This document shows, piece by piece, positions 1-64,000 of a stretch of DNA of 64,000 nt. Within the stretch, counting starts at the first letter, position 1; every line of letters starts with the position of its first letter. The DNA comes from Myxococcales bacterium (lineage in GTDB: Bacteria > Myxococcota_A > Bradymonadia > REDH01): NCBI GenBank assembly GCA_947496715.1, contig CANMDT010000001.1, forward strand, positions 30,799 to 94,798, read 5' to 3'. Under the pieces are notes generated by a model. It was not told where the DNA came from. It saw nothing but the letters and a program-made list of their open reading frames with translations, and did not search any database. Made by a program: the position numbers and the translations under genes.

Positions 1-2166
1 CCGACCAGCATCACCAGCTGCGCCGCGGACGAGGCCTGTGCAGACGGTGCCTGCGTCACCACCATCTTCGCACCCGCAGCACGCGGAGACCTCTACTTTA
101 CCGAAATCATGGCCGCCTCTGGGAGCACGGCTGGCGCCGACGCCGGCGAGTGGTTCGAAATGCGCAACGCCACCGCAGCACCCCTTAACCTCGAAGGCTG
201 CGAGCTCAGCGATGCCGCCGCCACCACCCACATCATCGCCTCGACGCTGGTCGTCGGGGCGGGCCAGACCGCGCTCTTCGCACGCAACGCAGCAGAGGTT
301 GCTCTGCTCGGCGCAACCGCGAACTACGAGTACCGCGGCATCGCCCTCAACAACACGGGCGAGTCGCTCTATCTGCGCTGCGGAGGCCTCCTTATCGACG
401 AGGTGACCATCACGACGGCGCAGACGGTCCCCGGCACCGCCATCCAGCTCTCCCCTGCCGGCATTGGCGCCGATGCGAACGACACGGCGAGCAACTGGTG
501 CCTCGCCAGCACGCCCATCCCGAGCTCCACACTGCTCGCCACACCCGGCACAGGCAATGCCCTCTGCGGCAACGAGCCGCTCACCATCGGCTGGTGCCGC
601 CTGCAGTGGCCGCTCGACCCGACGGTTGCCGCCGGCACCTCCTTCACCACCTATGGCCGCCTCTACATCGCCGGCCTCACAGACCGCGACAACGGCAACA
701 ATCCGGACGCCCGTATCACCGCACAAGCGGGATTCGGAGACCCCGGAACGCTGCCCGACACCGCCTCCTGGAGCTGGACCGGCGCGACCCCCGAGCTCAC
801 CTACCCCGGCGCGAACGCCGAGGCTGCCAATGACGAGTACAGCACCTCGCTCAGCATCCCCGCAGACCGCGCCTCGAACGCCGACTTCGGCTTCCGCTTC
901 TCGGGCGATGGAGGCACCACCTGGACCTACTGCGATCGCAACGCCGGACCCGACGCAGACGGCGCGGAGGGCGGCTTCCAGCCCGCCAACGCAGGTCACG
1001 CTTCCGTCACGGGCGCCTGCGCTCCCAACCCCTGCCTGAGCGTCCCCGCCGACGGCTGCGCAGACGGCACCACCGTGCGCAACTACAGCCCGACCGGAAC
1101 CTGCTCCATCCTCTCGGGGAGCGCGAGCTGCGACTACACCTACCTCGACACCGCCTGTGGCTCAGGCCTTGTCTGCCTCGCCGGCGCCTGTTCCGCACCG
1201 CCCCCGCCCATCGCTGCGGGCGAGATTGTCTTCACCGAACTGCTCGCGCGCGGCTCCCAGATCGCCGACAACGCAGCGGACGACCTCGACGAGTTCATTG
1301 AACTCTACAACACGACCAGCCGCTCGATCGACCTCGCCGGCTGCACGCTGGATGCCACCGGTTCTGCGTCGGGTCTCACCCGCTTCACGCTCCCCGCAGG
1401 CACCGTTCTGCCGGCCGCAAGCTATCGCGCCCTCTTCCGCGCAAGCGCCACCGCCACGCGGCCTCCGGGTAGCCTCTCGGTCGTGGGGCTCTCGCTGCCC
1501 GATGATGTCACCACGCTCTCGCTCACCTGCGCCGCCACGGTCATCGATGGCGCCACCATCTCGGCATCGCTCGTCTGGGCAGGCGTCGCAGCGCAGCTCG
1601 ACCCCACCCGGCTCAACCTCGCCGCCTCCGACAGCGCCGCAGACTGGTGCGCCGCCTCCACCGGACTCGGCTCTCAGCTCCTCGGCACGCCAGGCACAGT
1701 AGGTGGCCCCTGCCCCACCGGCACCATCACAGGCGGCCAGTGGTGCAGGCTCCAATATCCGACAGACATCGATACCACGGCGGGCACCTCCGTCGCACTC
1801 TACGGCCGTATCTACCTTGACGGCATCTCCACCCGCTCCGACGCGGTGAATCCGGACCCGCGCCTCCGCCTGCGCTGGGGCTTCGGCCCCGCAGGATCAG
1901 ACCCGGCCGCCGGTGGCTGGACCTGGAAAGCCGCCGTCCCGAACGCCTTCTGGAACGCTGCCACCGCAGGCGAACCCAACAACGATGAGTACTGGGTCGA
2001 GAGCTCCATGCCCGCCGCCTCCGGCTCGCCCTACGCCCACGCCTTCAGCATGAGCCGCGATTCCGGCGCCACCTGGATCTACTGCGACCGCAATGCCGGT
2101 GGTGGCTCCGATGGATACGCCGACGGCTACCAGACCGCGAACGCCGGTTCGCTCCTCGTGCGATGA
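1..2166 (+). CDS. Lamin-tail-domain secreted protein, 5' end outside window
   Basis: The frame is open from base 1, so the gene starts upstream; about 721 residues are visible. Two tandem modules of roughly 370 residues are seen. Each begins with a lamin-tail-like strand pattern (GDLYFTEIMAASG near residue 32, GEIVFTELLARGS near residue 407), continues with a WCRLQ(W/Y)P segment and a TYGRLYIAGL-like or LYGRIYLDGI-like segment, and ends with a W(T/I)YCDRNAG motif. A Cys-rich linker (about residues 339-400) separates them, and a similar Cys-rich end is visible at the left edge, so more copies may lie upstream. Lamin-tail domains in bacteria usually sit in secreted or surface proteins and nucleases; no catalytic domain is visible here. 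The role is unknown. Adhesion or surface display is inference. Confidence 0.75.
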   Translation, partial: PTSITSCAADEACADGACVTTIFAPAARGDLYFTEIMAASGSTAGADAGEWFEMRNATAAPLNLEGCELSDAAATTHIIASTLVVGAGQTALFARNAAEVALLGATANYEYRGIALNNTGESLYLRCGGLLIDEVTITTAQTVPGTAIQLSPAGIGADANDTASNWCLASTPIPSSTLLATPGTGNALCGNEPLTIGWCRLQWPLDPTVAAGTSFTTYGRLYIAGLTDRDNGNNPDARITAQAGFGDPGTLPDTASWSWTGATPELTYPGANAEAANDEYSTSLSIPADRASNADFGFRFSGDGGTTWTYCDRNAGPDADGAEGGFQPANAGHASVTGACAPNPCLSVPADGCADGTTVRNYSPTGTCSILSGSASCDYTYLDTACGSGLVCLAGACSAPPPPIAAGEIVFTELLARGSQIADNAADDLDEFIELYNTTSRSIDLAGCTLDATGSASGLTRFTLPAGTVLPAASYRALFRASATATRPPGSLSVVGLSLPDDVTTLSLTCAATVIDGATISASLVWAGVAAQLDPTRLNLAASDSAADWCAASTGLGSQLLGTPGTVGGPCPTGTITGGQWCRLQYPTDIDTTAGTSVALYGRIYLDGISTRSDAVNPDPRLRLRWGFGPAGSDPAAGGWTWKAAVPNAFWNAATAGEPNNDEYWVESSMPAASGSPYAHAFSMSRDSGATWIYCDRNAGGGSDGYADGYQTANAGSLLVR

Positions 2167-2222
2167 GCCAACAGGCAGCCGACGACGCTGCACTTGTCAC
2201 ACGCGGGTGACGCAAGCGGGAG

Positions 2223-2247
2223 GCAGCCCTAGAACACTCCGGGCTGC
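2223..2247 (+). other. Stem-loop downstream of the lamin-tail gene
   Basis: A perfect 7-bp inverted repeat (GCAGCCC and GGGCTGC) with an 11-base loop lies 56 bases after the stop codon. No T-run follows, so it is at best a weak or factor-assisted terminator. I see nothing else in the 241-base gap before the next gene. Confidence 0.3.
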
Positions 2248-2407
2248 GACAGTCGGCGCGCAGACGGCGACAGAGACCGCGCCTATCTCGCCCGGCTCCG
2301 TTCCAGCGGGAGACCCTGCGATCGTGACAATTCGGAGACATCCGACGCCTCTGCTGCTACCTTCAGCGCTCCGGTAACTCCCTCCCTTGTACCCAGCAGC
2401 GGCACCC

Positions 2408-3928
2408 ATGCGCAGGCTCCTTCAGCACCCCCTCCTCCTCGCGGCCATGCTCAGCCTCTGCCTGGCTGGCTGCAGCAGCGACAAGAACGCCGCGGTCGGT
2501 AGCGATACCGCCACCGACGGCTCCGCTGCGGCGGATAGCGGCTCCGGCGAAGGGAGCGGCTCCGGCGACACCGGCAGCAGCGGCAGCGCAGACGACACCA
2601 CCGCAGACGCAGAGACCACGGCCCCCCTCTACGAGCGGCAATACCCGCTCACAGAGACCTTCCCCGCCCCCGCGGGCAAGGTCTGGCGCCGCTCCATCGT
2701 CCACCTCCACTCCACCCACTCGCACGACGCCTGCGACGGCAACCCGCGGGTCGACGGCCAGTACAACTTTGCCTGCCTCGCCAGCCTGCGCGCAGCGCTC
2801 TGCAAGACCCGCATCGACGTCGCCAACCTCACCGACCACCCCGACCTCTTCGCCGAGACCCCCTGGCCCGATACGCTCCTCTTCGACCCCGCCACCGACG
2901 AGCTCGTGACCGACGCCGACGGACGCCGCTACAACCAGATGCGCTGCCCGGACGGCTTCGTCGTCACCATCACCGCCGGCATGGAGTCGGCACTCATGCC
3001 CATCCAGTTCCGCGGCCCCCTCTCCGAGGATGCGGAGCAGAACAAGACGCTGCTCAGCGGCAGCGACGGCGTCGCCATGACGCGCTTCCGCGACGCAGGC
3101 GCCCTCGCCTGGGTTGCCCACACCGAGTCCAAGACACTCGAAGAGCTCGATGACCTCAACGTCGGCGGTCTCGAGATCTACAACCTCCACGCCAACATCG
3201 ACCCAAAAATCCGACCGCTCCTCGGCCTCGATCCCTTCGGCTTTGCAGGCTCCGTCTTCCCCTTCATCGGCGGCGGAACCCGCGCCAATGCCGACTTCGC
3301 CCTGCTCGGCTTTCTTGCCCCCAACCAGAACGCGCTCGACAAGTGGGCAACCGTCAACATGACCCGACTTGTCGTCGGTACAGGCGGCACCGACGCGCAC
3401 GAGAACACGCTCCCGCAGATTGCCACCGACGGTGAGCGCATGGACAGCTACCGCCGCATGATCGGCTGGTTTGCGAACTACGTTCTGGCGGAGGACGACT
3501 CCTTCGCCGCCTACCGCACCGCGCTCGCCACAGGCCGCAGCTTCGTAGGATTCGACACGCTCGGCAGCCCAGCCGGCTTTGATGCAGCCGCCTTCGACGC
3601 CGCAGGCAGCCGCTACGAGATGGGCTCCTCCTTCCTCCCGACGGAGGGCGCATACATCCAGGCAACGGTGCCGCAGATCAGCACGCCGGAAGGTGGCGAC
3701 GCAGCAATCCGCACCCTCCTCTTCCGCTCGACAGGAACCACCTGGGAACAGGTCGGCGAGGCCGGCGTCGGCGAGGTCCGGTTCCCCATCAGCGAGCCCG
3801 GTATCTACCGTGTCGAGGTCCGCATGACCCCCACGCACCTCCTCCCCTTCCTCGAGCGGCTCGGACGCCTCGCGAGCAACGAACTGCCCTGGATCTATGG
3901 CAACCCGTTCCGGCTCGTCGCGCCCTAG
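2408..3928 (+). CDS. Exported lipoprotein with PHP-type metal-dependent hydrolase domain
   Basis: I chose the ATG at 2408 because it gives a clean lipoprotein signal (MRRLLQHP start, hydrophobic core, lipobox LAGC), whereas the longer frame adds a prolinerich stretch in front. The 506-residue product has a Ser/Gly/Asp/Thr-rich spacer after the lipid Cys (about residues 20-75). A globular domain follows with PHP-like motifs: IVHLHSTHSHD, NLTDHPDLF and, near the C-terminus, GTGGTDAHEN. His and Asp residues in these contexts are metal ligands in the PHP phosphoesterase family (DNA polymerase X/III PHP, histidinol phosphatase). Substrate is unknown. Lipidation implies it works on the cell surface or in the periplasm. 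It converges with the HD-GYP gene, whose stop is 3 bases away. Confidence 0.8.
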   Translation: MRRLLQHPLLLAAMLSLCLAGCSSDKNAAVGSDTATDGSAAADSGSGEGSGSGDTGSSGSADDTTADAETTAPLYERQYPLTETFPAPAGKVWRRSIVHLHSTHSHDACDGNPRVDGQYNFACLASLRAALCKTRIDVANLTDHPDLFAETPWPDTLLFDPATDELVTDADGRRYNQMRCPDGFVVTITAGMESALMPIQFRGPLSEDAEQNKTLLSGSDGVAMTRFRDAGALAWVAHTESKTLEELDDLNVGGLEIYNLHANIDPKIRPLLGLDPFGFAGSVFPFIGGGTRANADFALLGFLAPNQNALDKWATVNMTRLVVGTGGTDAHENTLPQIATDGERMDSYRRMIGWFANYVLAEDDSFAAYRTALATGRSFVGFDTLGSPAGFDAAAFDAAGSRYEMGSSFLPTEGAYIQATVPQISTPEGGDAAIRTLLFRSTGTTWEQVGEAGVGEVRFPISEPGIYRVEVRMTPTHLLPFLERLGRLASNELPWIYGNPFRLVAP

Positions 3929-3931
3929 CCC

Positions 3932-5002
3932 CTACGCGTCTTTGATGAACTCCACGATCTGACGCAGCTCGGGCTCCGCGCGCATCGCTGCATCTATGAG
4001 TCGTGGGTCGAAGGCGGAGCCGGCCTCCAGGCGGAGTTGCGACATTGCCTCCCCCCACGCCAGACGAGCGCGGTAACTCCGCGGCGCCGTCATCGCGTCC
4101 AGCGCATCGGCGATCGCTGCCACGCGGCCCTCCAGCGGAATCGCCTCTCCCTGCAATCCGTGCGGATAGCCCCCACCATCCCATCGCTCGTGGTGAGACC
4201 GCGCCATGCGCACCGCCGAGTCATCGGCGAGCGCACCGCCACGCGCGAGCAGCCTGGCCCCCGCCTCGCAGTGACCGCGCATCCGCGAGACCTCCTCCGC
4301 GGTCCAGACCCCAGCCTCCAACCGGAGCGCACCGACCATCTCGATCATCCCGATGTCGTGCCACGGTGAAGCTCTGCGAATCCCCTCAACCTCCGTCGGT
4401 GTGCAGCCTGCCGACGCAGCGATGGTGACAGCATACCGTGCGAACCGATCGCCATGCATCGAGCCGCTCTCCACGCCGCCCTCTATGCCACTGGCCACCG
4501 AGAGGGCATGCGCCTCGTAGACCGTCCGCTGCGACTCCATCGCGCTGGCCAGCAGCTCCTCCTTGTTGCGCGACGCAAACCACTGGCCCGTACCGGTCGC
4601 GCCGCCGCTCCGAAGCGCCGACCGCAGCCCGCGCATCTCCGACGACTTCCGCATCGCGATCTCCACCGTGCAGATGAGCAGAGAGGGCTCGAACGGTTTG
4701 ATGACCAAGCCGTGGATACCGCCGCGGACAAGCTGTTCCAGCACCTCCAGCTCGCTCTCCGCGGTCATCATCACTACGGGCGGCGCATCGAGATCGTCCC
4801 GCAGCGCAGCCACCAGCACATCGCCGTCTTGCCCCTTCATGCGCAGGTCGCTCACCACAACATCCAGCAGGCTCGATCCGATGAAGGCCAGCGCGCTCGC
4901 CACATCGTTGCGAACCGTCACCGCGTGACCTCGACGCCGCAACAGCAGCGCCACAAGATCTGCAACCAGCGTGTCATTATCGACGACCAGTATTCTACCC
5001 AC
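3932..5002 (-). CDS. Response regulator with HD-GYP domain, probable c-di-GMP phosphodiesterase
   Basis: The GTG at 5002 is the likely start (356 residues). It is preceded at the right distance by a strong AAGGGAG ribosome-binding site, and the protein then begins VGRILVVDND, the first receiver strand. A longer frame to 5098 adds 32 residues with no family match. The N-terminal receiver domain (about 1-120) has acceptor Asp52 in VVVSDLRM and the KPFEP lysine. The C-terminal half has the HD motif (WHDIGMIEM) and the GYP signature (HHERWDGGGYPHG, then ADALDAMTAPRSYR). HD-GYP proteins hydrolyse c-di-GMP; RpfG is the model. The usual Lys after HDIG is Met here. It is divergent from the receiver-kinase at 5150 and close to a PilZ protein at 7626, which fits c-di-GMP control of this island. 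Confidence 0.85.
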   Translation of the reverse strand: MGRILVVDNDTLVADLVALLLRRRGHAVTVRNDVASALAFIGSSLLDVVVSDLRMKGQDGDVLVAALRDDLDAPPVVMMTAESELEVLEQLVRGGIHGLVIKPFEPSLLICTVEIAMRKSSEMRGLRSALRSGGATGTGQWFASRNKEELLASAMESQRTVYEAHALSVASGIEGGVESGSMHGDRFARYAVTIAASAGCTPTEVEGIRRASPWHDIGMIEMVGALRLEAGVWTAEEVSRMRGHCEAGARLLARGGALADDSAVRMARSHHERWDGGGYPHGLQGEAIPLEGRVAAIADALDAMTAPRSYRARLAWGEAMSQLRLEAGSAFDPRLIDAAMRAEPELRQIVEFIKDA

Positions 5003-5149
5003 GACTGCCGCTCCCTTGCTTGCTCGACTGCCTCTCTCGCCTGACGACTCTACCACCAGTTTTCCGATCGGCAAAACGCGGAACGCGCTCGTTGACACCC
5101 GAGCTTTTTTGTCGCAAGTCGGGATCGTTACGATCTTGGGAGCCTCTTC

Positions 5150-6370
5150 ATGCTCGACACCACCTCACTCCACGCATCGATGCGGGATCTCGGTCTCGAA
5201 CCGGTGATCTGCCGCCGCGTGCTGATCGTGGACGACGAACCGGCACTCGTCGAGACCCTCGAAGGGCTCCTCGAGGACCACTTCGACGTCATCACCGCCT
5301 CCGGCGGGCGAGACGCACTCCGCCAGCTCGAGGCCGGCGATATCGTCGACGTGATCGTCACAGACCAGCGCATGCCCGGCATGCTCGGTGTCGACTTCCT
5401 CGAAGAGGCCTCTAAGCGGCTCCCCGACACCATCCGCATGGTCGTCACCGCCTACGCCGACGTCGAGCCCATCATCGACGCCATCAACCGCGGAGCCGCC
5501 TACCGCTTTCTCTCCAAGCCCTACAACGCCGATGAGCTCCGCGCCGCCATCTCAGAGGGCATGCAGCTCAAAGCGGCGCGCACCTCGCTCGGCCACCTCA
5601 TGGCCGCCCTCGAGACCCGCCGCAACGACATCGAAACCGCGCTCGATGAGCTCCGCGCCGCCCAAGACCAGCTCGTCGCCGCAGAGCGGCTCACCACCTT
5701 GGGCAAGATGACCGCCGGCATCGCGCACGACATCCGCAACCAGCTCGCGGGCATGCGTGTCATGCTCTCGCTGCTGCAAGGCTCCGGCGCAGAGTCTTTC
5801 CTCCACGAACCCACCAAGCGAGCCGTCGCCTCGCTCGACCACCTCTCCAGACTCGTCAACGAGGCACAGGAATTCGCCAGGGCCGACAGTGGCGCGCTGC
5901 AGCGCCTCCGCGTCGACCCACGCGAACTCATCGCAGACACGCTCGTCCTCTGGCGCGCCGAAAACACCGCCGCCACGGAGCTGGAGGTCGAACTCGACGA
6001 CAGCCTTACCTGGCTCACCGTCGATCCACTGCGCGTCACCCAGGGCCTCCTCGTCCTGCTCCGCAACGCAGCGCGCGCCAATCGCGACGATGCCACCGTC
6101 GCCCTCCGTGTTGCCCGCAGCGGGGCCGCGCGTCACGGCGTCCTCTTCTCCGTCATCGACCGCGGCGACGGTATGGACGCAGATACCCTGGCACGCGCCT
6201 CCGAGCCCTTCTTCTCAGCCTTCGACCCGCCATCGCTCGGGCTCGGACTCGAGGTCGCACGACTCGTCGCCACCTCGCATGCCGGCAGCCTCGAAATCAC
6301 CTCATCGCCAGGCCTCGGTACCACCGCCTCGCTCCTGCTCGCCGATGCCGACGGAGGCACACATGGCTAG
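5150..6370 (+). CDS. Receiver-histidine kinase fusion (PhcR/PhcQ-like architecture)
   Basis: This 406-residue cytoplasmic protein has an N-terminal receiver (about 20-145; LIVDDE, acceptor Asp72 in VIVTDQRMP, Lys in FLSKPYN) directly joined to a kinase module. A helical linker leads to the dimerisation motif AERLTTLG and the phospho-accepting His193 in GIAHDIRNQL. The ATPase domain keeps its N box (LLVLLRNAARA), G1 (DRGDGM), F box (EPFF) and G2 (SLGLGLEVAR). There is no membrane segment or DNA-binding domain, so it acts as a relay. Receiver-kinase order is the reverse of ordinary hybrids and is known from PhcR of Ralstonia. The gene overlaps the next one by 8 bases, so the two are probably translated together. 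No strong promoter is obvious in the 147-base divergent gap. Confidence 0.85.
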   Translation: MLDTTSLHASMRDLGLEPVICRRVLIVDDEPALVETLEGLLEDHFDVITASGGRDALRQLEAGDIVDVIVTDQRMPGMLGVDFLEEASKRLPDTIRMVVTAYADVEPIIDAINRGAAYRFLSKPYNADELRAAISEGMQLKAARTSLGHLMAALETRRNDIETALDELRAAQDQLVAAERLTTLGKMTAGIAHDIRNQLAGMRVMLSLLQGSGAESFLHEPTKRAVASLDHLSRLVNEAQEFARADSGALQRLRVDPRELIADTLVLWRAENTAATELEVELDDSLTWLTVDPLRVTQGLLVLLRNAARANRDDATVALRVARSGAARHGVLFSVIDRGDGMDADTLARASEPFFSAFDPPSLGLGLEVARLVATSHAGSLEITSSPGLGTTASLLLADADGGTHG

Positions 6371-7538
6371 CAGCTTCGCGTCGCAGTCCGGCCTGCTCGA
6401 CCGCTTCCGCGCACCGCTCCGCGTCTGGGTATCACGCGCCCTCTCCGCCCACCTCCCCTCCCTTTCTGCAGCGCTGGGCGACGATGCCGAGGTACACGCG
6501 CTGGTCGATGGCGCGCTGCCGCCCAGCATGGGTCCCGCCGTCCTCCTCGCCGCACCCTCCGACCTCGCCCCCTCCAACGAGCCGGTCCTGCGCGAGCTCG
6601 TTCAGGCCGCCGAGCCCGGACGCCTCGTGCTCTACGGCGGCGAGCAAGACAGAGCCGTCCTCCTCACCGCCATCAACCACTGGCGCGTCTTCCGGCTCAT
6701 CCCCTCCATCACAGGGCTCCCGGCCGTCGTCGACGCCATCCAGAAGGCCCACGAGACCACCGAAATGGAGCTCGCGCTCGATTTCGGCATCCGCGACCTC
6801 GCCCAGCAGAACGAACACCTCGGACGCACCCTCGAGCGCCTGCAGCGCACCCGCGGGCAGCTCCTCCACGCAGAGCGGCTCACCACCCTCGGCCGGCTCA
6901 CCACCGGCCTCGGCCAGGCCCTCGACTCCCACCGCGTCGCCACCGACGATCTCTCTGCTGCCAGCAAGCGCATCACGCTCGACGCCGAACTCCTCGATGT
7001 CGTCGAGCGAACCCTCGAAGGCGGTCGCGCACTCGATTCGCTCCTCAGCGATCTCCTCTACTTCGCCGAAAACCGCGAGCGCCCCCTCCACCTCGCACAC
7101 CACGACGCAGACGCCATCGCCGCTGCCGCGCTCAGGCTTGCCGAGGTCGACCCCGTCTCGCGCAAGCGAAACATCTCCATCTCGCTCCGTTCCGGCAGCT
7201 TCGTCTGCGTTGACCGATACGCCATCTACCAGGTCCTCATCAACCTCCTCCGCAACGCCATGCAGGCGACCGAGGACGGCGGCACCATCGAACTCAACGC
7301 TCGCCTCATCGACGGCGAAGTTGTCTTCGAGGTTATCGACAACGGCACTGGTATGTCGCCCGACACCCAGGCCCGCCTCTTCGAACCCTTCTTCACCACC
7401 AAAGGCCGTGACGGACTGGGGCTCGGACTCCGCGTCTCGCGCCTCACAGTCGAGCGCCACGGCGGACGCATGGAGTGCCAGTCCACCCCCGGAACTGGCT
7501 CCACCTTCCGCCTCTTCCTGCCCATCAGCGCCCACTGA
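6363..7538 (+). CDS. Degenerate receiver-kinase paralogue lacking both phosphorylation sites
   Basis: The ATG at 6363 follows GGAGG and overlaps the previous stop by 8 bases; the product has 391 residues. It looks like a diverged duplicate of the preceding protein. The N-terminal 130 residues align with its receiver, but the acceptor Asp position is Ala64 (VLLAAPSD) and the conserved Lys is replaced (FRLIPSI). The kinase part keeps AERLTTLG, but the His position is Gln185 (GLGQALDSH). The ATPase domain is intact: LINLLRNAMQA, DNGTGM, FEPFFTTKG and GLGLGLRVSR. It therefore probably binds ATP but cannot autophosphorylate on the usual His. It may heterodimerise with the upstream kinase and modulate or be phosphorylated by it. 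His190 lies five residues on and could be an unusual acceptor, but nothing supports that. Confidence 0.8.
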   Translation: MASSFASQSGLLDRFRAPLRVWVSRALSAHLPSLSAALGDDAEVHALVDGALPPSMGPAVLLAAPSDLAPSNEPVLRELVQAAEPGRLVLYGGEQDRAVLLTAINHWRVFRLIPSITGLPAVVDAIQKAHETTEMELALDFGIRDLAQQNEHLGRTLERLQRTRGQLLHAERLTTLGRLTTGLGQALDSHRVATDDLSAASKRITLDAELLDVVERTLEGGRALDSLLSDLLYFAENRERPLHLAHHDADAIAAAALRLAEVDPVSRKRNISISLRSGSFVCVDRYAIYQVLINLLRNAMQATEDGGTIELNARLIDGEVVFEVIDNGTGMSPDTQARLFEPFFTTKGRDGLGLGLRVSRLTVERHGGRMECQSTPGTGSTFRLFLPISAH

Positions 7539-7566
7539 CCAGCGGCCCGCGCCGAACGGTCAAAAC

Positions 7567-7596
7567 TTGGGTTCCTCTGTCCGCATCGCCTAGTCT
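7567..7596 (+). promoter_or_regulatory. Candidate promoter for the PilZ-methyltransferase gene
   Basis: TTGGGT and TAGTCT are separated by 18 bases in the 87-base gap before 7626. The -10 box begins TAG like many other candidate promoters in this window. An AAGGGG ribosome-binding site follows just before the ATG. Confidence 0.4.
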
Positions 7597-7625
7597 GCTG
7601 ACTCTCACACGCAAGGGGTCTGCAG

Positions 7626-9098
7626 ATGTCCAAGAAGAAGCAATACGACGACCTCTACGGTGGCGTTGGCCGAGCGATGAACTTTCGCGCCAAGCGCGTC
7701 CTCGCCCGAGAGGTAGCCGATCTGGACGGCTTCGACCTCACCGTCGACGGCAAGCCCGCACAGGTCCACGACCTCGCCATGAGCGGTCTCTCCTTTCACA
7801 CGCCGCCCGCCGACTCCTCGGCCGTCGGAGATGCCGTCGAACTCCGCGTCTGCTTCGCCGAACAGGTCATCTTCGAGGGCGCTGCACGCGTCGCACGCAT
7901 CGAAGACCTCGGCCGCAGCCGGCGCATCGCCGTTCAGCTCCTCACAGGCTTCCTCGACCTGCCGGCCATCCGCCGGGCCGACGAAGATCGCACCCTCCAA
8001 CTGCGGCTCGGCACCGGCGCAGACAAGGTCCGAGACAAGGTCCCTGCCGACTTCCGCGAGGTCAACGAGCACGCCGCTTTTTTCCTTGCCCACCACCGCC
8101 GCCTCCTCGACGAGACCGAAAACCGCTACCGCGAGCAGGGTGCCAACGGTCGCGAACTCATCGACAGGCTCGTCCAGCAGGCCTCCGATGCCATGCGACC
8201 CGAGTGGCTCGCCATCTCGAGCCGCGCCGGCGAGATCGCCCGCCCCTACCTTGAAGACACTGAGACCCGCGCCGCGATGAAGGCCTATGTAGAGACCCTC
8301 ATCACTTCGCAGCTCCTCGATGTTCCCATCGTCTCTCGCGCCTATACCAAGCCCCTCGGCTACGCTGGCGACTACCAGGTAATGAACCTCATCTTCCGCA
8401 ACGCCTACGAAGGCCGCACGGTCTTCTCACGCGTGATCAACAAGCTCTTCGTCGAGGAGTCCATCGCCGAAGGCGCCCGCGCGAGGCTCGAACTTCTCAA
8501 GAAAATCTATGCCGACGAGCTCGACCGGCGAACCGCCCTCGGAGCCACCGAGCCCTTCCGGATCATGAGCCTCGGCTGCGGCCCCGCCAAAGAGGTCTCC
8601 GACTTCGCCGACGGCCCCGATGCCTGGCCAACCCCCATCCACTGGACCCTCCTCGACCAGGACGAGCAGGTGCTCTCGCTCGCCTACAGCGAGTCCTTCA
8701 AGCGACTCACCGCACGCCGTGATGGAAGCTCCGTCCGCTGCCTCTACATGTCCTTCCAGCAGCTCATCGCAGACCCCGAAGGCTCGTTCACCGAAGAGTC
8801 CCACGACCTCGTCTACGCCTCCGGGCTCTACGACTACCTCCGCCAAAACCGGGCGAGGGAGCTCACCCGTGCCCTCTACGACAAGACCTCTCCTGGCGGT
8901 CTCTGCATCATCGCCAATGGAGCCGCCCCCTCCAAGTCGCTCTGGCCCACAGAGTTCATCCTCGACTGGACACTCATCTACCGCACCGAGGCAGAGATGC
9001 GCGACATCGCCGCAGCACTCCCCGCTGATGCAGAGGTCGAGTTCACTGCGGAGCGCGAAGGCGCCTTCTCCTTCCTCATCGCCCGCAAGCCTGGCTAG
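7626..9098 (+). CDS. PilZ-domain SAM methyltransferase, related to 3-OH-PAME synthase family (PhcB-like)
   Basis: The product has 490 residues. An N-terminal PilZ-like domain (about 20-115) shows an Arg-rich lead (FRAKRVLAR) and the DLAMSGLSF version of the D/NxSxxG motif, a c-di-GMP-binding fold. The C-terminal half is a class I SAM methyltransferase: K242PLGYAGDY, then MNLIFRNAYEG, then the SAM loop LGCGPAKE from residue 316. From memory, this KPLGYAGDY...GCGPAKE pattern is typical of proteins annotated as extracellular factor 3-hydroxypalmitic acid methyl ester biosynthesis enzymes (PhcB type), which methylate a fatty acid to make a quorum signal. The flanking receiver-kinase and six-TM hybrid kinase match the Phc gene set. 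Substrate is inferred. A c-di-GMP-gated methyltransferase would be unusual. The next gene starts 3 bases after the stop. Confidence 0.7.
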   Translation: MSKKKQYDDLYGGVGRAMNFRAKRVLAREVADLDGFDLTVDGKPAQVHDLAMSGLSFHTPPADSSAVGDAVELRVCFAEQVIFEGAARVARIEDLGRSRRIAVQLLTGFLDLPAIRRADEDRTLQLRLGTGADKVRDKVPADFREVNEHAAFFLAHHRRLLDETENRYREQGANGRELIDRLVQQASDAMRPEWLAISSRAGEIARPYLEDTETRAAMKAYVETLITSQLLDVPIVSRAYTKPLGYAGDYQVMNLIFRNAYEGRTVFSRVINKLFVEESIAEGARARLELLKKIYADELDRRTALGATEPFRIMSLGCGPAKEVSDFADGPDAWPTPIHWTLLDQDEQVLSLAYSESFKRLTARRDGSSVRCLYMSFQQLIADPEGSFTEESHDLVYASGLYDYLRQNRARELTRALYDKTSPGGLCIIANGAAPSKSLWPTEFILDWTLIYRTEAEMRDIAAALPADAEVEFTAEREGAFSFLIARKPG

Positions 9099-9101
9099 CC
9101 C

Positions 9102-11792
9102 ATGCCGCAAGCCACCGCCTCCTACCTCGTCGTCCCTGCCCTCGCGGACGCACCCCTCAGTCTCACCGACGAGGAGCAGGAGGAGTTTCGGCGTCAATCA
9201 CGGGGCATCACCAAGGCTGCACTCCAGACCGAGGCCTGGCTCGCCTTCTTCCTCATTCCCTGCTTTGGCATCCTCGATTGGGTCGTGCTGCCCGACTACT
9301 TCGGCACCTTCATGCTGCTCAGGCTCGCAGCAAGCCTCGTCTCACTCGCCACCGCCATCGCATGCCGGTCGCAGAGCGACTTCGTGCTCCGACACATCGA
9401 AACCATCTCCATCGCCTTCCACGTGAGCATCACCTCCGCCATCGCCACCATGTGCTGGTTCGATGGCGGACTCGACTCGCCCTATTACGCTGGAATGGTC
9501 CTCGTCTACCTCGGCTTCGGCCACTTCCAGCTCATGCCGCTGGCCAAGGCCGTTCTTGTCCCGGTCCTCAGCTACATCATCTACATTGCACCCGCACTCT
9601 CGGGAACGACCCACATCGCTTCGCCCGCCTCGGCCATCAACAACCAGTTCTTCCTCGTCTCCTTCGGCTTCGTAACCGTCGTCTCCTGCAACCAGAAACT
9701 CCGACTCCAGATGCGGCAGTTCCTGACCAACCGCAGCCTCGACCTCGCACGCACCGAGGCCGAGCGCGCCAACGAGAAGCTCAAGCAGCTCGACAGGATG
9801 AAGTCCCAGTTCTTCGCCAACATCACCCACGAGCTACGTACCCCGCTCACCATGATCCTCGCACCCGTCGAGTCAGCGAACGACGGCGCGCGCGGCGTTG
9901 TCCCCGCCCACCTCGCACCCACGCTCAAGGATGTCTGGCGCAACGGACTCAAGCTCCTCAAACTCATCAACGACCTCCTCGACTTCTCCAAACTCGAAGA
10001 GGGCTTCGCACGCCTCCGCATCGACGAAACAGACCTCCCCGTCTTCGTCCGACAGATCACCGGCTACGCAGCAGACATGGCCGCCAGAAAGGAGATCACC
10101 CTCTCCTTCAACATCGCAGCGGACCCCGGCACGATGCACCTCGACCATGAGAAGCTCGAGCGAATCGTCGTCAACCTCGTAGACAACGCCCTCAAGTTCA
10201 CCCCCATCGCGGGCTCCGTCGAAGTCACCATCGACTGCTCTCCCACCCACGCCTTTGTCCGCGTCAAAGACAACGGCATCGGCATCGCACCCGAAGCACT
10301 CGACCGCGTCTTCGAGCGCTTCACACAGGCGGACGGCTCCATCCATCGCCAGTTCGGTGGCACGGGAATCGGACTCGCCTTCGCCCGTGAACTCGCCCGC
10401 CTCCACGGCGGAGACATCTCCGTTACGAGCGAACCTGGCCACGGCTCCGTCTTCACACTCAGCCTCCGGCGCGGGCGTGACCACTACGACCCCAATCTCA
10501 TGGACCGGCGCAAAAATGCCGCCCCTGCCGGAGCAGCCATCCGCGGCGACGACGCCGGACCCGCAGAGTGGGCACGCCACCTCACCGAGCGTTTCGACTA
10601 CAAGTTCCAAGGCATCGACGAGGCCACCGAACGCCGTGCCGTCCCCCGCTCCGACGACGAAGGAAAAACCAGCAAGGTCCTCATCGTCGAAGACAACCCC
10701 GACATCCTGCGACTCCTTAACCTCGAACTCTCCGTCGAGCACTCCGTCTACGTCGCCAAGGATGGGCGCCAGGGCATCGAACTCGCACTTCGCGAACAGC
10801 CTGATGTCATCCTCACAGACTTCATGATGCCCGAGGTTGACGGACTCACCCTCATCCGAACCCTGCGCGCCGAGAGCCGCACCGCAGACATCCCCATCAT
10901 CATGCTCACCGCCAAAGGCGATGTAGAAGACCGCCTCGCAGCCGCAGAGGCCGGCGCAGACCTCTACCTCTCAAAGCCCTTCAGCACCCGTGAAGTCCGC
11001 GCCGCCGTCAACGCCCAGCTCAAGCGCCGCGGACGCCAGGTCGGCAACATCATCCGCGCACAGGTTCAGAGCCTCGAGCTCATCTCGGCCAGCCTCGCGC
11101 ACGAGATCCACAACCCGCTCGCCTACATCAAAAACGCCAACACCATCGTCACCGAAAACATCGAAAAACTGCTGCGCATCATCGCAGATCCGGCCCTCTC
11201 CGACGAAGAGAAAACCAAGCGTATCGAAGCAATCCGAAACAGGCTCGGCCGCTCCACCACCATCGCCGATCAGGGCGTCGAACGCATCTCCCAGATCGTC
11301 GACCTCGTCCGCCGCTACGCACGCGCCGGCTACAGCCCCGACCCCATCTCCTTCTCCATCGACGACTCCCTCCAAGACGTCCTCAGGCTCATCCACAGGC
11401 CGCACGACAGCGTCCTACTCCACGCCGAGCTCGAAGCCGGCGATGCACTCATCCGCGTCCGACCCGAAGAGCTCCATCTCGTCTGCCGCAACCTCATCCA
11501 GAACGCCGTCGAAGCCATCGGCGAACGGGGCGACGTCTGGATTGTCGCCAAACGCGAAAATGACGACATCACCATTGCCATCCGCGACAACGGACCCGGC
11601 ATCAACCGCGAGCACATGGCCCGCATCTTCACCCCCTTCTTCTCCACCAAGGAGACGGGCAAGGGCATGGGAATCGGCCTCTCCATCGCCTTCCAGATCG
11701 TCAACAATGCCGGCGGCTCCATCGAGGTCGCCAGCACCCTCGGAGAGGGAGCCACCTTCACCGTACGCATCCCGCTGATCCGTCACGCCTAG
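9102..11792 (+). CDS. Six-TM hybrid sensor: kinase-receiver-kinase (PhcS/LqsS-like input)
   Basis: This 896-residue protein has about six hydrophobic segments in residues 45-200, with a GGLDSPYYAG motif between segments 3 and 4. A coiled linker leads to kinase 1 (His243 in ITHELRTPL; ATPase motifs NLVDNALKF, DNGIGI and GTGIGLAF). A receiver follows (VLIVEDN, acceptor Asp573 in VILTDFMMP, Lys in LYLSKPFS), then a second complete kinase (His667 in SLAHEIHNPL; LIQNAVEA, DNGPGI, FTPFFSTKE, GMGIGLSIA). Six-TM kinases sense small lipophilic autoinducers in PhcS, LqsS and CqsS. The adjacent PhcB-like methyltransferase suggests this is its signal receptor. A kinase placed after the receiver suggests an internal relay in which the receiver gates the second kinase. 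The gene lies 3 bases after 9098 and is probably cotranscribed with it. Confidence 0.8.
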   Translation: MPQATASYLVVPALADAPLSLTDEEQEEFRRQSRGITKAALQTEAWLAFFLIPCFGILDWVVLPDYFGTFMLLRLAASLVSLATAIACRSQSDFVLRHIETISIAFHVSITSAIATMCWFDGGLDSPYYAGMVLVYLGFGHFQLMPLAKAVLVPVLSYIIYIAPALSGTTHIASPASAINNQFFLVSFGFVTVVSCNQKLRLQMRQFLTNRSLDLARTEAERANEKLKQLDRMKSQFFANITHELRTPLTMILAPVESANDGARGVVPAHLAPTLKDVWRNGLKLLKLINDLLDFSKLEEGFARLRIDETDLPVFVRQITGYAADMAARKEITLSFNIAADPGTMHLDHEKLERIVVNLVDNALKFTPIAGSVEVTIDCSPTHAFVRVKDNGIGIAPEALDRVFERFTQADGSIHRQFGGTGIGLAFARELARLHGGDISVTSEPGHGSVFTLSLRRGRDHYDPNLMDRRKNAAPAGAAIRGDDAGPAEWARHLTERFDYKFQGIDEATERRAVPRSDDEGKTSKVLIVEDNPDILRLLNLELSVEHSVYVAKDGRQGIELALREQPDVILTDFMMPEVDGLTLIRTLRAESRTADIPIIMLTAKGDVEDRLAAAEAGADLYLSKPFSTREVRAAVNAQLKRRGRQVGNIIRAQVQSLELISASLAHEIHNPLAYIKNANTIVTENIEKLLRIIADPALSDEEKTKRIEAIRNRLGRSTTIADQGVERISQIVDLVRRYARAGYSPDPISFSIDDSLQDVLRLIHRPHDSVLLHAELEAGDALIRVRPEELHLVCRNLIQNAVEAIGERGDVWIVAKRENDDITIAIRDNGPGINREHMARIFTPFFSTKETGKGMGIGLSIAFQIVNNAGGSIEVASTLGEGATFTVRIPLIRHA

Positions 11793-11799
11793 TTCGCTC

Positions 11800-11829
11800 T
11801 TGGCCTCACCGCGCCGAGTCTGGTAGCCC
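11800..11829 (+). promoter_or_regulatory. Candidate thrABC promoter
   Basis: TTGGCC and TAGCCC lie 18 bases apart in the 62-base gap before thrA, leaving a leader of about 20 bases. No attenuator, leader peptide or Thr-codon run is visible in that short space, so E. coli-type attenuation is unlikely. Confidence 0.4.
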
Positions 11830-11854
11830 GCATGCGCTTCATCCTGAGGATTTC

Positions 11855-14371
11855 ATGCGCAATCTCACCATCCATAAGTTCGGCGGCACAAGCGTAGGCT
11901 CGGCAGAGCGACTCACCGCCGCCGCCGCCATCATCGCCGCCTCGCAGACCCCTGCGCTTGTCGTCACCTCTGCCATGAGCGGAACCACCGACGCCCTCCT
12001 GCGCGCCATCTTCGCCGCCGCCGACGGACGCGCAAATGAAGCCCGCGCCGAGGTGGGAAGCGTCACGCTCCGACACCTCGAAACGCTCACCGCCCTCAAC
12101 GACGCCAGCGGTCAAACGGGCACCCGCATCGGCCTCCTCTGCGACGAACTCACCCACCTCATCGAGGCCATCGTCGCCCTTGGTGAAGCGAGCCCCCGCT
12201 CCAAGGACCGCATCGTTTCCGTCGGCGAAAAGCTCGCCGCCGAGCTCCTCACACACGCGCTCCAAAGCGCCGGCCGACAGGCCCTCCCCCTCAGCGCAGA
12301 CACCTTCCTCGAAACCGACGCCCGCTTCACCCAGGCGAGCCCCATCCCCCACATCACCGCAGGCCGCATCCGCCGCGCCCTCACGCCCCACCTCGACGCA
12401 GGGCTCACCCCCGTCGTGACCGGCTTCATCGGCTGCTCCGCTGAGGGACACACCACCACGCTCGGACGCGGCGGCAGCGACTTCTCTGCCACCCTCATCG
12501 GTGCCGCGCTCGGAGCCGCCGACATCATCATCTGGACCGATGTCCCCGGCGTCTTCACCGCCAACCCCCGCATCGTCCCCGAAGCCCTCGCCATCCCCCA
12601 GCTCCACCACCGCGAGGCCGCCGAACTCTCCTTCTACGGCGCAAAAGTCCTCCACCAGCGCACCATCCAGCCCGTCAGCGGAACCGACGCCCGCGTCTGG
12701 ATCAAGAGCTCCTTCGAGCCCCACCTCGAGGGCACCCTTGTCGACCGCAACCAGCTCATCGGCTCACACCCCGTAAAGGCCATCAGCGCCGTGCCCGGTC
12801 AGGCCATCGTCAACGTCGAGGGCCGCGGCATGGCCGGCGTCCCCGGCATCGCCGCACGCATCTTCGGCGCCCTCGCCCGCCACGAAATCAGCGTTACTCT
12901 CATCTGCCAGTCGAGCTCCGAAGCCTCCATCTGCTTCGCCATCCCAAGCGCTGAAGTCGCCTCCGCCGAGGCTGCGCTCAAGCAGGAGTTCCGCCTCGAA
13001 CTCGCCGAAGGCTCTATCGACGACATCACCATCCTCCCCGACTGCGGCATCCTCGCCGTCGTCGGACTCGGCATGGCCCACACGACGGGCGTCGCGGCAC
13101 GCGTCATGACCGCGCTCGCCAAGCAGGGCGTCAGCCTCATCGCCATCGCCCAGGCCTCCTCGGAGCTCAACATCTCCGTCGTCATCCGCGAGTCCGAAAT
13201 CCCCGCCGCCACCCGCGCCCTCCACCGGGCCTTCGAACTCCACCGCCTCGACACCGGCAAAGACGCCGGCGGCCACCTCGACATCATCCTCTTCGGCGTC
13301 GGAAAAATCGCCCGCGCCCTCGTCGAGAACCTCGACCGCCACGCCCCCACCATCCGCGCTCGCTACGGCCTCATCCCCCGCCTCGTCGCCGTCGGCGACC
13401 GCTCCGGCTACCTCCTGCAGCCCTCCGGTCTCGACGCAACCAGCATCGCCGACCTCCTCCGCATCAAGGCAGCGGGCGGCCCCATCACCGACCTCGCCGG
13501 CGCCACCGCCTCCACCGACCCACGCGACCTCCTCCGCGCGGCGCTCCGCTACCGCCTCTCCCACCCCACCCTCGTCGACCTCTCCGACGCCGCGGTCGCC
13601 GCCGACCTCTACGACCTCGCCTTCGCCGAGGGCTGCGACGTCGTCACCGCCAACAAGAAGCCACTGGCCACACCGCCTGAGCGCTACAACGCCATGCGCC
13701 AGCTCCAGCAGACGGGTGCCCGCATCCTCCGCGCAGAGGCCACCGTCGGCGCAGGCCTCCCTGTCATCGACACCCTCGAGATGCTCATCGCCACCGGCGA
13801 CCGCATCCACCGCGTCGACGGCTCCCTCTCCGGAACCCTCGCCTTCCTCATGGAGCGCCTCGAGTCCGGCCAGCCCTTCTCCGAGGCCGTCCGCGACGCC
13901 GAGGCCGGCGGCTACACCGAACCCGACCCGGTCGCCGACCTCACAGGCGACGACGTGGTCCGCAAGGCCATCATCATCTCCCGCATCGGCGGCCTCTCAC
14001 CGGGCCACATCGAGATCGAGCAGGAGGGCTGGGTCGACGGCTCCCTCGCAGGCCTCCCCCTCCCCCTCCTCCTCGAACGCCTCAAGGAGTTCGACGCCCC
14101 CATCGCTGCCCGCCTCGCGGCCGCACGCGAACGCGGCGAAGTCATCCGCTTCGTCGCCAGCGTCGAGCCCGGCCGCATCCGCGTCGGCCCGCAGTCGCTC
14201 CCCCTCGACGCCCCGCTCGCCCGCCTCGCCCGCACCGACAACATGATCGTCATCTCCTCCGAGCGCTACGACCAGCGCCCGCTCGTCGTCACCGGTCCCG
14301 GCGCCGGCGTCCAGGTCACCGCCATGGGCGTCCTCAGCGACATCCTCCGCATCATCGCCGAGCGAGGCTGA
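11855..14371 (+). CDS. thrA: Bifunctional aspartate kinase / homoserine dehydrogenase
   Basis: The 838-residue product phosphorylates aspartate and later reduces aspartate semialdehyde to homoserine, the first and third steps toward threonine. The aspartokinase domain begins at KFGGTSVGS (residues 6-14) and includes GRGGSDFSA. Two ACT-type regulatory segments follow in the middle (around GQAIVNVEGRGMAG and GIAARIFGAL, then GVAARVMTAL), which normally bind threonine as feedback inhibitor. The homoserine dehydrogenase domain begins near residue 470 (IILFGVGKIARAL) and includes VTANKKPLA and EATVGAGLPV. The length matches ThrA of E. coli (820). The ATG follows a GAGGA site. It is first gene of a tight thrABC operon; thrB starts 2 bases after the stop. 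Confidence 0.96.
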   Translation: MRNLTIHKFGGTSVGSAERLTAAAAIIAASQTPALVVTSAMSGTTDALLRAIFAAADGRANEARAEVGSVTLRHLETLTALNDASGQTGTRIGLLCDELTHLIEAIVALGEASPRSKDRIVSVGEKLAAELLTHALQSAGRQALPLSADTFLETDARFTQASPIPHITAGRIRRALTPHLDAGLTPVVTGFIGCSAEGHTTTLGRGGSDFSATLIGAALGAADIIIWTDVPGVFTANPRIVPEALAIPQLHHREAAELSFYGAKVLHQRTIQPVSGTDARVWIKSSFEPHLEGTLVDRNQLIGSHPVKAISAVPGQAIVNVEGRGMAGVPGIAARIFGALARHEISVTLICQSSSEASICFAIPSAEVASAEAALKQEFRLELAEGSIDDITILPDCGILAVVGLGMAHTTGVAARVMTALAKQGVSLIAIAQASSELNISVVIRESEIPAATRALHRAFELHRLDTGKDAGGHLDIILFGVGKIARALVENLDRHAPTIRARYGLIPRLVAVGDRSGYLLQPSGLDATSIADLLRIKAAGGPITDLAGATASTDPRDLLRAALRYRLSHPTLVDLSDAAVAADLYDLAFAEGCDVVTANKKPLATPPERYNAMRQLQQTGARILRAEATVGAGLPVIDTLEMLIATGDRIHRVDGSLSGTLAFLMERLESGQPFSEAVRDAEAGGYTEPDPVADLTGDDVVRKAIIISRIGGLSPGHIEIEQEGWVDGSLAGLPLPLLLERLKEFDAPIAARLAAARERGEVIRFVASVEPGRIRVGPQSLPLDAPLARLARTDNMIVISSERYDQRPLVVTGPGAGVQVTAMGVLSDILRIIAERG

Positions 14372-14373
14372 CC

Positions 14374-15318
14374 ATGCGCGCCGCCGCCCGCACCTGCTTC
14401 GCACCCGCGACCGTCTCCAACCTCGGCCCCGGCTTCGACCTCCTCGGCCTCGCCATCGAGGGCATCGGCGATACCGTCACCGCCCGCCTCACCGCAGACC
14501 CCGGCGTCACCGTCGAGCGCATCTTCGGCGACAACGGACGCCTCTCGCTCCTGCCCGCCGAAAACACCGCCGCCATCGCGGCCACCAGCACCCTCCGGCT
14601 CGCACACCGCACCGAAGGCATCGCCCTCACCATCCACAAGGGCATGCCCCTCGGCTCCGGCCTCGGCTCCTCCGCAGCCAGCGCCGCGGCCGCCGCACTC
14701 GCGGTCAACCTGCTGCTCGGCTCCCCCCTCAAGCGCTCCGAACTCGTCGCAGCCGTCCTCGACGCAGAAGAGGCCGTCTCCGGTCGCCACGCCGACAACG
14801 CCGCCCCCGCCCTCCTCGGCGGCCTCGTCCTCGTCCGCTCCCTCGACCCCATCGACATCCTCCGACTCCCCATCCCCCCAGACCTCTTCGTCGCCGTCGT
14901 GACCCCGGACTGCGAGGTCTCCACCCGCGCCGCGCGCGAGCTCCTGCCCAAGCAGATCCCCCTCCGCGCCCGCACCGAGAACGCAGCCAACATCGCCTCC
15001 TTCGTCGCCGCCTGTTACACCCGCGACCTCGGCCTCCTCGCGGCCTCCATCGTCGACCCTGTCGTCACCACGCCGCGACTCGGCCTCATCCCCGGTGGCG
15101 CAGCCGCCCTCGACGCAGCGCAGGCCGCAGGCGCCCTCGCCAGCTCCATCAGCGGCTCAGGCCCCTCCCTCTTCGCCCTCTGCCACACCCGCGCCACCGC
15201 GCAGCGCGCCGCCGCCGCCATGGTCGCCGCCTTCGCTGCTCACAACCTCGCAGCAAAGCCCGTCATCTCTCCCGCCGACGGCCGCGGCGCGCGCGAAGTG
15301 CAGGACCCGCTCGCATGA
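14374..15318 (+). CDS. thrB: Homoserine kinase
   Basis: This 314-residue GHMP-family kinase phosphorylates homoserine to O-phosphohomoserine using ATP. It opens with the family strand FAPATVSNLGPGFD. The glycine-rich ATP loop PLGSGLGSSAASAAAAALA lies near residues 90-108, and SISGSGPSLFAL is the C-terminal GHMP motif. The length matches ThrB proteins (about 310). It sits between thrA (2-base gap) and thrC (4-base ATGA overlap), so translational coupling is likely. Confidence 0.96.
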   Translation: MRAAARTCFAPATVSNLGPGFDLLGLAIEGIGDTVTARLTADPGVTVERIFGDNGRLSLLPAENTAAIAATSTLRLAHRTEGIALTIHKGMPLGSGLGSSAASAAAAALAVNLLLGSPLKRSELVAAVLDAEEAVSGRHADNAAPALLGGLVLVRSLDPIDILRLPIPPDLFVAVVTPDCEVSTRAARELLPKQIPLRARTENAANIASFVAACYTRDLGLLAASIVDPVVTTPRLGLIPGGAAALDAAQAAGALASSISGSGPSLFALCHTRATAQRAAAAMVAAFAAHNLAAKPVISPADGRGAREVQDPLA

Positions 15319-16652
15319 ACCAGCCCATCCCCGACGCCCCCTGGCTCCTCCGCTGTGTCGGCTGCGCTGCCACCTACCCCGCCCTCGAGGTCCGCTTCTT
15401 CTGTGGCTGCGGCTCCCTCCTCGAGGTCGAGCACACCCACACCCGCGAACTCCTCGACGAGGCCCTCGCGCCCCACCGCCACGCCCCCAACCGGCAGCCC
15501 ACCTCGGTCACAGACCTGTTCGATCTGCGCCGCGCCTCCAACGCTGCGATCGACCGCTCCGGCGTCTGGCGCTTCCGCGAACTCCTCCTCCCCCTCGCCG
15601 CCGAACACATCGTCACCAAGCCTGAGGGCAACACCAACCTCTACTGCGACGCCCGCCTCTCTGCCTACACTGGCGTCCACAACCTGGTCGTCAAACACGA
15701 GGGCGAAAACCCCACCGGCTCCTTCAAAGACCGCGGCATGACCGCCGGCATCTCCGTCGCCAAGCGGCTCGGCATGAAGGCCGTCGCCTGCGCCTCCACC
15801 GGCAACACCTCCGCCGCCATGGCCTCCTACGCCGCCCAGGCCGGCATGCGCGCCTTCGTCTTCATCCCCGCCGGCAAAATCGCCTTCGGAAAGCTGGCCC
15901 AAGCCCTCGCCTACGGCGCAACCACCCTCCAGATCGACGGCGACTTCGACGCCGCCATGGAGCTCGTCCAGCAGGTCTGCACCAGCGAGGGTATCTACCT
16001 CCTCAACTCCGCCAACCCCTTCCGCATCGAGGGCCAGAAGGCCATCGGCTTCGAGCTCCTCCAAGACCTCGGCTGGACCGTCCCCGACTGGGTCATCCTC
16101 CCCGGCGGAAACCTCGGCAACGCCAGCGCACTCTTCAAGGGCCTCTCCCAACTCAAGGCGCTCGGCCTCATCAGCCGGCTGCCCCGCATCGCGGTCATCC
16201 AGGCCGAAGGCGCCAGCCCCCTCGCCCGCTCCTTCCTCAACAAGACCCCCTACGCGCCCCAACCCAACGCCAATACCATCGCCACCGCCATCCGCATCGG
16301 CGCACCCGTCTCCATCCAGAAGTGCCAGCGCGCCATCGCAGAGACCGACGGCTGGGCCGACCTCGTCACCGACGCAGAAATCCTCGACGCCAAGGCCGTC
16401 CTCGACGCCTCCGGCATCGGCGCAGAACCTGCCTCCTGCGCCTCCATCGCCGGACTCCGCAAGCTCGTCGCAAAGGGCATCATCAAGCCCGGAGAGTCGG
16501 TCGCTGCCATCCTCACAGGACACCTCCTCAAAGACCCCGACGCAGTCGTCGACTACCACGCTGCAGAACCCTCCCCAGACCGCCCCAGAGCCAACCGCCC
16601 CATCCGCGTCCAAGGCTCCCTCGACGAGGTCATCGCACTCCTCCGCAAATAG
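15315..16652 (+). CDS. thrC: Threonine synthase
   Basis: This 445-residue PLP enzyme converts O-phosphohomoserine to threonine, the last step of the pathway. An N-terminal ribbon-like stretch (LRCVGCAATYP, then FFCGCGSLLEVEH) has two Cys pairs that may bind zinc, as in the class of threonine synthases found in plants, archaea and many bacteria. The PLP lysine lies in NPTGSFKDRGM, and the phosphate-binding loop is probably STGNTSAAMASYA. GGNLGNASAL is the second conserved loop. The start overlaps the thrB stop (ATGA). No terminator is obvious after the gene. Confidence 0.95.
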   Translation: MNQPIPDAPWLLRCVGCAATYPALEVRFFCGCGSLLEVEHTHTRELLDEALAPHRHAPNRQPTSVTDLFDLRRASNAAIDRSGVWRFRELLLPLAAEHIVTKPEGNTNLYCDARLSAYTGVHNLVVKHEGENPTGSFKDRGMTAGISVAKRLGMKAVACASTGNTSAAMASYAAQAGMRAFVFIPAGKIAFGKLAQALAYGATTLQIDGDFDAAMELVQQVCTSEGIYLLNSANPFRIEGQKAIGFELLQDLGWTVPDWVILPGGNLGNASALFKGLSQLKALGLISRLPRIAVIQAEGASPLARSFLNKTPYAPQPNANTIATAIRIGAPVSIQKCQRAIAETDGWADLVTDAEILDAKAVLDASGIGAEPASCASIAGLRKLVAKGIIKPGESVAAILTGHLLKDPDAVVDYHAAEPSPDRPRANRPIRVQGSLDEVIALLRK

Positions 16653-16673
16653 CCCCCGTCGCCGCTCACCCGC

Positions 16674-16701
16674 TTGCGTCTCGCCCAAAATCCGTTAGGC
16701 A
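16674..16701 (+). promoter_or_regulatory. Candidate promoter before the 54-residue peptide and ffh
   Basis: TTGCGT and TAGGCA are 16 bases apart and sit between the thrC stop and the small gene at 16744. It could drive the small gene and ffh together. Confidence 0.35.
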
Positions 16702-16743
16702 AGAGACCCTCAAATCGTACCGCCTTTCAACCGCAGGCAGACC

Positions 16744-16908
16744 ATGTCCGAGCAAGAATCCTCCGAGCGAAAGCCGGTCCTCAACGACTCCGCGCTCCTC
16801 TTCGCAGCCGTCTGGTTCGGACTCCCCACCGTCCTCCTCCTCGTCGGCGAATACTTCGGCGTCCCGGGCATGGTCAATCACTGGGTCAATCAGCTCATCG
16901 GCGGCTGA
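16744..16908 (+). CDS. Small single-pass membrane protein, 54 residues
   Basis: An open frame from ATG to TGA encodes a charged N-terminus (MSEQESSERKPVLND), one hydrophobic stretch of about 22 residues (LLFAAVWFGLPTVLLLVGEYFG) and a short amphipathic tail ending NQLIGG. This layout (acidic/basic head, one TM, short tail) is that of a real small membrane protein rather than random frame. It lies 57 bases ahead of ffh, after a candidate promoter. I do not recognise a family. Placement next to the SRP gene makes a link to membrane insertion conceivable, but that is inference only. The ribosome-binding site is weak. Confidence 0.55.
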   Translation: MSEQESSERKPVLNDSALLFAAVWFGLPTVLLLVGEYFGVPGMVNHWVNQLIGG

Positions 16909-16965
16909 GTCGCGTCGCTCGCCACCTCCGCGAGCCGCCACACGATTTGAGTTAAGGCAACGCAA

Positions 16966-18660
16966 ATGGCCATGTTCGATGCCGTTCGAAAGGGTTTCAA
17001 GAACGCCGTCCATGTCTTCGAAGGAAAGCGAGAGCTGACCGAAGAGAACATCGAAGAGGCCCTCAAGGCCATTCGCCTCTCCCTCTTTGAAGCCGATGTG
17101 AACTTCCAGGTCGTCAAGCGATTCCTCGCTGCCGTCAAAGAGAAGGCCCTCGGCGAGATCGTTCAGATCCGCATCAAGGACGGCGGCAAGACCCTCCGCG
17201 CCTCGCCCGGCGACGTCTTCATCAAGATCTGCCACGATGAACTCGAGGCCCTCATGGGCCCCGTCGACACCGGCCTCACCTTTGTCCAAGGCCGCCTCGG
17301 ACCCACCGTCATCATGATGGTCGGACTCCAAGGCGCCGGCAAAACCACCACCGCCGGCAAGCTCGCCCGCTTCGTCGAACGCCACCACCAGAAGAAGCCC
17401 CTCCTCGTCGCCGCAGACGTCTACCGTCCCGCCGCCATCGAGCAGCTTCAGGTCCTCGGCAAACGCCTCAACATCCCCGTCTATGCCGAGCCAGGTGGCA
17501 ACCCGCCCGACATCGCCGAGCGCGCAGTCGCCCAAGCCAAGGCCGACGGCAACGACGTCGTCATCATCGACACCGCGGGCCGACTTGCCGTCGACGACCT
17601 CCTCATGTCCGAGCTCGAAGAGATCGTTGCACGCGTCAAGCCGCACAACATCCTCCTCGTCGTCGACGCCATGATCGGCCAGGACGCGGTCAACACCGCC
17701 AAGGAGTTCAACGACCGCATCGAACTCGACGGCTTCATCATGACCAAGCTCGATGGCGACGCACGCGGTGGCGCGGCGCTCTCCATCAAAGAGGTCACCA
17801 AAAAGCCCATCAAGTTCATCGGCCTCGGCGAGGGCATGGAGACCCTCCAGGAGTTCCAGCCCGCAGGCTTCGCCGACCGCATCCTCGGCATGGGCGACAT
17901 CCGTTCGCTCGTCAGCCGCATCGAGAATGTCGTCACCGAAGACGAGATGAAGTCTCGCGAGTCCGACGCCGCACGCATGATGTCCGGCCAGTTCGACCTC
18001 AACGACTTCCTCTCCCAGATCCGCATGATCAAGAAGATGGGCTCCCTCGGCGAGATCGTCGAGATGATGCCCTTCGCCAGCGCGCTCCCCGAAGGCTTCT
18101 CCGTCGACGACAACGAGCTCGTCCGCATCGAAGCGCTCATCCAGTCCATGACCCCCGACGAGCGCCGCAACCCCACCCTCGTAGGCAACCAGGTCACCCG
18201 CCAGCGACGCATCGCCAAGGGCTCCGGCCGCAAGCTCGAAGAGGTCACCGACCTCGTCCAGCGCTTCAACATGATGAAGCAGGTCATGGGCGCCCTCTCT
18301 GGAAATACCGGCGGCTTCCTCAGCCAGATCCCCGGCTTCAAGCAGCTCAGCGCTCTCAAGAACCTCAAGAACCTCGACATGGGCAGCCTCCTCGGCGGCA
18401 TGGGCGGAAAGGGCCCCGGCGGCTTCCCCGGCATGGGCGGCTTCCCCGGCATGGGCGGCGGCGGAATGCCAAACATGGCCAGCCTCGAACAGATGTTCGC
18501 TGGCATGCAGCAGCCCCAGCAGCCCAAACTCCCCAAGGGCTTCAACATGCCCGGCGTCCGTGCCGTCTCCGAGGCCGAGGCCAACCGCGGAAACGCCGAG
18601 TTCGAGCGCGAAAAGCGCCGCAAGCTCGCCGCCAAACTCGCCAAAAAGAAGAACCGCTAG
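16966..18660 (+). CDS. ffh: Signal recognition particle GTPase Ffh
   Basis: Ffh binds signal sequences emerging from the ribosome, together with 4.5S RNA, and hands the complex to FtsY. The N and G domains are clear: an N-terminal helical bundle (FEGKRELTEENIEEAL), P-loop GLQGAGKTTTAGKLA, VAADVYRPAAIEQL, IIDTAGR and TKLDGDARGG. The Met-rich M domain follows. The protein has 564 residues, about 110 more than E. coli Ffh (453). The excess is a C-terminal tail: a Gly/Met-rich stretch (repeated GGFPGMGG-like units) and then a Lys/Arg-rich end (KLAAKLAKKKNR). The gene abuts the next one, whose ATG follows the stop directly. Confidence 0.96.
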   Translation: MAMFDAVRKGFKNAVHVFEGKRELTEENIEEALKAIRLSLFEADVNFQVVKRFLAAVKEKALGEIVQIRIKDGGKTLRASPGDVFIKICHDELEALMGPVDTGLTFVQGRLGPTVIMMVGLQGAGKTTTAGKLARFVERHHQKKPLLVAADVYRPAAIEQLQVLGKRLNIPVYAEPGGNPPDIAERAVAQAKADGNDVVIIDTAGRLAVDDLLMSELEEIVARVKPHNILLVVDAMIGQDAVNTAKEFNDRIELDGFIMTKLDGDARGGAALSIKEVTKKPIKFIGLGEGMETLQEFQPAGFADRILGMGDIRSLVSRIENVVTEDEMKSRESDAARMMSGQFDLNDFLSQIRMIKKMGSLGEIVEMMPFASALPEGFSVDDNELVRIEALIQSMTPDERRNPTLVGNQVTRQRRIAKGSGRKLEEVTDLVQRFNMMKQVMGALSGNTGGFLSQIPGFKQLSALKNLKNLDMGSLLGGMGGKGPGGFPGMGGFPGMGGGGMPNMASLEQMFAGMQQPQQPKLPKGFNMPGVRAVSEAEANRGNAEFEREKRRKLAAKLAKKKNR

Positions 18661-19419
18661 ATGGAGCCCCACGCGCCGGCCGCAAACGCCTGGCCCGTGC
18701 ACTGCACCGTTCACCCCGGCCGCAGCGCTGCCGCCTTCTGCACCGTCTGCAAGCACTCCTTCGCAGGCCTCTTCCTCGCGGTCCGGCCCGACGGCCGCGC
18801 CATCTGCCACACTTGCGCCCGCGAGCAGGGGGGCATGCTCTACGCAGACGCCACCCGCACCAACCACGACCCCCTCGCCTCGCGAGGCATGATCTCGGTG
18901 CTGGGAGCCCTCCTCCTACGACCCTCCGACGCGCTCGTCTCCCGCTTCTCCGGCGCCGGCGCCCCCGCGCTCGGCATGAGCTTTGTCGCCTCCCTCATCG
19001 GATACGCCTCCTGGGTCTTCTGGATTCTCCTTCTCGTCCGGGAGCAGATCCTCACCCTCGCGCAGCAGCGACTCGGCACTGCGATCGAAGAAGACCTCCT
19101 CGTCACAGGGCTCTGGCTCAGCGTCCCCATCCTCGCATTCATCCGCACCGCGGTTGCGCCGATCCTCGTCCATATCGGCGCCCGCCTCGCAGGCGCCCCC
19201 GAGGACTCCCTCCGCGCCAACGTCCGCGCTACCGCCCTCTCCTCCGTCTCGCTCCTGCTCGTCGCCATCCCGGCCCTCGGCGCCTTCCTCGCGCTCATCG
19301 TCGGTGTCCGCGCGATGCTCCACTTCCTGCGCGCCAAGTATGACTTCTCCTACCCGCGCGCGATCCTCGCCCTGCTCCCCTTCCTGCTGCTCTACCTGCT
19401 CATCGGCCCGCTCGGCTGA
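18661..19419 (+). CDS. Zinc-ribbon multi-pass membrane protein (Yip1-like)
   Basis: The ATG comes immediately after the ffh stop. The 252-residue product starts with a B-box-like Cys/His cluster (CTVHPGRSAAAFCTVC, then ICHTCAREQ; residues 15-60) likely to bind one or two zinc ions. The rest has about four to five hydrophobic helices (from MSFVASLIGYASWVFWILLLV to the C-terminal ILALLPFLLLYLLIGPL), in the style of Yip1-domain proteins. Such zinc-finger plus Yip1 proteins are common and uncharacterised in Myxococcota. Function is unknown. Its end lies 7 bases from the convergent rlmI stop. Confidence 0.7.
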   Translation: MEPHAPAANAWPVHCTVHPGRSAAAFCTVCKHSFAGLFLAVRPDGRAICHTCAREQGGMLYADATRTNHDPLASRGMISVLGALLLRPSDALVSRFSGAGAPALGMSFVASLIGYASWVFWILLLVREQILTLAQQRLGTAIEEDLLVTGLWLSVPILAFIRTAVAPILVHIGARLAGAPEDSLRANVRATALSSVSLLLVAIPALGAFLALIVGVRAMLHFLRAKYDFSYPRAILALLPFLLLYLLIGPLG

Positions 19420-19426
19420 CGAGAGG

Positions 19427-20641
19427 TTAGCGCACCCGGAAGAGTACCGCTGAGAGATACCGGCACTCCGGCATCGCAGCCACGTAGGGGTGATCGCCGG
19501 CATGGCCGCGCACGCCAACCACATCCACCCGACGCCCAAGCCGCACAGCCGCATCGCCGGCCGAGTTCAGGATGGAACCCTCGCCCAGCACCGAACTGCA
19601 GGAGCTGACAAGCACCAGCCCGTCGGGCGCTGCCACGCGGAAGGCCTCCACACAGAGCGAGGTCTGCTTCCCCTCGCCTGCCTCTGCGGAGTTCCGATCG
19701 GGCGCCAGCTTCGGCGGGTCGAGCGAGATCAGATCAAACCGATCGCCCTTGTCGAATGCGCGCCGCAGCCGGTTCTCCACCTTGTCGCTCACCCACTCTG
19801 TCCGCTCCGACAGGCCGTTCTCCGCCGCGTTCCGGCGCGCCGCAGCGACAGCACCCTCGGAGCTATCCACACCGAGCACAGACAAGGCCCCTGCGCGGGC
19901 CGCAGCGAGCCCGAACCCCCCCGAGAAGCAGAAGGCATCGAACACTCGAGCACCCTTCGCCAACTCGGCAAACCAGGCCCGGTTCTCCCGCTGATCGCAG
20001 TAGTGGCCCGTCTTCTGCTGGCTCCGCGGCGACCAGATGTAGCGAAGCCCGAGCTCGTGCACCCAGAGCTCCTCCGGCGCCTCACCAAAGGCCGCCTCGT
20101 CCACCGCCGCATAGCCCTCGCGCTCCGCAAAGGTCGCATCGTTCCGGTGCCAGAGCCATGCCAGCCCGGCCTCCTTTCGGAGCGCCTCCACGATGCAACC
20201 CAGGTAGGGCGTCAGCACCGCGCTCGACAGATGCATGAGCGCCCCGTCGCCGTAGCGATCCACCGACAACCCCGGCAGCCCATCGCCGTCAGCATTCACC
20301 AGCCGGTAGCTATCCGTCGCAGCCGACGGCAGCCCGAGCCTCCGCCGCAGCGCAACGGCCGATGCCACCCGCTCCTGCCAGAAGGCATCGGGCAGCGTCG
20401 CTTCCTCAAAGGGCCACACGGGCCCGATCCCCAGGAGCCGAATCCGCAGCGCCGATCGCGGACTCCAGAGACCAAAGTCGAGCACCTGGTCCCGCGAGTC
20501 GCGGAGCTCGACCACGCTGCCGGCCGCCAGCCCCTCGAGCTGATGCGCGAGCGCGCCGGAGAAGACCCAACGGTGGCCTGCCCAGAAGGGGCGAGCCTTG
20601 CGATCTGCCAGAACGGCAACGGGACCCGAGAACTGTGCCAT
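19427..20641 (-). CDS. rlmI: Class I rRNA cytosine-C5 methyltransferase, RlmI family
   Basis: The 404-residue product matches the RlmI family, which methylates C1962 of 23S rRNA from SAM. An N-terminal PUA-like RNA-binding domain (about 5-85) begins with a typical ALADRKARPFWAGHRWVFSGA-like strand pattern. The middle has GLSVDRYGDG and the family motif WSPRSQQKTGHYCDQRENR. The SAM loop is FDAFCFSGGFGLAAARAGA, and the catalytic motif region is LISLDPPKLAPD with a later VSSCS containing the catalytic Cys. It is transcribed away from rpsI but separated from it by a terminator. Confidence 0.88.
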   Translation of the reverse strand: MAQFSGPVAVLADRKARPFWAGHRWVFSGALAHQLEGLAAGSVVELRDSRDQVLDFGLWSPRSALRIRLLGIGPVWPFEEATLPDAFWQERVASAVALRRRLGLPSAATDSYRLVNADGDGLPGLSVDRYGDGALMHLSSAVLTPYLGCIVEALRKEAGLAWLWHRNDATFAEREGYAAVDEAAFGEAPEELWVHELGLRYIWSPRSQQKTGHYCDQRENRAWFAELAKGARVFDAFCFSGGFGLAAARAGALSVLGVDSSEGAVAAARRNAAENGLSERTEWVSDKVENRLRRAFDKGDRFDLISLDPPKLAPDRNSAEAGEGKQTSLCVEAFRVAAPDGLVLVSSCSSVLGEGSILNSAGDAAVRLGRRVDVVGVRGHAGDHPYVAAMPECRYLSAVLFRVR

Positions 20642-20656
20642 GCGTGAGGCTCCAAC

Positions 20657-20688
20657 GAAAAAGGCGGCCCCCGAAAGAGGTCCGCCTT
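20657..20688 (-). terminator. Intrinsic terminator of rplM-rpsI
   Basis: Read on the minus strand, AAGGCGG pairs with CCGCCTT around a 14-base loop and is followed by a run of T. It lies 40 bases after the rpsI stop and just before the rlmI start. Confidence 0.75.
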
Positions 20689-20728
20689 GACGATCCAGAC
20701 CTCCAGAAGAGGTCGATGGAAGAGGTGA

Positions 20729-21124
20729 TTAGCGCTTCGAGTACTGGAAGCGACGACGAGCAGCCATGCGACCGTACTTCTTACGCTCCTTGCCACGGGA
20801 GTCGCGGGTGAGGCAACCGGTCGGCTTGAGGGTGGCGCGAAGCTCAGCGTCGAACTCGAGGAGAGCGCGCGAGATGCCGTGACGGATGGCGCCGGCCTGA
20901 CCCGACTTTCCACCGCCAACAACCTTGGCGAAAACATCGAACTTGCCGAGCATGTCGACGAACTCGAGGGGCTGCTTGAGCAGCATCACAGAGGTCGGAC
21001 GACGGAAGTAGTCGTCAACGGACTCACGGTTGACAACGATCACGCCCGTGCCGGGCTTGAGGGTGACGCGAGCGGATGCGGTCTTGCGGCGGCCAACGGC
21101 GCGCCATGAAGTCGAAGCTGCCAT
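20729..21124 (-). CDS. rpsI: 30S ribosomal protein S9
   Basis: The 131-residue product has the S9 signature: [10 protein letters not shown] near the start, [19 protein letters not shown] in the middle and a basic tail ending RRFQYSKR, which contacts P-site tRNA. I chose the ATG at 21124; a TTG codon directly before it would add one Met only. It is the second gene of the universal rplM-rpsI pair, with a 26-base gap. Confidence 0.97.
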
Positions 21125-21150
21125 CAAGGGCTCCAGGTCAGATTGCTCTA

Positions 21151-21591
21151 TTAAGCGTTGGTAGAAAGTTGGAACGGCGTCGGGTTCTGCGCCTGATGCG
21201 GATGATCAGGGCCAGCATAGACCTTGAGCTTGCCAAGCACCTGACGACCCAGCGGGTTCTTCGGGAGCATGCCCTGAACCGCGTTCTGGAAGATCCGCTC
21301 AGGGTGCTTGATAAGAAGATCGCGTGCAGCAACCTCACGAAGACCGCCCGGGTACTGCGTGTGGTGACGGTACAGCTTGTCCTTCCACTTCGCGCCGGTC
21401 AGAACCACCTTGTCGGCGTTGATCGCCACGACAAAATCGCCCGTGTCTGCGTTCGGCGTGAAAGACGGCTTCGTCTTGCCACGCAGAATCATCGCAACCT
21501 GCGCCGCTGCGCGACCAACCGTCGCTCCGGCCAGATCAACCAGAATCCACTGGCGATCCGCTTCCTCTCGAGTGATGTACAGAGTTCTCAT
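21151..21591 (-). CDS. rplM: 50S ribosomal protein L13
   Basis: The 146-residue product shows the L13 core: [35 protein letters not shown], the [12 protein letters not shown] motif and [13 protein letters not shown]. It binds 23S rRNA early in 50S assembly. In E. coli L13 represses its own operon by binding the rplM leader; a hairpin in the leader here could do the same. Confidence 0.97.
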
Positions 21592-21624
21592 CGTGCGCCC
21601 ATACCTTCGATGGTCAGTCCCGCA

Positions 21625-21651
21625 CCGAACGACTTCAAGACCGAAGTTCGG
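21625..21651 (-). promoter_or_regulatory. Possible L13 autoregulatory leader hairpin
   Basis: CCGAAC and GTTCGG pair around a 15-base loop, which itself can form a 3-bp inner helix (TTC with GAA). It lies 34-60 bases before the rplM ATG, inside the predicted untranslated leader. The link to L13 binding is inference from E. coli. Confidence 0.35.
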
Positions 21652-21666
21652 GGTGTGGGGGGAGGC

Positions 21667-21696
21667 GAACTAGGCGATTTGACCGCTCGATGTCAA
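21667..21696 (-). promoter_or_regulatory. rplM-rpsI promoter
   Basis: On the minus strand a perfect TTGACA is followed after 18 bases by TAGTTC, giving a leader of about 65-70 bases. It is one of the two TTGACA boxes found in front of an operon in this window. Confidence 0.6.
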
Positions 21697-21709
21697 GTCC
21701 CCAACGCCC

Positions 21710-22492
21710 TCAACCACGGTACTTTCGGAGGTAGGCTGCTGCCTGAGCACCCCACTCCGATCCGCCGTCCTCAGACACAAGGCGCTCCAACTCCGATACC
21801 GCAGCTGCCCCATCCCCCAGCAACAGGTAGCTCCGAGCCAACAAGTATCGGCCCTCCGAACGCAACCCCGACGTCGGGTATCGCGTCAACATCTCCGAAA
21901 GCCGACGCGCCGCTGCCAGCGCATTCGATCGATCCAGGTAGAACTTCCCAACGTACAACTCGTGCGCCGCCAAACGATCCGTCACAACGCCCAGCATCCG
22001 ATCCGCCTCGGGAAGAAGCGTCGAATCGGGACGCCCCTTCACAAACCGCGTCAGCGCACCATAGGCCTCCTTCGCCGACACAAGCTCACGCTCATGCGCC
22101 GGTGGCATCACAAACCACTCGCCCGGCATCTGCTGGTAGGCGCATCGCGCTGCCGCAAGCTCTGCCTCCTCTGCCTTGGCATGGGTCGGACGCTTCTGCG
22201 CAAACCGCCGGTAGGCGTCGGCCGCCATCAGATAGCTCCCCTCCTCAAAATACAGATCTCCCAGCCGGTACTCAGCGAGCGCTCCATACGGAGACATCGC
22301 GAACTGCTCCGAGATCTCCGTCAGCAGGTTCCGCGCCCCCTCATACTCGCCACGCTCCAGCGCACGCTCCGCGCGCTCATAGGCAGCCTGGGCCTCCTCT
22401 CCGTAGTTCGCCGGCTTCACCGGCGCCCCTCCGCAGCCCACCATCAACATGCTCACCGCTAGAACGACGACCGACATCCAACGCATTCGCAT
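21710..22492 (-). CDS. bamD: Outer-membrane assembly lipoprotein BamD
   Basis: BamD is an essential lipoprotein of the BAM complex that inserts beta-barrels into the outer membrane. The 260-residue product has a lipoprotein signal with lipobox LMVGC, then TPR-like helical repeats: AAYERAERALERGEYEGARNLL-like first repeat, then RLGDLYFEEGSYLMAADAYRRF and KAEEAELAAARCAYQ. The length fits BamD (about 245). Two further Met codons lie close to the start (residues 3 and 6). An 11-base gap separates it from the remnant of a receiver gene upstream, with which it may once have formed an operon. Confidence 0.85.
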   Translation of the reverse strand: MRMRWMSVVVLAVSMLMVGCGGAPVKPANYGEEAQAAYERAERALERGEYEGARNLLTEISEQFAMSPYGALAEYRLGDLYFEEGSYLMAADAYRRFAQKRPTHAKAEEAELAAARCAYQQMPGEWFVMPPAHERELVSAKEAYGALTRFVKGRPDSTLLPEADRMLGVVTDRLAAHELYVGKFYLDRSNALAAARRLSEMLTRYPTSGLRSEGRYLLARSYLLLGDGAAAVSELERLVSEDGGSEWGAQAAAYLRKYRG

Positions 22493-22503
22493 CGCAACTT
22501 GCC

Positions 22504-22719
22504 TTACGGGTCCGACTGCAACAGCAGCTGCCTGCCGTTCCTCTCGACCAACGAGGCCACCATACTCCGCATCACATCAATGTCGAACGGCTTGTCGAGG
22601 TAGCCATTCGTTGCCTCCAGTCAGCCGCAGGACTACCCTCGGAACAACTCCCAAAGCAGCTCGCGATCGCTCGCCGAATCGTCGGCCACCAGTATCTTCG
22701 GAAGGCTCGTGTCGCCCAT
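22504..22719 (-). pseudogene. Decayed response-regulator receiver domain
   Basis: Read from ATG at 22719, the frame gives MGDTSLPKILVADDSASD and continues to ELFRG, which is a textbook first strand and helix of a receiver with its acidic pair. It then meets a TAG (22633-22635) and a TGA (22621-22623). In the same frame the sequence resumes with EATNGYLDKPFDIDVMRSM and ends QSDP at a TAA (22504-22506), which is the conserved Lys strand and last helix of a receiver. The piece in between, about 55 residues with the acceptor Asp, is missing. Total coding potential is about 70 codons against 120 for an intact domain. This is an internal deletion plus stop mutations. It lies 11 bases ahead of bamD. 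Confidence 0.75.
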
Positions 22720-23451
22720 GTTGAACACCTCGCATCTCGCGCCGTTTCTGCTCCTCACGACACGACGTCTCCACGTTTCGCTCGCCCTCCTCCTCGCCCT
22801 CACAGCCTGCGAACCCGACGAGCCCGACCCCTGCACCATCGACGCCTTCGGCTGTGTCTCCAACTTCGAGACCCTGCCTACGGATCAGAGCTGCACCACC
22901 ATCGAGCCCCTCTCCGTGGAGGTCGGCTGGGGCGACTCCAGCTTCCACACCTTCGCGGACGGCACACCCGAGGTCCACAACGGCATTCAGGGCGGCCAGC
23001 ACATCTTCGCCTCCTTCCGCGCCTCCGGCGCAGAGCTAGACGACGTCCCCATGGTCGAACTCCGCCTCTTCAGCTTCGGCCCCGTCGACCCGCAGGCCTG
23101 CACCGACGAGGTCCTCTCACGCCGCCAGTGGGACCCAGCCTCCCTCCCGGCCGACGCCCTCACCGGCGACTTCGACCCCTCGGCCGCCGGCTCGCCCATC
23201 ATCCTCGGCTACACGCCACTCAACCTCGAGGGGCTCCCCGCCTTCGGACCCAGCCGCTGCCTCACCATCGGCTCCGAGCGCCAACTCCTCGTCGACGCCA
23301 CCTCCGAGCAGGCCGCCAGTGGCAGCCTGGAGACAAACTCCATCCTCCTCCAGCTCCCCTTCTCGAGCAGCCCCGACGTCCTCGTCGTGGCTACCCTGCG
23401 CGACCCCTGCGGAGAGACCGCGCAGGCCGCCCTCCCGGTCATCCTGCCGCG

Positions 23452-23455
<4 letters not shown>
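22718..23455 (+). CDS. Lipoprotein of unknown function
   Basis: I chose the ATG at 22718 (245 residues); a GTG three codons earlier is possible. The signal peptide ends in lipobox ALTAC followed by EPDEPDPC. The mature part has several Cys (CTIDAFGC, SCTT, ACTDE, CLTIG, DPCG), probably disulphide-bonded in the periplasm or outside. No known domain is recognised. The start overlaps by 2 bases the start of the divergent receiver remnant, and the end overlaps dnaE by 4 bases in convergent orientation. Codon usage is like its neighbours. Confidence 0.65.
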
Positions 23456-26958
<3,503 letters not shown>

Positions 26959-27063
26959 ACGGCGGCCCCTTAGGTTGCGAGCCCATGCTGTAGGCCCGGC
27001 CCCCCGCCGTCAACCGCAACCGTCGCTCTCGTTGTGCAGCCTGGCGCCCTCCCCACGCGCATC

Positions 27064-27092
27064 TTGTCTCCCGTTTGGAAACCTACTACGAC
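27064..27092 (+). promoter_or_regulatory. Candidate promoter of the 27181 lipoprotein gene
   Basis: TTGTCT and TACGAC are 17 bases apart, giving a leader of about 80 bases. A GGAGG site precedes the ATG at 27181. The rest of the 222-base gap to dnaE shows nothing I recognise. Confidence 0.35.
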
Positions 27093-27180
27093 CCCGATCT
27101 TGAAAGGTTCCGCTGCGGGTGGAATTGCGCTCGAACTCAACAACGCTGAGACTGTCTCGGCAATTTGGAGGAATGTCCCG

Positions 27181-28377
27181 ATGAAGAAGCTCTCTCTGTT
27201 GATGGCACTTGGACTTGGACTTGGCGTGGTTGGCTGTGGTGACGACACCGCAGAGTCCGCGACGACGGACACGGGCACCGCCGACACCGCCACCGACACG
27301 GGCTCGGGCTCGACAGACACCGGCACCGCCGACACCGCCACCGAGGACACCGCCACCGAGGACACCGCCACCGAGGACACCACGCCCGTCCCCACCGACG
27401 AGCAGTTCTCCGGCCCCTTCTCCTACGTCTGGCGCATTCAGATTCCGCAGTCGGGTACCGACGCGGAGTGCTGCTTTGACTTCACCGCCGACGGCGTGAC
27501 CGACAACGGCCTCGGCACCCTGATTGGCGCCCTCGGCGCCATCTCGACCGACATTGACATCCAGGCGACGCTCGACGGCGCCGTGGCCGATGGCAGCATC
27601 GCCCTCCTCCTCGAGTACGCTGGCCTAGCCGAGATCACCAAGACGGGCCCGACCCAGCTCTGGTTCTACCTCGCAACCAACGACATCGACGGCGACGGCT
27701 CGGGCGACCAGGACTGGGCTACCGCCCTCAAGGCCGGCGAAGGCATCTTCCAGGTGCAGCCCACCTCGCTTGACGCCGACGGCAGCCCGCTCATCAAGTT
27801 TGAGTCGGCAAGGATCAGCAGCGACGTGCTCAGCGCCGGCCCCGGCGACTTCCCCCTCACCATCCCGATTCCGGGCCTCCTCACGCTTGATGTCACCATC
27901 AAGCAGGCCCAGATCGAAGCCGACGTTCGCCCCGAGGCTTCGGGCATCTTCACCAACGATGCCGACATCGACTCCGATGGCGACGGCACCCCCGAAGTCT
28001 GGGGCGGCGGCAAGCTTGGCGGCGTCATCCCCGTCGACCAGGTCATCGGCATCCTCAACGACCTCGCCAACGACTGCGCCTGCGCTGGCATCGCGCCCGA
28101 CGCCGCCGTCATCATCGCCGGTGAGGGCACCGACCAGTACGACGTCGCTTGCGACCCCAACATCACCATCAACGACGGCGCTTGCACCGACGCCGATGGC
28201 GTGATCTGCGGCAACCTCTCGACCGTCTGCGGCTTCGCTCCCGCCCTGCCCACGCTCGGCCTCATCGACGTCGACACCAACGGCAACACGATCCCCGACG
28301 CCATCTCCGTCGGTCTCCGCCTCTCGATGTCGGGCGCGACCCTTGAGAATCCGCCCGTCGCTCCTGCTGCCCCCTAA
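27181..28377 (+). CDS. Lipoprotein with Thr/Asp-rich repeat spacer
   Basis: The ATG at 27181 follows GGAGG and opens a classic lipoprotein signal (MKKLSLLMALGLGLGVVGC). The 398-residue product has a Thr/Asp/Ala spacer (about residues 20-70) made partly of a 5-residue repeat (DTATE), then a globular domain of about 320 residues. That domain contains ECCFDFTADG, a CAC motif (NDCACAG), Asp-rich calcium-loop-like DADIDSDGDGTPE near residue 260, and paired Cys near the end. I do not recognise the family. Lipidation points to the outer membrane. A strong double hairpin terminator follows, so it is probably a single-gene transcript. Confidence 0.75.
   Translation: MKKLSLLMALGLGLGVVGCGDDTAESATTDTGTADTATDTGSGSTDTGTADTATEDTATEDTATEDTTPVPTDEQFSGPFSYVWRIQIPQSGTDAECCFDFTADGVTDNGLGTLIGALGAISTDIDIQATLDGAVADGSIALLLEYAGLAEITKTGPTQLWFYLATNDIDGDGSGDQDWATALKAGEGIFQVQPTSLDADGSPLIKFESARISSDVLSAGPGDFPLTIPIPGLLTLDVTIKQAQIEADVRPEASGIFTNDADIDSDGDGTPEVWGGGKLGGVIPVDQVIGILNDLANDCACAGIAPDAAVIIAGEGTDQYDVACDPNITINDGACTDADGVICGNLSTVCGFAPALPTLGLIDVDTNGNTIPDAISVGLRLSMSGATLENPPVAPAAP
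27331..27381 (+). repeat. 15-bp tandem repeat in lipoprotein spacer
   Basis: Three exact copies of GACACCGCCACCGAG plus a 6-base partial copy encode DTATE repeats just after the lipobox region. Length change by slippage would stay in frame. Confidence 0.85.
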
Positions 28378-28384
28378 CGGGTGA

Positions 28385-28444
28385 CTGTCACGCTTCGGCG
28401 TGACAGAAGCTGCGGCGAGGGAGACCTCGCCGTTTGGCGTTTTT
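28385..28444 (+). terminator. Tandem hairpin terminator
   Basis: The first hairpin is a perfect 9-bp stem (CTGTCACGC / GCGTGACAG) closed by a TTCG tetraloop. The second is a perfect 8-bp stem (CGGCGAGG / CCTCGCCG) closed by a GAGA loop and followed by TTTGGCGTTTTT. Both loops are unusually stable types. The second is the likely terminator. Confidence 0.8.
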
Positions 28445-28520
28445 GGCCCCTGCATCTCTCGCGGATTCCGCGTCAAGGGTGTAGATACTTCATACTTCCA
28501 ACCCTGACCCGGTGCGGCTC

Positions 28521-31055
28521 ATGAAGACGAATGCCCTCCTCGCCCTGACCCTCTCGCTCCTCTCCGCCTGCGCACCATTCTCGGATCCGGATGCCATCGA
28601 CCTGCCAGACGCTGTAGCAGGGTCTGGCGCAGGCCCCGGCGGAACCGACACAGGCACCGACGCCGGCGGAACCCTGCCGAACGGCACACCTGTCGGACCC
28701 GACGGACGCCCCGTTGTCGGCGCCCTCCTCGGAGACAGCTGCATCGCCAGCGCCGAGTGCCGCTCCAACCTCTCCTGCATCGGTAACGTCTGCCTGCCCA
28801 CGGCCAGCCGCCAGCTCGGCGAGAGCTGCATCATCAGCGGAGAGTGCGCAGACGGCCTCGTCTGCGGCACCACCAGCCAGTGTTTCGAGGCCGGGCCCGG
28901 CGTCGACGGCTCACCCTGCACACAGGCCCAAGACTGCGGCGAAGGCCTGCGCTGCTCCTACCGAGGCCTTGGCGGCTTCTGTGAGACGCCAGGAACCCTC
29001 GACATCGGCGAGGCCTGCGCCACCTCCTCGGACTGCGCCGCTCCCCTGCTCTGCGGCGTGGAGGGGCTCTGTCTGCTGCCCGCCTCCGGCTTCCCCTTCC
29101 TGCCCGACACCGAGTGCGCCAACCCCGCCGACGAGACGGGACCCTTCCGCATCTTCTTCGAGGTCCCGAAGGCCGGCGAGCCGCTCGCCGACTTCTTCCG
29201 CCTCCCCTTCCCCAACGACATCCGCCGCACCGAGACGGGCATGAACCTCGATGGCTTCCCCGACCCCGGCGTCCGCTTCCTCGGCGGCGATGTGCTCGGC
29301 AGCTACCTTCGCACCCTGCGCGGCAGCAACGAGGGCTTCTCGACCAACCCCACCATCTACTTCCGCTTCTCGAAGGCCCCCAAATTCGACACGATCCAGG
29401 GTGGCACAGGCGGCTCGCTCCGCATCGTCAACATCACACCCACCTCGCCCAGCTTCGGTCGCGGCGCCTCGATCGGCTGGAATGTCACCAACGGCCGGAG
29501 CAAGTTCATCTGCCACAACTATGTGGCCATCCACCCCTCCTTCCGCTCGCCGCTTGAGCCCAACACCACCTACGCCGTCTACCTGACCGACGCTGTGATC
29601 ACTGACGATAACGACCGGCTCGTACAGGACGCAGACTTCGCCGCGGTCATCGGTTCGTCAGCCCCCACGGAGCCTGAACTCCTCGACGGTTGGAACAAGT
29701 ATGCTCCGCTCCGAGCCTTCCTTGCCGCGGAGGGCACCGCCACTTCGAGCATCATGGGCGCCGTGGTCTTCACCACCATGGACCCGATCGCGCCGGCGCG
29801 CGCGCTCCGTCCCGCGGTGCGGGAGCTGCCCACGCCGGCGCTCGCCAACCTCCCACCCTGTTCGGCCGACGCCGGCGCCTCCGATGACGACCGCTGCTCC
29901 GCCGGTAGCGGCGACTTCACCGAACTGCATGCCACCGTCGCGGCCCCCATCTTCCAGGCCGGTACCCGCCCCTACTTCGAAGAGGCGCAGGGCGGCGACG
30001 TCGAGATCGCCGCCGGGAAAGCCATCGTTCAGGGCAGCGAGCAGCTTCGGCTGAGCCTCACCATCCCCTCGGGCGAAATGCCCGCCGATGGCTGGCCCGT
30101 TGTCCTCTACGCGCACGGCACCGGCGGAAGCTTCCGCAGCGGCATCGACGACGGCACCGCCGGTCGCATGAGCTCGATCATCGTCGATGGTCAGCCCGTG
30201 AAGGCCGCACTCATCGGCTACGACGGCGTGCAGCATGGGCCGCGGCGCGGGCCCTCCGAGCGCGACCCTGCAACCCTCTTCTTCAACTTTGCCAACCCCA
30301 AGGCGGCCCGCGGCAATACCCTCCAGGGGGCAGCGGATCTCCACCTGCTTACCTACCTCGCCGAGAACATCGCGGTCGACGCAGCCGCCTCGCCCACAGG
30401 CCAGGCCATCGCCTTCAATCCGGCAAAGATCTTCCTCTTCGGCCACTCGCAGGGCGCCTCCGTCGCCTCGCTCTTCGCCGCGCTTGAGCCCAATGTGAAG
30501 TCGGCCATCTTCTCGGGCCTCGGCGGATCGCTCATCCTCTCGCTCCTCAACAAGACACAGCCCGTCGACATCGCCCGCGGCGTCCGGATCGCGCTGTCGG
30601 GGTCGCTCACCAACTTCAGCAGCGTGAACGAACTCAACCCTGTCCTCTCCATCCTGCAGTGGTACACAGACCCCGTCGACCCAGTGAACTTCGCGCCCCT
30701 TCTCTATCGCCGGATCCCGGAAGGACGGAACCCGCTCCAAGTGCTCCAGACGCTCGGCCAAGGCGACAGCTTCACGCCCGAGCCCTGCATGAAGGCCTTC
30801 GCCGAAGCCGCAGGACTCCCTGCGGGGACGCCCGCCGGCTACACCCTCGCCGACTTCACAGACACCAGGGCCTTCCCTGTCTCGCGCAACAAGCAGTCGA
30901 GCCTCAGCGTGCCGGTCACAGCCCTCATGATCCCCTACCTCGCAGATGGCTTCGACGGCCACTTCGTTGCGCAGCGCAATGCCTCCGCGCAGCGTCAGTG
31001 CCAAGAGTTCATCGGGACCAGCATCACCGCCGGCACACCGACCGTCACGCAGTAG
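28521..31055 (+). CDS. Cys-rich lipoprotein with lipase-like alpha/beta-hydrolase domain
   Basis: The ATG at 28521 gives a lipoprotein signal with lipobox LLSAC (844 residues); a GTG at 28512 would add three residues. After a Gly-rich spacer there are about four Dickkopf-like Cys modules (for example CIASAECRSNLSCIGNVC, residues 75-195). The middle resembles the N-terminal region of bacterial virulence-factor lipases (FFRLPFPNDIRRTETG). The C-terminal half has hydrolase features: VVLYAHGTGGSF as oxyanion strand and the nucleophile elbow FLFGHSQGASVAS with Ser in GHSQG. It probably cleaves esters or lipids outside the cell. Exact substrate is unknown. It overlaps the convergent MFS gene by 11 bases. 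Confidence 0.75.
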   Translation: MKTNALLALTLSLLSACAPFSDPDAIDLPDAVAGSGAGPGGTDTGTDAGGTLPNGTPVGPDGRPVVGALLGDSCIASAECRSNLSCIGNVCLPTASRQLGESCIISGECADGLVCGTTSQCFEAGPGVDGSPCTQAQDCGEGLRCSYRGLGGFCETPGTLDIGEACATSSDCAAPLLCGVEGLCLLPASGFPFLPDTECANPADETGPFRIFFEVPKAGEPLADFFRLPFPNDIRRTETGMNLDGFPDPGVRFLGGDVLGSYLRTLRGSNEGFSTNPTIYFRFSKAPKFDTIQGGTGGSLRIVNITPTSPSFGRGASIGWNVTNGRSKFICHNYVAIHPSFRSPLEPNTTYAVYLTDAVITDDNDRLVQDADFAAVIGSSAPTEPELLDGWNKYAPLRAFLAAEGTATSSIMGAVVFTTMDPIAPARALRPAVRELPTPALANLPPCSADAGASDDDRCSAGSGDFTELHATVAAPIFQAGTRPYFEEAQGGDVEIAAGKAIVQGSEQLRLSLTIPSGEMPADGWPVVLYAHGTGGSFRSGIDDGTAGRMSSIIVDGQPVKAALIGYDGVQHGPRRGPSERDPATLFFNFANPKAARGNTLQGAADLHLLTYLAENIAVDAAASPTGQAIAFNPAKIFLFGHSQGASVASLFAALEPNVKSAIFSGLGGSLILSLLNKTQPVDIARGVRIALSGSLTNFSSVNELNPVLSILQWYTDPVDPVNFAPLLYRRIPEGRNPLQVLQTLGQGDSFTPEPCMKAFAEAAGLPAGTPAGYTLADFTDTRAFPVSRNKQSSLSVPVTALMIPYLADGFDGHFVAQRNASAQRQCQEFIGTSITAGTPTVTQ

Positions 31056-32220
31056 TCGCAGCGCTCGTCCGCCCGAAGTAGCGGCCCCGCAGCAGCCAGA
31101 CGCCCAAGGCGCACACATCGGCCACCGCTGCCAGCCAGAAGGCCCAGGAAGAGTCCTCTGCGCCCACCAGGCGGCCGCCGATGAGCCCTGCCGCGAGCCC
31201 GCCACAGCCGAGAACCACAGAGGCAAAGACGCTCTGCAACAGCGGACGAGGCGTATGCTCCGCGTAGTGGTCGAGCTCGCGCAACAGCCCTGCATACCAG
31301 AGCCCGAAGCCGGCAAAGTGGAGGATCTGCAGGAGCACCAGCCACCAGGCCGACACAGCCATCGCCGTCGCGATCCAGCGCACGATGCTCAGCAGGAGTG
31401 ACCAGGCGACCACGCCGCTGGCACCGCGGCGGGCAAACAGGCGCGGGGCAAGTGCGAGCGCGGCTACCTCGCCCACGATCGCAACACCAACTGCGTAGCC
31501 CGGGACAGCCGACGAGAAGCCGTGGTCAATGCAGAAGATGGCCAGGAAGAGGTTGTAGCTCATCACCGCCACCCAGTGGCACCAGCCTGAAAGCAGAAAG
31601 AGCCACCAGTCCGCGCCCCGCGGGAGCCGCCCGCCGACCGACGAGGCAGCCTCGGCCAGCGGCGTCTCACTGACCCGAAACACGAAGATTGCGGCGAGCA
31701 TGTAGAGCACCGGCGTGTAGTCCACCGCAATCTCGCCTGCCGCGCCCCCCTCCATGCCCGAGACGGCCCACCCGAAGAGCGCCACCGCAACTCCGTAGCC
31801 CAGGCTCCCCCACAGGCGGAACGAACCGAAGCGCACCGAGCCGTAGCGACCGACGATCGTCGTATCGAGCATCGGCACCGTGCCGGCCTCCGGGAAGGCC
31901 TGGAGCCACATCAGCAGGCAGACCGCAACAAGCCCCGTCGAAAGATTCATCAACAGCGACAGCAGCGCGCCAAGCCAGAGGGTTACCCGCAGGATGCCGG
32001 TCGGCCGCCCATACTTCACCGCAAGATAGCCGAGGGCCGGCTGCATCAGCACGCTGATGACCGAACGACCACTGAAGACCAGCCCAATCTCCGCCGGCGA
32101 CATCCCGATGGACCGAAAGTAGAGCGGCCAATAGGTGACGATGAGACCGATTGCACCGAGGTAGAGGAAGTAGGTGGCGCGAATCGCCGTCGTTTCCTTC
32201 ACTGCTGGCGTCCCGTGCAT
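31045..32220 (-). CDS. MFS permease (HcaT/nucleoside-symporter-like group)
   Basis: The 391-residue product has about 12 hydrophobic helices with the fold pattern of the small MFS_1-like group that includes 3-phenylpropionate permease HcaT. Supporting features are the opening YFLYLGAIGLIVTYWPLYF, the cytoplasmic loop GYLAVKYGRPTGILR, the EAGTVPMLDT segment and the GSFRLWGSLGYGVAV helix typical of that group. Substrate cannot be told. It is divergent from the DUF6178-like gene. The ATG at 32220 has no strong ribosome-binding site. Confidence 0.8.
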   Translation of the reverse strand: MHGTPAVKETTAIRATYFLYLGAIGLIVTYWPLYFRSIGMSPAEIGLVFSGRSVISVLMQPALGYLAVKYGRPTGILRVTLWLGALLSLLMNLSTGLVAVCLLMWLQAFPEAGTVPMLDTTIVGRYGSVRFGSFRLWGSLGYGVAVALFGWAVSGMEGGAAGEIAVDYTPVLYMLAAIFVFRVSETPLAEAASSVGGRLPRGADWWLFLLSGWCHWVAVMSYNLFLAIFCIDHGFSSAVPGYAVGVAIVGEVAALALAPRLFARRGASGVVAWSLLLSIVRWIATAMAVSAWWLVLLQILHFAGFGLWYAGLLRELDHYAEHTPRPLLQSVFASVVLGCGGLAAGLIGGRLVGAEDSSWAFWLAAVADVCALGVWLLRGRYFGRTSAATTA

Positions 32221-32326
32221 CTGCGCGCAGCCGAGCCCGCGCAGCGCTCCCCTACCGCATCGCAGGCGGTCTTGCTACGCTGCAAAGCCGCGATTCGCGC
32301 CACTCCTCCTGTGCCCCGGCCTCGGC

Positions 32327-34048
32327 TTGTCAGACGCGCTCCAGCCTCCCTCCCGCAGCATCACCTACCTGACCACCGCGAAGACGGCGGCCCGCAAGAT
32401 CGATGCGCTCCTCAACCTGTCCCGCCCCATGAAGGCCGTGCAGGCGCTCGACGCCCGCGAGTTCCACGCGCTCATCCAGACGGCCGGACTCGACCAGTCG
32501 ATCGAGCTCATCGAACTGGCCTCCGGAGAGCAGATCCAGGCGCTCATCGACTTCGACGGATGGAACCGCGATCGGCTCGAGCACAAGCGGTTCGCAGACT
32601 GGATGATGATCCTGCTGGGCTGCCCCGACGAGTCCCTCCATCGCTGGTTCGCCAAGCTCGACCTCGAACCCATCATCGTCTGGATGCGGGAGCACGCGCA
32701 GGTCTTTCTCTGGGAAGAGGACCGCGATCTCCTCGACTGCGTCGACGCCCCCGTGCTGACCTCGCCCGACGGAACCTATGCCATCATGGTGCCCGACGAC
32801 GGAGAGCCGGCCGACATCGTCCGCATGCTCCTCGACCGCGCCTATGCCTACGACCTCGACTACGGCCGCCGCCTGCTCGAAGCCGCCCGCTGGGAGCTCA
32901 GCGCCCAGATGGAGGAGGAGGGCTACCGCTTCCGCAACGCCCGGCTCGAAGACCTCGGCTTCGTCGGCCTCGACGATGCCGCTGCTGTCTACGCCCGCAT
33001 CGACCTACCTGCCTGGGCCGCAGCACAGCGGCGCAAGCTCGACGCCGGCGGAGAGCTCGTCCCCACACCCGTCGGAGACATCACCGCCCTCGATCTCGAG
33101 ACACGCTGGTATGAGGTGGGACCGGCCGGCACGCAGGCCAGCGTCACACGCAGCGCCCTCGAGCTGGTTCGCAAGCAGAGCGGAGCACTCCCCGATGCCG
33201 CCGCGCGCGGCCTCGTCGCCCAGTATGGCGCGCTTCTGCAGCGGGTCTCCGTCGCCGATGGCGGGTCACCCAACCATATCTCCCATCTCAGAAAGGCAGC
33301 CGAGCAGGCCGACGCCCGCATCGAACTCGGCCTCGCCTTCCTCACCGGCGAAGACCCCGAGAAGGCGGCACGGGCGCTGCTGACCGTGCCCGTACGCGAC
33401 CTGCACCGCGCCGGCCACGCCATCCCCACACGCCTCGCCTACCAGGCCCGAACCATGCTCGATCGCGGCAACATGTCGCTCACCGACGAGCCCATGTCGC
33501 TGCTCAGCGCACAGGAGGTGGACCTCTTCGAGGGGCTCCTCTCCGACCGTCCGCTCCGCTCAGTGCAGGAGGCTGCACCCTTCCGCACCATGCGTGAGGT
33601 AGAGGCCGCATCGCTGGTGCTTGCCGACCTCGCCTTCTTCGAACTCTGGTTCATGGGCCGGCTTCGCTGGACGCGGGCTGAGCTCATCGAACTGCTCTTC
33701 AACATCGAGAAGAACCGCACCCCTGTGGAGCTCCTCGGCTTCCGCAGCCTGCTCGCAACGGTCCTCGTCGCCGAGAGCATCGAAGTCGGCGCCGGCCTGC
33801 GCCCCGTCACACCGGCCGAGGCAACGGCCTGGCTCGACAGCCTCGTCGCGAGCGGCAAGCCCGACGAGAGCGTCGCCAATCAGGCGGTGGCGGTGCTATC
33901 GCGCCGCATGCCGGAGGAGTCCAAGATGGAGGCCGTGGTGGAGCGGATCGCGCTCCGGGTCGCCACCTTCGTGACCGAGCAGATCCTCTCGACGACCGAC
34001 AACACCAACCTCGGTGTGCTGCTTCAGGGGTTTGTGCTCAGGAGTTGA
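32327..34048 (+). CDS. DUF6178-like protein
   Basis: The frame is open from an ATG at 32174, but that start would overlap the divergent MFS gene and adds a compositionally odd Arg/Pro-rich stretch. The TTG at 32327 (573 residues) keeps the conserved first helix (AARKIDALLNLSRPMKAVQALD), which the next ATG at 32429 would cut. The protein is helical throughout and has the EDRDLLDCVDAP, DGTYAI and RAYAYDLDYGRRLLEAARWE stretches that I associate with DUF6178, a family found mainly in former Deltaproteobacteria. Function is unknown. No signal peptide or membrane helix is seen, so it is cytoplasmic. The start is uncertain. Confidence 0.6.
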   Translation: MSDALQPPSRSITYLTTAKTAARKIDALLNLSRPMKAVQALDAREFHALIQTAGLDQSIELIELASGEQIQALIDFDGWNRDRLEHKRFADWMMILLGCPDESLHRWFAKLDLEPIIVWMREHAQVFLWEEDRDLLDCVDAPVLTSPDGTYAIMVPDDGEPADIVRMLLDRAYAYDLDYGRRLLEAARWELSAQMEEEGYRFRNARLEDLGFVGLDDAAAVYARIDLPAWAAAQRRKLDAGGELVPTPVGDITALDLETRWYEVGPAGTQASVTRSALELVRKQSGALPDAAARGLVAQYGALLQRVSVADGGSPNHISHLRKAAEQADARIELGLAFLTGEDPEKAARALLTVPVRDLHRAGHAIPTRLAYQARTMLDRGNMSLTDEPMSLLSAQEVDLFEGLLSDRPLRSVQEAAPFRTMREVEAASLVLADLAFFELWFMGRLRWTRAELIELLFNIEKNRTPVELLGFRSLLATVLVAESIEVGAGLRPVTPAEATAWLDSLVASGKPDESVANQAVAVLSRRMPEESKMEAVVERIALRVATFVTEQILSTTDNTNLGVLLQGFVLRS

Positions 34049-34068
34049 GCGGGCCCCGGAAGCGGCGC

Positions 34069-34866
34069 TTAGTTGGCGCCGTTGCAGGCCTTGTCGAAGT
34101 CTTCGGGGCGGCCCGAGAAGATGCTCGGATCGCTACAGACCAGGCGGCAGTCGGTGTAGAGGTCTTGGCCAAGGTTGCAACGGTTGCCTGCAAAGGCAGA
34201 CGAGTCCGAAACGCCATCGAGGTTCGAACAGTTGGGCACGCCCGACTGAGCCGTGTTGGCCTCCGGCGGATAGACGATGCCACATCCACGGCAGAGTGAA
34301 ATGGGGAAGTTGAAGGAGTTCGACTCCACCTCGTTGCCCGAGATGGTCACGCCGAAGAACTTCACCTGCACGCCGATTTCGATGGCATCGCCCGACGCGA
34401 AGGCCGGGTTCAGCTGCAGGTTGCTACCCACATTCGACGGGATCACGGTGAGATCGAGCGCGAACTCGTCCCCAGGCATGGCGGAGCCCGAGAGCGGGAT
34501 GGTGCGGTTCTTGGCCACACCCGAAAGCGTCGAGGGAAGGTCGAGGGTTACCTCTGCCTTTGTCAGCGTGATGGTGTTCATCTCCGACTCGGCGCCATTG
34601 AGCCCGCCGCCGCCGGCAGGCCGGGCGAAGGAGACAGACTCGGACGGGACCAGATTGTTCTGGAGCACGGGATACATCACGTAGCTGGTGCCGATCAGCA
34701 GATCGAGCGTTCCCGAGGTCTTGTAGCTGTCACCGCTCGGATCGGGCGCGCAGTTGTCGTCCGGCAGGCCGTTATACTTCACGAAAATCGCGGGGGCATC
34801 GTCGGCGCAGGCAGCGAGCATCGGCAGCGCCAGGCAGACCAAACAAACAGAGCGTAGGATTCGCAT
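34069..34866 (-). CDS. Lipoprotein of unknown function
   Basis: The ATG at 34866 is preceded by TTTGGAGGTTAAG, a strong ribosome-binding site, and gives a lipoprotein signal ending LAAC (265 residues). The mature part looks beta-rich and has a GGGLNGAES stretch, a CRGCGIVYPPE motif and a Cys-rich C-terminal region (CNLGQDLYTDCRLVC). The family is not recognised. It lies just downstream of aroKB on the same strand (19-base gap) and may be read through from the pil operon. Confidence 0.7.
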   Translation of the reverse strand: MRILRSVCLVCLALPMLAACADDAPAIFVKYNGLPDDNCAPDPSGDSYKTSGTLDLLIGTSYVMYPVLQNNLVPSESVSFARPAGGGGLNGAESEMNTITLTKAEVTLDLPSTLSGVAKNRTIPLSGSAMPGDEFALDLTVIPSNVGSNLQLNPAFASGDAIEIGVQVKFFGVTISGNEVESNSFNFPISLCRGCGIVYPPEANTAQSGVPNCSNLDGVSDSSAFAGNRCNLGQDLYTDCRLVCSDPSIFSGRPEDFDKACNGAN

Positions 34867-34885
34867 CTTAACCTCCAAACCAGTT

Positions 34886-36472
34886 TCACACATCGTCCAT
34901 GCTGCCAGAAAATGAGCGCCGAATCCACGCATCTACGCGATCAAGTGCCACAATCTTCAACGCACACTGACCTGCTCTGCGGCACAGCACAAACCGCACT
35001 GCATCGCCCGCTCGCTTCTTATCCCGACGGAGCCTCTCTCGCCAAATTTCGGGAGGCAGATCGGGAAGTTCCGTTGGCAGGCCGAGCCGCGCGAGCAGCG
35101 CAGCGACCCGATCGGCCATGCCCGGCTCTGTTTCTCCAAGCTCGCTGCCAAACCGCAGCGCGGCCACCAGGCCGATCGCCACCGCCTCGCCATGCAGATA
35201 GCGCCCATAACCGGTCGCTGCTTCGAGCGCGTGGCCTACTGTGTGCCCGAGGTTCAACAGCGCCCGATCGCCGCGCTCGAGCGGATCACGGGCAACCAGC
35301 GCCATCTTGGTCTGCGTTGCGAGCGCCACGGCACGCCCTACGGCTGCGCCCTCCCGTGCGCACAACGCCAGTGCGTCGGCTTCGAGCTGAGCCAGCGCCC
35401 GCTCGCCCGAGAGCAACGCGCACTTCACCACTTCGGCGAGACCAGACGCAAAGTCTCGGTCGGGCAGCGTGGCAAGGCTCGCCCCCCACTGAATCACAGC
35501 GGTCGGCAGATGAAAGGCCCCGACCAGGTTCTTGCCTTCCGGAAGATCGAGGCCTGTCTTTCCGCCAAGCGCCGCGTCGACCATGCCCATCAGCGTCGTT
35601 GCCACATGCACAACTGGCAGCCCGCGCATGAGGGTCGCAGCAGCAAAGCCGCCGAGGTCTGAGACCACGCCGCCACCGACCGTCACCACGGTGTCGCCGC
35701 GGTCGAGCGGACCGGCGAAGGCCTCCGTCCAGATCCCGCTCAGCGCCGATACGGTCTTCGCCGCTTCGCCACCCTCGACCCAGACGACGCGTGCCACGCG
35801 CCCACGCGCCGCAAGCTCCGCAACCGTTGCCTCGACCGCGCCCAGGAGCTTTCGATCGGCCACAACCAGGAGCCGCCCAGATGGCACGACCTCACGCAAC
35901 ATCTCGGCCAACGCAGAGGGTCCGCCCTCCAGCCAGGCGACGGGATGTGGCGCAGGCTCGGCGCCGAGCGCGATGACCATACCGTCGACCACCTTCGAAG
36001 GACTGAGTCCGTCGCAGTCGAGCACCAGATCGGCCGTTGCGTAGACCGCGTCGCGCGCCGCAAAGCGGCTATCCAGCAGCGCGAGCGTAACATCGGGCCC
36101 ATCACAACCGGGCCGTGCGACGGGATCGGCCAAAACCCGCGCGGCGGCCTCTACAGGTTGCAGGCGAAGATAGACGGCAACCCAGCCCTGCTCCTTGGCA
36201 GCAGCGCGCACGGCGGGTGATGCAAAGGCGCCGCCGCCAAGCGCGAGGACCCCATCTCGCTCCGCAAGCAGGCGTATGACGAGCTCCGCCTCGCGCGCCC
36301 GAACAGCCTCTTCGCCCAGCTGCCCAAAGGCCAGATTCAGCGCCATGCCGAGCTCCTGCTCCAGGAGCAGGTCAGCATCGGCGAAGGGCAGCGCACATCG
36401 CGCAGCAAGCGTGCGCCCCGAAGTCGACTTGCCCGACGCCGTAGACCCGACGATGAGCCAGCGCGGTGCCAC
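34886..36472 (-). CDS. aroKB: Fused shikimate kinase / 3-dehydroquinate synthase
   Basis: The GTG start shares one base with the pilQ stop (TAGTG). Residues 1-165 are shikimate kinase (AroK): P-loop GSTASGKSTSGR, FADADLLLE for shikimate binding and the GGGAF loop. Residues about 175-528 are 3-dehydroquinate synthase (AroB): WVEGGEAAKT, GGGVVSDLGGFAAATLMRG, TTLMGMVDAALGGKTG, LAEVVKCALL, and the zinc histidines in LLNLGHTVGHALEA and LHGEAVAIG. The two enzymes act at steps 5 and 2 of the shikimate pathway. In gamma-proteobacteria separate aroK and aroB genes follow pilMNOPQ; here the same order is kept but the genes are fused. Confidence 0.93.
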   Translation of the reverse strand: MAPRWLIVGSTASGKSTSGRTLAARCALPFADADLLLEQELGMALNLAFGQLGEEAVRAREAELVIRLLAERDGVLALGGGAFASPAVRAAAKEQGWVAVYLRLQPVEAAARVLADPVARPGCDGPDVTLALLDSRFAARDAVYATADLVLDCDGLSPSKVVDGMVIALGAEPAPHPVAWLEGGPSALAEMLREVVPSGRLLVVADRKLLGAVEATVAELAARGRVARVVWVEGGEAAKTVSALSGIWTEAFAGPLDRGDTVVTVGGGVVSDLGGFAAATLMRGLPVVHVATTLMGMVDAALGGKTGLDLPEGKNLVGAFHLPTAVIQWGASLATLPDRDFASGLAEVVKCALLSGERALAQLEADALALCAREGAAVGRAVALATQTKMALVARDPLERGDRALLNLGHTVGHALEAATGYGRYLHGEAVAIGLVAALRFGSELGETEPGMADRVAALLARLGLPTELPDLPPEIWRERLRRDKKRAGDAVRFVLCRRAGQCALKIVALDRVDAWIRRSFSGSMDDV

Positions 36473-38712
36473 TATTCCCGCGGAGGCAGGATGTCGGGCG
36501 TGTTCCCGTCGCGATCGATGGAGAGGTCGCGATTCACGATGCGGGGCGTCAGGAAGACGAGCAGCTCGTTGCGCACGTCGGTGTGCGACGCGTTACGGAA
36601 GAGGGGTCCGATGAGCGGCAGCGCGCCGAGGAAGGGGATCCGGACATTCGACGAGCCGGTATTGCGCTGGAAGATGCCGCCGATGACGGTCGTATCTCCA
36701 TCGCGGATCAGCAGCTTGGTGGTAGCCTCACGCCGGATGATGGAGGGGTCACCTCGGGAGCCGGTGTTCTCAAAGTCGGGCTCGTTCTTGTTCACGTTCA
36801 CTTCGACGATAATGTTGCCGTCGGGGGTCACACGCGGGGTGACCGTGAGGGTCAGCGAGGCGTCGAAGAAGACGGTCTGAGCGCCGGCCGCCGAGACGAC
36901 GCTGACGGGGATCGAGACGCCGCTGGTGATGGTCGCCTCCTCGTTGTCGAGCGTGGTGATGCGCGGTGCGGAGACGATCTTCACGGAGCCTTGCGACTCA
37001 GCAGCGCTCAGGCGGAGGTTCAGGTTGAAGGCGCCGGAGAGGCTGCCGAAGGTGAAGCCGACCGCGCCACCGCTACCGGGGCCCGCGGGCGCGGGAAGGT
37101 TGATGGCGTAGTTGGGGGTCGAGCTACCGCCGCCCGTGGGTGTGTCGCCCGAGGAGGCGCCGCCGGCGATGCCGACCGTCGAGGGGAAGAGCAGACCGGT
37201 GGCGTTGCCAATGGAGGGATCGGCGAGGAAGTCGCCGCCCCACTGGATGCCCAGGTCCCGCTTGAACTGGTCGTTCGACTCAACGATGCGCGCCTCGATG
37301 AGGATCTGCGGTGTCTGCGTATCGAGCTGACGGACCAGAGCCTCCGCCGTGTCGAGGTTCGCCAGCACATCAGTCACAACGAGAGCGTTCTTGCGGTCGT
37401 CCACCTTCACCTTGCCGCGCGCGCTCAGCAATCCGCCAAGGATCTCACCCAACTTGCTGGCCTCCGCGTAGTTGACGGCAATGAGCCGAACCTGCAGCGG
37501 CTCGAGCCCCTGGCTCTGTACATAGGCGTCAATCCGAGCCTTGCTCTCGGCTTCGAAGACCGTCATCGGCGCCACGCGGATGATGTTCCCCTGCTGCTCC
37601 CAGCCGAGCCCGTTGCTGCGCAGGATGATGGCGAGCGCCTCGTCGAGCGGCACGCTGCGGAGCCGGAGGGTCACGCTGCCCGCCACCAGCTGGTTGGTGA
37701 CAATGTTCACATTGCCCTCATCGGCGATGAGGCGGAGGATGTTGTGAATGTCTGCGTCGCGGAGGTCGATGGTGATCCGCTTCCGGTTCATCCGCGGGCG
37801 GCGCTGGTAGGGGTTATCGCTCACCGAGGTTGGGAGCGTCGCCTCGCCCTTTGCGCTGGTGATGGGCGGCGGGAGCTGTGCCTGTTCGGGCGAGCTCTCC
37901 TCGACGCGCGCCGGGGTGAACTCCCAGATGAGGTCGCGGCCGCTCATCCGTATCAGCTCGCTGCCGGCACCGACGAGGTCGGCGACGATGCGCACGCGGC
38001 CCTGCGGATCGACGAACGAGGAGACAGCACGAACCGTGCCCTTGAACTTCGCGGTATCGAGCTGACGCTGAAGTTCTGCCGGGAGCACGGCATTCTCGAT
38101 GAGCAACGTGGCCCGGTTATCGGTCCAGGGGAGCGACAGGTAGGTCGCGCCCTCCGGGAGGGTCACCTTGATGCGGTCAACATGGCCGTCGTGCTGGTAG
38201 GCCACATTGCCCACCTCATTGGCCGCCGGGCCGGAGCTCGCGGCGGGTGCGGCATCGCTGGCCATCGCTTCCGCGGGCGCTGCCTGCGCCATGAGCCTGT
38301 CGGTCGGCTCGCCTGCGATACGAATCTCAACGGTACCTTCGTGGCTGCTCACCTGGAAGCGTGCGCCCTCGGCAAGCTCCAACGCGACCCGCGACGAGCG
38401 GCGGCCCTCGTCATCCATCGAGACGGAGAGGATGTCGCCAACCTGCCCGTTGTCGACAGAGATCGAGCCTGCCGGACCTACGAGGGTGGCGTCGGCAAGC
38501 TCGAGGAGCAGCCGGTGCGGCCCCTGATGCTCCGAGACCGCGTAACGAATGGCACCATCGGCCACCACGCGCACGACGGTCTCTTCCGGCGACTGCTCCA
38601 CGAGGATCTCGCGGACAACCCGCTCGTCTGACAGAGCCGCTTGGACCGAGGCACCTGCGATGAGGGCCAAGACCAAGGCACCGACAACCGATGTCTGGCG
38701 GATACGCTTCAT
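36472..38712 (-). CDS. pilQ: Type IV pilus secretin PilQ
   Basis: PilQ forms the outer-membrane ring through which the pilus passes. The 746-residue product has a signal peptide (MKRIRQTSVVGALVLALIAG), two AMIN-type peptidoglycan-binding domains (about 30-130 and 165-260), an STN/N1 domain (RITIDLRDADIHNILRLIADEG) and an N-domain (VRLIAVNYAEASKLGEILGG). The secretin barrel follows, with VSAPRITTLDNEEATITSG, the VPFLG-like motif as RIPFLGALPLIGPLFR and the end NELLVFLTPRIV. The length is typical. It is the fifth gene of pilMNOPQ, 82 bases after pilP. Confidence 0.96.
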   Translation of the reverse strand: MKRIRQTSVVGALVLALIAGASVQAALSDERVVREILVEQSPEETVVRVVADGAIRYAVSEHQGPHRLLLELADATLVGPAGSISVDNGQVGDILSVSMDDEGRRSSRVALELAEGARFQVSSHEGTVEIRIAGEPTDRLMAQAAPAEAMASDAAPAASSGPAANEVGNVAYQHDGHVDRIKVTLPEGATYLSLPWTDNRATLLIENAVLPAELQRQLDTAKFKGTVRAVSSFVDPQGRVRIVADLVGAGSELIRMSGRDLIWEFTPARVEESSPEQAQLPPPITSAKGEATLPTSVSDNPYQRRPRMNRKRITIDLRDADIHNILRLIADEGNVNIVTNQLVAGSVTLRLRSVPLDEALAIILRSNGLGWEQQGNIIRVAPMTVFEAESKARIDAYVQSQGLEPLQVRLIAVNYAEASKLGEILGGLLSARGKVKVDDRKNALVVTDVLANLDTAEALVRQLDTQTPQILIEARIVESNDQFKRDLGIQWGGDFLADPSIGNATGLLFPSTVGIAGGASSGDTPTGGGSSTPNYAINLPAPAGPGSGGAVGFTFGSLSGAFNLNLRLSAAESQGSVKIVSAPRITTLDNEEATITSGVSIPVSVVSAAGAQTVFFDASLTLTVTPRVTPDGNIIVEVNVNKNEPDFENTGSRGDPSIIRREATTKLLIRDGDTTVIGGIFQRNTGSSNVRIPFLGALPLIGPLFRNASHTDVRNELLVFLTPRIVNRDLSIDRDGNTPDILPPRE

Positions 38713-38794
38713 GATTCACTCCCCTCTGGGCAGCACGGTCGAAGGAGCTGCCGCCGAACCTGACGGGTTTCAAAATGCGTTGCAACGGAGGTCA

Positions 38795-39373
38795 TTACTT
38801 GTCCTCCTCAATCTGGACCTGGTCGATCGCTTCGTCGGTCAAGACGATCACGGTCTCGATCTGCTCGCCGGGAAGGGTCCCGTCTTGCAGGATCACCACC
38901 TCGTTGTCCCGGATGGCAGAGATAACGGCCGTGCATTGCGGGCCAATTTTTGCCCCTTCTCGCACGATGATTCCCTGCCCCTCACCGAAGGCCCTGAACA
39001 TGGCGCGCGGTGCGGCGGTACCGGTCACGAGTCCGATAAGCGACAGCCGCTCCACAGGCGTGCCACCGAGCGGCTCACGAATGAGATCGCAGTCGGCCAC
39101 ATTGTTTGCGCCGGCTGTCAGGAGCACCTTCTTTTGCGGAGGCGTAAAGGGATCGCGCGAAAGATCGGTAAAGACGTGACGATCGATGTCGTTCATGAGC
39201 TTGGAGGCCGCAGGCGCAGCGGCCTTGGCATCGGCCTTCTTGTCGGCAGGCTTCGCCGCGGCTGCCTCTTCTGGAGGCGCATTCGACGCGTCATCTCCGC
39301 AGCCGACTAGGACCGGGAGCAGCAGCGCGAGCAGCGCAAGGCGACGAAGGGAGGTTACTGTGCTTTCGCGCAT
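38795..39373 (-). CDS. pilP: Type IV pilus lipoprotein PilP
   Basis: This 192-residue inner-membrane lipoprotein links PilNO to the PilQ secretin. It has lipobox VLVGC, a long Ala/Lys/Asp-rich flexible linker (about 25-60) and the conserved beta domain (RDPFTPPQK as the entry motif, LSLIGLVTG, IVREGAKIG). Its start lies inside the 3' end of pilO (19-base overlap), which suggests coupled translation. Confidence 0.93.
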   Translation of the reverse strand: MRESTVTSLRRLALLALLLPVLVGCGDDASNAPPEEAAAAKPADKKADAKAAAPAASKLMNDIDRHVFTDLSRDPFTPPQKKVLLTAGANNVADCDLIREPLGGTPVERLSLIGLVTGTAAPRAMFRAFGEGQGIIVREGAKIGPQCTAVISAIRDNEVVILQDGTLPGEQIETVIVLTDEAIDQVQIEEDK

Positions 39374-40092
39374 GCCTTGCCCCCCGTCTGCGTGCTGATG
39401 TCGGCGAAGTAGGTCTGGACCTCAAACGAGACCGCAAGCCGCGGCACCCGCGGGTTGGCGTTCTGCGCCGGTGCGCCAGCAGGAGGCAAAGCCGCGTTCA
39501 ACGCCGCGTTCGTCCGGCCGACCGACGCAGCAGGGCCTAGCCCCACGCTAGCCGCGACCGGAACGCCGTCGATGGTAGCGGTGCTGCCACCCTTGTCTGC
39601 CGTCAGGCTGATGTTCTTCACATTCACAATCCGCTGTTGCCGACCGATGAAGTAGTAGAAGTCAGCGATCTGGTCGTAGGTCCCGCGGATGTTCATCTTC
39701 ACCGGGATGGTCGTGTAGTTCGCGGAGGGAACCTCATCGTCATTCTCAAACCGCTCGATCTGAAGCCCCACCAGCTGCGCCTGCTGGTGGATCGACTGCA
39801 GGAGCGTGCCGACCTCGGCGCGCGGAGGAAGCTTCTCGAGGAAGGTGCTCTGCCTCTCGCAGAGAACCTTGATCTCGCCCTTCAGACGGCTGATGTCGTT
39901 GGACTGAGCCTTCATCTCTGCGCGCTGATCCTGCGTCTGCGAGATGCGCTGCTGGGTCTGCGCGATGGTGTCCTCCAACGCGCTGTAGACCAGTAGGTAG
40001 AAGGCCACGACGACGCCCGCTGATAGCAGCAGGAGCAGCAGAATCTTCTGGCTCGTCGGTATCCGGTCGAGTTGTTCGAGGAACTCTCCCAT
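39355..40092 (-). CDS. pilO: Type IV pilus inner-membrane protein PilO
   Basis: PilO pairs with PilN in the periplasm to align the assembly machinery. The 245-residue product has a short cytoplasmic N-terminus (LDRIPTSQKI), one TM helix (LLLLLLSAGVVVAFYLLVYSAL), a coiled coil (QTQQRISQTQDQRAEMKAQ) and the PilO ferredoxin-like domain with VGLQIERFEND and the YYFIGRQQRIVNVKNI motif. An extra Ala/Pro-rich segment follows before the last strand. Three bases separate it from pilN. Confidence 0.95.
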   Translation of the reverse strand: MGEFLEQLDRIPTSQKILLLLLLSAGVVVAFYLLVYSALEDTIAQTQQRISQTQDQRAEMKAQSNDISRLKGEIKVLCERQSTFLEKLPPRAEVGTLLQSIHQQAQLVGLQIERFENDDEVPSANYTTIPVKMNIRGTYDQIADFYYFIGRQQRIVNVKNISLTADKGGSTATIDGVPVAASVGLGPAASVGRTNAALNAALPPAGAPAQNANPRVPRLAVSFEVQTYFADISTQTGGKACAKAQ

Positions 40093-40095
40093 GGC

Positions 40096-40779
40096 TTAAC
40101 CCGGCTCCTTGGTAGGCGGCTTCGGCTTTGGAGCCGGCGGCGCGGCCGCAGGCTTCTCTTCTTCTGCCAAACCGTAATTCACTTGTGCCGAGATGCTGAA
40201 GGCATAGGACTGACCACCCTGCGTGAGCTTCTCGAGGGCCGTGAAGTTGAGACGGACCTTCTTGAAGTAGACCGAGCTCGCCAGCCGAGCATTGAACTCA
40301 GCGATGTCTTCGTTCGTGGTCGCGTAGCCTGAGATCGACAGCTCGCCGTCGTCCTCCTTGAAGGTCGAAAGCCAGACCTGCGACGGATCCCAGCTGGTCG
40401 TCCAGCCTCGTCGTTCCTGCGACACCTTCTCCAGGTCGTTCGCAGGCGGATTGAGCATCACCTTGAGATCGTCGAGCACCTGCACCGGGCCAGCCCTGTT
40501 GGCCTCGAGCTCTTCGAGAACCTTCGACAGCTCCTGCAGGTTCTTCCTCTGATCGCTCAAGTCTTTGATGACCGCGTTGTCCTTCTGCAGTTTGGCCACC
40601 TCGGCATCTACGCCTGTGGCCGTTGCCTCGAACTCCTCCAACTCCGTCTGCTTCGCCGCATAGACGTAGTAGAGCACCGTAACTTCCAGCAGCAGGAAGA
40701 CCGCCGCAAAGACGATCTGCTGCTTACCAAACTTACGCTGCTTGGCCTGCCGTATCGGGAGTAGGTTGATCTGGATCAT
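40096..40779 (-). CDS. pilN: Type IV pilus inner-membrane protein PilN
   Basis: The 227-residue product starts with the PilM-binding tail IQINLLPIRQAK, the hallmark of PilN. One TM helix follows (FAAVFLLLEVTVLYYVYAA), then a coiled coil and the periplasmic domain (LDDLKVMLNPP, SGYATTNEDIAEFNARL). The end is Pro/Lys-rich (PAAAPPAPKPKPPTKEPG), which is longer than in Pseudomonas. It lies 6 bases after pilM. Confidence 0.95.
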   Translation of the reverse strand: MIQINLLPIRQAKQRKFGKQQIVFAAVFLLLEVTVLYYVYAAKQTELEEFEATATGVDAEVAKLQKDNAVIKDLSDQRKNLQELSKVLEELEANRAGPVQVLDDLKVMLNPPANDLEKVSQERRGWTTSWDPSQVWLSTFKEDDGELSISGYATTNEDIAEFNARLASSVYFKKVRLNFTALEKLTQGGQSYAFSISAQVNYGLAEEEKPAAAPPAPKPKPPTKEPG

Positions 40780-40785
40780 GGCTCG

Positions 40786-41835
40786 TTAGTTCTTACGAAG
40801 CGCGAGCCCGAACGCCACGCCGGCACTCGGAGCAATCTGCTCAAGATACTCCGCCGTGAAGGTCTTGGCGTCGTACTGAATGTTCTGGAACGGATTGATG
40901 AGCTCCACCGGCACGCCGCAAGCGTTCTGGATCATGATGCCGAGCGCCGGAATCCGAGCACTGCCGCCGCCAAGGTAGATGCCTGCGAAGAAGGAGTCCG
41001 ACGCGGTCGCCGCGTAGAAATCCAGCGACCGCTGTACCTCGCCGGCAATCGCCTCTGCCACCTGCTCGCAGACCCGCTCGACCTCTTCCGGGATGACCAA
41101 CTCGCCAGCGTCATCAACACCGCCACGCTTGTAGGCCTCTGCCTCTTCGTAGGTGATGCCGAGCTGGCGCTGGATCTCTTCCGTAAAGAGGTTCCCCGCC
41201 ATCGCGATGTCGCGGGTGAAGGTCGTAACACCATCCGAAAGCACATTGATGTTCGTTACGGCTGCGCCCACATCGATGAGCACCACTGTCTTGCCCTCTT
41301 CGATGCCGTAGCTCGCCTCGTACATGTTCTGCAGGCAACAGGCCTGCACATCCATCACCACCGGCTCGAGCCCGGCGTCGCGCGCGACCGCCGTGTAATC
41401 GTTCACCGTCTCCTTCTTCGCCGCCACAAGCAGCACGTCCATCTGCCCCTGCGCCGAGCGAGAGGCCAGGATCTCCACCGCCAGATAGACGTCGTTGATA
41501 TCAAACGGAATGTACTGCTCCGCCTCCCACTGGATCGACTCGTCGAGCTCCTCGCGGGTCATCAGCGGCAGCGTGATCTTCTTGATGATGACCGAGTAGC
41601 CCGCCACCGCGAGCGCGCACTCCTTGATCTTGATCTTGTTCCGCAGCACGATCTCACGCACGGCGTCCACAAGTGCGCCCGAGTTCATCACTGCACCCTC
41701 GACGATGGCCTCCGCAGGGATTTCCACCTGATCGAAGGACTGCAGCTGCAGCCCACGCTTGGTCTCTTTCAACAGGCACGCCTTGATGCTGCTCGCGCCA
41801 ATGTCGATGCCAAGAAGGTTCTTTCCCTGTGCCAT
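40786..41835 (-). CDS. pilM: Type IV pilus actin-like ATPase PilM
   Basis: This 349-residue cytoplasmic protein of the FtsA/actin fold binds the PilN tail. It has LLGIDIGASSIKA (phosphate 1), the IKECALAVAGYSVIIKKI strand, VVLIDVGAAVTNINVL (phosphate 2) and the adenosine motif IYLGGGSARIPAL. The length matches PilM of Thermus and Pseudomonas (about 350). It is the first gene of the operon and has a clear promoter. Confidence 0.96.
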   Translation of the reverse strand: MAQGKNLLGIDIGASSIKACLLKETKRGLQLQSFDQVEIPAEAIVEGAVMNSGALVDAVREIVLRNKIKIKECALAVAGYSVIIKKITLPLMTREELDESIQWEAEQYIPFDINDVYLAVEILASRSAQGQMDVLLVAAKKETVNDYTAVARDAGLEPVVMDVQACCLQNMYEASYGIEEGKTVVLIDVGAAVTNINVLSDGVTTFTRDIAMAGNLFTEEIQRQLGITYEEAEAYKRGGVDDAGELVIPEEVERVCEQVAEAIAGEVQRSLDFYAATASDSFFAGIYLGGGSARIPALGIMIQNACGVPVELINPFQNIQYDAKTFTAEYLEQIAPSAGVAFGLALRKN

Positions 41836-41871
41836 CTAGACTCCAAAATCCGACCTTATGGCCGACGATGG

Positions 41872-41899
41872 ACTTTACGGGGGCAAAACGGAGTGTCAA
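41872..41899 (-). promoter_or_regulatory. pilMNOPQ-aroKB promoter
   Basis: On the minus strand TTGACA is followed after 16 bases by TAAAGT, about 30 bases before the expected transcript start and 37 bases before the pilM ATG. No sigma-54 GG-N10-GC element is seen in front of pilM, so the nearby NtrC-type regulator probably does not drive this operon directly. Confidence 0.6.
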
Positions 41900-41967
41900 G
41901 AAAGTGGCCCTCTTTTCGGGCGATCTGAGCATACTTCATGCGGGCGCCACACACACGCACGGTTGCC

Positions 41968-43362
41968 ATGCCTGACGCCCGCATCCTGGTCGTGGACGAC
42001 GAGGAAAATGTTCGGCACATGCTCGAACTTACGCTGCGACGAGAGGGCTACCGGGTGACCCTCTGCGTAGACGGTGCCGCCGCACTCGACCGCCTCAGGA
42101 CTACCCCCTTCGACCTCCTGCTCTGCGACATCAACATGCCCGGGCTTGATGGAATGGCCCTTTTGCGGGCCCTGCGCCCCCTCGCACGCAACACCGGCAT
42201 CGTCATGATGAGCGCCTACGCCGACCTTGATGGCGCCATGGAGACCATCAGGGCAGGCGCCCATGACTACGTCGCCAAGCCCTTCCGCAGGGCCGAGCTC
42301 CTCTTCACCCTCCGCAAGGTCGAGGAGCGACGCCGGCTCCAACTCGAGGTCGATACCCTCCGCGCGGCGGCCCTCAGCGCCGATGCGTTCCACGGCCTGC
42401 TCTCCCGCTCGCCCGCGATGCGAAAGATCTTTGAACAGGTCCGGCGCGTCGCTCCCTTCCGCAGCACCGTCCTCATCTCTGGCGAAAGCGGCACCGGCAA
42501 GGAGTTGGTCGCACGCGCCATCCACGACACATCCGGCCGCCAATCGCACCCCTTCATCGCGCTCAACTGTGGCGCACTTCCCGAGGCACTCGCCGAGTCG
42601 GAGCTCTTTGGCCACGCCAAGGGCGCCTTTTCCGACGCAGCCTCCGCCAAGGTCGGACTCTTCGAGGCAGCCCACCTCGGCACGCTCTTCCTCGACGAGG
42701 TCTCCGACCTCACTCCTGCACTGCAGGTCAAGCTCTTACGGCTGCTGCAGGAGGGAGAGGTGCGCCGACTTGGCGAGAGCGAGAGCCGTGTTGTCGATGT
42801 GCGTGTGGTTGCAGCATCACGCCGCCCGCTCGACGAACTGGTCCGAGAAGGGGCCTTCCGCGAAGACCTCTACTACCGACTCAGCGTCGTCGCGCTCCAC
42901 CTCCCTCCGCTACGCGAACGGAGCGAAGACATCCCGCTGCTGCTCGAGCACTTCCTCACTTCCCTTGCTGCAAAGCTGGGCCGGCGCCCGCCGACCATCG
43001 CGCCCGAGGCGATGCAGAAGTTCAATGGCTATGCGTGGCCTGGGAATGTTCGCGAGCTCGAGCATGCCATCGAGCGGGCCATCCTGCTCTGCGACGGCGA
43101 CGAGCTGCGCGTGGACGACCTGCCCGATGCCCTCGTCTCCTCGGCCATTCGAGGGCCAGTCTGGGTTGCGAGCGATGAGCCCTCCATCAAGCGCGCAACC
43201 GAGCAGCTCGAACGGCTGCTCATCCAGCGGGCGCTCGAACAGACGGGCGGCAACCGGACCGCCGCCGCCAAGCTGCTCGAAATCTCGCACCGGGCCCTGC
43301 TCTACAAAATCCGCGCCTACTTCCCAGAAGCGACCGACGAACCCGAAACAGACGAGGCGTGA
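41968..43362 (+). CDS. NtrC-family sigma-54 response regulator with altered GAFTGA loop
   Basis: The start at 41968 (464 residues) puts ARILVVDDEEN at the N-terminus; an upstream ATG at 41938 is also possible. Domains are a receiver (3-120; Asp54 in LLLCDINMP), an AAA+ domain (Walker A GESGTGKE from residue 172; Walker B LFLDEVSDL) and a Fis-type HTH (GGNRTAAAKLLEISHRALLYKI). The sigma-54 contact loop reads GAFSDA (219-224) instead of GAFTGA. In studied activators this loop is needed to open sigma-54 promoters, so this protein may act differently or weakly. It is divergent from pilM and converges with the kinase gene, with 46 bases of 3' overlap. A pilus-control role (PilR-like) is possible but unproven. 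Confidence 0.85.
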   Translation: MPDARILVVDDEENVRHMLELTLRREGYRVTLCVDGAAALDRLRTTPFDLLLCDINMPGLDGMALLRALRPLARNTGIVMMSAYADLDGAMETIRAGAHDYVAKPFRRAELLFTLRKVEERRRLQLEVDTLRAAALSADAFHGLLSRSPAMRKIFEQVRRVAPFRSTVLISGESGTGKELVARAIHDTSGRQSHPFIALNCGALPEALAESELFGHAKGAFSDAASAKVGLFEAAHLGTLFLDEVSDLTPALQVKLLRLLQEGEVRRLGESESRVVDVRVVAASRRPLDELVREGAFREDLYYRLSVVALHLPPLRERSEDIPLLLEHFLTSLAAKLGRRPPTIAPEAMQKFNGYAWPGNVRELEHAIERAILLCDGDELRVDDLPDALVSSAIRGPVWVASDEPSIKRATEQLERLLIQRALEQTGGNRTAAAKLLEISHRALLYKIRAYFPEATDEPETDEA

Positions 43363-44837
43363 CCCTGCATCGGGAGCCAGATGGCTGCCTCGGCGCCACC
43401 GCCGGCACGATCGCCGAGCGTCAATCGTCCGCCTAGCTCCGCCGCGATGCGCTCGCAGATGGAGAGCCCGAGCCCCGTACCTGCTCCGGCCGCCTTCGTT
43501 GTGACGAAGGGATGGGTCGCGCGGCCGCGCACCTCCTCTGCCCAGCCAGGCCCGCGGTCCGAGACAGCAATCTGGCACCAGTGCTCGCCGGTCGCATTGA
43601 GGCTCTCCTGCCACGCGACCTCTACCTCGCCCTCACCCTGCATCGCATCGCTCGCGTTCAGAACAAGATTGAGCAGCACCTGAACGAGCCGGCTCTCGTC
43701 GAGCGCGAAGCAGACGGGCGCTGCGGGAGGCCGCAGGCTCAGCCGCATCTGTCGGACCCTCGGGTGGTGTGAGAGCAGCGAGACCGCCGCGGCTACGACT
43801 ACAGCAACATCGTGCTCCACGCGTCGCACCTCGCCGCCGCGCGCGTAGTCGAGCAGCGTCTGGATGATCGCGTGGATCCGGTCGAGCTCACGCCCCACAC
43901 GCAGGCCCACATCAGCACGCTCTGCAGCGCTGAGGCCATCGCTATCGCGGAGCAGCTCCACCAGTCCCATCACCGCCGCGAGCGGATTTCCGATCTCGTG
44001 CGCGACGCCGGCTGAGAGCTGGCCTAGCGTCGATAACCGCTCGCTCCGCACCAGCTCTTCGCTGGCCAACTGGAGCTGGCGCAGCCGCTCATCCAGGGCG
44101 CTCTGGTCGCTTCGGATGCGGGCGACCATGAGGTTGAAGTCCCTACCCAGCGCACCCACCTCATCCTGCTGCGAGCCATCGACCTGCACGGAGAGGTCGC
44201 CCGCTGTCACCCGCCCTGCCGCCTCCGACAGCGCCGAGATGGGTCGCAAGACGGAGCGGGTGAGCAGCAGGTAGCCGACCAGCCCTACGAGGAGGGTCTC
44301 GAGCACGATGTAGAGCAGCGCGACGGCGGCGGTCACGGCCGCGGCGCCGCTCTCATCCGCATGGCGGCGGACGAGCAGCGCGCCAAGCAGGGTGCGGTCA
44401 CCTGCAAGCACTGGAACACAGGCCACGACCTCGTGTCCGCCCGTCGCCTCGTCGGGCTCTGCGATCCGCGCGCCCGTCTGACGAATGCGAAGCAGCCGAA
44501 GGCGATCGCCCTCCGACAACGATGCGCCCGGAAGCGTAAGTTCGGCCAGACCATCTACCGATGCGAAGACCACCGCCGTGGCCCGCCATTCCAGCGAGGC
44601 CACCTCCATGACCGCCATCGCAGCCGCCTGGTTTTGGGGATGTCGCAGGTCGAGCCGCAGGTCGAGACGGTCTGCGACGAGCCGCGCCATGGTTGCCGCA
44701 ACCCGCGCCGTCTCTGCCACCGCCTGCTCCTCGGCGCTCCGCCGAACAAGCGGCAGTGTCACGCCAGCCACCAGCCCCACGAGCACCAGCATCAGCAGCG
44801 CGGCCGCGAGCAGCAGTTTGGCGCGTAGTCCTCGCAC
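43317..44837 (-). CDS. Sensor histidine kinase with HAMP domain
   Basis: The 506-residue product has TM1 (LLLAAALLMLVLVGLVAGV), an extracytoplasmic sensor of about 130 residues, TM2 (AALLYIVLETLLVGLVGYLLL), a HAMP domain (RPISALSEAAGRVTAGDLSV), then the kinase core: phospho-His in GVAHEIGNPLAAVMG and ATPase motifs LLNLVLNASDAM, DRGPGW and GTGLGLSICERI. It is probably the partner of the convergent NtrC-type regulator. PilS has six TM helices, so this is a different sensor type. The C-terminal tail after IWLPMQ is low in complexity, and its codons overlap the regulator's tail by 46 bases. The stop of prepilin peptidase-side spacing is short: the peptidase ends 7 bases upstream. Confidence 0.87.
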   Translation of the reverse strand: MRGLRAKLLLAAALLMLVLVGLVAGVTLPLVRRSAEEQAVAETARVAATMARLVADRLDLRLDLRHPQNQAAAMAVMEVASLEWRATAVVFASVDGLAELTLPGASLSEGDRLRLLRIRQTGARIAEPDEATGGHEVVACVPVLAGDRTLLGALLVRRHADESGAAAVTAAVALLYIVLETLLVGLVGYLLLTRSVLRPISALSEAAGRVTAGDLSVQVDGSQQDEVGALGRDFNLMVARIRSDQSALDERLRQLQLASEELVRSERLSTLGQLSAGVAHEIGNPLAAVMGLVELLRDSDGLSAAERADVGLRVGRELDRIHAIIQTLLDYARGGEVRRVEHDVAVVVAAAVSLLSHHPRVRQMRLSLRPPAAPVCFALDESRLVQVLLNLVLNASDAMQGEGEVEVAWQESLNATGEHWCQIAVSDRGPGWAEEVRGRATHPFVTTKAAGAGTGLGLSICERIAAELGGRLTLGDRAGGGAEAAIWLPMQGHASSVSGSSVASGK

Positions 44838-44843
44838 CCGAAG

Positions 44844-45836
44844 CTACGGGTAGACGCCGGCCGTCAGCCAGCGCAGCAGCCCTTCGCCCCAGAACATGTA
44901 CTCAATCGCGGCCAGCGCGAGGAAGGGACCGAAGGGCAGCGCCAAGCGCAGAAAGTCGCCGTCAGCCTCCTCCAACGCAGGCCCATCGGCACCCGCCTCG
45001 CTGCCGGGAACGATGCGCCGGCCCTCCTCATCCCAGAACTCGGGCCGGTGCGCGCCGCGCATCAGACCACCCGGCTGGCCATCGGTCGAACGCCCGGAGA
45101 ACTTCTCATACCCCACCAGCGCCACCGCTGCGACGAGCCCCTGAAGGCTTGCGAACATCAGGACGAAGATGAGGCTCGGCCAACCAAGGTTGGCACCGAT
45201 GGCGGCAAGCATCGTGGCATCTCCGCCGCCCAGCCCTTCGCGCCCTGTCGCCAGTTTGTAGCCAACGAAGACGGCATAAATGACACCACCTCCAGCCACC
45301 AGACCGATGACCGCGGTGAGCAGATCCGGCGCGGGAAAGAACTGCTCCCAGCCGCCTGTCTTAGGCCGCACCAGCGCCCCGAGCAGGCCCCACGCCATCA
45401 TGGGAAAGGTGAGACTGTGCGGGATGATCGTCAGGTCAAAATCGATGAAGGCGATGGCCACCATCGCGAGCGCAAAAAAGAAGAGGAAGAGGAAGACCAT
45501 CGCGGTCACCTGCAGGGGCTGACCTTCGACCGAAGAGGCCAATTGCCAGAGCGACCAGCCGAGCAGCGCGCCGATCAACTCCACCGCAGGGTAGCGCGCC
45601 GAGATGGGGCTCTTGCAACCGCGGCAGCGGCCGCGCAGCAGGAGCCAACTCAGCACCGGAACGTTGTCGTACCAGACAATCTCCTTCTCACAGGTGGGGC
45701 AGCGGCTCGGCGGGTGGGCCAGGTTCTGTCCGCGCGGAAGCCGCCAGATGACCACATTCAAGAAACTGCCCCACAACGCCCCCCAGATGGTAGCGTAGGC
45801 AGCGTAGATGAGGATGAGCGGATCGGTGGTCTCCAT
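44844..45836 (-). CDS. pilD: Prepilin peptidase (type IV leader peptidase)
   Basis: PilD cleaves and N-methylates prepilins at the inner membrane. The 330-residue product has the N-terminal helix GSFLNVVIWRLP, the tetracysteine zinc motif (CPTC ... CRGC) of the methylase domain and the two catalytic aspartate motifs, AFIDFDLTIIPH and GGGDATML. A hydrophilic insert of about 50 residues (from GYEKFSGRSTD to EEADGD) splits the last cytoplasmic loop before the conserved LPFGPFLALAA helix; most family members (about 290) have a shorter loop. It lies near the pil operon but has its own candidate promoter, and the kinase gene follows 6 bases later. Confidence 0.93.
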   Translation of the reverse strand: METTDPLILIYAAYATIWGALWGSFLNVVIWRLPRGQNLAHPPSRCPTCEKEIVWYDNVPVLSWLLLRGRCRGCKSPISARYPAVELIGALLGWSLWQLASSVEGQPLQVTAMVFLFLFFFALAMVAIAFIDFDLTIIPHSLTFPMMAWGLLGALVRPKTGGWEQFFPAPDLLTAVIGLVAGGGVIYAVFVGYKLATGREGLGGGDATMLAAIGANLGWPSLIFVLMFASLQGLVAAVALVGYEKFSGRSTDGQPGGLMRGAHRPEFWDEEGRRIVPGSEAGADGPALEEADGDFLRLALPFGPFLALAAIEYMFWGEGLLRWLTAGVYP

Positions 45837-45845
45837 GTTGCCAAC

Positions 45846-45875
45846 GCTCTAGCCAACTTCGGTGCCGCTCGGCAA
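45846..45875 (-). promoter_or_regulatory. Candidate pilD promoter
   Basis: On the minus strand TTGCCG is followed after 18 bases by TAGAGC, very close to the pilD ATG (leader of a few bases). It follows the TTG/TAG pattern seen at other genes. Confidence 0.4.
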
Positions 45876-45939
45876 ACTCCGCAACGCCAACTTGCTTCCC
45901 TTCGGCTGACCTGTGCGCCACAACCAGACTCTCCAGATC

Positions 45940-46755
45940 ATGCTCACGCGCGAGCCGTCGGGCGGCTTCGCAACGGCGGTTCCGGGGCGCTTTCCCGGCC
46001 GCTGGATCGGCTACCCCTTCGCCGCGCTGACGGTGGTCGCAATCGGCATCGCGATCACCGTGGAGTGGCAGCGCACGGGCGGCGCACCTTGGAACTGCAT
46101 CTTCTTCTACGGCTGCACCTGGTTCTTCGCCCTCCTCTACTCCGTCGCCTGGCGGACGGGCACGGTGGTGCGGCGACTCGCAGCGATGCTCCTCACGATC
46201 GGAATGCTGCTCTTTCTCGCCTGGTATCACGGTGATCAGTCGGGGGTTCGGCAGGACTACAGCGCACCGCCCGGGGTGGCGACCTCGGCGGCCCTCCCGG
46301 GCACCAACCAACTCATCCTGATTCATCATCCACCCTCGCCGTGGCTGGCCATCAGCGTTGCGGCCGACCTGCTCGCAGCGACCTCGCTGCTGGCGCACGG
46401 CCTCTACATGGGCTGGGGCTACCGCGCCCGCAAGCTGGCCAAGGGTGAAGACAGCCCCATCCTGCCGCGCTCGACCGTCCGCTTCACGCAGGGCATCCGA
46501 ATCTTCGAGTCTGACGGCACCGAAGAGGCGATTGGCGACGAGGAGCTGCTCAGCTCTCCGCCATCGGCCGCCGAACTCGAAGAGGCCTTGCTGGAGCGGA
46601 TGCGCTCAGACATCCTGAAGCTGCGGGCACAAACCGACGAGCAGGCCGCAGAGCCCGCCGAAGAGCTGCCATCCAGTGAAGGATGGGCAGAGGTGCTGCC
46701 GCCAGACGATGCGCGGGCGGAACCGACGACGGACGAAGGCAGCGAGAAGAGCTAG
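45940..46755 (+). CDS. Membrane protein of unknown function
   Basis: The ATG at 45940 gives 271 residues; a GTG at 45913 is an alternative. There are about four TM helices in the first 170 residues ([53 protein letters not shown] and [23 protein letters not shown]). A cytoplasmic tail of about 100 residues follows, with a Glu-rich coiled stretch ([23 protein letters not shown]) and an acidic end. No family is recognised. The stop overlaps the convergent asnS stop by 4 bases. Confidence 0.6.
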
Positions 46756-48044
46756 GGGACCAGCTTCTCGAGCATGCGCGGGTAGGGGATCGTCTCACGC
46801 ACATGCGGCAGCCCGCAGATCCAGGCCACGGTGCGCTCCACGCCAAGGCCAAAGCCGGCGTGGGGAACGGAGCCGTAACGGCGGAGGTCGAGATACCAGT
46901 CCATCGACTCCTGCGGCAGCCCATGCGCATGCACGGCTGCGAGCAGCGTCGCAAAGTCGTCTTGGCGCTGACCGCCGCCGATGATCTCGCCGTAACCTTC
47001 GGGTGCGAGCATATCGACGCAGAGGGCGCGGTCGGTCGCGGCCGGATCTCCCTTCATGTAGAAGGCCTTGATTGCCGCGGGGTAGCGGTTGACGAGGATG
47101 GGCGTCTCATACTGCTTGGTGAGCATGGTCTCGTCGTCGGCACCAAAGTCGTCGCCGTAGACGATGTCGCTGCCGAGGGCGTGAAGCTGCCGAACCGCCT
47201 CGCCGTAGTCGAGCCGCGGGAAGGGCTGCGTGATCTTCTCGAGCTGTGTCGTGTCGCGCTCGATCTCCTTGAGCTCGGTCTGTCGGTTCTGGAGCACGCG
47301 GGTGACGATGTAGCGCACGAACGACTCGGTGAGGTCCATCAGTCCGTCGAGTTCGAGGAAGGCGACCTCGGGCTCCACCATCCAGAACTCGGTCAGGTGG
47401 CGGCGGGTCTTCGACTTCTCGGCGCGGAAGGTGGGGCCGAAGCAGTAGACCTTGCCGAAGGCCATCGCGTTGGCCTCGTTGTAGAGCTGGCCCGACTGGG
47501 TGAGGTAGGCCTTCTGGCTGAAGTAGGCCGTCTCGAAGAGGGTGCTGGTCCCCTCGCAGGCTGCGGGCGTGAAGATGGGCGAGTCGACGAGCAGGAAGTC
47601 GTTGTCGTCGAGGTAGTCGCGAATCGCACGGATGATCTCGGCGCGGATGCGGAGGATGGCATGCTGACGGCGCGACCGGATCCAGAGATGGCGGTGATCC
47701 ATCAGGAAGGCGGTGCCATGCTCCTTCGGCGTGATGGGATACTCCTCGGAGATGTGGAGGATCTTGAGGCCGGTGGCGTGGAGTTCGTAGCCAAGCGCAG
47801 AGCGGGTGTCTTTGCGGACCACGCCCGTGACCTCGACGCTGCTCTCCTGGGTGAGCCGCTTCGCGCTCTCGAAGATCTCCTCGGAGACGTCGTTCTTGCC
47901 CATGACGCACTGGATGATGGCGGTGCCGTCGCGGAGCTGCAGGAAGTGGATCTTGCCGCTCGAGCGGATGTTGTAGATCCAGCCCTTGAGCGTGACGGTC
48001 TGGTCTTCGTGGGCAGAAATCTTCTCGATGTAGACGTGAGACAT
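46752..48044 (-). CDS. asnS: Asparaginyl-tRNA synthetase
   Basis: This class II enzyme charges tRNA-Asn. The ATG at 48044 is the true start (430 residues), giving [22 protein letters not shown]; the longer open frame adds 52 residues of unrelated composition across the promoter. An N-terminal OB anticodon-binding domain (about 5-95) precedes the catalytic core with motif 2 ([21 protein letters not shown]) and motif 3 ([14 protein letters not shown]). The Asn-type [12 protein letters not shown] follows motif 2. It is slightly shorter than E. coli AsnS (466). Confidence 0.93.
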
Positions 48045-48084
48045 GGCAGCGCTGGGGCAGAGGAGGGATCGACGCAGTGCGCCG

Positions 48085-48112
48085 TTTCTAACAGAGCGAG
48101 ATCCGCTGGCAA
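48085..48112 (-). promoter_or_regulatory. Candidate asnS promoter
   Basis: On the minus strand TTGCCA is followed after 16 bases by TAGAAA, with a leader of about 35 bases. Its -35 box lies 26 bases from that of the divergent holA promoter. Confidence 0.5.
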
Positions 48113-48138
48113 GTCTGCAGCGCAGGCGCAACTCATGC

Positions 48139-48167
48139 TTGGCAGCGGCGGCAGCGCCCGATAGTCG
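48139..48167 (+). promoter_or_regulatory. Candidate holA promoter
   Basis: TTGGCA and TAGTCG are 17 bases apart and end 23 bases before the holA ATG. It is back to back with the asnS promoter. Confidence 0.45.
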
Positions 48168-48190
48168 GAAGGCAACGAAGAGGTTCAGGG

Positions 48191-49261
48191 ATGGCAACAC
48201 GCGCGAAGTCGAGCAGCGCCTACGGCAAGAGCGCCGAGAAGGTGGACGGAACCCGGAACTTCTTCAAGCGGGTCTCGGCGGAGGGGGCCTTCTCGGGCAT
48301 CTTCATCCTCGAGGGCGAAGAGGTCTACCTGCGCGACCTCGCGCTGCAGCGGCTCGAGGCTGCGGTCTTTCCGGAGGGGCGCGACAGCCTCAACTTCGAG
48401 CGGCTGACGGCGGGCGATGTGCGGGGTGGCGAGGTCTGCAACACCGCACAGACGCTGCCCATGTTTGCAACCCGTCGCATGATCATCGTGAGCCGTGCGC
48501 AGGCCTTTTCGGCGGCCGACTGGGCAGCCCTCGCGACCTACGTCGACAACCCCGAGCCGGCGACCGTGCTGGTGCTCTGCGCCGACAGCCTCGACAAGCG
48601 GCTCAAGCCCATCAAGGCGCTTATCGACGCGGCCGGGGCTGGCCATGTGGTGCTCGAGGCACCGCCCTCGCACGAGCTCGCGGGCTGGATCGAGAAGCGG
48701 GCGGCAGCCAAGGGGATGGCGGTGGGCCGCGACATCGCCGCGGAGATCTCGGCCTCCATCGGTGGGTCGCTCCAGCAGCTCGATAACACACTGGAGCGGG
48801 TGGCCCTCTATGTGGGCGCAAAGCCTGGAGACCGGGTGCCGGTGCGCAGCGCCGATGTGCGCGAAGTGGTGCCCGATGTGCGGGTGCGGTCGGTCTTTGA
48901 ACTGGTGGACCAGATCATGCGGCGCGATGCTTCCGGTGCGCTGCTAACGGCGCGGCTGCTCATGGAAGAGGGCGAGAGCCCCATCGGCATCAACGCGATG
49001 CTGGCACGCCAGGCGCGGCAGCTCCTCGGACTCTCCGATGTGGGTTCTGACGGAGAGGCGGCGCGGGAGGCAGCACGGCTGGTGGGCGTGCCGCCCTTCA
49101 AGGTTGCCGAGGTGTCGCGCACCGCGCGCGGCTTCACGGTGCGCCGACTGCGTCACCTGCTTTCGCGGGTGGCGCAGACCGATGCGAAGTTGAAGTCTTC
49201 GCGACTCGACGAGTCGGTCTGGATGGAGAGCCTGATCTTCGATCTCTGCCGCAGCCGATAA
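48191..49261 (+). CDS. holA: DNA polymerase III delta subunit
   Basis: Delta opens the beta clamp during loading. The 356-residue product has the degenerate AAA+ fold: [20 protein letters not shown] at the N-terminus (DnaA-like nucleotide site without a working P-loop), [37 protein letters not shown], the [20 protein letters not shown] helix and the [15 protein letters not shown] domain II/III junction. The collar helices ([32 protein letters not shown]) complete it. The next minus-strand gene is rpsT, a pairing of holA with rpsT that is common in bacteria. Confidence 0.9.
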
Positions 49262-49326
49262 AGGGGCCGCTCGAGAGACCGAGGAAGAGGTTGCAGGGCG
49301 ACAGGGTCGCGCTGCGGCAGCACAGC

Positions 49327-49593
49327 CTACTTGGCGATGGCTGCGACGGCCTTCATGAGGCGCGAGATGCGGCGCTGGGCCTGCTTCTTATGGATAACAC
49401 CCTTGCTGGCGACCTTGCCGGTCGTCTTGACGGCGACCTTGAGGAGCTCGGCAGCGGCGGTGGCGTCGCCACCCTGAATGGCGGCGCGAACCTTCTTGGC
49501 GGCCGTACGCATCGTGCTCCGCCAGTAGCGGTTGCGCTCGGTGCGGGCTTCGGTCTGGAGGATGCGCTTCTCGGACTGCTTCTTGTTGGCCAC
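49327..49593 (-). CDS. rpsT: 30S ribosomal protein S20
   Basis: The 88-residue basic protein starts at GTG (49593) after GGAG. It shows the S20 pattern: ANKKQSEKRILQTEART, RNRYWRSTMRTAAKKVR, and GVIHKKQAQRRISRLMK at the C-terminal end. It binds 16S rRNA early in 30S assembly. The leader from its promoter is about 80 bases long. Confidence 0.95.
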   Translation of the reverse strand: MANKKQSEKRILQTEARTERNRYWRSTMRTAAKKVRAAIQGGDATAAAELLKVAVKTTGKVASKGVIHKKQAQRRISRLMKAVAAIAK

Positions 49594-49680
49594 TGTGAAC
49601 TCCGACGCTGAGCGTCTCTTGGGAAATCACGCCTGCAAAGGCGTCATTTGGCCCCCGAACCGGGGATAAGGGAGGGGAAG

Positions 49681-49708
49681 CCTTTAGCAGAAAGAGGGTC
49701 GAAGTCAA
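49681..49708 (-). promoter_or_regulatory. rpsT promoter
   Basis: On the minus strand TTGACT is followed after 16 bases by TAAAGG. A GC-rich leader with several short inverted repeats (CCCCGGTTCGGGG near 49660) follows before the GTG. In E. coli S20 represses its own translation; whether this leader does so is unknown. Confidence 0.55.
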
Positions 49709-49730
49709 CCTCCCACGCCTGCCCGCTCGG

Positions 49731-51233
49731 CTAACCGAGGTAGCGCCGGCCGAGGTGACGTAGGAGCGCGTCGGCACCGAGGGGGGCGCCCGTGGCCGAC
49801 TTCACCAGCGCGTCGGTGGTAAGGAGCGAGCCCTTCTCGTGCACCGCAACCTTCATCCAGTCGCGGATCTCCTGCAGTTCGCCGCGGCCGAGCCGGCCGT
49901 CAAAGTCGGCCATCTGGCTGCGGAGCGCCTCTGCGAGCTGCGCCGCGATCATCGCGCCCAGCGTGTAGGAGGGGAAGTAGCCGAAGGAGCCGTCGGTCCA
50001 GTGCACATCCTGCATGCAGCCGTTCTGATCGGAGTCGGGGCGGATGCCGAGCAGCCGCTCCATGCCATCATTCCATGCGTCAGGAAGATCGCGCACCTCG
50101 AGCGTGCCGGCGATGAGCGCCTGCTCGAGCTCGAAGCGGAGGATGACATGCAGCGGGTAGGTGACCTCGTCTGCATCGACTCGGATGAGGCTCCGCTTCA
50201 CGCGGGTGAAACGGGAGAAGAGATCGTCGCCGGTCCACGCCTTGCTGCCGTTCGGGCCGAGGTGCTGGTTGACCAGCTGTGCCACCTTCTCCATCAGCGG
50301 CTTGCTGCGGAAGAGCTGCATCTCGACGAAGAGCGACTGCGACTCGTGCACCGCCATGCCGCGCGCCGTGCCGGCGGGGAGGCCGCGCCAGGCCGCAGGC
50401 CGGTTGAGTTCGTAGAGAGCGTGGCCCGTCTCGTGGGCAACACCCATCATGGCCGAGGCGAAGTCGTCTTCGCGGTAGCGCGTGGTGATCCGAACATCGT
50501 CGGTCGCGCCGCCGCAGAAGGGATGGGGACTGACATCGAGGCGGCCACGGTCAAAGTCGAATCCGAGGAGCTTCATCACGTCGAGGCCGAGCTCGCGCTG
50601 CGCATCGATAGGGAAGGGACCCGACGACTGCTCACGGGCAGGCTCCGCGGCCTGGCGCTCGATGACCTTGCCGATCATCGGCGGCAGATGCTCGCGAAGA
50701 GGCGCGAAGATCTCGGCGATACGGGCTGCCCGCATGCTCGGCTCGAACTGGTCGATCAGGGCGTCGTAGGGGGTGAGGCCGAGGGCCTCGGACTTCGCGG
50801 CGGCGACCTGCCGGACGAGGCCAAGGACCTCGGTAAGCGCAGGGGCGAAGAGATCGAAACGGTTCTCCGGGCGGGCCTCCGTCCAGACCTGGTAGCAGCG
50901 GGAGCCTGCGCGGGAGAGCGCCTCGACCAAGGCGGGCTCGACGGCGGAGGCGTGGGCGTAGAGCCGACGCATCTCGGCCAGGTTCACCTGGTGGTCCGGG
51001 TCGGCGGGCGGGTTCCCCTCGGCCTCGTTCAGCCAGTCGCCGACGCGGGGGTCGGTGAGGGCCTCGTGCGAAATCGCGTCGAGCGTGGCGACCGCCTCTC
51101 CGCGGGCCTCGGAAGCCCCTTTCGGCATGATGGTGAGCATGTCCCAGCCGAGGATGCCGCGGGCATCGCCAATGGCTGAGATCTTCTTGAAGCGGGTGTT
51201 GAGCTGTTCGTAGGCGGCGTTTGCAGTGGTCAT
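49731..51233 (-). CDS. M32 family metallocarboxypeptidase
   Basis: This 500-residue zinc carboxypeptidase (Thermus/Pyrococcus type) releases C-terminal amino acids; the length is typical. The ATG at 51233 follows GGGGA and gives TTANAAYEQLNTRFKKISA; a longer frame to 51350 adds residues unlike the family. Key motifs are DVRITTRYREDDF, the zinc site AHETGHALYE (HExxH) and the third ligand in VHESQSLFVE. GYFPSYTLGAMIAAQ is the family's C-terminal motif. It is cytoplasmic, without a signal peptide. Confidence 0.93.
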   Translation of the reverse strand: MTTANAAYEQLNTRFKKISAIGDARGILGWDMLTIMPKGASEARGEAVATLDAISHEALTDPRVGDWLNEAEGNPPADPDHQVNLAEMRRLYAHASAVEPALVEALSRAGSRCYQVWTEARPENRFDLFAPALTEVLGLVRQVAAAKSEALGLTPYDALIDQFEPSMRAARIAEIFAPLREHLPPMIGKVIERQAAEPAREQSSGPFPIDAQRELGLDVMKLLGFDFDRGRLDVSPHPFCGGATDDVRITTRYREDDFASAMMGVAHETGHALYELNRPAAWRGLPAGTARGMAVHESQSLFVEMQLFRSKPLMEKVAQLVNQHLGPNGSKAWTGDDLFSRFTRVKRSLIRVDADEVTYPLHVILRFELEQALIAGTLEVRDLPDAWNDGMERLLGIRPDSDQNGCMQDVHWTDGSFGYFPSYTLGAMIAAQLAEALRSQMADFDGRLGRGELQEIRDWMKVAVHEKGSLLTTDALVKSATGAPLGADALLRHLGRRYLG

Positions 51234-51400
51234 GATTCCCCTAGGGTCGAACATCGAAGGCGGGCGATGGATAACCCTTCGAGAGGCAAAAGGGAACGAG
51301 ATGAGACGGGAGCGCAAAATCCCGATGAACCTCCCGCGCATCGTTGACAAGCCAACGCCGCAGATGCAGTTCGCCTGTTGTCTCTAGCCAACGGAAACCG

Positions 51401-52744
51401 ATGCAACTCACGCGACGCAGGCTGCTTATCCTCTCGGCCCTCTCGGTTGGTCTCATTCCCTTCGCTGGCTGCGCGGAGCAGAGCGACGACGCCAACGCAG
51501 GAGCGGGCTCAGGCAGCGGCGATGGCTCCGGAAGCGGCGAGGGCTCAGGCAGCGGCGATGGTTCAGGCAGCGGCGAGGGTTCGGGCAGCCCGGCTGCCAC
51601 CCATCTGCGGGTGAAGGGCCCCTGGGTCATGGTGACGGGCGCAACACAGGTGCGGCTTCGCTGCGAGACCAACACCGATGCGCCGCTCACGGTGACGTTG
51701 CGCGCGCCGGACGGGACAGAGGTGGTCGGTATCACGGAGCAGGAGACCCGGGAGCTGTCGCCCGACTGGCCGCGGCCTGGCCTCCGCTCGGACTTCCCTG
51801 ACCACGCAGGCGCTTCTACGCTGCACGATATCACGCTCTCCGACCTCACGCCCGGGCTGCAGTATAGCTACACGTTAACCGCGGCGCAGTTCGAGACCGC
51901 GTCGGGGACCTTCCGGGCGCCACCGGCCGCCGGCGAAGAGGTCCGCGTCCTCTTTGTCGCCGACACCATGTGGCCGGGCAGCGAACAGGTGGGGCCGGCT
52001 GTCGCGGCGCTCGGTGGCGACCTCTTCCTGCACGGCGGCGACATCCAGTACTACGAGAACCCGGTCGACACCTGGAACGGCTACTTCGCCTACTTCGGCG
52101 GCGTGATGGCCTCGATGGCCGCCCACCACGCGATCGGCAACCACGAGTACGAGGCCTTCGGCGAGTTTGAGAGCCACTTCGAGCGGCTGTTCGGCGGCCA
52201 GGGCGAGCCCACCGGGACCCTTCACTACCACGCCTTTACCTTCGGCAGCGCTCGGTTCGTCTTCCTGAACTCGGAGGCAGACTTTGGGCCCACCGGGACC
52301 ACGCAGATGGCCTGGTTTGAGGAGGAGCTGCGCGCGGCTGACGGCGACCCCGCCATCCGCACAGTCATCGTGGTCTTCCACCGGCCCGTCTACACCTTCG
52401 GCAAGAGCAATCCCGACTTCACGGTGCGCGACTACTTCCACCCCCGCTTCCTCGCGAGCAAGGTCCGGCTGGTGCTCACGGGCCACAACCACGGCTACGA
52501 ACGTTTTCTCGTAGATGGAATCCACTACGTGGTGGATGCAGGCGGCGGCGCCCTCCTCACCAACATCAACGATACGCGCGCAGAGGTACTGGCGGTCTAC
52601 CCCGATGAGGAGGCGAAGCGGCTGGTCGCCTCGTCGAGCTACGGCGCCTCTGCGATCACCATCGCGGGCGACGGCAGCATCCGTGTGGAGCGGGTGACCG
52701 AACGCGGGGTGGTCACAGACAGCTACACGGTGAGCGCACCATGA
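51401..52744 (+). CDS. Tat-exported metallophosphoesterase lipoprotein (purple acid phosphatase-like)
   Basis: The ATG at 51401 gives a Tat-like signal (LTRRRLLILSALSVG) that ends in a lipobox (PFAGC), so the protein is probably folded with its metals before export and then lipidated. A Gly/Ser/Asp/Glu hexapeptide spacer follows (about 35-65). The N-terminal beta domain (VKGPWVMVTGATQVRLR) resembles that of purple acid phosphatases. The catalytic domain has FVADTMWPG, LHGGDIQYY, AIGNHEYE, VVFHRPVY and LTGHNHGYER, which supply the usual Asp/Asn/His metal ligands. The first motif has DTM instead of the usual DxG/DxH, so the first metal site may differ. The stop overlaps the next start by 4 bases. 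Confidence 0.83.
   Translation: MQLTRRRLLILSALSVGLIPFAGCAEQSDDANAGAGSGSGDGSGSGEGSGSGDGSGSGEGSGSPAATHLRVKGPWVMVTGATQVRLRCETNTDAPLTVTLRAPDGTEVVGITEQETRELSPDWPRPGLRSDFPDHAGASTLHDITLSDLTPGLQYSYTLTAAQFETASGTFRAPPAAGEEVRVLFVADTMWPGSEQVGPAVAALGGDLFLHGGDIQYYENPVDTWNGYFAYFGGVMASMAAHHAIGNHEYEAFGEFESHFERLFGGQGEPTGTLHYHAFTFGSARFVFLNSEADFGPTGTTQMAWFEEELRAADGDPAIRTVIVVFHRPVYTFGKSNPDFTVRDYFHPRFLASKVRLVLTGHNHGYERFLVDGIHYVVDAGGGALLTNINDTRAEVLAVYPDEEAKRLVASSSYGASAITIAGDGSIRVERVTERGVVTDSYTVSAP
51506..51577 (+). repeat. 18-bp tandem repeat in phosphatase spacer
   Basis: Four near-identical 18-base units (first unit GGCTCAGGCAGCGGCGAT) encode GSGSGD/GSGSGE hexapeptides just after the lipobox. The copies differ by a few synonymous or Asp/Glu changes. 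Confidence 0.85.
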
Positions 52745-53466
52745 CGCGACCGCTGGCGCTCGTCACCGGCGCGGGCCAGCGTGTTGGCGCCGCGATCGCA
52801 CGCCAGCTTGCGGTCGAGGGTTGGTCGCTGCTGCTTCACGCCTTCCGCTCCGGCGGGCCAGCCTCCGAGCTCGCTCAACAGCTGGAGCGGTCGACCGGGG
52901 TCTGTTGCGATGTCGTGACGGCCGATCTTCGCTCCCGTGAGGGCCGCGCCGCTCTCTGCGACCTGGTTCGAGAGCAGGCACCCGAGGGATTCGTCCACTG
53001 TGCGTCGCCCTACCCTGCCGGCCCTCTCGGCGAGAGCAGTTCGGCGATGGTTGAGGCCTTTGAGATCGGCCCGATCGCGGCGTCTGAACTGCTCCGCGCC
53101 GCCTACGATGCTGGCAACCTGCAGAGCGCCGTGATGATGCTCGATGCCCGCTCCGCTCGGGGCTGGGCAGGTCGCAGCGCCTACCTGGCCGCGAAGGCGG
53201 CGCTCGAGAGCGTGACCCTCACGGCCGCGATCGAGTTGGCGCCCCACACCCGGGTCAACGGGCTGGCGCTCGGCGCGGTCGAGCCGACCCCGTGGGACGA
53301 GGCGTGGGGGGAGCGGCTGCCCGAAGCGGCGCTGGCGCAGACGCTCACCGGGCGGGCGGTGAGCCCGGACGAGGTTGCGCGCCTCACCGCGCTCCTTCTG
53401 TCGTCGAGTACGGCCGGCGTGACGGGGAGCATCTGGCGGGTGGATGGCGGAAGAATGGTGCGGTGA
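52741..53466 (+). CDS. SDR oxidoreductase, pteridine-reductase-like
   Basis: The 241-residue Rossmann protein starts within the phosphatase stop (ATGA). It has the cofactor loop VTGAGQRVGAAIARQL with an Arg that favours NADPH, the VHCASPY strand, and the active-site YLAAKAAL in which Tyr and Lys are spaced as in SDR enzymes, with Ser in the DARSARG region. The N-terminal half resembles FolM/PTR1-type pteridine reductases (TGA(G)xRxG and the LLLHAFRS strand), so dihydropterin reduction is a guess. The final WRVDGG fits the family end. Confidence 0.8.
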   Translation: MTRPLALVTGAGQRVGAAIARQLAVEGWSLLLHAFRSGGPASELAQQLERSTGVCCDVVTADLRSREGRAALCDLVREQAPEGFVHCASPYPAGPLGESSSAMVEAFEIGPIAASELLRAAYDAGNLQSAVMMLDARSARGWAGRSAYLAAKAALESVTLTAAIELAPHTRVNGLALGAVEPTPWDEAWGERLPEAALAQTLTGRAVSPDEVARLTALLLSSSTAGVTGSIWRVDGGRMVR

Positions 53467-53473
53467 GGGGGAC

Positions 53474-53501
53474 TTGCGGGCAGCAAGTTCCCGACTAGTT
53501 T
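53474..53501 (+). promoter_or_regulatory. Candidate promoter of the rhodanese-E1 gene
   Basis: TTGCGG and TAGTTT are 16 bases apart, 31 bases before the ATG at 53533. The rhodanese-E1 and methyltransferase genes could be read from here independently of the SDR gene. Confidence 0.4.
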
Positions 53502-53532
53502 GGTCAAGAATCACCTCGCTGGGAGCCACGCC

Positions 53533-54693
53533 ATGTCGGATTTCAAAACACTCATCGCCAAGGTCAAGAGCACCATCACCGAAGTCTCCGTCGAGGCCGC
53601 CAAAGCGGAGCTCGGTGGCAGCATCTTCCTCGACGTGCGCGAGCCTTCGGAGACGGCAGATGGCCATGTGAAGGGGGCGCTGCTCATCCCACGTGGCCTT
53701 CTGGAGCTTCGGGTCGAGGATCGCATCACCGACAAGGCGCGGCCCATCGTCGCCTACTGCGCGGGCGGAAACCGTTCCGCCTTTGCCGCCGCGAGCCTCC
53801 GTGAGCTGGGCTACACGAATGTGACCTCGATGATTGGCGGCTTCGCGGCCTGGAAGCAGGCGGGCCTCGACTTCGCGGTGCCGGTGACCCTCACCGCGGA
53901 ACAGTCGGTTCGGTACAGCCGCCACCTGCTCATGCCCGAGGTGGGCGAGGCCGGTCAGATCAAGCTGATGCAGAGCAAGGTGCTGCTTCTTGGCGCGGGC
54001 GGACTCGGCTCGCCGTCGGCCTACTACCTTGCGGCGGCAGGTGTTGGCACGCTGGGCATCATCGACAGCGACGTGGTGGACCGGAGCAACCTGCAGCGGC
54101 AGATCATCCACAACGAGAGCCGCATCGGCATGCCCAAGGTGGAGAGCGCTGCCAAGACCATCGCGGAGCTCAACCCCGACGTGAAGGTGAAGGCCTACAA
54201 CACGCGGCTGACGGCCGAGAATGTGCTGGAGATTTTCTCAGACTACGATGTCATCGTGGACGGCGGCGATAACTTCCCGACCCGCTACCTCGTGAACGAC
54301 GCCTGCGTGCACCTCGGCAAGCCGAATGTGACGGGCTCGGTCTTCCGCTTTGAGGGGCAGATCACGGTCATCCAGCCTGGCGTGGGCCCCTGCTACCGCT
54401 GCCTCTATCCCGAGCCGCCTCCGCCGGAGTTCGCGCCGTCGTGTCAGGAGGCCGGCGTGCTGGGCGTTCTGCCCGGGACGATGGGGCTGCTGCAGGCCAC
54501 CGAGGTCATCAAGCTGCTGCTCGGTCTGGGCTCACCGCTTGTGGGCCGCCTGATGCTCTACGACGCGCTGGAGCAGAAGTTCCGGGAGCTTAAGATTCGT
54601 CGCGACCCGGGGTGCAAGATGTGTGGCGACCATGCTACCTTCACGGGGTTCACGGAGTATGAGCAGTTCTGCCGACTGGAGCCTGCAACTTGA
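53533..54693 (+). CDS. Rhodanese-adenylyltransferase fusion (MoeB/ThiF family), domain order reversed
   Basis: The ATG at 53533 gives 386 residues. Residues about 10-110 are a rhodanese domain (FLDVREPSETADGHVKGA, active-site Cys in AYCAGGNRSAF). Residues about 115-386 are an E1-like adenylyltransferase: SRHLLMPEVGEAGQ, the ATP loop LGAGGLGSPSAYYLA, IDSDVVDRSNLQRQI, GGDNFPTRYLVND, zinc pairs CYRC and CKMC, and SCQEAGVLGVLPG. Such E1 enzymes adenylate the C-terminus of MoaD, ThiS or CysO-like carriers, and the rhodanese would supply the sulphur. In human MOCS3 and bacterial MoeBR the rhodanese is C-terminal; here it is N-terminal. No carrier gene is seen nearby. Confidence 0.88.
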   Translation: MSDFKTLIAKVKSTITEVSVEAAKAELGGSIFLDVREPSETADGHVKGALLIPRGLLELRVEDRITDKARPIVAYCAGGNRSAFAAASLRELGYTNVTSMIGGFAAWKQAGLDFAVPVTLTAEQSVRYSRHLLMPEVGEAGQIKLMQSKVLLLGAGGLGSPSAYYLAAAGVGTLGIIDSDVVDRSNLQRQIIHNESRIGMPKVESAAKTIAELNPDVKVKAYNTRLTAENVLEIFSDYDVIVDGGDNFPTRYLVNDACVHLGKPNVTGSVFRFEGQITVIQPGVGPCYRCLYPEPPPPEFAPSCQEAGVLGVLPGTMGLLQATEVIKLLLGLGSPLVGRLMLYDALEQKFRELKIRRDPGCKMCGDHATFTGFTEYEQFCRLEPAT

Positions 54694-55577
54694 GACCGCC
54701 GCGCCGCAACGAACCGAACCGGAGACCCGCTCCACGCCCTGCCGGAGCACCCTCCCCGACCGGTTCCTACGATGCGGCGAAGGGCTGGGACCATGTCTCG
54801 ACCTGGTACGATGGATTGGTGGGCGAAGGTCAGCACGACCACTTCTCCGAGACCATCCTGCCGGGGCTGTTGCGGATGCTGCCTACGCCGCTTCCGAAGC
54901 GGGTCTTCGACCTCGCCTGCGGGCAGGGCTATGTGAGCGAGGCGCTCGCACAGCGGGGGTGCGAGGTCGTGGGGCTGGATGCAGCAGCCGGGCTGATTTC
55001 GGCGGCTGAGGCGCGGCTGCGCACACGGGGCGAGGCGGGTCGCCGGAGCCGCTTTGTGACGGGCGACGCCCGGTCGTTGGAGTCGGTGCTGACGAACGCC
55101 AAGGTGAGCGGAAGCTTCGACGCGGCGCTCTGCATCATGGCGGTCATGAACATCGACCCCATCGACGGAATGTTTGCGCAGCTCGCGGGGCGCATCGAGG
55201 CGGGCGGAACGCTGCTGTTGGTCATGCTCCACCCTGCCTTTCGCGCGCCGGCGAAGAGCGGCTGGATGTGGCGCGACTCCATCGCGCAGGGGTCGGTCCA
55301 GCTCCGGACCATCGAGAGCTATCTCACTCCGTTCGGGAGCGAGATCGTGATGAACCCGGGCCAAGTGGCGCGGGGCGCAAAGGCGGTGGTGACGAAGACC
55401 TATCACCGGCCGCTGGGATTCTATGTCGCGGCGCTGGCACGGGCCGGATTCGCGGTGGATGGCCTCGAAGAGTGGGCCAGCAACCGCCGCAGCACGAGCG
55501 GTCCGCGCTCAACCGAAGAGAACCGCTCGCGCGCAGAGATCCCGCTCTTTCTCGCAGTCAGAGCCAGGCGGCTCTGA
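54690..55577 (+). CDS. SAM-dependent methyltransferase
   Basis: The 295-residue product starts at TTG sharing four bases (TTGA) with the previous stop; an internal start is possible because residues 1-22 are an Arg/Pro-rich tail. The class I core has FDLACGQGYVSEALAQRGCEVVGLDAA, TGDARSLE and the AALCIMAVMNIDP strand. The C-terminal half (GWMWRDSIAQG, TYHRPLGFYVAALARAGF) has the form of UbiE/COQ5-like or cyclopropane-type small-molecule methyltransferases. Substrate is unknown. Tight coupling to the rhodanese-E1 gene hints at a thio-metabolite or cofactor role, but this is inference. Confidence 0.78.
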   Translation: MRPPRRNEPNRRPAPRPAGAPSPTGSYDAAKGWDHVSTWYDGLVGEGQHDHFSETILPGLLRMLPTPLPKRVFDLACGQGYVSEALAQRGCEVVGLDAAAGLISAAEARLRTRGEAGRRSRFVTGDARSLESVLTNAKVSGSFDAALCIMAVMNIDPIDGMFAQLAGRIEAGGTLLLVMLHPAFRAPAKSGWMWRDSIAQGSVQLRTIESYLTPFGSEIVMNPGQVARGAKAVVTKTYHRPLGFYVAALARAGFAVDGLEEWASNRRSTSGPRSTEENRSRAEIPLFLAVRARRL

Positions 55578-55592
55578 CGCTCGAGCGCTGCC

Positions 55593-57128
55593 TTAGAGGC
55601 AGGGCCCGAGGTAGTTGTAGAAGTTCCACGGGTCGATGCCGGAGCTCCACGCATCATAGATGATGTAGTAGGTGGTCCCCGCGACGGCGGTGAATCCTAC
55701 GACGGGATCGAGGCCGATGCTGTCGTCGTCGCAGGCCAGCGCCGAAGATGCACGGTTGCAGGTGGTCCGAACCTCGATAGCGATGTCGTCGAAAGTGTCG
55801 TACGCCGTGATGCAGACTGGGCCGCTTACGGGCGAGGTGAATGCGATAATCCACTCCTGTCCAAGCGTCGAGCCGCAGCCAGGATCCTGTCGATCGACAA
55901 TACTTGGCTCAAGCGAGTAGTGGCCGAAGCCGCCGAGCGCGAAGGGGTCGCCGCAGGTACCGGCAGAGCCCGTCGGGAGGCAGTTGGCAGCGGCCTGGCA
56001 GTCGAGGTCATCGCAATCGATGGCCACATCACCGTCGTCATCGACTCCGTTCGCGCAGTTTTCGCCTGGAGAATTGGTCGGAGGCGGGCATCTTGCATCA
56101 AAGATGCAGTCACCGTCGAGGCAATCGGTGAGGCCGTCTCCATCGTCGTCGAGGCGGTCACTGCAGGCCGTCTCGAATCCGAAGGGACCGCCGCCTATCC
56201 CCCCGCCGCCGCCGAAACAGGCGATGTCGAAGTCGCAGTCGTCGTCGATGCAGTCGGTAAGGAAGTCGCCGTCGTCATCAAGGCGGTTTGTGCAGCTGGT
56301 CTCGAAGCCGCCGCCACCGCCGAAGCAGACGGGGTCGAACTCGCAATCGAAGTCGATGCAGTCCACATCGAAGTCGCCGTCGTCGTCGACACCGTTGGTG
56401 CAGCTGGTCTCGAAGCCGCCCGTGCCGGAGCAGGCGGGTTCGAAGATGCAGTCGAAATCGAGACAATCGGTGTCTAGGTCGCCATCGTTGTCGCGGCCAT
56501 CCGAGCAGTTTGTCTCGGTACCTGTGCCGCTGGTGCAGATGGCGAGCGAGGCGCACTCGGTGTCGATGCAGTCGGTGGCGCCGTCGCGGTCGTTGTCGAG
56601 GTTGTCGTCGCAGACCTCGGTGGCGGAGTCGCAGCCATCGGGGATGCCGTTGCCGTTGCGATCGAGGTTGTCGTCGAAGCCGGCGCAGATGTCGTCCGCG
56701 TTGCAGACGCCGTCGAAGTCGTTGTCGTTGCCGGTGCCGCACTCGATGGTGCAGTTGAAGGAGCAGCCGTCTCCTGCGCGGCGGTTGCCGTCATCGCACT
56801 CTTCGCCCGCATCGAGGATGCTGTCACCGCAGATGGCGGTGCTGGTGTCCGCGGCGGTCGTGGTGTCGGTGCCGGTCGTGGTGTCGGTGCCGGTCGTGGT
56901 GTCGGTGCCGGTCGTGGTGTCGGTGCCGGTCGTGGTGTCGCCGCCAGCACCTGTGTCGGAAACGCCCGAGCCCGAGGTTCCGGAGTCGGTCACATCACCA
57001 TCGGAGATGGCGGGCCGGCTCGTGTCTTCGGTGCTTTCTCCCTCGTTGCGACCGCTGGCGACAGTCTCAGAGCCGGCGCAGGCCGTGAGAAACAGTGCAG
57101 AGAGAATGACTGGGGCAGTGAACTTCAT
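55593..57128 (-). CDS. Cys-rich DUF4215-type repeat lipoprotein
   Basis: The ATG at 57128 follows GGAG and opens a lipoprotein signal (MKFTAPVILSALFLTAC); the product has 511 residues. A Thr/Gly/Asp spacer (about 20-85) contains a 6-residue repeat (TTTGTD). One DUF4215-like module follows (CGDSILDAGEECDDGN, then GDGCSFNC). A run of about seven Asp-rich Cys repeats comes next (pattern C-x-D-x-x-D-N-D-x-D-x-x-T-D-C-x-D-x-x-C) that look like calcium-binding, thrombospondin-type-3-style turns. The C-terminal 120 residues resemble a bacterial pre-peptidase (PPC-like) beta domain. It is probably an outer-membrane or surface protein. Paralogous to the next gene upstream, which has its own promoter. 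Confidence 0.8.
   Translation of the reverse strand: MKFTAPVILSALFLTACAGSETVASGRNEGESTEDTSRPAISDGDVTDSGTSGSGVSDTGAGGDTTTGTDTTTGTDTTTGTDTTTGTDTTTAADTSTAICGDSILDAGEECDDGNRRAGDGCSFNCTIECGTGNDNDFDGVCNADDICAGFDDNLDRNGNGIPDGCDSATEVCDDNLDNDRDGATDCIDTECASLAICTSGTGTETNCSDGRDNDGDLDTDCLDFDCIFEPACSGTGGFETSCTNGVDDDGDFDVDCIDFDCEFDPVCFGGGGGFETSCTNRLDDDGDFLTDCIDDDCDFDIACFGGGGGIGGGPFGFETACSDRLDDDGDGLTDCLDGDCIFDARCPPPTNSPGENCANGVDDDGDVAIDCDDLDCQAAANCLPTGSAGTCGDPFALGGFGHYSLEPSIVDRQDPGCGSTLGQEWIIAFTSPVSGPVCITAYDTFDDIAIEVRTTCNRASSALACDDDSIGLDPVVGFTAVAGTTYYIIYDAWSSGIDPWNFYNYLGPCL
56863..56940 (-). repeat. 18-bp tandem repeat in lipoprotein spacer
   Basis: Four exact copies of GTGTCGGTGCCGGTCGTG plus a 6-base partial copy, read as written on the plus strand, encode TTTGTD repeats on the minus strand. 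Perfect identity suggests recent expansion. Confidence 0.9.
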
Positions 57129-57173
57129 GGCAGGCTCCACCAACGACGCTCCGTGTCGAACCACGGGGGAGAC

Positions 57174-57201
57174 AGTGTAACAGAGCCGACTGCGTTGCCA
57201 A
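57174..57201 (-). promoter_or_regulatory. Candidate promoter of the 55593-57128 gene
   Basis: On the minus strand TTGGCA is followed after 16 bases by TACACT, leaving a leader of about 38 bases. It fills most of the 91-base gap between the two Cys-rich genes. Confidence 0.5.
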
Positions 57202-57219
57202 GTGGCAGGCCGCTCGGCG

Positions 57220-60192
57220 CTAAGGACAGGCCGGGTCGGTGGCGCAGTCGGGGTCGGCACAGTCGACGAAGGTATCGGTATCGTTGTCGAGGCCGTCGAT
57301 GCAGGAGGCCTCGGAGCCGTAGACCTCTGCGCAGGTACCGCGTGAGATGGTGAGGTTCCAGGTCCCGCTGTCGCCAGCGCCAAAGGTGTCGGCGAAGAGG
57401 AAGTAGGAGCTCGCGTTGGTCACAGCGAGGTCGATGCGGGCACCGTAGGAGGTCTCCGAGAAGTCGTCGCTGCAGGCGAGTTCGGAGGTGTCGTTCGAGC
57501 AGCTGGTCCGAGCATAGAGCACGGCATCGAAGTTGGCGCGTCCCTCAAGCTGCACGCAGATGTTGCCCGTCAGCGGCGAGCGCCAGCGGATGGCCTCCTC
57601 TTCGCCAAGACCGCCGCAGCCGCCCTCGCGGTTGGAATAGCTGGTCGTGCCGGTGAAGGTTCCGAAGCTGCCGATAGCGGTCGGCGTGGAGCAGCTGCCG
57701 TTGCCCGTCGGGGTGCAATCAGTGGAGGTGCACTGCGAGTCGTCGCAGTCGATGTCGCCGTCGAGGTCGTTGTCGAGGCCGTCATTGCAGACCTCGGGGG
57801 AGGCGATACAGACGAGCTGTGCAGCGCAGTCGGGGTCGGAGCAATCAACGAAGGTGTCTAGGTCGTTGTCGCGGCCGTCGGTGCAGACCTCGGGGAAGGG
57901 GATGCAGTTGAGGGCATCCACGCAGTCGGTGTCCGAGCAGTCCTCAAGACCGTCGAGGTCGTTGTCGAAGGTATCATCGCAGATCTCAGGCTGCGAACCG
58001 CAGGCCGGGCTGCCCGTGCAGGAGCTGTCTGCGCAGTCAATTGCCCCATCGGCATCGTCATCCACGCGGTTGTCGCAATACTCGGGCAGGGTGGCTGGGC
58101 AGGCGCCCGACTGGACCAGCAGGCGGTAGGTTCCGAAGGCGCTCGCGGTGTTGCCGTCGACCGACAGAAAGACAGTCCGGCCGGCTGTGAGCGAGGCCTC
58201 CGCCATCGACCAGGTGGAGGGGCCGTCGTTGGAGTCGCAGGTGATGAGGCTGCTCGTCGTGAGGCAGGCGCTGGTGAGGTAGACGGTGGTGTCGAAGGTG
58301 GCCTCGGTGATGATGAAGCACCAGTTGCCCGTGGTAGGTACGGTGACAGACCAGACGTCGTCGAGGCCGCCTGCGCCGGTCGAGCAGCCGGTGCGGCCCA
58401 GGTCAGAGGCACCGGTGGTGTCACCAGCATAGGTACCTGCGCCCGTGATGAGGTTGGGCGCCGTGCAGGTGCCGTCGGTGGGGGGCAGGCAGGCGGGCGC
58501 GGTGGAGCAGAGCGGGTCGAGGCAATCTACGAGACCATCGCGGTTGTTGTCTGCGGCGTCCGTGCAGTTCTCTGCGCAGAGGGGCGAGGCGGTGCAGAGC
58601 GGGTCGAGACAATCGACGAGGCTGTTGCGGTTGTTGTCGGTGCCATCGTCACAGACCTCTGCGCAGAGGGGCGAGGCGGCGCAGTCTGCGTCGGCACAGT
58701 CGGTGGCGCGGTCTCGGTCGTTGTCGAGGCTGTCGTCGCAGACCTCGGGAAGGACGATGCAGTTCGCATCGAGCGCGCAGTCGGCCGTGTCGGCACAATC
58801 GGTGAGGCCGTCGCGGTCGTTGTCGCGGCTGTCGTTACAGACCTCGGGCAGGACGATGCAGTCAACATCCGTCGCGCAATCCGCCGCGTCGGCGCAATCG
58901 GTGAGGCCGTCGCGATCGTTGTCGCGGCTGTCGTTACAGACCTCGGGAAGGCTGACGCAATAAGCATCGGTAGCGCAGCTCGTGTCGGCGCAATCCACCA
59001 GGCCGTCGGCATCGTCATCGAGGCTGTTGTTGCAGGTCTCGGTCAGCGTTGCGGGGCAAGAACCCGGGCGCACAAAGAGGCGGTAGTCGCCAAAGTCTTC
59101 AAGGCGGGAGCCGGTGACGAAGACGAAGTAGTCGGTCGTCGTGTTGAGGTTTGGCTCGGTTCGCGAGAGAATGCGCCCGGTGGGCGAAATGTCATCGTTG
59201 CAGGCGACCTCCGCACCGGCGTTGGTGCAGCCACGGCGGATGTCGATGACGGTATCGAAGTTGCCCTCCGTCACCCAGAAGCACCAGGTCCCCGCGCTCG
59301 TCGCGCGAAAGGTGAAGACCTCGTCGGGGCTGTCGGGGTCGAGGGCACAGATCGGGCTGATTGCGTCGGAGAGGCCGATGGTGGAGCCGTCGTAGATGCC
59401 GGGACCGGCAATGACGCGGGGGGCAAGGCAGGTGCCGGCGCCGTCCGCGGGGCCGCAGGCTGTGTCACCGATACAGTCGAGGTCGATACAGTCGGTGTAG
59501 CGGTCTAGGTCGTTGTCGATACCGTCGTCGCAGATTTCCGAAGTAGCGCCCCCCGTACAAACGGGAAGTGCGGAGCATTGGGCATCGGCACAATCGGTGG
59601 CGCCATCGAGGTCGTTGTCGATGCGGTCGTCGCAAATCTCGGCGGAGGCCTCGCAACCGTCTGGGATGCCGTTGGCGTTGGTGTCGAGGTTGTCGTCGAA
59701 GCCGGGGCAGACATCGCTGCCATTGCAGACGCCGTCGAAATCGGTGTCGTTGCCGGCGCCGCACTCCAGCGTGCAGTTGAACGAGCAGCCGTCGCCCGCG
59801 AGACGGTTGCCGTCGTCGCAGGCCTCTCCGGCCTCGATCGTGCCGTTGCCGCAGATGGGGGGGCCACTGGTGTCTACCGTGGTGTCTACCGTGGTGTCGC
59901 CTGCCGTGTCGGCGGCGGTGTCACCGGGGTCTGTGTCTGCGCTGGAGTCGGGGTCGGTATCAGCCGCAGTGTCTGCTGCGGTATCGGTTGGGTCGATGTC
60001 GGCCGTGGAGTCTGCAGCCGTATCCGCCGTCGTCGTGTCCTCAGCGGTGCTGCCGGTATCTGCCGTGTCGGCGCCAAAGATATCCGGACGACCTGCATCT
60101 GCCTCGGAGGTTTCGCCGCCCGTGCAGGCTGCGACAGTAAGCGACAGGAGCGAGGCGCCGAGAAGGTGAGCGGAGCGGCCGAGCAGATTCAT
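57220..60192 (-). CDS. Large Cys-rich repeat lipoprotein with three PPC-like domains
   Basis: The 990-residue product has lipobox TVAAC and a long Thr/Asp/Ala spacer (about 25-110). One DUF4215-like module (CGNGTIEAGEACDDGN, then GDGCSFNC) follows. Then come at least fifteen Asp/Cys repeats of the form DDGIDNDLDxxTDCIDxDC, grouped in blocks that alternate with three PPC-like beta domains (near TCLAPRVIAGPGIYDG, TCTAPNLITGAGTYAG and SCSTPTAIGSFGTFTG). Three blocks share a 33-residue unit (EVCNDSRDNDRDGLTDCAD). The repeats probably bind calcium and are held by disulphides, so the protein should form a stiff surface rod. Its paralogue lies just downstream. Function is unknown; adhesion or envelope structure is inference. 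Confidence 0.82.
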   Translation of the reverse strand: MNLLGRSAHLLGASLLSLTVAACTGGETSEADAGRPDIFGADTADTGSTAEDTTTADTAADSTADIDPTDTAADTAADTDPDSSADTDPGDTAADTAGDTTVDTTVDTSGPPICGNGTIEAGEACDDGNRLAGDGCSFNCTLECGAGNDTDFDGVCNGSDVCPGFDDNLDTNANGIPDGCEASAEICDDRIDNDLDGATDCADAQCSALPVCTGGATSEICDDGIDNDLDRYTDCIDLDCIGDTACGPADGAGTCLAPRVIAGPGIYDGSTIGLSDAISPICALDPDSPDEVFTFRATSAGTWCFWVTEGNFDTVIDIRRGCTNAGAEVACNDDISPTGRILSRTEPNLNTTTDYFVFVTGSRLEDFGDYRLFVRPGSCPATLTETCNNSLDDDADGLVDCADTSCATDAYCVSLPEVCNDSRDNDRDGLTDCADAADCATDVDCIVLPEVCNDSRDNDRDGLTDCADTADCALDANCIVLPEVCDDSLDNDRDRATDCADADCAASPLCAEVCDDGTDNNRNSLVDCLDPLCTASPLCAENCTDAADNNRDGLVDCLDPLCSTAPACLPPTDGTCTAPNLITGAGTYAGDTTGASDLGRTGCSTGAGGLDDVWSVTVPTTGNWCFIITEATFDTTVYLTSACLTTSSLITCDSNDGPSTWSMAEASLTAGRTVFLSVDGNTASAFGTYRLLVQSGACPATLPEYCDNRVDDDADGAIDCADSSCTGSPACGSQPEICDDTFDNDLDGLEDCSDTDCVDALNCIPFPEVCTDGRDNDLDTFVDCSDPDCAAQLVCIASPEVCNDGLDNDLDGDIDCDDSQCTSTDCTPTGNGSCSTPTAIGSFGTFTGTTSYSNREGGCGGLGEEEAIRWRSPLTGNICVQLEGRANFDAVLYARTSCSNDTSELACSDDFSETSYGARIDLAVTNASSYFLFADTFGAGDSGTWNLTISRGTCAEVYGSEASCIDGLDNDTDTFVDCADPDCATDPACP
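58741..58938 (-). repeat. Two adjacent 99-bp units of a 33-residue repeat
   Basis: Units start at 58741 and 58840 and are 99 bases each; a third, more diverged unit begins at 58939. They are in frame and encode VCNDSRDNDRDGLTDC-type blocks. The near-identity at DNA level indicates recent duplication. Confidence 0.85.
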
Positions 60193-60240
60193 GGAGAGAT
60201 ACCGAGTTGGGACGGCTTTCGCCGCCGTCAGTTGCCGAGG

Positions 60241-60270
60241 CCTCTAGCCACCGAGTTGATTCAGAGACAA
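60241..60270 (-). promoter_or_regulatory. Candidate promoter of the 57220-60192 gene
   Basis: On the minus strand TTGTCT is followed after 18 bases by TAGAGG, with a leader of about 45 bases. The rest of the 159-base gap shows only short inverted repeats. Confidence 0.45.
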
Positions 60271-60351
60271 GTGGCTGCTCCGCCGCACAGCCGCCTAACC
60301 TCAGTTCGCAGACTCCTAGGTCTGTCTTGCAACAGGGGCGAGACTTCAGGG

Positions 60352-61701
60352 TCACCCGAAGAAGTCGAGCAGCCCCTGCGAGCCCGGTTCGAAGAGGCGG
60401 CGGTAGAGCCGGAGCGCCCCCTCATCGGAGAGGCTGGCGACATGATCGCAGATGAGTCGGAGCTTCTCGTCGCCCTGATAGTCGTCGGAGCGGACCCGTT
60501 CACTGACGCCACGCGGCAGCAGTTCGGCGTCGTTGGCGAAGGCCTCGAAGAGTCGCCGGACGACCCTGCGGGCCGCAGCATCGAGGGTGGTCAGACGAGG
60601 GTCTTTGAGGATCTGTGTACGGGTGACCGCCTTGAGGACAGCCACCTTGGCAAGCGAGTCGGCCGGGAGGTTCGGGAGTTCGCCCTCAGCCGCGGTCACC
60701 GCGTGCACGAGCTCGCGGTGGAGTTTGCTGGCGAGCTCCTTGCTGGAGGCGAGCCGAAGGAACTGGCGGCTGGTACCCGGCAGTCGCCTCGCCTCACCCT
60801 TGGCGAGTAGATCATCGAGGAGCGCAACGACGGAGCCGACGATGGCCTGCACCTGCGACGGCTGCCAGGAGGGGTCGGTCTGCCGGAGGAAACGGACCAC
60901 ATCGTCGATGAAGCCGCCGCCATGCGCCGTCTGGCGGAGGTCGCTGACGGCGAGGAAGCCCATGCGGAGCCCATCCTGAAGGTCAGCGACGCAGTAGGCG
61001 ATGTCGTCGGCGAGGTTGAGGATGCGGCACTCGTAGCTCTCGCGCCCCTCTGTGCCGCGCGCCGCTGCGACCCGCTGGGCGAAGGCCCAATCCGCATCGT
61101 AGACACACTTGGGGGCGTGAGCCGGAGCGAGGAGGTCTGCGCTCTCTTGCGAGGCAAAGCGCGGCTGAAGCACAGCCTCGTGTGGCATGCGGCTGCGGGC
61201 CTCGGCGTAGGGGACCTTGTACTTGAGCACGCCGTCGAGGGTTGCGTAGGTGAGGTTGAGCCCTTCGTAGCGGAAGCCTTTGACCTCGACGCGACGGACA
61301 ATGCGGAGGGTCTGGGCATTTCCTTCGAAGCCTCCATAGTCGCGCATGCAGTCGTTGAGCACTGCCTCGCCGTTGTGGCCAAAGGGAGGGTGGCCGAGAT
61401 CGTGGCAGAGGGCGATGGCCTCGCAGAGGTCGGTGTTGGCGCCGAGTTTGCTGGCAATGGCCTTGGCGATCAGCGCCACCTCCATCGAGTGGGTGAGGCG
61501 GGTACGGTAGCTGGCACCTTTGGCCCCGTAGAAGACCTGTGTCTTCTCCTGCAGCCGACGGAAGGATTCGGCGTGGAGCACCCGAGAACGGTCGCGCTCG
61601 AACTCTGTGCGGGTGTCGTGGTCCTTTTGCGGGTCGGCATACTCGTGGAGAATGTCTTCAACGCAGGAGAGTCGAGCGGGTCGTGCAGGTAGCTGTCTCA
61701 T
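60352..61701 (-). CDS. dgt: dGTPase-like dNTP triphosphohydrolase (HD domain)
   Basis: The 449-residue product belongs to the Dgt family, which cuts dNTPs to nucleoside and tripolyphosphate. Motifs are RDRSRVLHAESFRRLQ-type substrate strand, RLTHSMEVALIA (His ligand), the HD centre ALCHDLGHPPFGHNGE and the late ILNLADDIAYCVADLQD. It is shorter than E. coli Dgt (505) and closer to the broad-specificity type. It starts 9 bases after the permease gene and ends the transport operon, an odd companion. Confidence 0.9.
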   Translation of the reverse strand: MRQLPARPARLSCVEDILHEYADPQKDHDTRTEFERDRSRVLHAESFRRLQEKTQVFYGAKGASYRTRLTHSMEVALIAKAIASKLGANTDLCEAIALCHDLGHPPFGHNGEAVLNDCMRDYGGFEGNAQTLRIVRRVEVKGFRYEGLNLTYATLDGVLKYKVPYAEARSRMPHEAVLQPRFASQESADLLAPAHAPKCVYDADWAFAQRVAAARGTEGRESYECRILNLADDIAYCVADLQDGLRMGFLAVSDLRQTAHGGGFIDDVVRFLRQTDPSWQPSQVQAIVGSVVALLDDLLAKGEARRLPGTSRQFLRLASSKELASKLHRELVHAVTAAEGELPNLPADSLAKVAVLKAVTRTQILKDPRLTTLDAAARRVVRRLFEAFANDAELLPRGVSERVRSDDYQGDEKLRLICDHVASLSDEGALRLYRRLFEPGSQGLLDFFG

Positions 61702-61710
61702 GGCCCGCTC

Positions 61711-62985
61711 CTAGCCGTTTTGCGACCTGGGATCGAGAACGTCGCGCAGCGCCTCGCCGACCACATTGAGCGCAAACAGCGTGAGGGTGAGGATGGAGCC
61801 AGGGAAGAGCAGCAGCCAGGGATAGGTCACCATGACGCCGGCGCGGGCGCCGTCGTTGGCGAGTGCTCCCCACGAGGTGTAGGGCGCCTGCACGCCGAGT
61901 CCGAGGAAGGAGAGGAAGGACTCCGTAAGCATCGTTTCGGGCACGGTCAGCGTGGCATAGACGAGGATGGGACCGAGCGCATTGGGGAGCAGGTGCTTGA
62001 AGAGGATGGAGGTGGTGGAGGCGCCAACGGCGCGGGCCGCCTGAACATACTCGAGGTTGCGGAGCGCAAGCACCTGGCCGCGGACGATACGGGCCATGGT
62101 GAGCCAGCTCATGGCGCCGATGGCGATGTAGAGCAGCCGGATGTCGCGGCCGAAGACGACCATCAGCAGGATGACGAGGAACATGAAGGGCAGCCCGTAG
62201 AGCACATCGACAGTGCGCATCATGAGGGCGTCGATACGGCCGCCATTCCAGCCGGCGACTGCGCCCCAGATGAGGCCGATGACGAGCGAGACGAGGGTGG
62301 CAAGCAGGCCGACCATAAGACTGACGCGGGCGCCGTAGACGAGTCGGATGGTGAGGTCGCGGCCGAGGCTGTCGGTACCGGCCCAGAAGGTGGCAGGGCG
62401 CGGGAGGCCAGGGAACTCGGTGGCGGAGAGGCGGCCATCGGCATCGGTGTCGAAGCGGCGGGTCCAGGCGGTGGCCTCACCGATGGGGAAGAGGTCGATG
62501 AGGGCACGGGCCTCCTCGAAGTTGAGCGTGCCGCTGCCATCCTTGTCGAGGCTCTTGAGGATGGCGGCGGCAGGTGCCGAGAGCGCTCGCGGCGCAGCGT
62601 CGAGTTCGGCCGGGTTGAGGGCGCCGTCGCCGTCGCTGTCGAGCATAGCTAGCTCTTCGTGGGCAAGCGCCTCCGAGAGTTCAAGCGCGGTCCACTGCCC
62701 ATCGCGGTTGAGGTCGGCGCGGGCGGAGGCCGCATCGGCGACGGGCGCGAGGAGGAAGTTGTCGCGCGGGATGCCACGCGCGCCGGGCGGCAGGTAGCGG
62801 TGGCAGGGGTGGTTCTCGACCACGGTGAAGCGGGTGAAGTGGCGTTCGACCAGCGGCTGCATGATGGCGAGAAGACTCACGAGCAGCAGGAAGACCAGAC
62901 TGGCCATGGCCAGCCGGTTCCTCTTGAAGCCGCGCCAGGCGCGTGCCGAGGGCGACTCGGGCTGTGACTGCACGGTGCCGCTCAT
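61711..62985 (-). CDS. ABC permease (OppC/DppC type) with four EF-hands in its periplasmic loop
   Basis: The 424-residue product is an inner-membrane permease of the peptide/nickel ABC family. TM1 (MASLVFLLLVSLLAIMQPLV) is followed by a periplasmic region of about 150 residues before the family motif FWAGTDSLGRD at 200-210. The family normally has about 30-60 residues here. The extra segment (84-192) carries four canonical EF-hand loops: DLNRDGQWTALE (91), DSDGDGALNPAE (116), DKDGSGTLNFEE (147) and DTDADGRLSATE (179), all with Glu at position 12. The rest is a standard BPD_transp_1 domain with HLLPNALGPILVYAT (EAA-like coupling helix). It shares 4 bases with the partner permease. Confidence 0.93.
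   Translation of the reverse strand: MSGTVQSQPESPSARAWRGFKRNRLAMASLVFLLLVSLLAIMQPLVERHFTRFTVVENHPCHRYLPPGARGIPRDNFLLAPVADAASARADLNRDGQWTALELSEALAHEELAMLDSDGDGALNPAELDAAPRALSAPAAAILKSLDKDGSGTLNFEEARALIDLFPIGEATAWTRRFDTDADGRLSATEFPGLPRPATFWAGTDSLGRDLTIRLVYGARVSLMVGLLATLVSLVIGLIWGAVAGWNGGRIDALMMRTVDVLYGLPFMFLVILLMVVFGRDIRLLYIAIGAMSWLTMARIVRGQVLALRNLEYVQAARAVGASTTSILFKHLLPNALGPILVYATLTVPETMLTESFLSFLGLGVQAPYTSWGALANDGARAGVMVTYPWLLLFPGSILTLTLFALNVVGEALRDVLDPRSQNG
62410..62736 (-). other. EF-hand insertion inside the permease
   Basis: Residues 84-192 of the permease. All four 12-residue loops keep Asp at 1, Asp/Asn at 3, Asp/Ser at 5, Gly at 6 and Glu at 12. Two pairs of hands are spaced by about 25 and 32 residues, as in calmodulin-like pairs. 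Because TM1 is N-in, the loop should face the periplasm, where calcium is plentiful. Confidence 0.85.
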
Positions 62986-63908
62986 GCCTGCTTGCCGTCG
63001 AGGGTGATGCGGGGGTCGATGACTGAATAGACGAGGTCGACCGCAAGGTTCAGCATGACCAGGAGCACCGAGTAGACGAGGATGGCGCCGAGGACGAGGA
63101 AGTAGTCGCGGTTGAAGGCCGCATCGACAAAGAAGGTGCCAATGCCCGGCACATTGAAGACCCGCTCCACGACGACCGAGCCGGTCAGTACGGCGGCGAA
63201 GGCGGGGCCGAGAAAGCTAACGACCGGGAGCAGTCCGGCGCGCAGGATGTGGACGAGCACAACACGCGTTTCGCTCGCTCCCTTGGCACGGGCGGTGCGG
63301 ACATGGTCGAGTCGCGAGACTTCGAGCATGCCCGAGCGCGCAAGCCTTGAGACGTAGGCCATGTAGAAGCAGCCGAGGCTGATGCTCGGCAGGATGGAGT
63401 CGCTCCAGCCAGCCCAGCCGCCGGTGCGGGTCCATCCGAGTCCGAGGGCGAAGACGAGGATGAGTAGCGGTCCGAGCACGAAGTTGGGCACCGAGATGGC
63501 GAGGGTGGAGATGGCCATTGTCGCGTGGTCCCAGAAGGTCCGCGGGCGCATGGCGGCGAGGATGCCGAGCGGGATGCCGACGAGCAGCGCGAAGGCCATG
63601 GCCTGCAGCCCGGTGATGAGCGAGTAGGGGAGCGCGGCGAGGAGGATGTCGGCGACCGGCGCCTCCTGCTTAATGGAGGGGCCGAGGTCGCCGTGGGCGA
63701 GACGGCCGATGTAGTCGAAGTACTGCGCGGCGAGGGGCTTGTTGAGGCCATACTGCTCCTCGAGCATGGCCTCAATCTCGGGGGGCAGGTCGCGGTCTTT
63801 GGAGAGCGGGCTTCCGGGCGCCAGCTTCATGACCAGGAAGGAGAGCGAGAGGACCACGAACAGGACTGCGAGGTTCTGCAGGAGGCGTGCGCCAAGGGAG
63901 CGGAGCAT
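62982..63908 (-). CDS. ABC permease (OppB/DppB type)
   Basis: I chose the ATG at 63908 (308 residues), which gives the family start MLRSLGARLLQNLAVLFVVLSLSFLVMKLAPGSP; the longer start at 63965 adds 19 hydrophilic residues and would overlap the likely end of the preceding gene. The product has six TM helices, the N-terminal TM with the LAPGSPL motif, EEQYGLNKPLAAQYF in the periplasmic loop, and the coupling helix region RTARAKGASETRVVLVHIL. It forms a heterodimer with the downstream permease to import peptides or similar ligands. ATPase genes are not in the window. Confidence 0.92.
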   Translation of the reverse strand: MLRSLGARLLQNLAVLFVVLSLSFLVMKLAPGSPLSKDRDLPPEIEAMLEEQYGLNKPLAAQYFDYIGRLAHGDLGPSIKQEAPVADILLAALPYSLITGLQAMAFALLVGIPLGILAAMRPRTFWDHATMAISTLAISVPNFVLGPLLILVFALGLGWTRTGGWAGWSDSILPSISLGCFYMAYVSRLARSGMLEVSRLDHVRTARAKGASETRVVLVHILRAGLLPVVSFLGPAFAAVLTGSVVVERVFNVPGIGTFFVDAAFNRDYFLVLGAILVYSVLLVMLNLAVDLVYSVIDPRITLDGKQA

Positions 63909-63909
63909 G

Positions 63910-64000
63910 TTAGCGCCCTGCTCCGGCCTGCGGCCGTTTGCGGATGTGGCGTGCGAGGTGGACATCCCGCAGGTTGGCGTGCCAGCCGTCGATCTAGACT
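63910..64000 (-). pseudogene. Possible 3' end of a peptide-binding protein gene, with an in-frame stop
   Basis: One base before the permease ATG is a TAA that ends a frame reading GWHANLRDVHLARHIRKR. Substrate-binding proteins of the Opp/Dpp family often end in a similar GWxxNxRDxH motif, and such a gene is expected here. However, a TAG (63994-63996) lies in the same frame two codons before the Gly. So either a frameshift or stop lies at the edge, or the likeness is chance. Only 30 codons are visible. Confidence 0.3.

Follow-up and report, generated by a model that had tools for sequence, protein, structure and literature searches.

At the far end of the window, the whole stretch of 64,000 nucleotides analysed here, an oppB gene and an oppC-type gene lie on the minus strand (Table 1). 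In the genus of the window (loci L010–L012), the gene for the binding protein (SBP), oppB and oppC are found together and no ATPase gene adjoins them; in other members of the class the full set SBP-oppB-oppC-oppD-oppF is present, with an SBP_bac_5 protein, OppB and two ATPases encoded next to one another. Across the family loci the gene is surrounded by SBP-oppB-oppC, usually with oppD-oppF next. The encoded protein, EF-OppC, forms the OppC half of an Opp/Dpp-type importer of the class that holds the Bradymonadales, and peptides are its predicted cargo. The contig ends at the window end (62982–64000), and a second contig of the same assembly (L040, 7163–8197) ends with SBP-oppB. The oppB of this second contig is 95% identical to that of the window over 1035 bp. 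The bin could thus contain a mixture of two strains, or be broken at this operon.

Table 1. Positions in the window of the oppB-oppC pair and of the regions and calcium-type loops of EF-OppC.
Feature	Residues	Coordinates	Strand	Remarks
oppC-type permease with EF-hand insert, 424 aa		61711..62985	minus	ATG overlaps oppB stop (ATGA)
OppC_N region with TM1	11–49	62839..62955	minus	Pfam OppC_N E 1.7e-10; hydrophobic segment 22–48
Periplasmic insert, located after TM1 and ahead of the GTDxxGRD motif that precedes TM2	~61–198	62392..62805	minus	
EF-hand loop 1 (EF1)	91–102	62680..62715	minus	DLNRDGQWTALE
EF-hand loop 2 (EF2)	116–127	62605..62640	minus	DSDGDGALNPAE
EF-hand loop 3 (EF3)	147–158	62512..62547	minus	DKDGSGTLNFEE
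EF-hand loop 4 (EF4)	179–190	62416..62451	minus	DTDADGRLSATE
Normal permease core (TM2–TM6, EAA loop)	199–424	61714..62391	minus	BPD_transp_1; E. coli OppC match
Partner permease oppB, 327 aa		62982..63965	minus	Canonical scoop region, no insert

EF-OppC has an ordinary permease built around an additional domain. Pfam finds OppC_N (11–49), EF-hands (~90–191) and BPD_transp_1 (237–420, E 1.1e-27) in that order, both transporter domains scoring above cut-off, and the EF-hand_1, _5, _6 and _7 models exceed their curated cut-offs on the insert. The protein scores 282 bits against NCBIfam equivalog cut-offs of 350 (Opp4C) and 433 (PRK15406), and is thus an OppC-type permease that falls outside any one named equivalog. 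The AF2 model of the full-length protein has a pLDDT of 80, rising to ~90 in most of the insert, and superimposes on E. coli OppC (8z21_B) with a Z of 26.5, an rmsd of 2.4, 278 of 278 residues aligned and 48% identity. Because the whole of E. coli OppC is aligned, all but ~130 residues are normal OppC, in agreement with the original prediction that the rest of the permease is normal; its partner was likewise correctly said to lack the insert, the OppB of the window being canonical. The systems of E. coli, OppBCDF (8z21) and DppBCDF/DppABCDF (8z1v–8z1z), share the permease core, the OppC_N region, the EAA loop and the operon type, but E. coli OppC has a short TM1–TM2 loop where EF-OppC carries its lobe. 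This extra segment is longer than the residues 84–192 noted earlier, which had been placed correctly at 62410–62736 of the reading frame.

Is this segment a genuine EF-hand domain, or an acidic stretch that resembles one by chance? All four loops keep D1, D/N3, D/S5 and E12. When the residues of the insert were shuffled 20,000 times a single EF loop arose in 0.3% of trials and never more than one, and the shuffles together with the conservation described below rule out a chance acidic stretch. The four hands had been called perfect. This is accurate for the liganding positions (1, 3, 5 and 12), all of which are kept, but the strict PROSITE pattern PS00018, as we wrote it, accepts EF2 and EF4 only; it is broken by a W at position 8 of EF1 and by an A at position 13 of EF3. 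The lobe modelled alone with AF2 (pLDDT 87.8) has helices flanking the loops, the helix-loop-helix arrangement of an EF-hand, and a bridge residue at position 8 of each loop. With all of these marks present, the stretch is a real EF-hand domain. The permease is also the sole match to EF-hand_7 in its own genome.

The closest likenesses of the lobe are to free calcium- and lanthanide-type proteins. A Foldseek search with the lobe alone placed lanmodulins first and calmodulins next, all with modest scores; VIA-align matched calmodulin lobes at a modest Z of up to 6.0 over 69 residues, and a sequence profile search of the PDB returned calmodulins at E values of ~1e-14 to 1e-17. Calmodulin-type proteins share the four canonical 12-residue loops, but here the lobe lies within a membrane protein and EF1 and EF2 are separated by 13 residues (in 26 of 26 class members), compared with ~25 in calmodulin. 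Lanmodulin is, like the lobe, a periplasmic bacterial protein with four EF-hands, one of its hallmarks (PMC10232371), and with a short EF1–EF2 gap, but it is a free protein and not part of a permease. An EF1/EF4 and EF2/EF3 nested pairing in lanmodulin style is only hinted at by the alignment ranges. Two further hallmarks rule out membership of the lanmodulins: the spacing of 12–13 residues between all adjacent hands is absent (13/19/20 in the window, 13/18–40/20–22 in the family), and none of 104 loops has proline at position 2. These comparisons bear on the suggestion that the role of the domain is to concentrate or select a metal, calcium or a lanthanide, on an imported metallophore. The lanmodulin-like Foldseek ranking and first gap favour it, but the missing proline, the wider remaining gaps, an NCBIfam lanmodulin score of 27.7 against a cut-off of 135 and a core nearest to peptide OppC make it very improbable.

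The insert sits between TM1 and TM2 (from ~215), and because the N-terminus is cytoplasmic this location is periplasmic in the known six-TM topology. Cysteines are consistent with this. In most members the insert has either no cysteine or a pair, the sites differing by lineage: in one family of the class a pair is conserved in the stretch from EF2 to EF3 (L025 has a third cysteine), most members from other classes have a pair around EF1, and the remaining class members have no insert cysteine, save Cys61 in the family of the window. Lineage-specific pairs are expected of periplasmic disulfides and support the placement. Topology and Pfam together bear out the location originally proposed for the domain, the periplasmic TM1–TM2 loop of OppC. 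Cys61 itself (62803–62805) is unpaired, lies just after TM1, and is conserved in the family of the window (HPCHR/HNCLR/NPCLR) and absent elsewhere in the alignment. In E. coli DppB a scoop motif between TM1 and TM2 enters DppA (PMC12136057). The OppB scoop lies in the same region of OppB, which makes the EF lobe its pseudo-symmetric counterpart in OppC.

The partner permease varies as well. Where EF-OppC occurs in other Myxococcota classes, the scoop of its OppB is directly followed by an additional domain resembling a lipoyl/biotinyl (barrel-sandwich) domain, for example SPVAGTLVRFLVKPGQHV (L086, L077 and L147; also L074, L081, L088, L093, L098, L100, L106 and L146); Pfam Biotin_lipoyl matched it in three of seven tested, with borderline scores. 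The Bradymonadaceae-type OppB (L029, L031, L036, L044) has a cysteine-rich scoop insert, NPCLKEREANTCxCxxExxLDRPVFP...C, that the OppB of the window lacks. Elsewhere in the window, 57220–60192 (minus strand) encodes a secreted, cysteine-rich protein of 990 aa in which repeats of the type EICDDxxDNDxDGxxDCxDxxC recur many times; it is Asp-rich and possibly metal-binding, and Pfam gives only a sub-threshold DUF4215 match.

The EF-hand insert is present in 35 of 57 genomes of the class, which includes Bradymonadaceae and Lujinxingiaceae MAGs, and this recurrence rules out both an assembly artefact and a feature of a single genome. Pfam EF-hands were found in all 26 class members examined. In 18 sampled genomes from other Myxococcota classes the loop is longer (~180–240 residues), and a strict pattern recognises between one and three canonical, well-placed EF loops in it, mostly at the EF3 and EF4 positions; Pfam was run on eight of the 18, with EF-hand matches that ranged in strength and in some cases stayed below cut-off. 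Two additional insert-bearing members were found beyond these 18. Further Myxococcota have insert-free orthologues with ~50–56% core identity and an empty site, ...PPSxxHxFGTDxLGRD.... Comparison with these orthologues places the insertion point in the TM1–TM2 loop, after the PPG/PPS motif and ahead of the H/W-x-GTDxxGRD motif. On the core tree the sequences with the insert all fall to one side of a single branch, with weak support (41/70); the tree allows one gain, and the domain was probably inserted once in the Myxococcota.

A DNA pattern for EF4 and its junction (52 bits by our own estimate) was scanned over 84,980 species. It matched 35 contigs, all of which fit the insert profile and have Myxococcota, deltaproteobacterial or uninformative MAG names, with the exception of one Klebsiella label; that contig is the same contig as one in a genome of the same phylum (G141). 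The pattern is strict and misses, for example, L016–L018 (GSD), and the contigs were placed by name, so restriction of the insert to the Myxococcota is likely, short of proof. Spread by viruses or plasmids was also considered and rejected: IMG/VR held no match to the junction pattern and no relative, and among the matches listed from plasmids query coverage was at most 66%, none reaching 80%. Three plasmid OppC matches that were inspected had no EF-hands.

Other inserts occupy the same loop, which is a general insertion hotspot. OppC paralogues of the same class (L113, L114, L115, L119, L122 and L041:6044–7297) have a different, TM-containing insert of ~120 residues, and the OppB partner of one (L041:7263–9044, 593 aa) is also enlarged. 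Rhizobial and Agrobacterium plasmid OppC proteins (L149, L150, L151) have a soluble insert of ~75 residues; the segment in Agrobacterium WP_131258970.1 (L150) is at the same TM1–TM2 position as the EF lobe, but has no EF-hand loops. The paralogue and rhizobial inserts are unrelated to the EF-hand domain. Such a tolerant loop might simply have acquired a functionless, neutral decoration. This is very improbable given how the domain has been kept. Identity among 26 class members is 79% in the ligand columns, compared with 49% in other insert columns (p 4.5e-6). Within-genus dN/dS is 0.11–0.21 for the insert, 0.02–0.06 for the core, and 0.02–0.06 for the 24 EF codons where dS could be estimated. 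These values indicate that the insert is under purifying selection.

What, then, might the domain do? The explanation we favour, to which we give an even chance, is that of a calcium-stabilised periplasmic lobe that helps to dock or orient the binding protein, with structural calcium loaded at ambient levels. The EF domain would most likely bind calcium at the levels normally present in the periplasm, the loaded domain would fold into a rigid acidic lobe beside the mouth of the permease, and this lobe would contact the SBP, helping to dock or orient it and so affecting transport. Calcium would serve as a cofactor for the structure and would not signal from one minute to the next. The docking role is plausible from the position of the lobe. 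In Myxococcus, calcium-dependent stabilisation of a periplasmic or surface protein has been reported, as has periplasmic calcium that tracks the environment (PMC8833165), and these observations make ambient loading a fair default. Two points count against docking: any periplasmic decoration may land in an insertion hotspot, and the insert-free orthologues presumably work without an EF domain.

Alternatively, in line with the original prediction of calcium-dependent uptake or calcium-controlled docking, the domain may be a true calcium switch, in which binding or loss of calcium at the EF-hands would alter docking or gating and thereby make peptide uptake dependent on external calcium. The four intact sites in the genus of the window and the strongly constrained ligand positions fit such a switch, and for myxobacteria environmental calcium can fall as low as 10–150 uM and sets periplasmic calcium (PMC8833165). 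However, in some Bradymonadales (L030–L032) the domain persists although several or all of its loops depart from the canonical pattern, and in L031 no loop is canonical by the criterion used here. A strict switch is weakened by these degraded relatives and by the calcium that is normally plentiful in the periplasm, and we consider it rather unlikely; the loss of sites in some lineages favours structural docking over an obligatory switch.

The lobe could also bind a partner other than the SBP, such as peptidoglycan, an anionic lipid or another periplasmic protein, with calcium only holding the fold. The net charge of the loop, −7 to −26 across the class, would suit this, and the extra domain in OppB of other classes means that both permeases show added surface. 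In the three loci with listed ORFs, however, no recurring non-Opp neighbour stood out, and we think such a partner quite unlikely.

Permease, EF-hand and operon all belong to known kinds, but their combination is absent from the literature searched. No description of an EF-hand in an Opp permease was found in the openly available full-text articles searched, and the survey of Dx[DN]xDG motifs (PMC3123361) includes none. The original prediction that no such insert was known therefore stands for this literature, but the insert is not the curiosity of one gene that it appeared to be: within the Myxococcota, one subfamily of OppC has the EF domain as a conserved feature, across dozens of species.

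In type I ABC importers, regulation usually acts through the ATPases or the binding proteins. A calcium-type domain conserved on the side of the permease that faces the SBP would offer a distinct route by which docking is controlled or assisted. Orthologues that have four sites, degraded sites or no insert form a clean natural comparison set for this. It is unlikely, but conceivable, that in this OppC lineage of the Myxococcota the four-site lobe is a calcium-operated clamp on the SBP, with uptake gated by external calcium. If true, this would be a calcium-regulated type I ABC importer.
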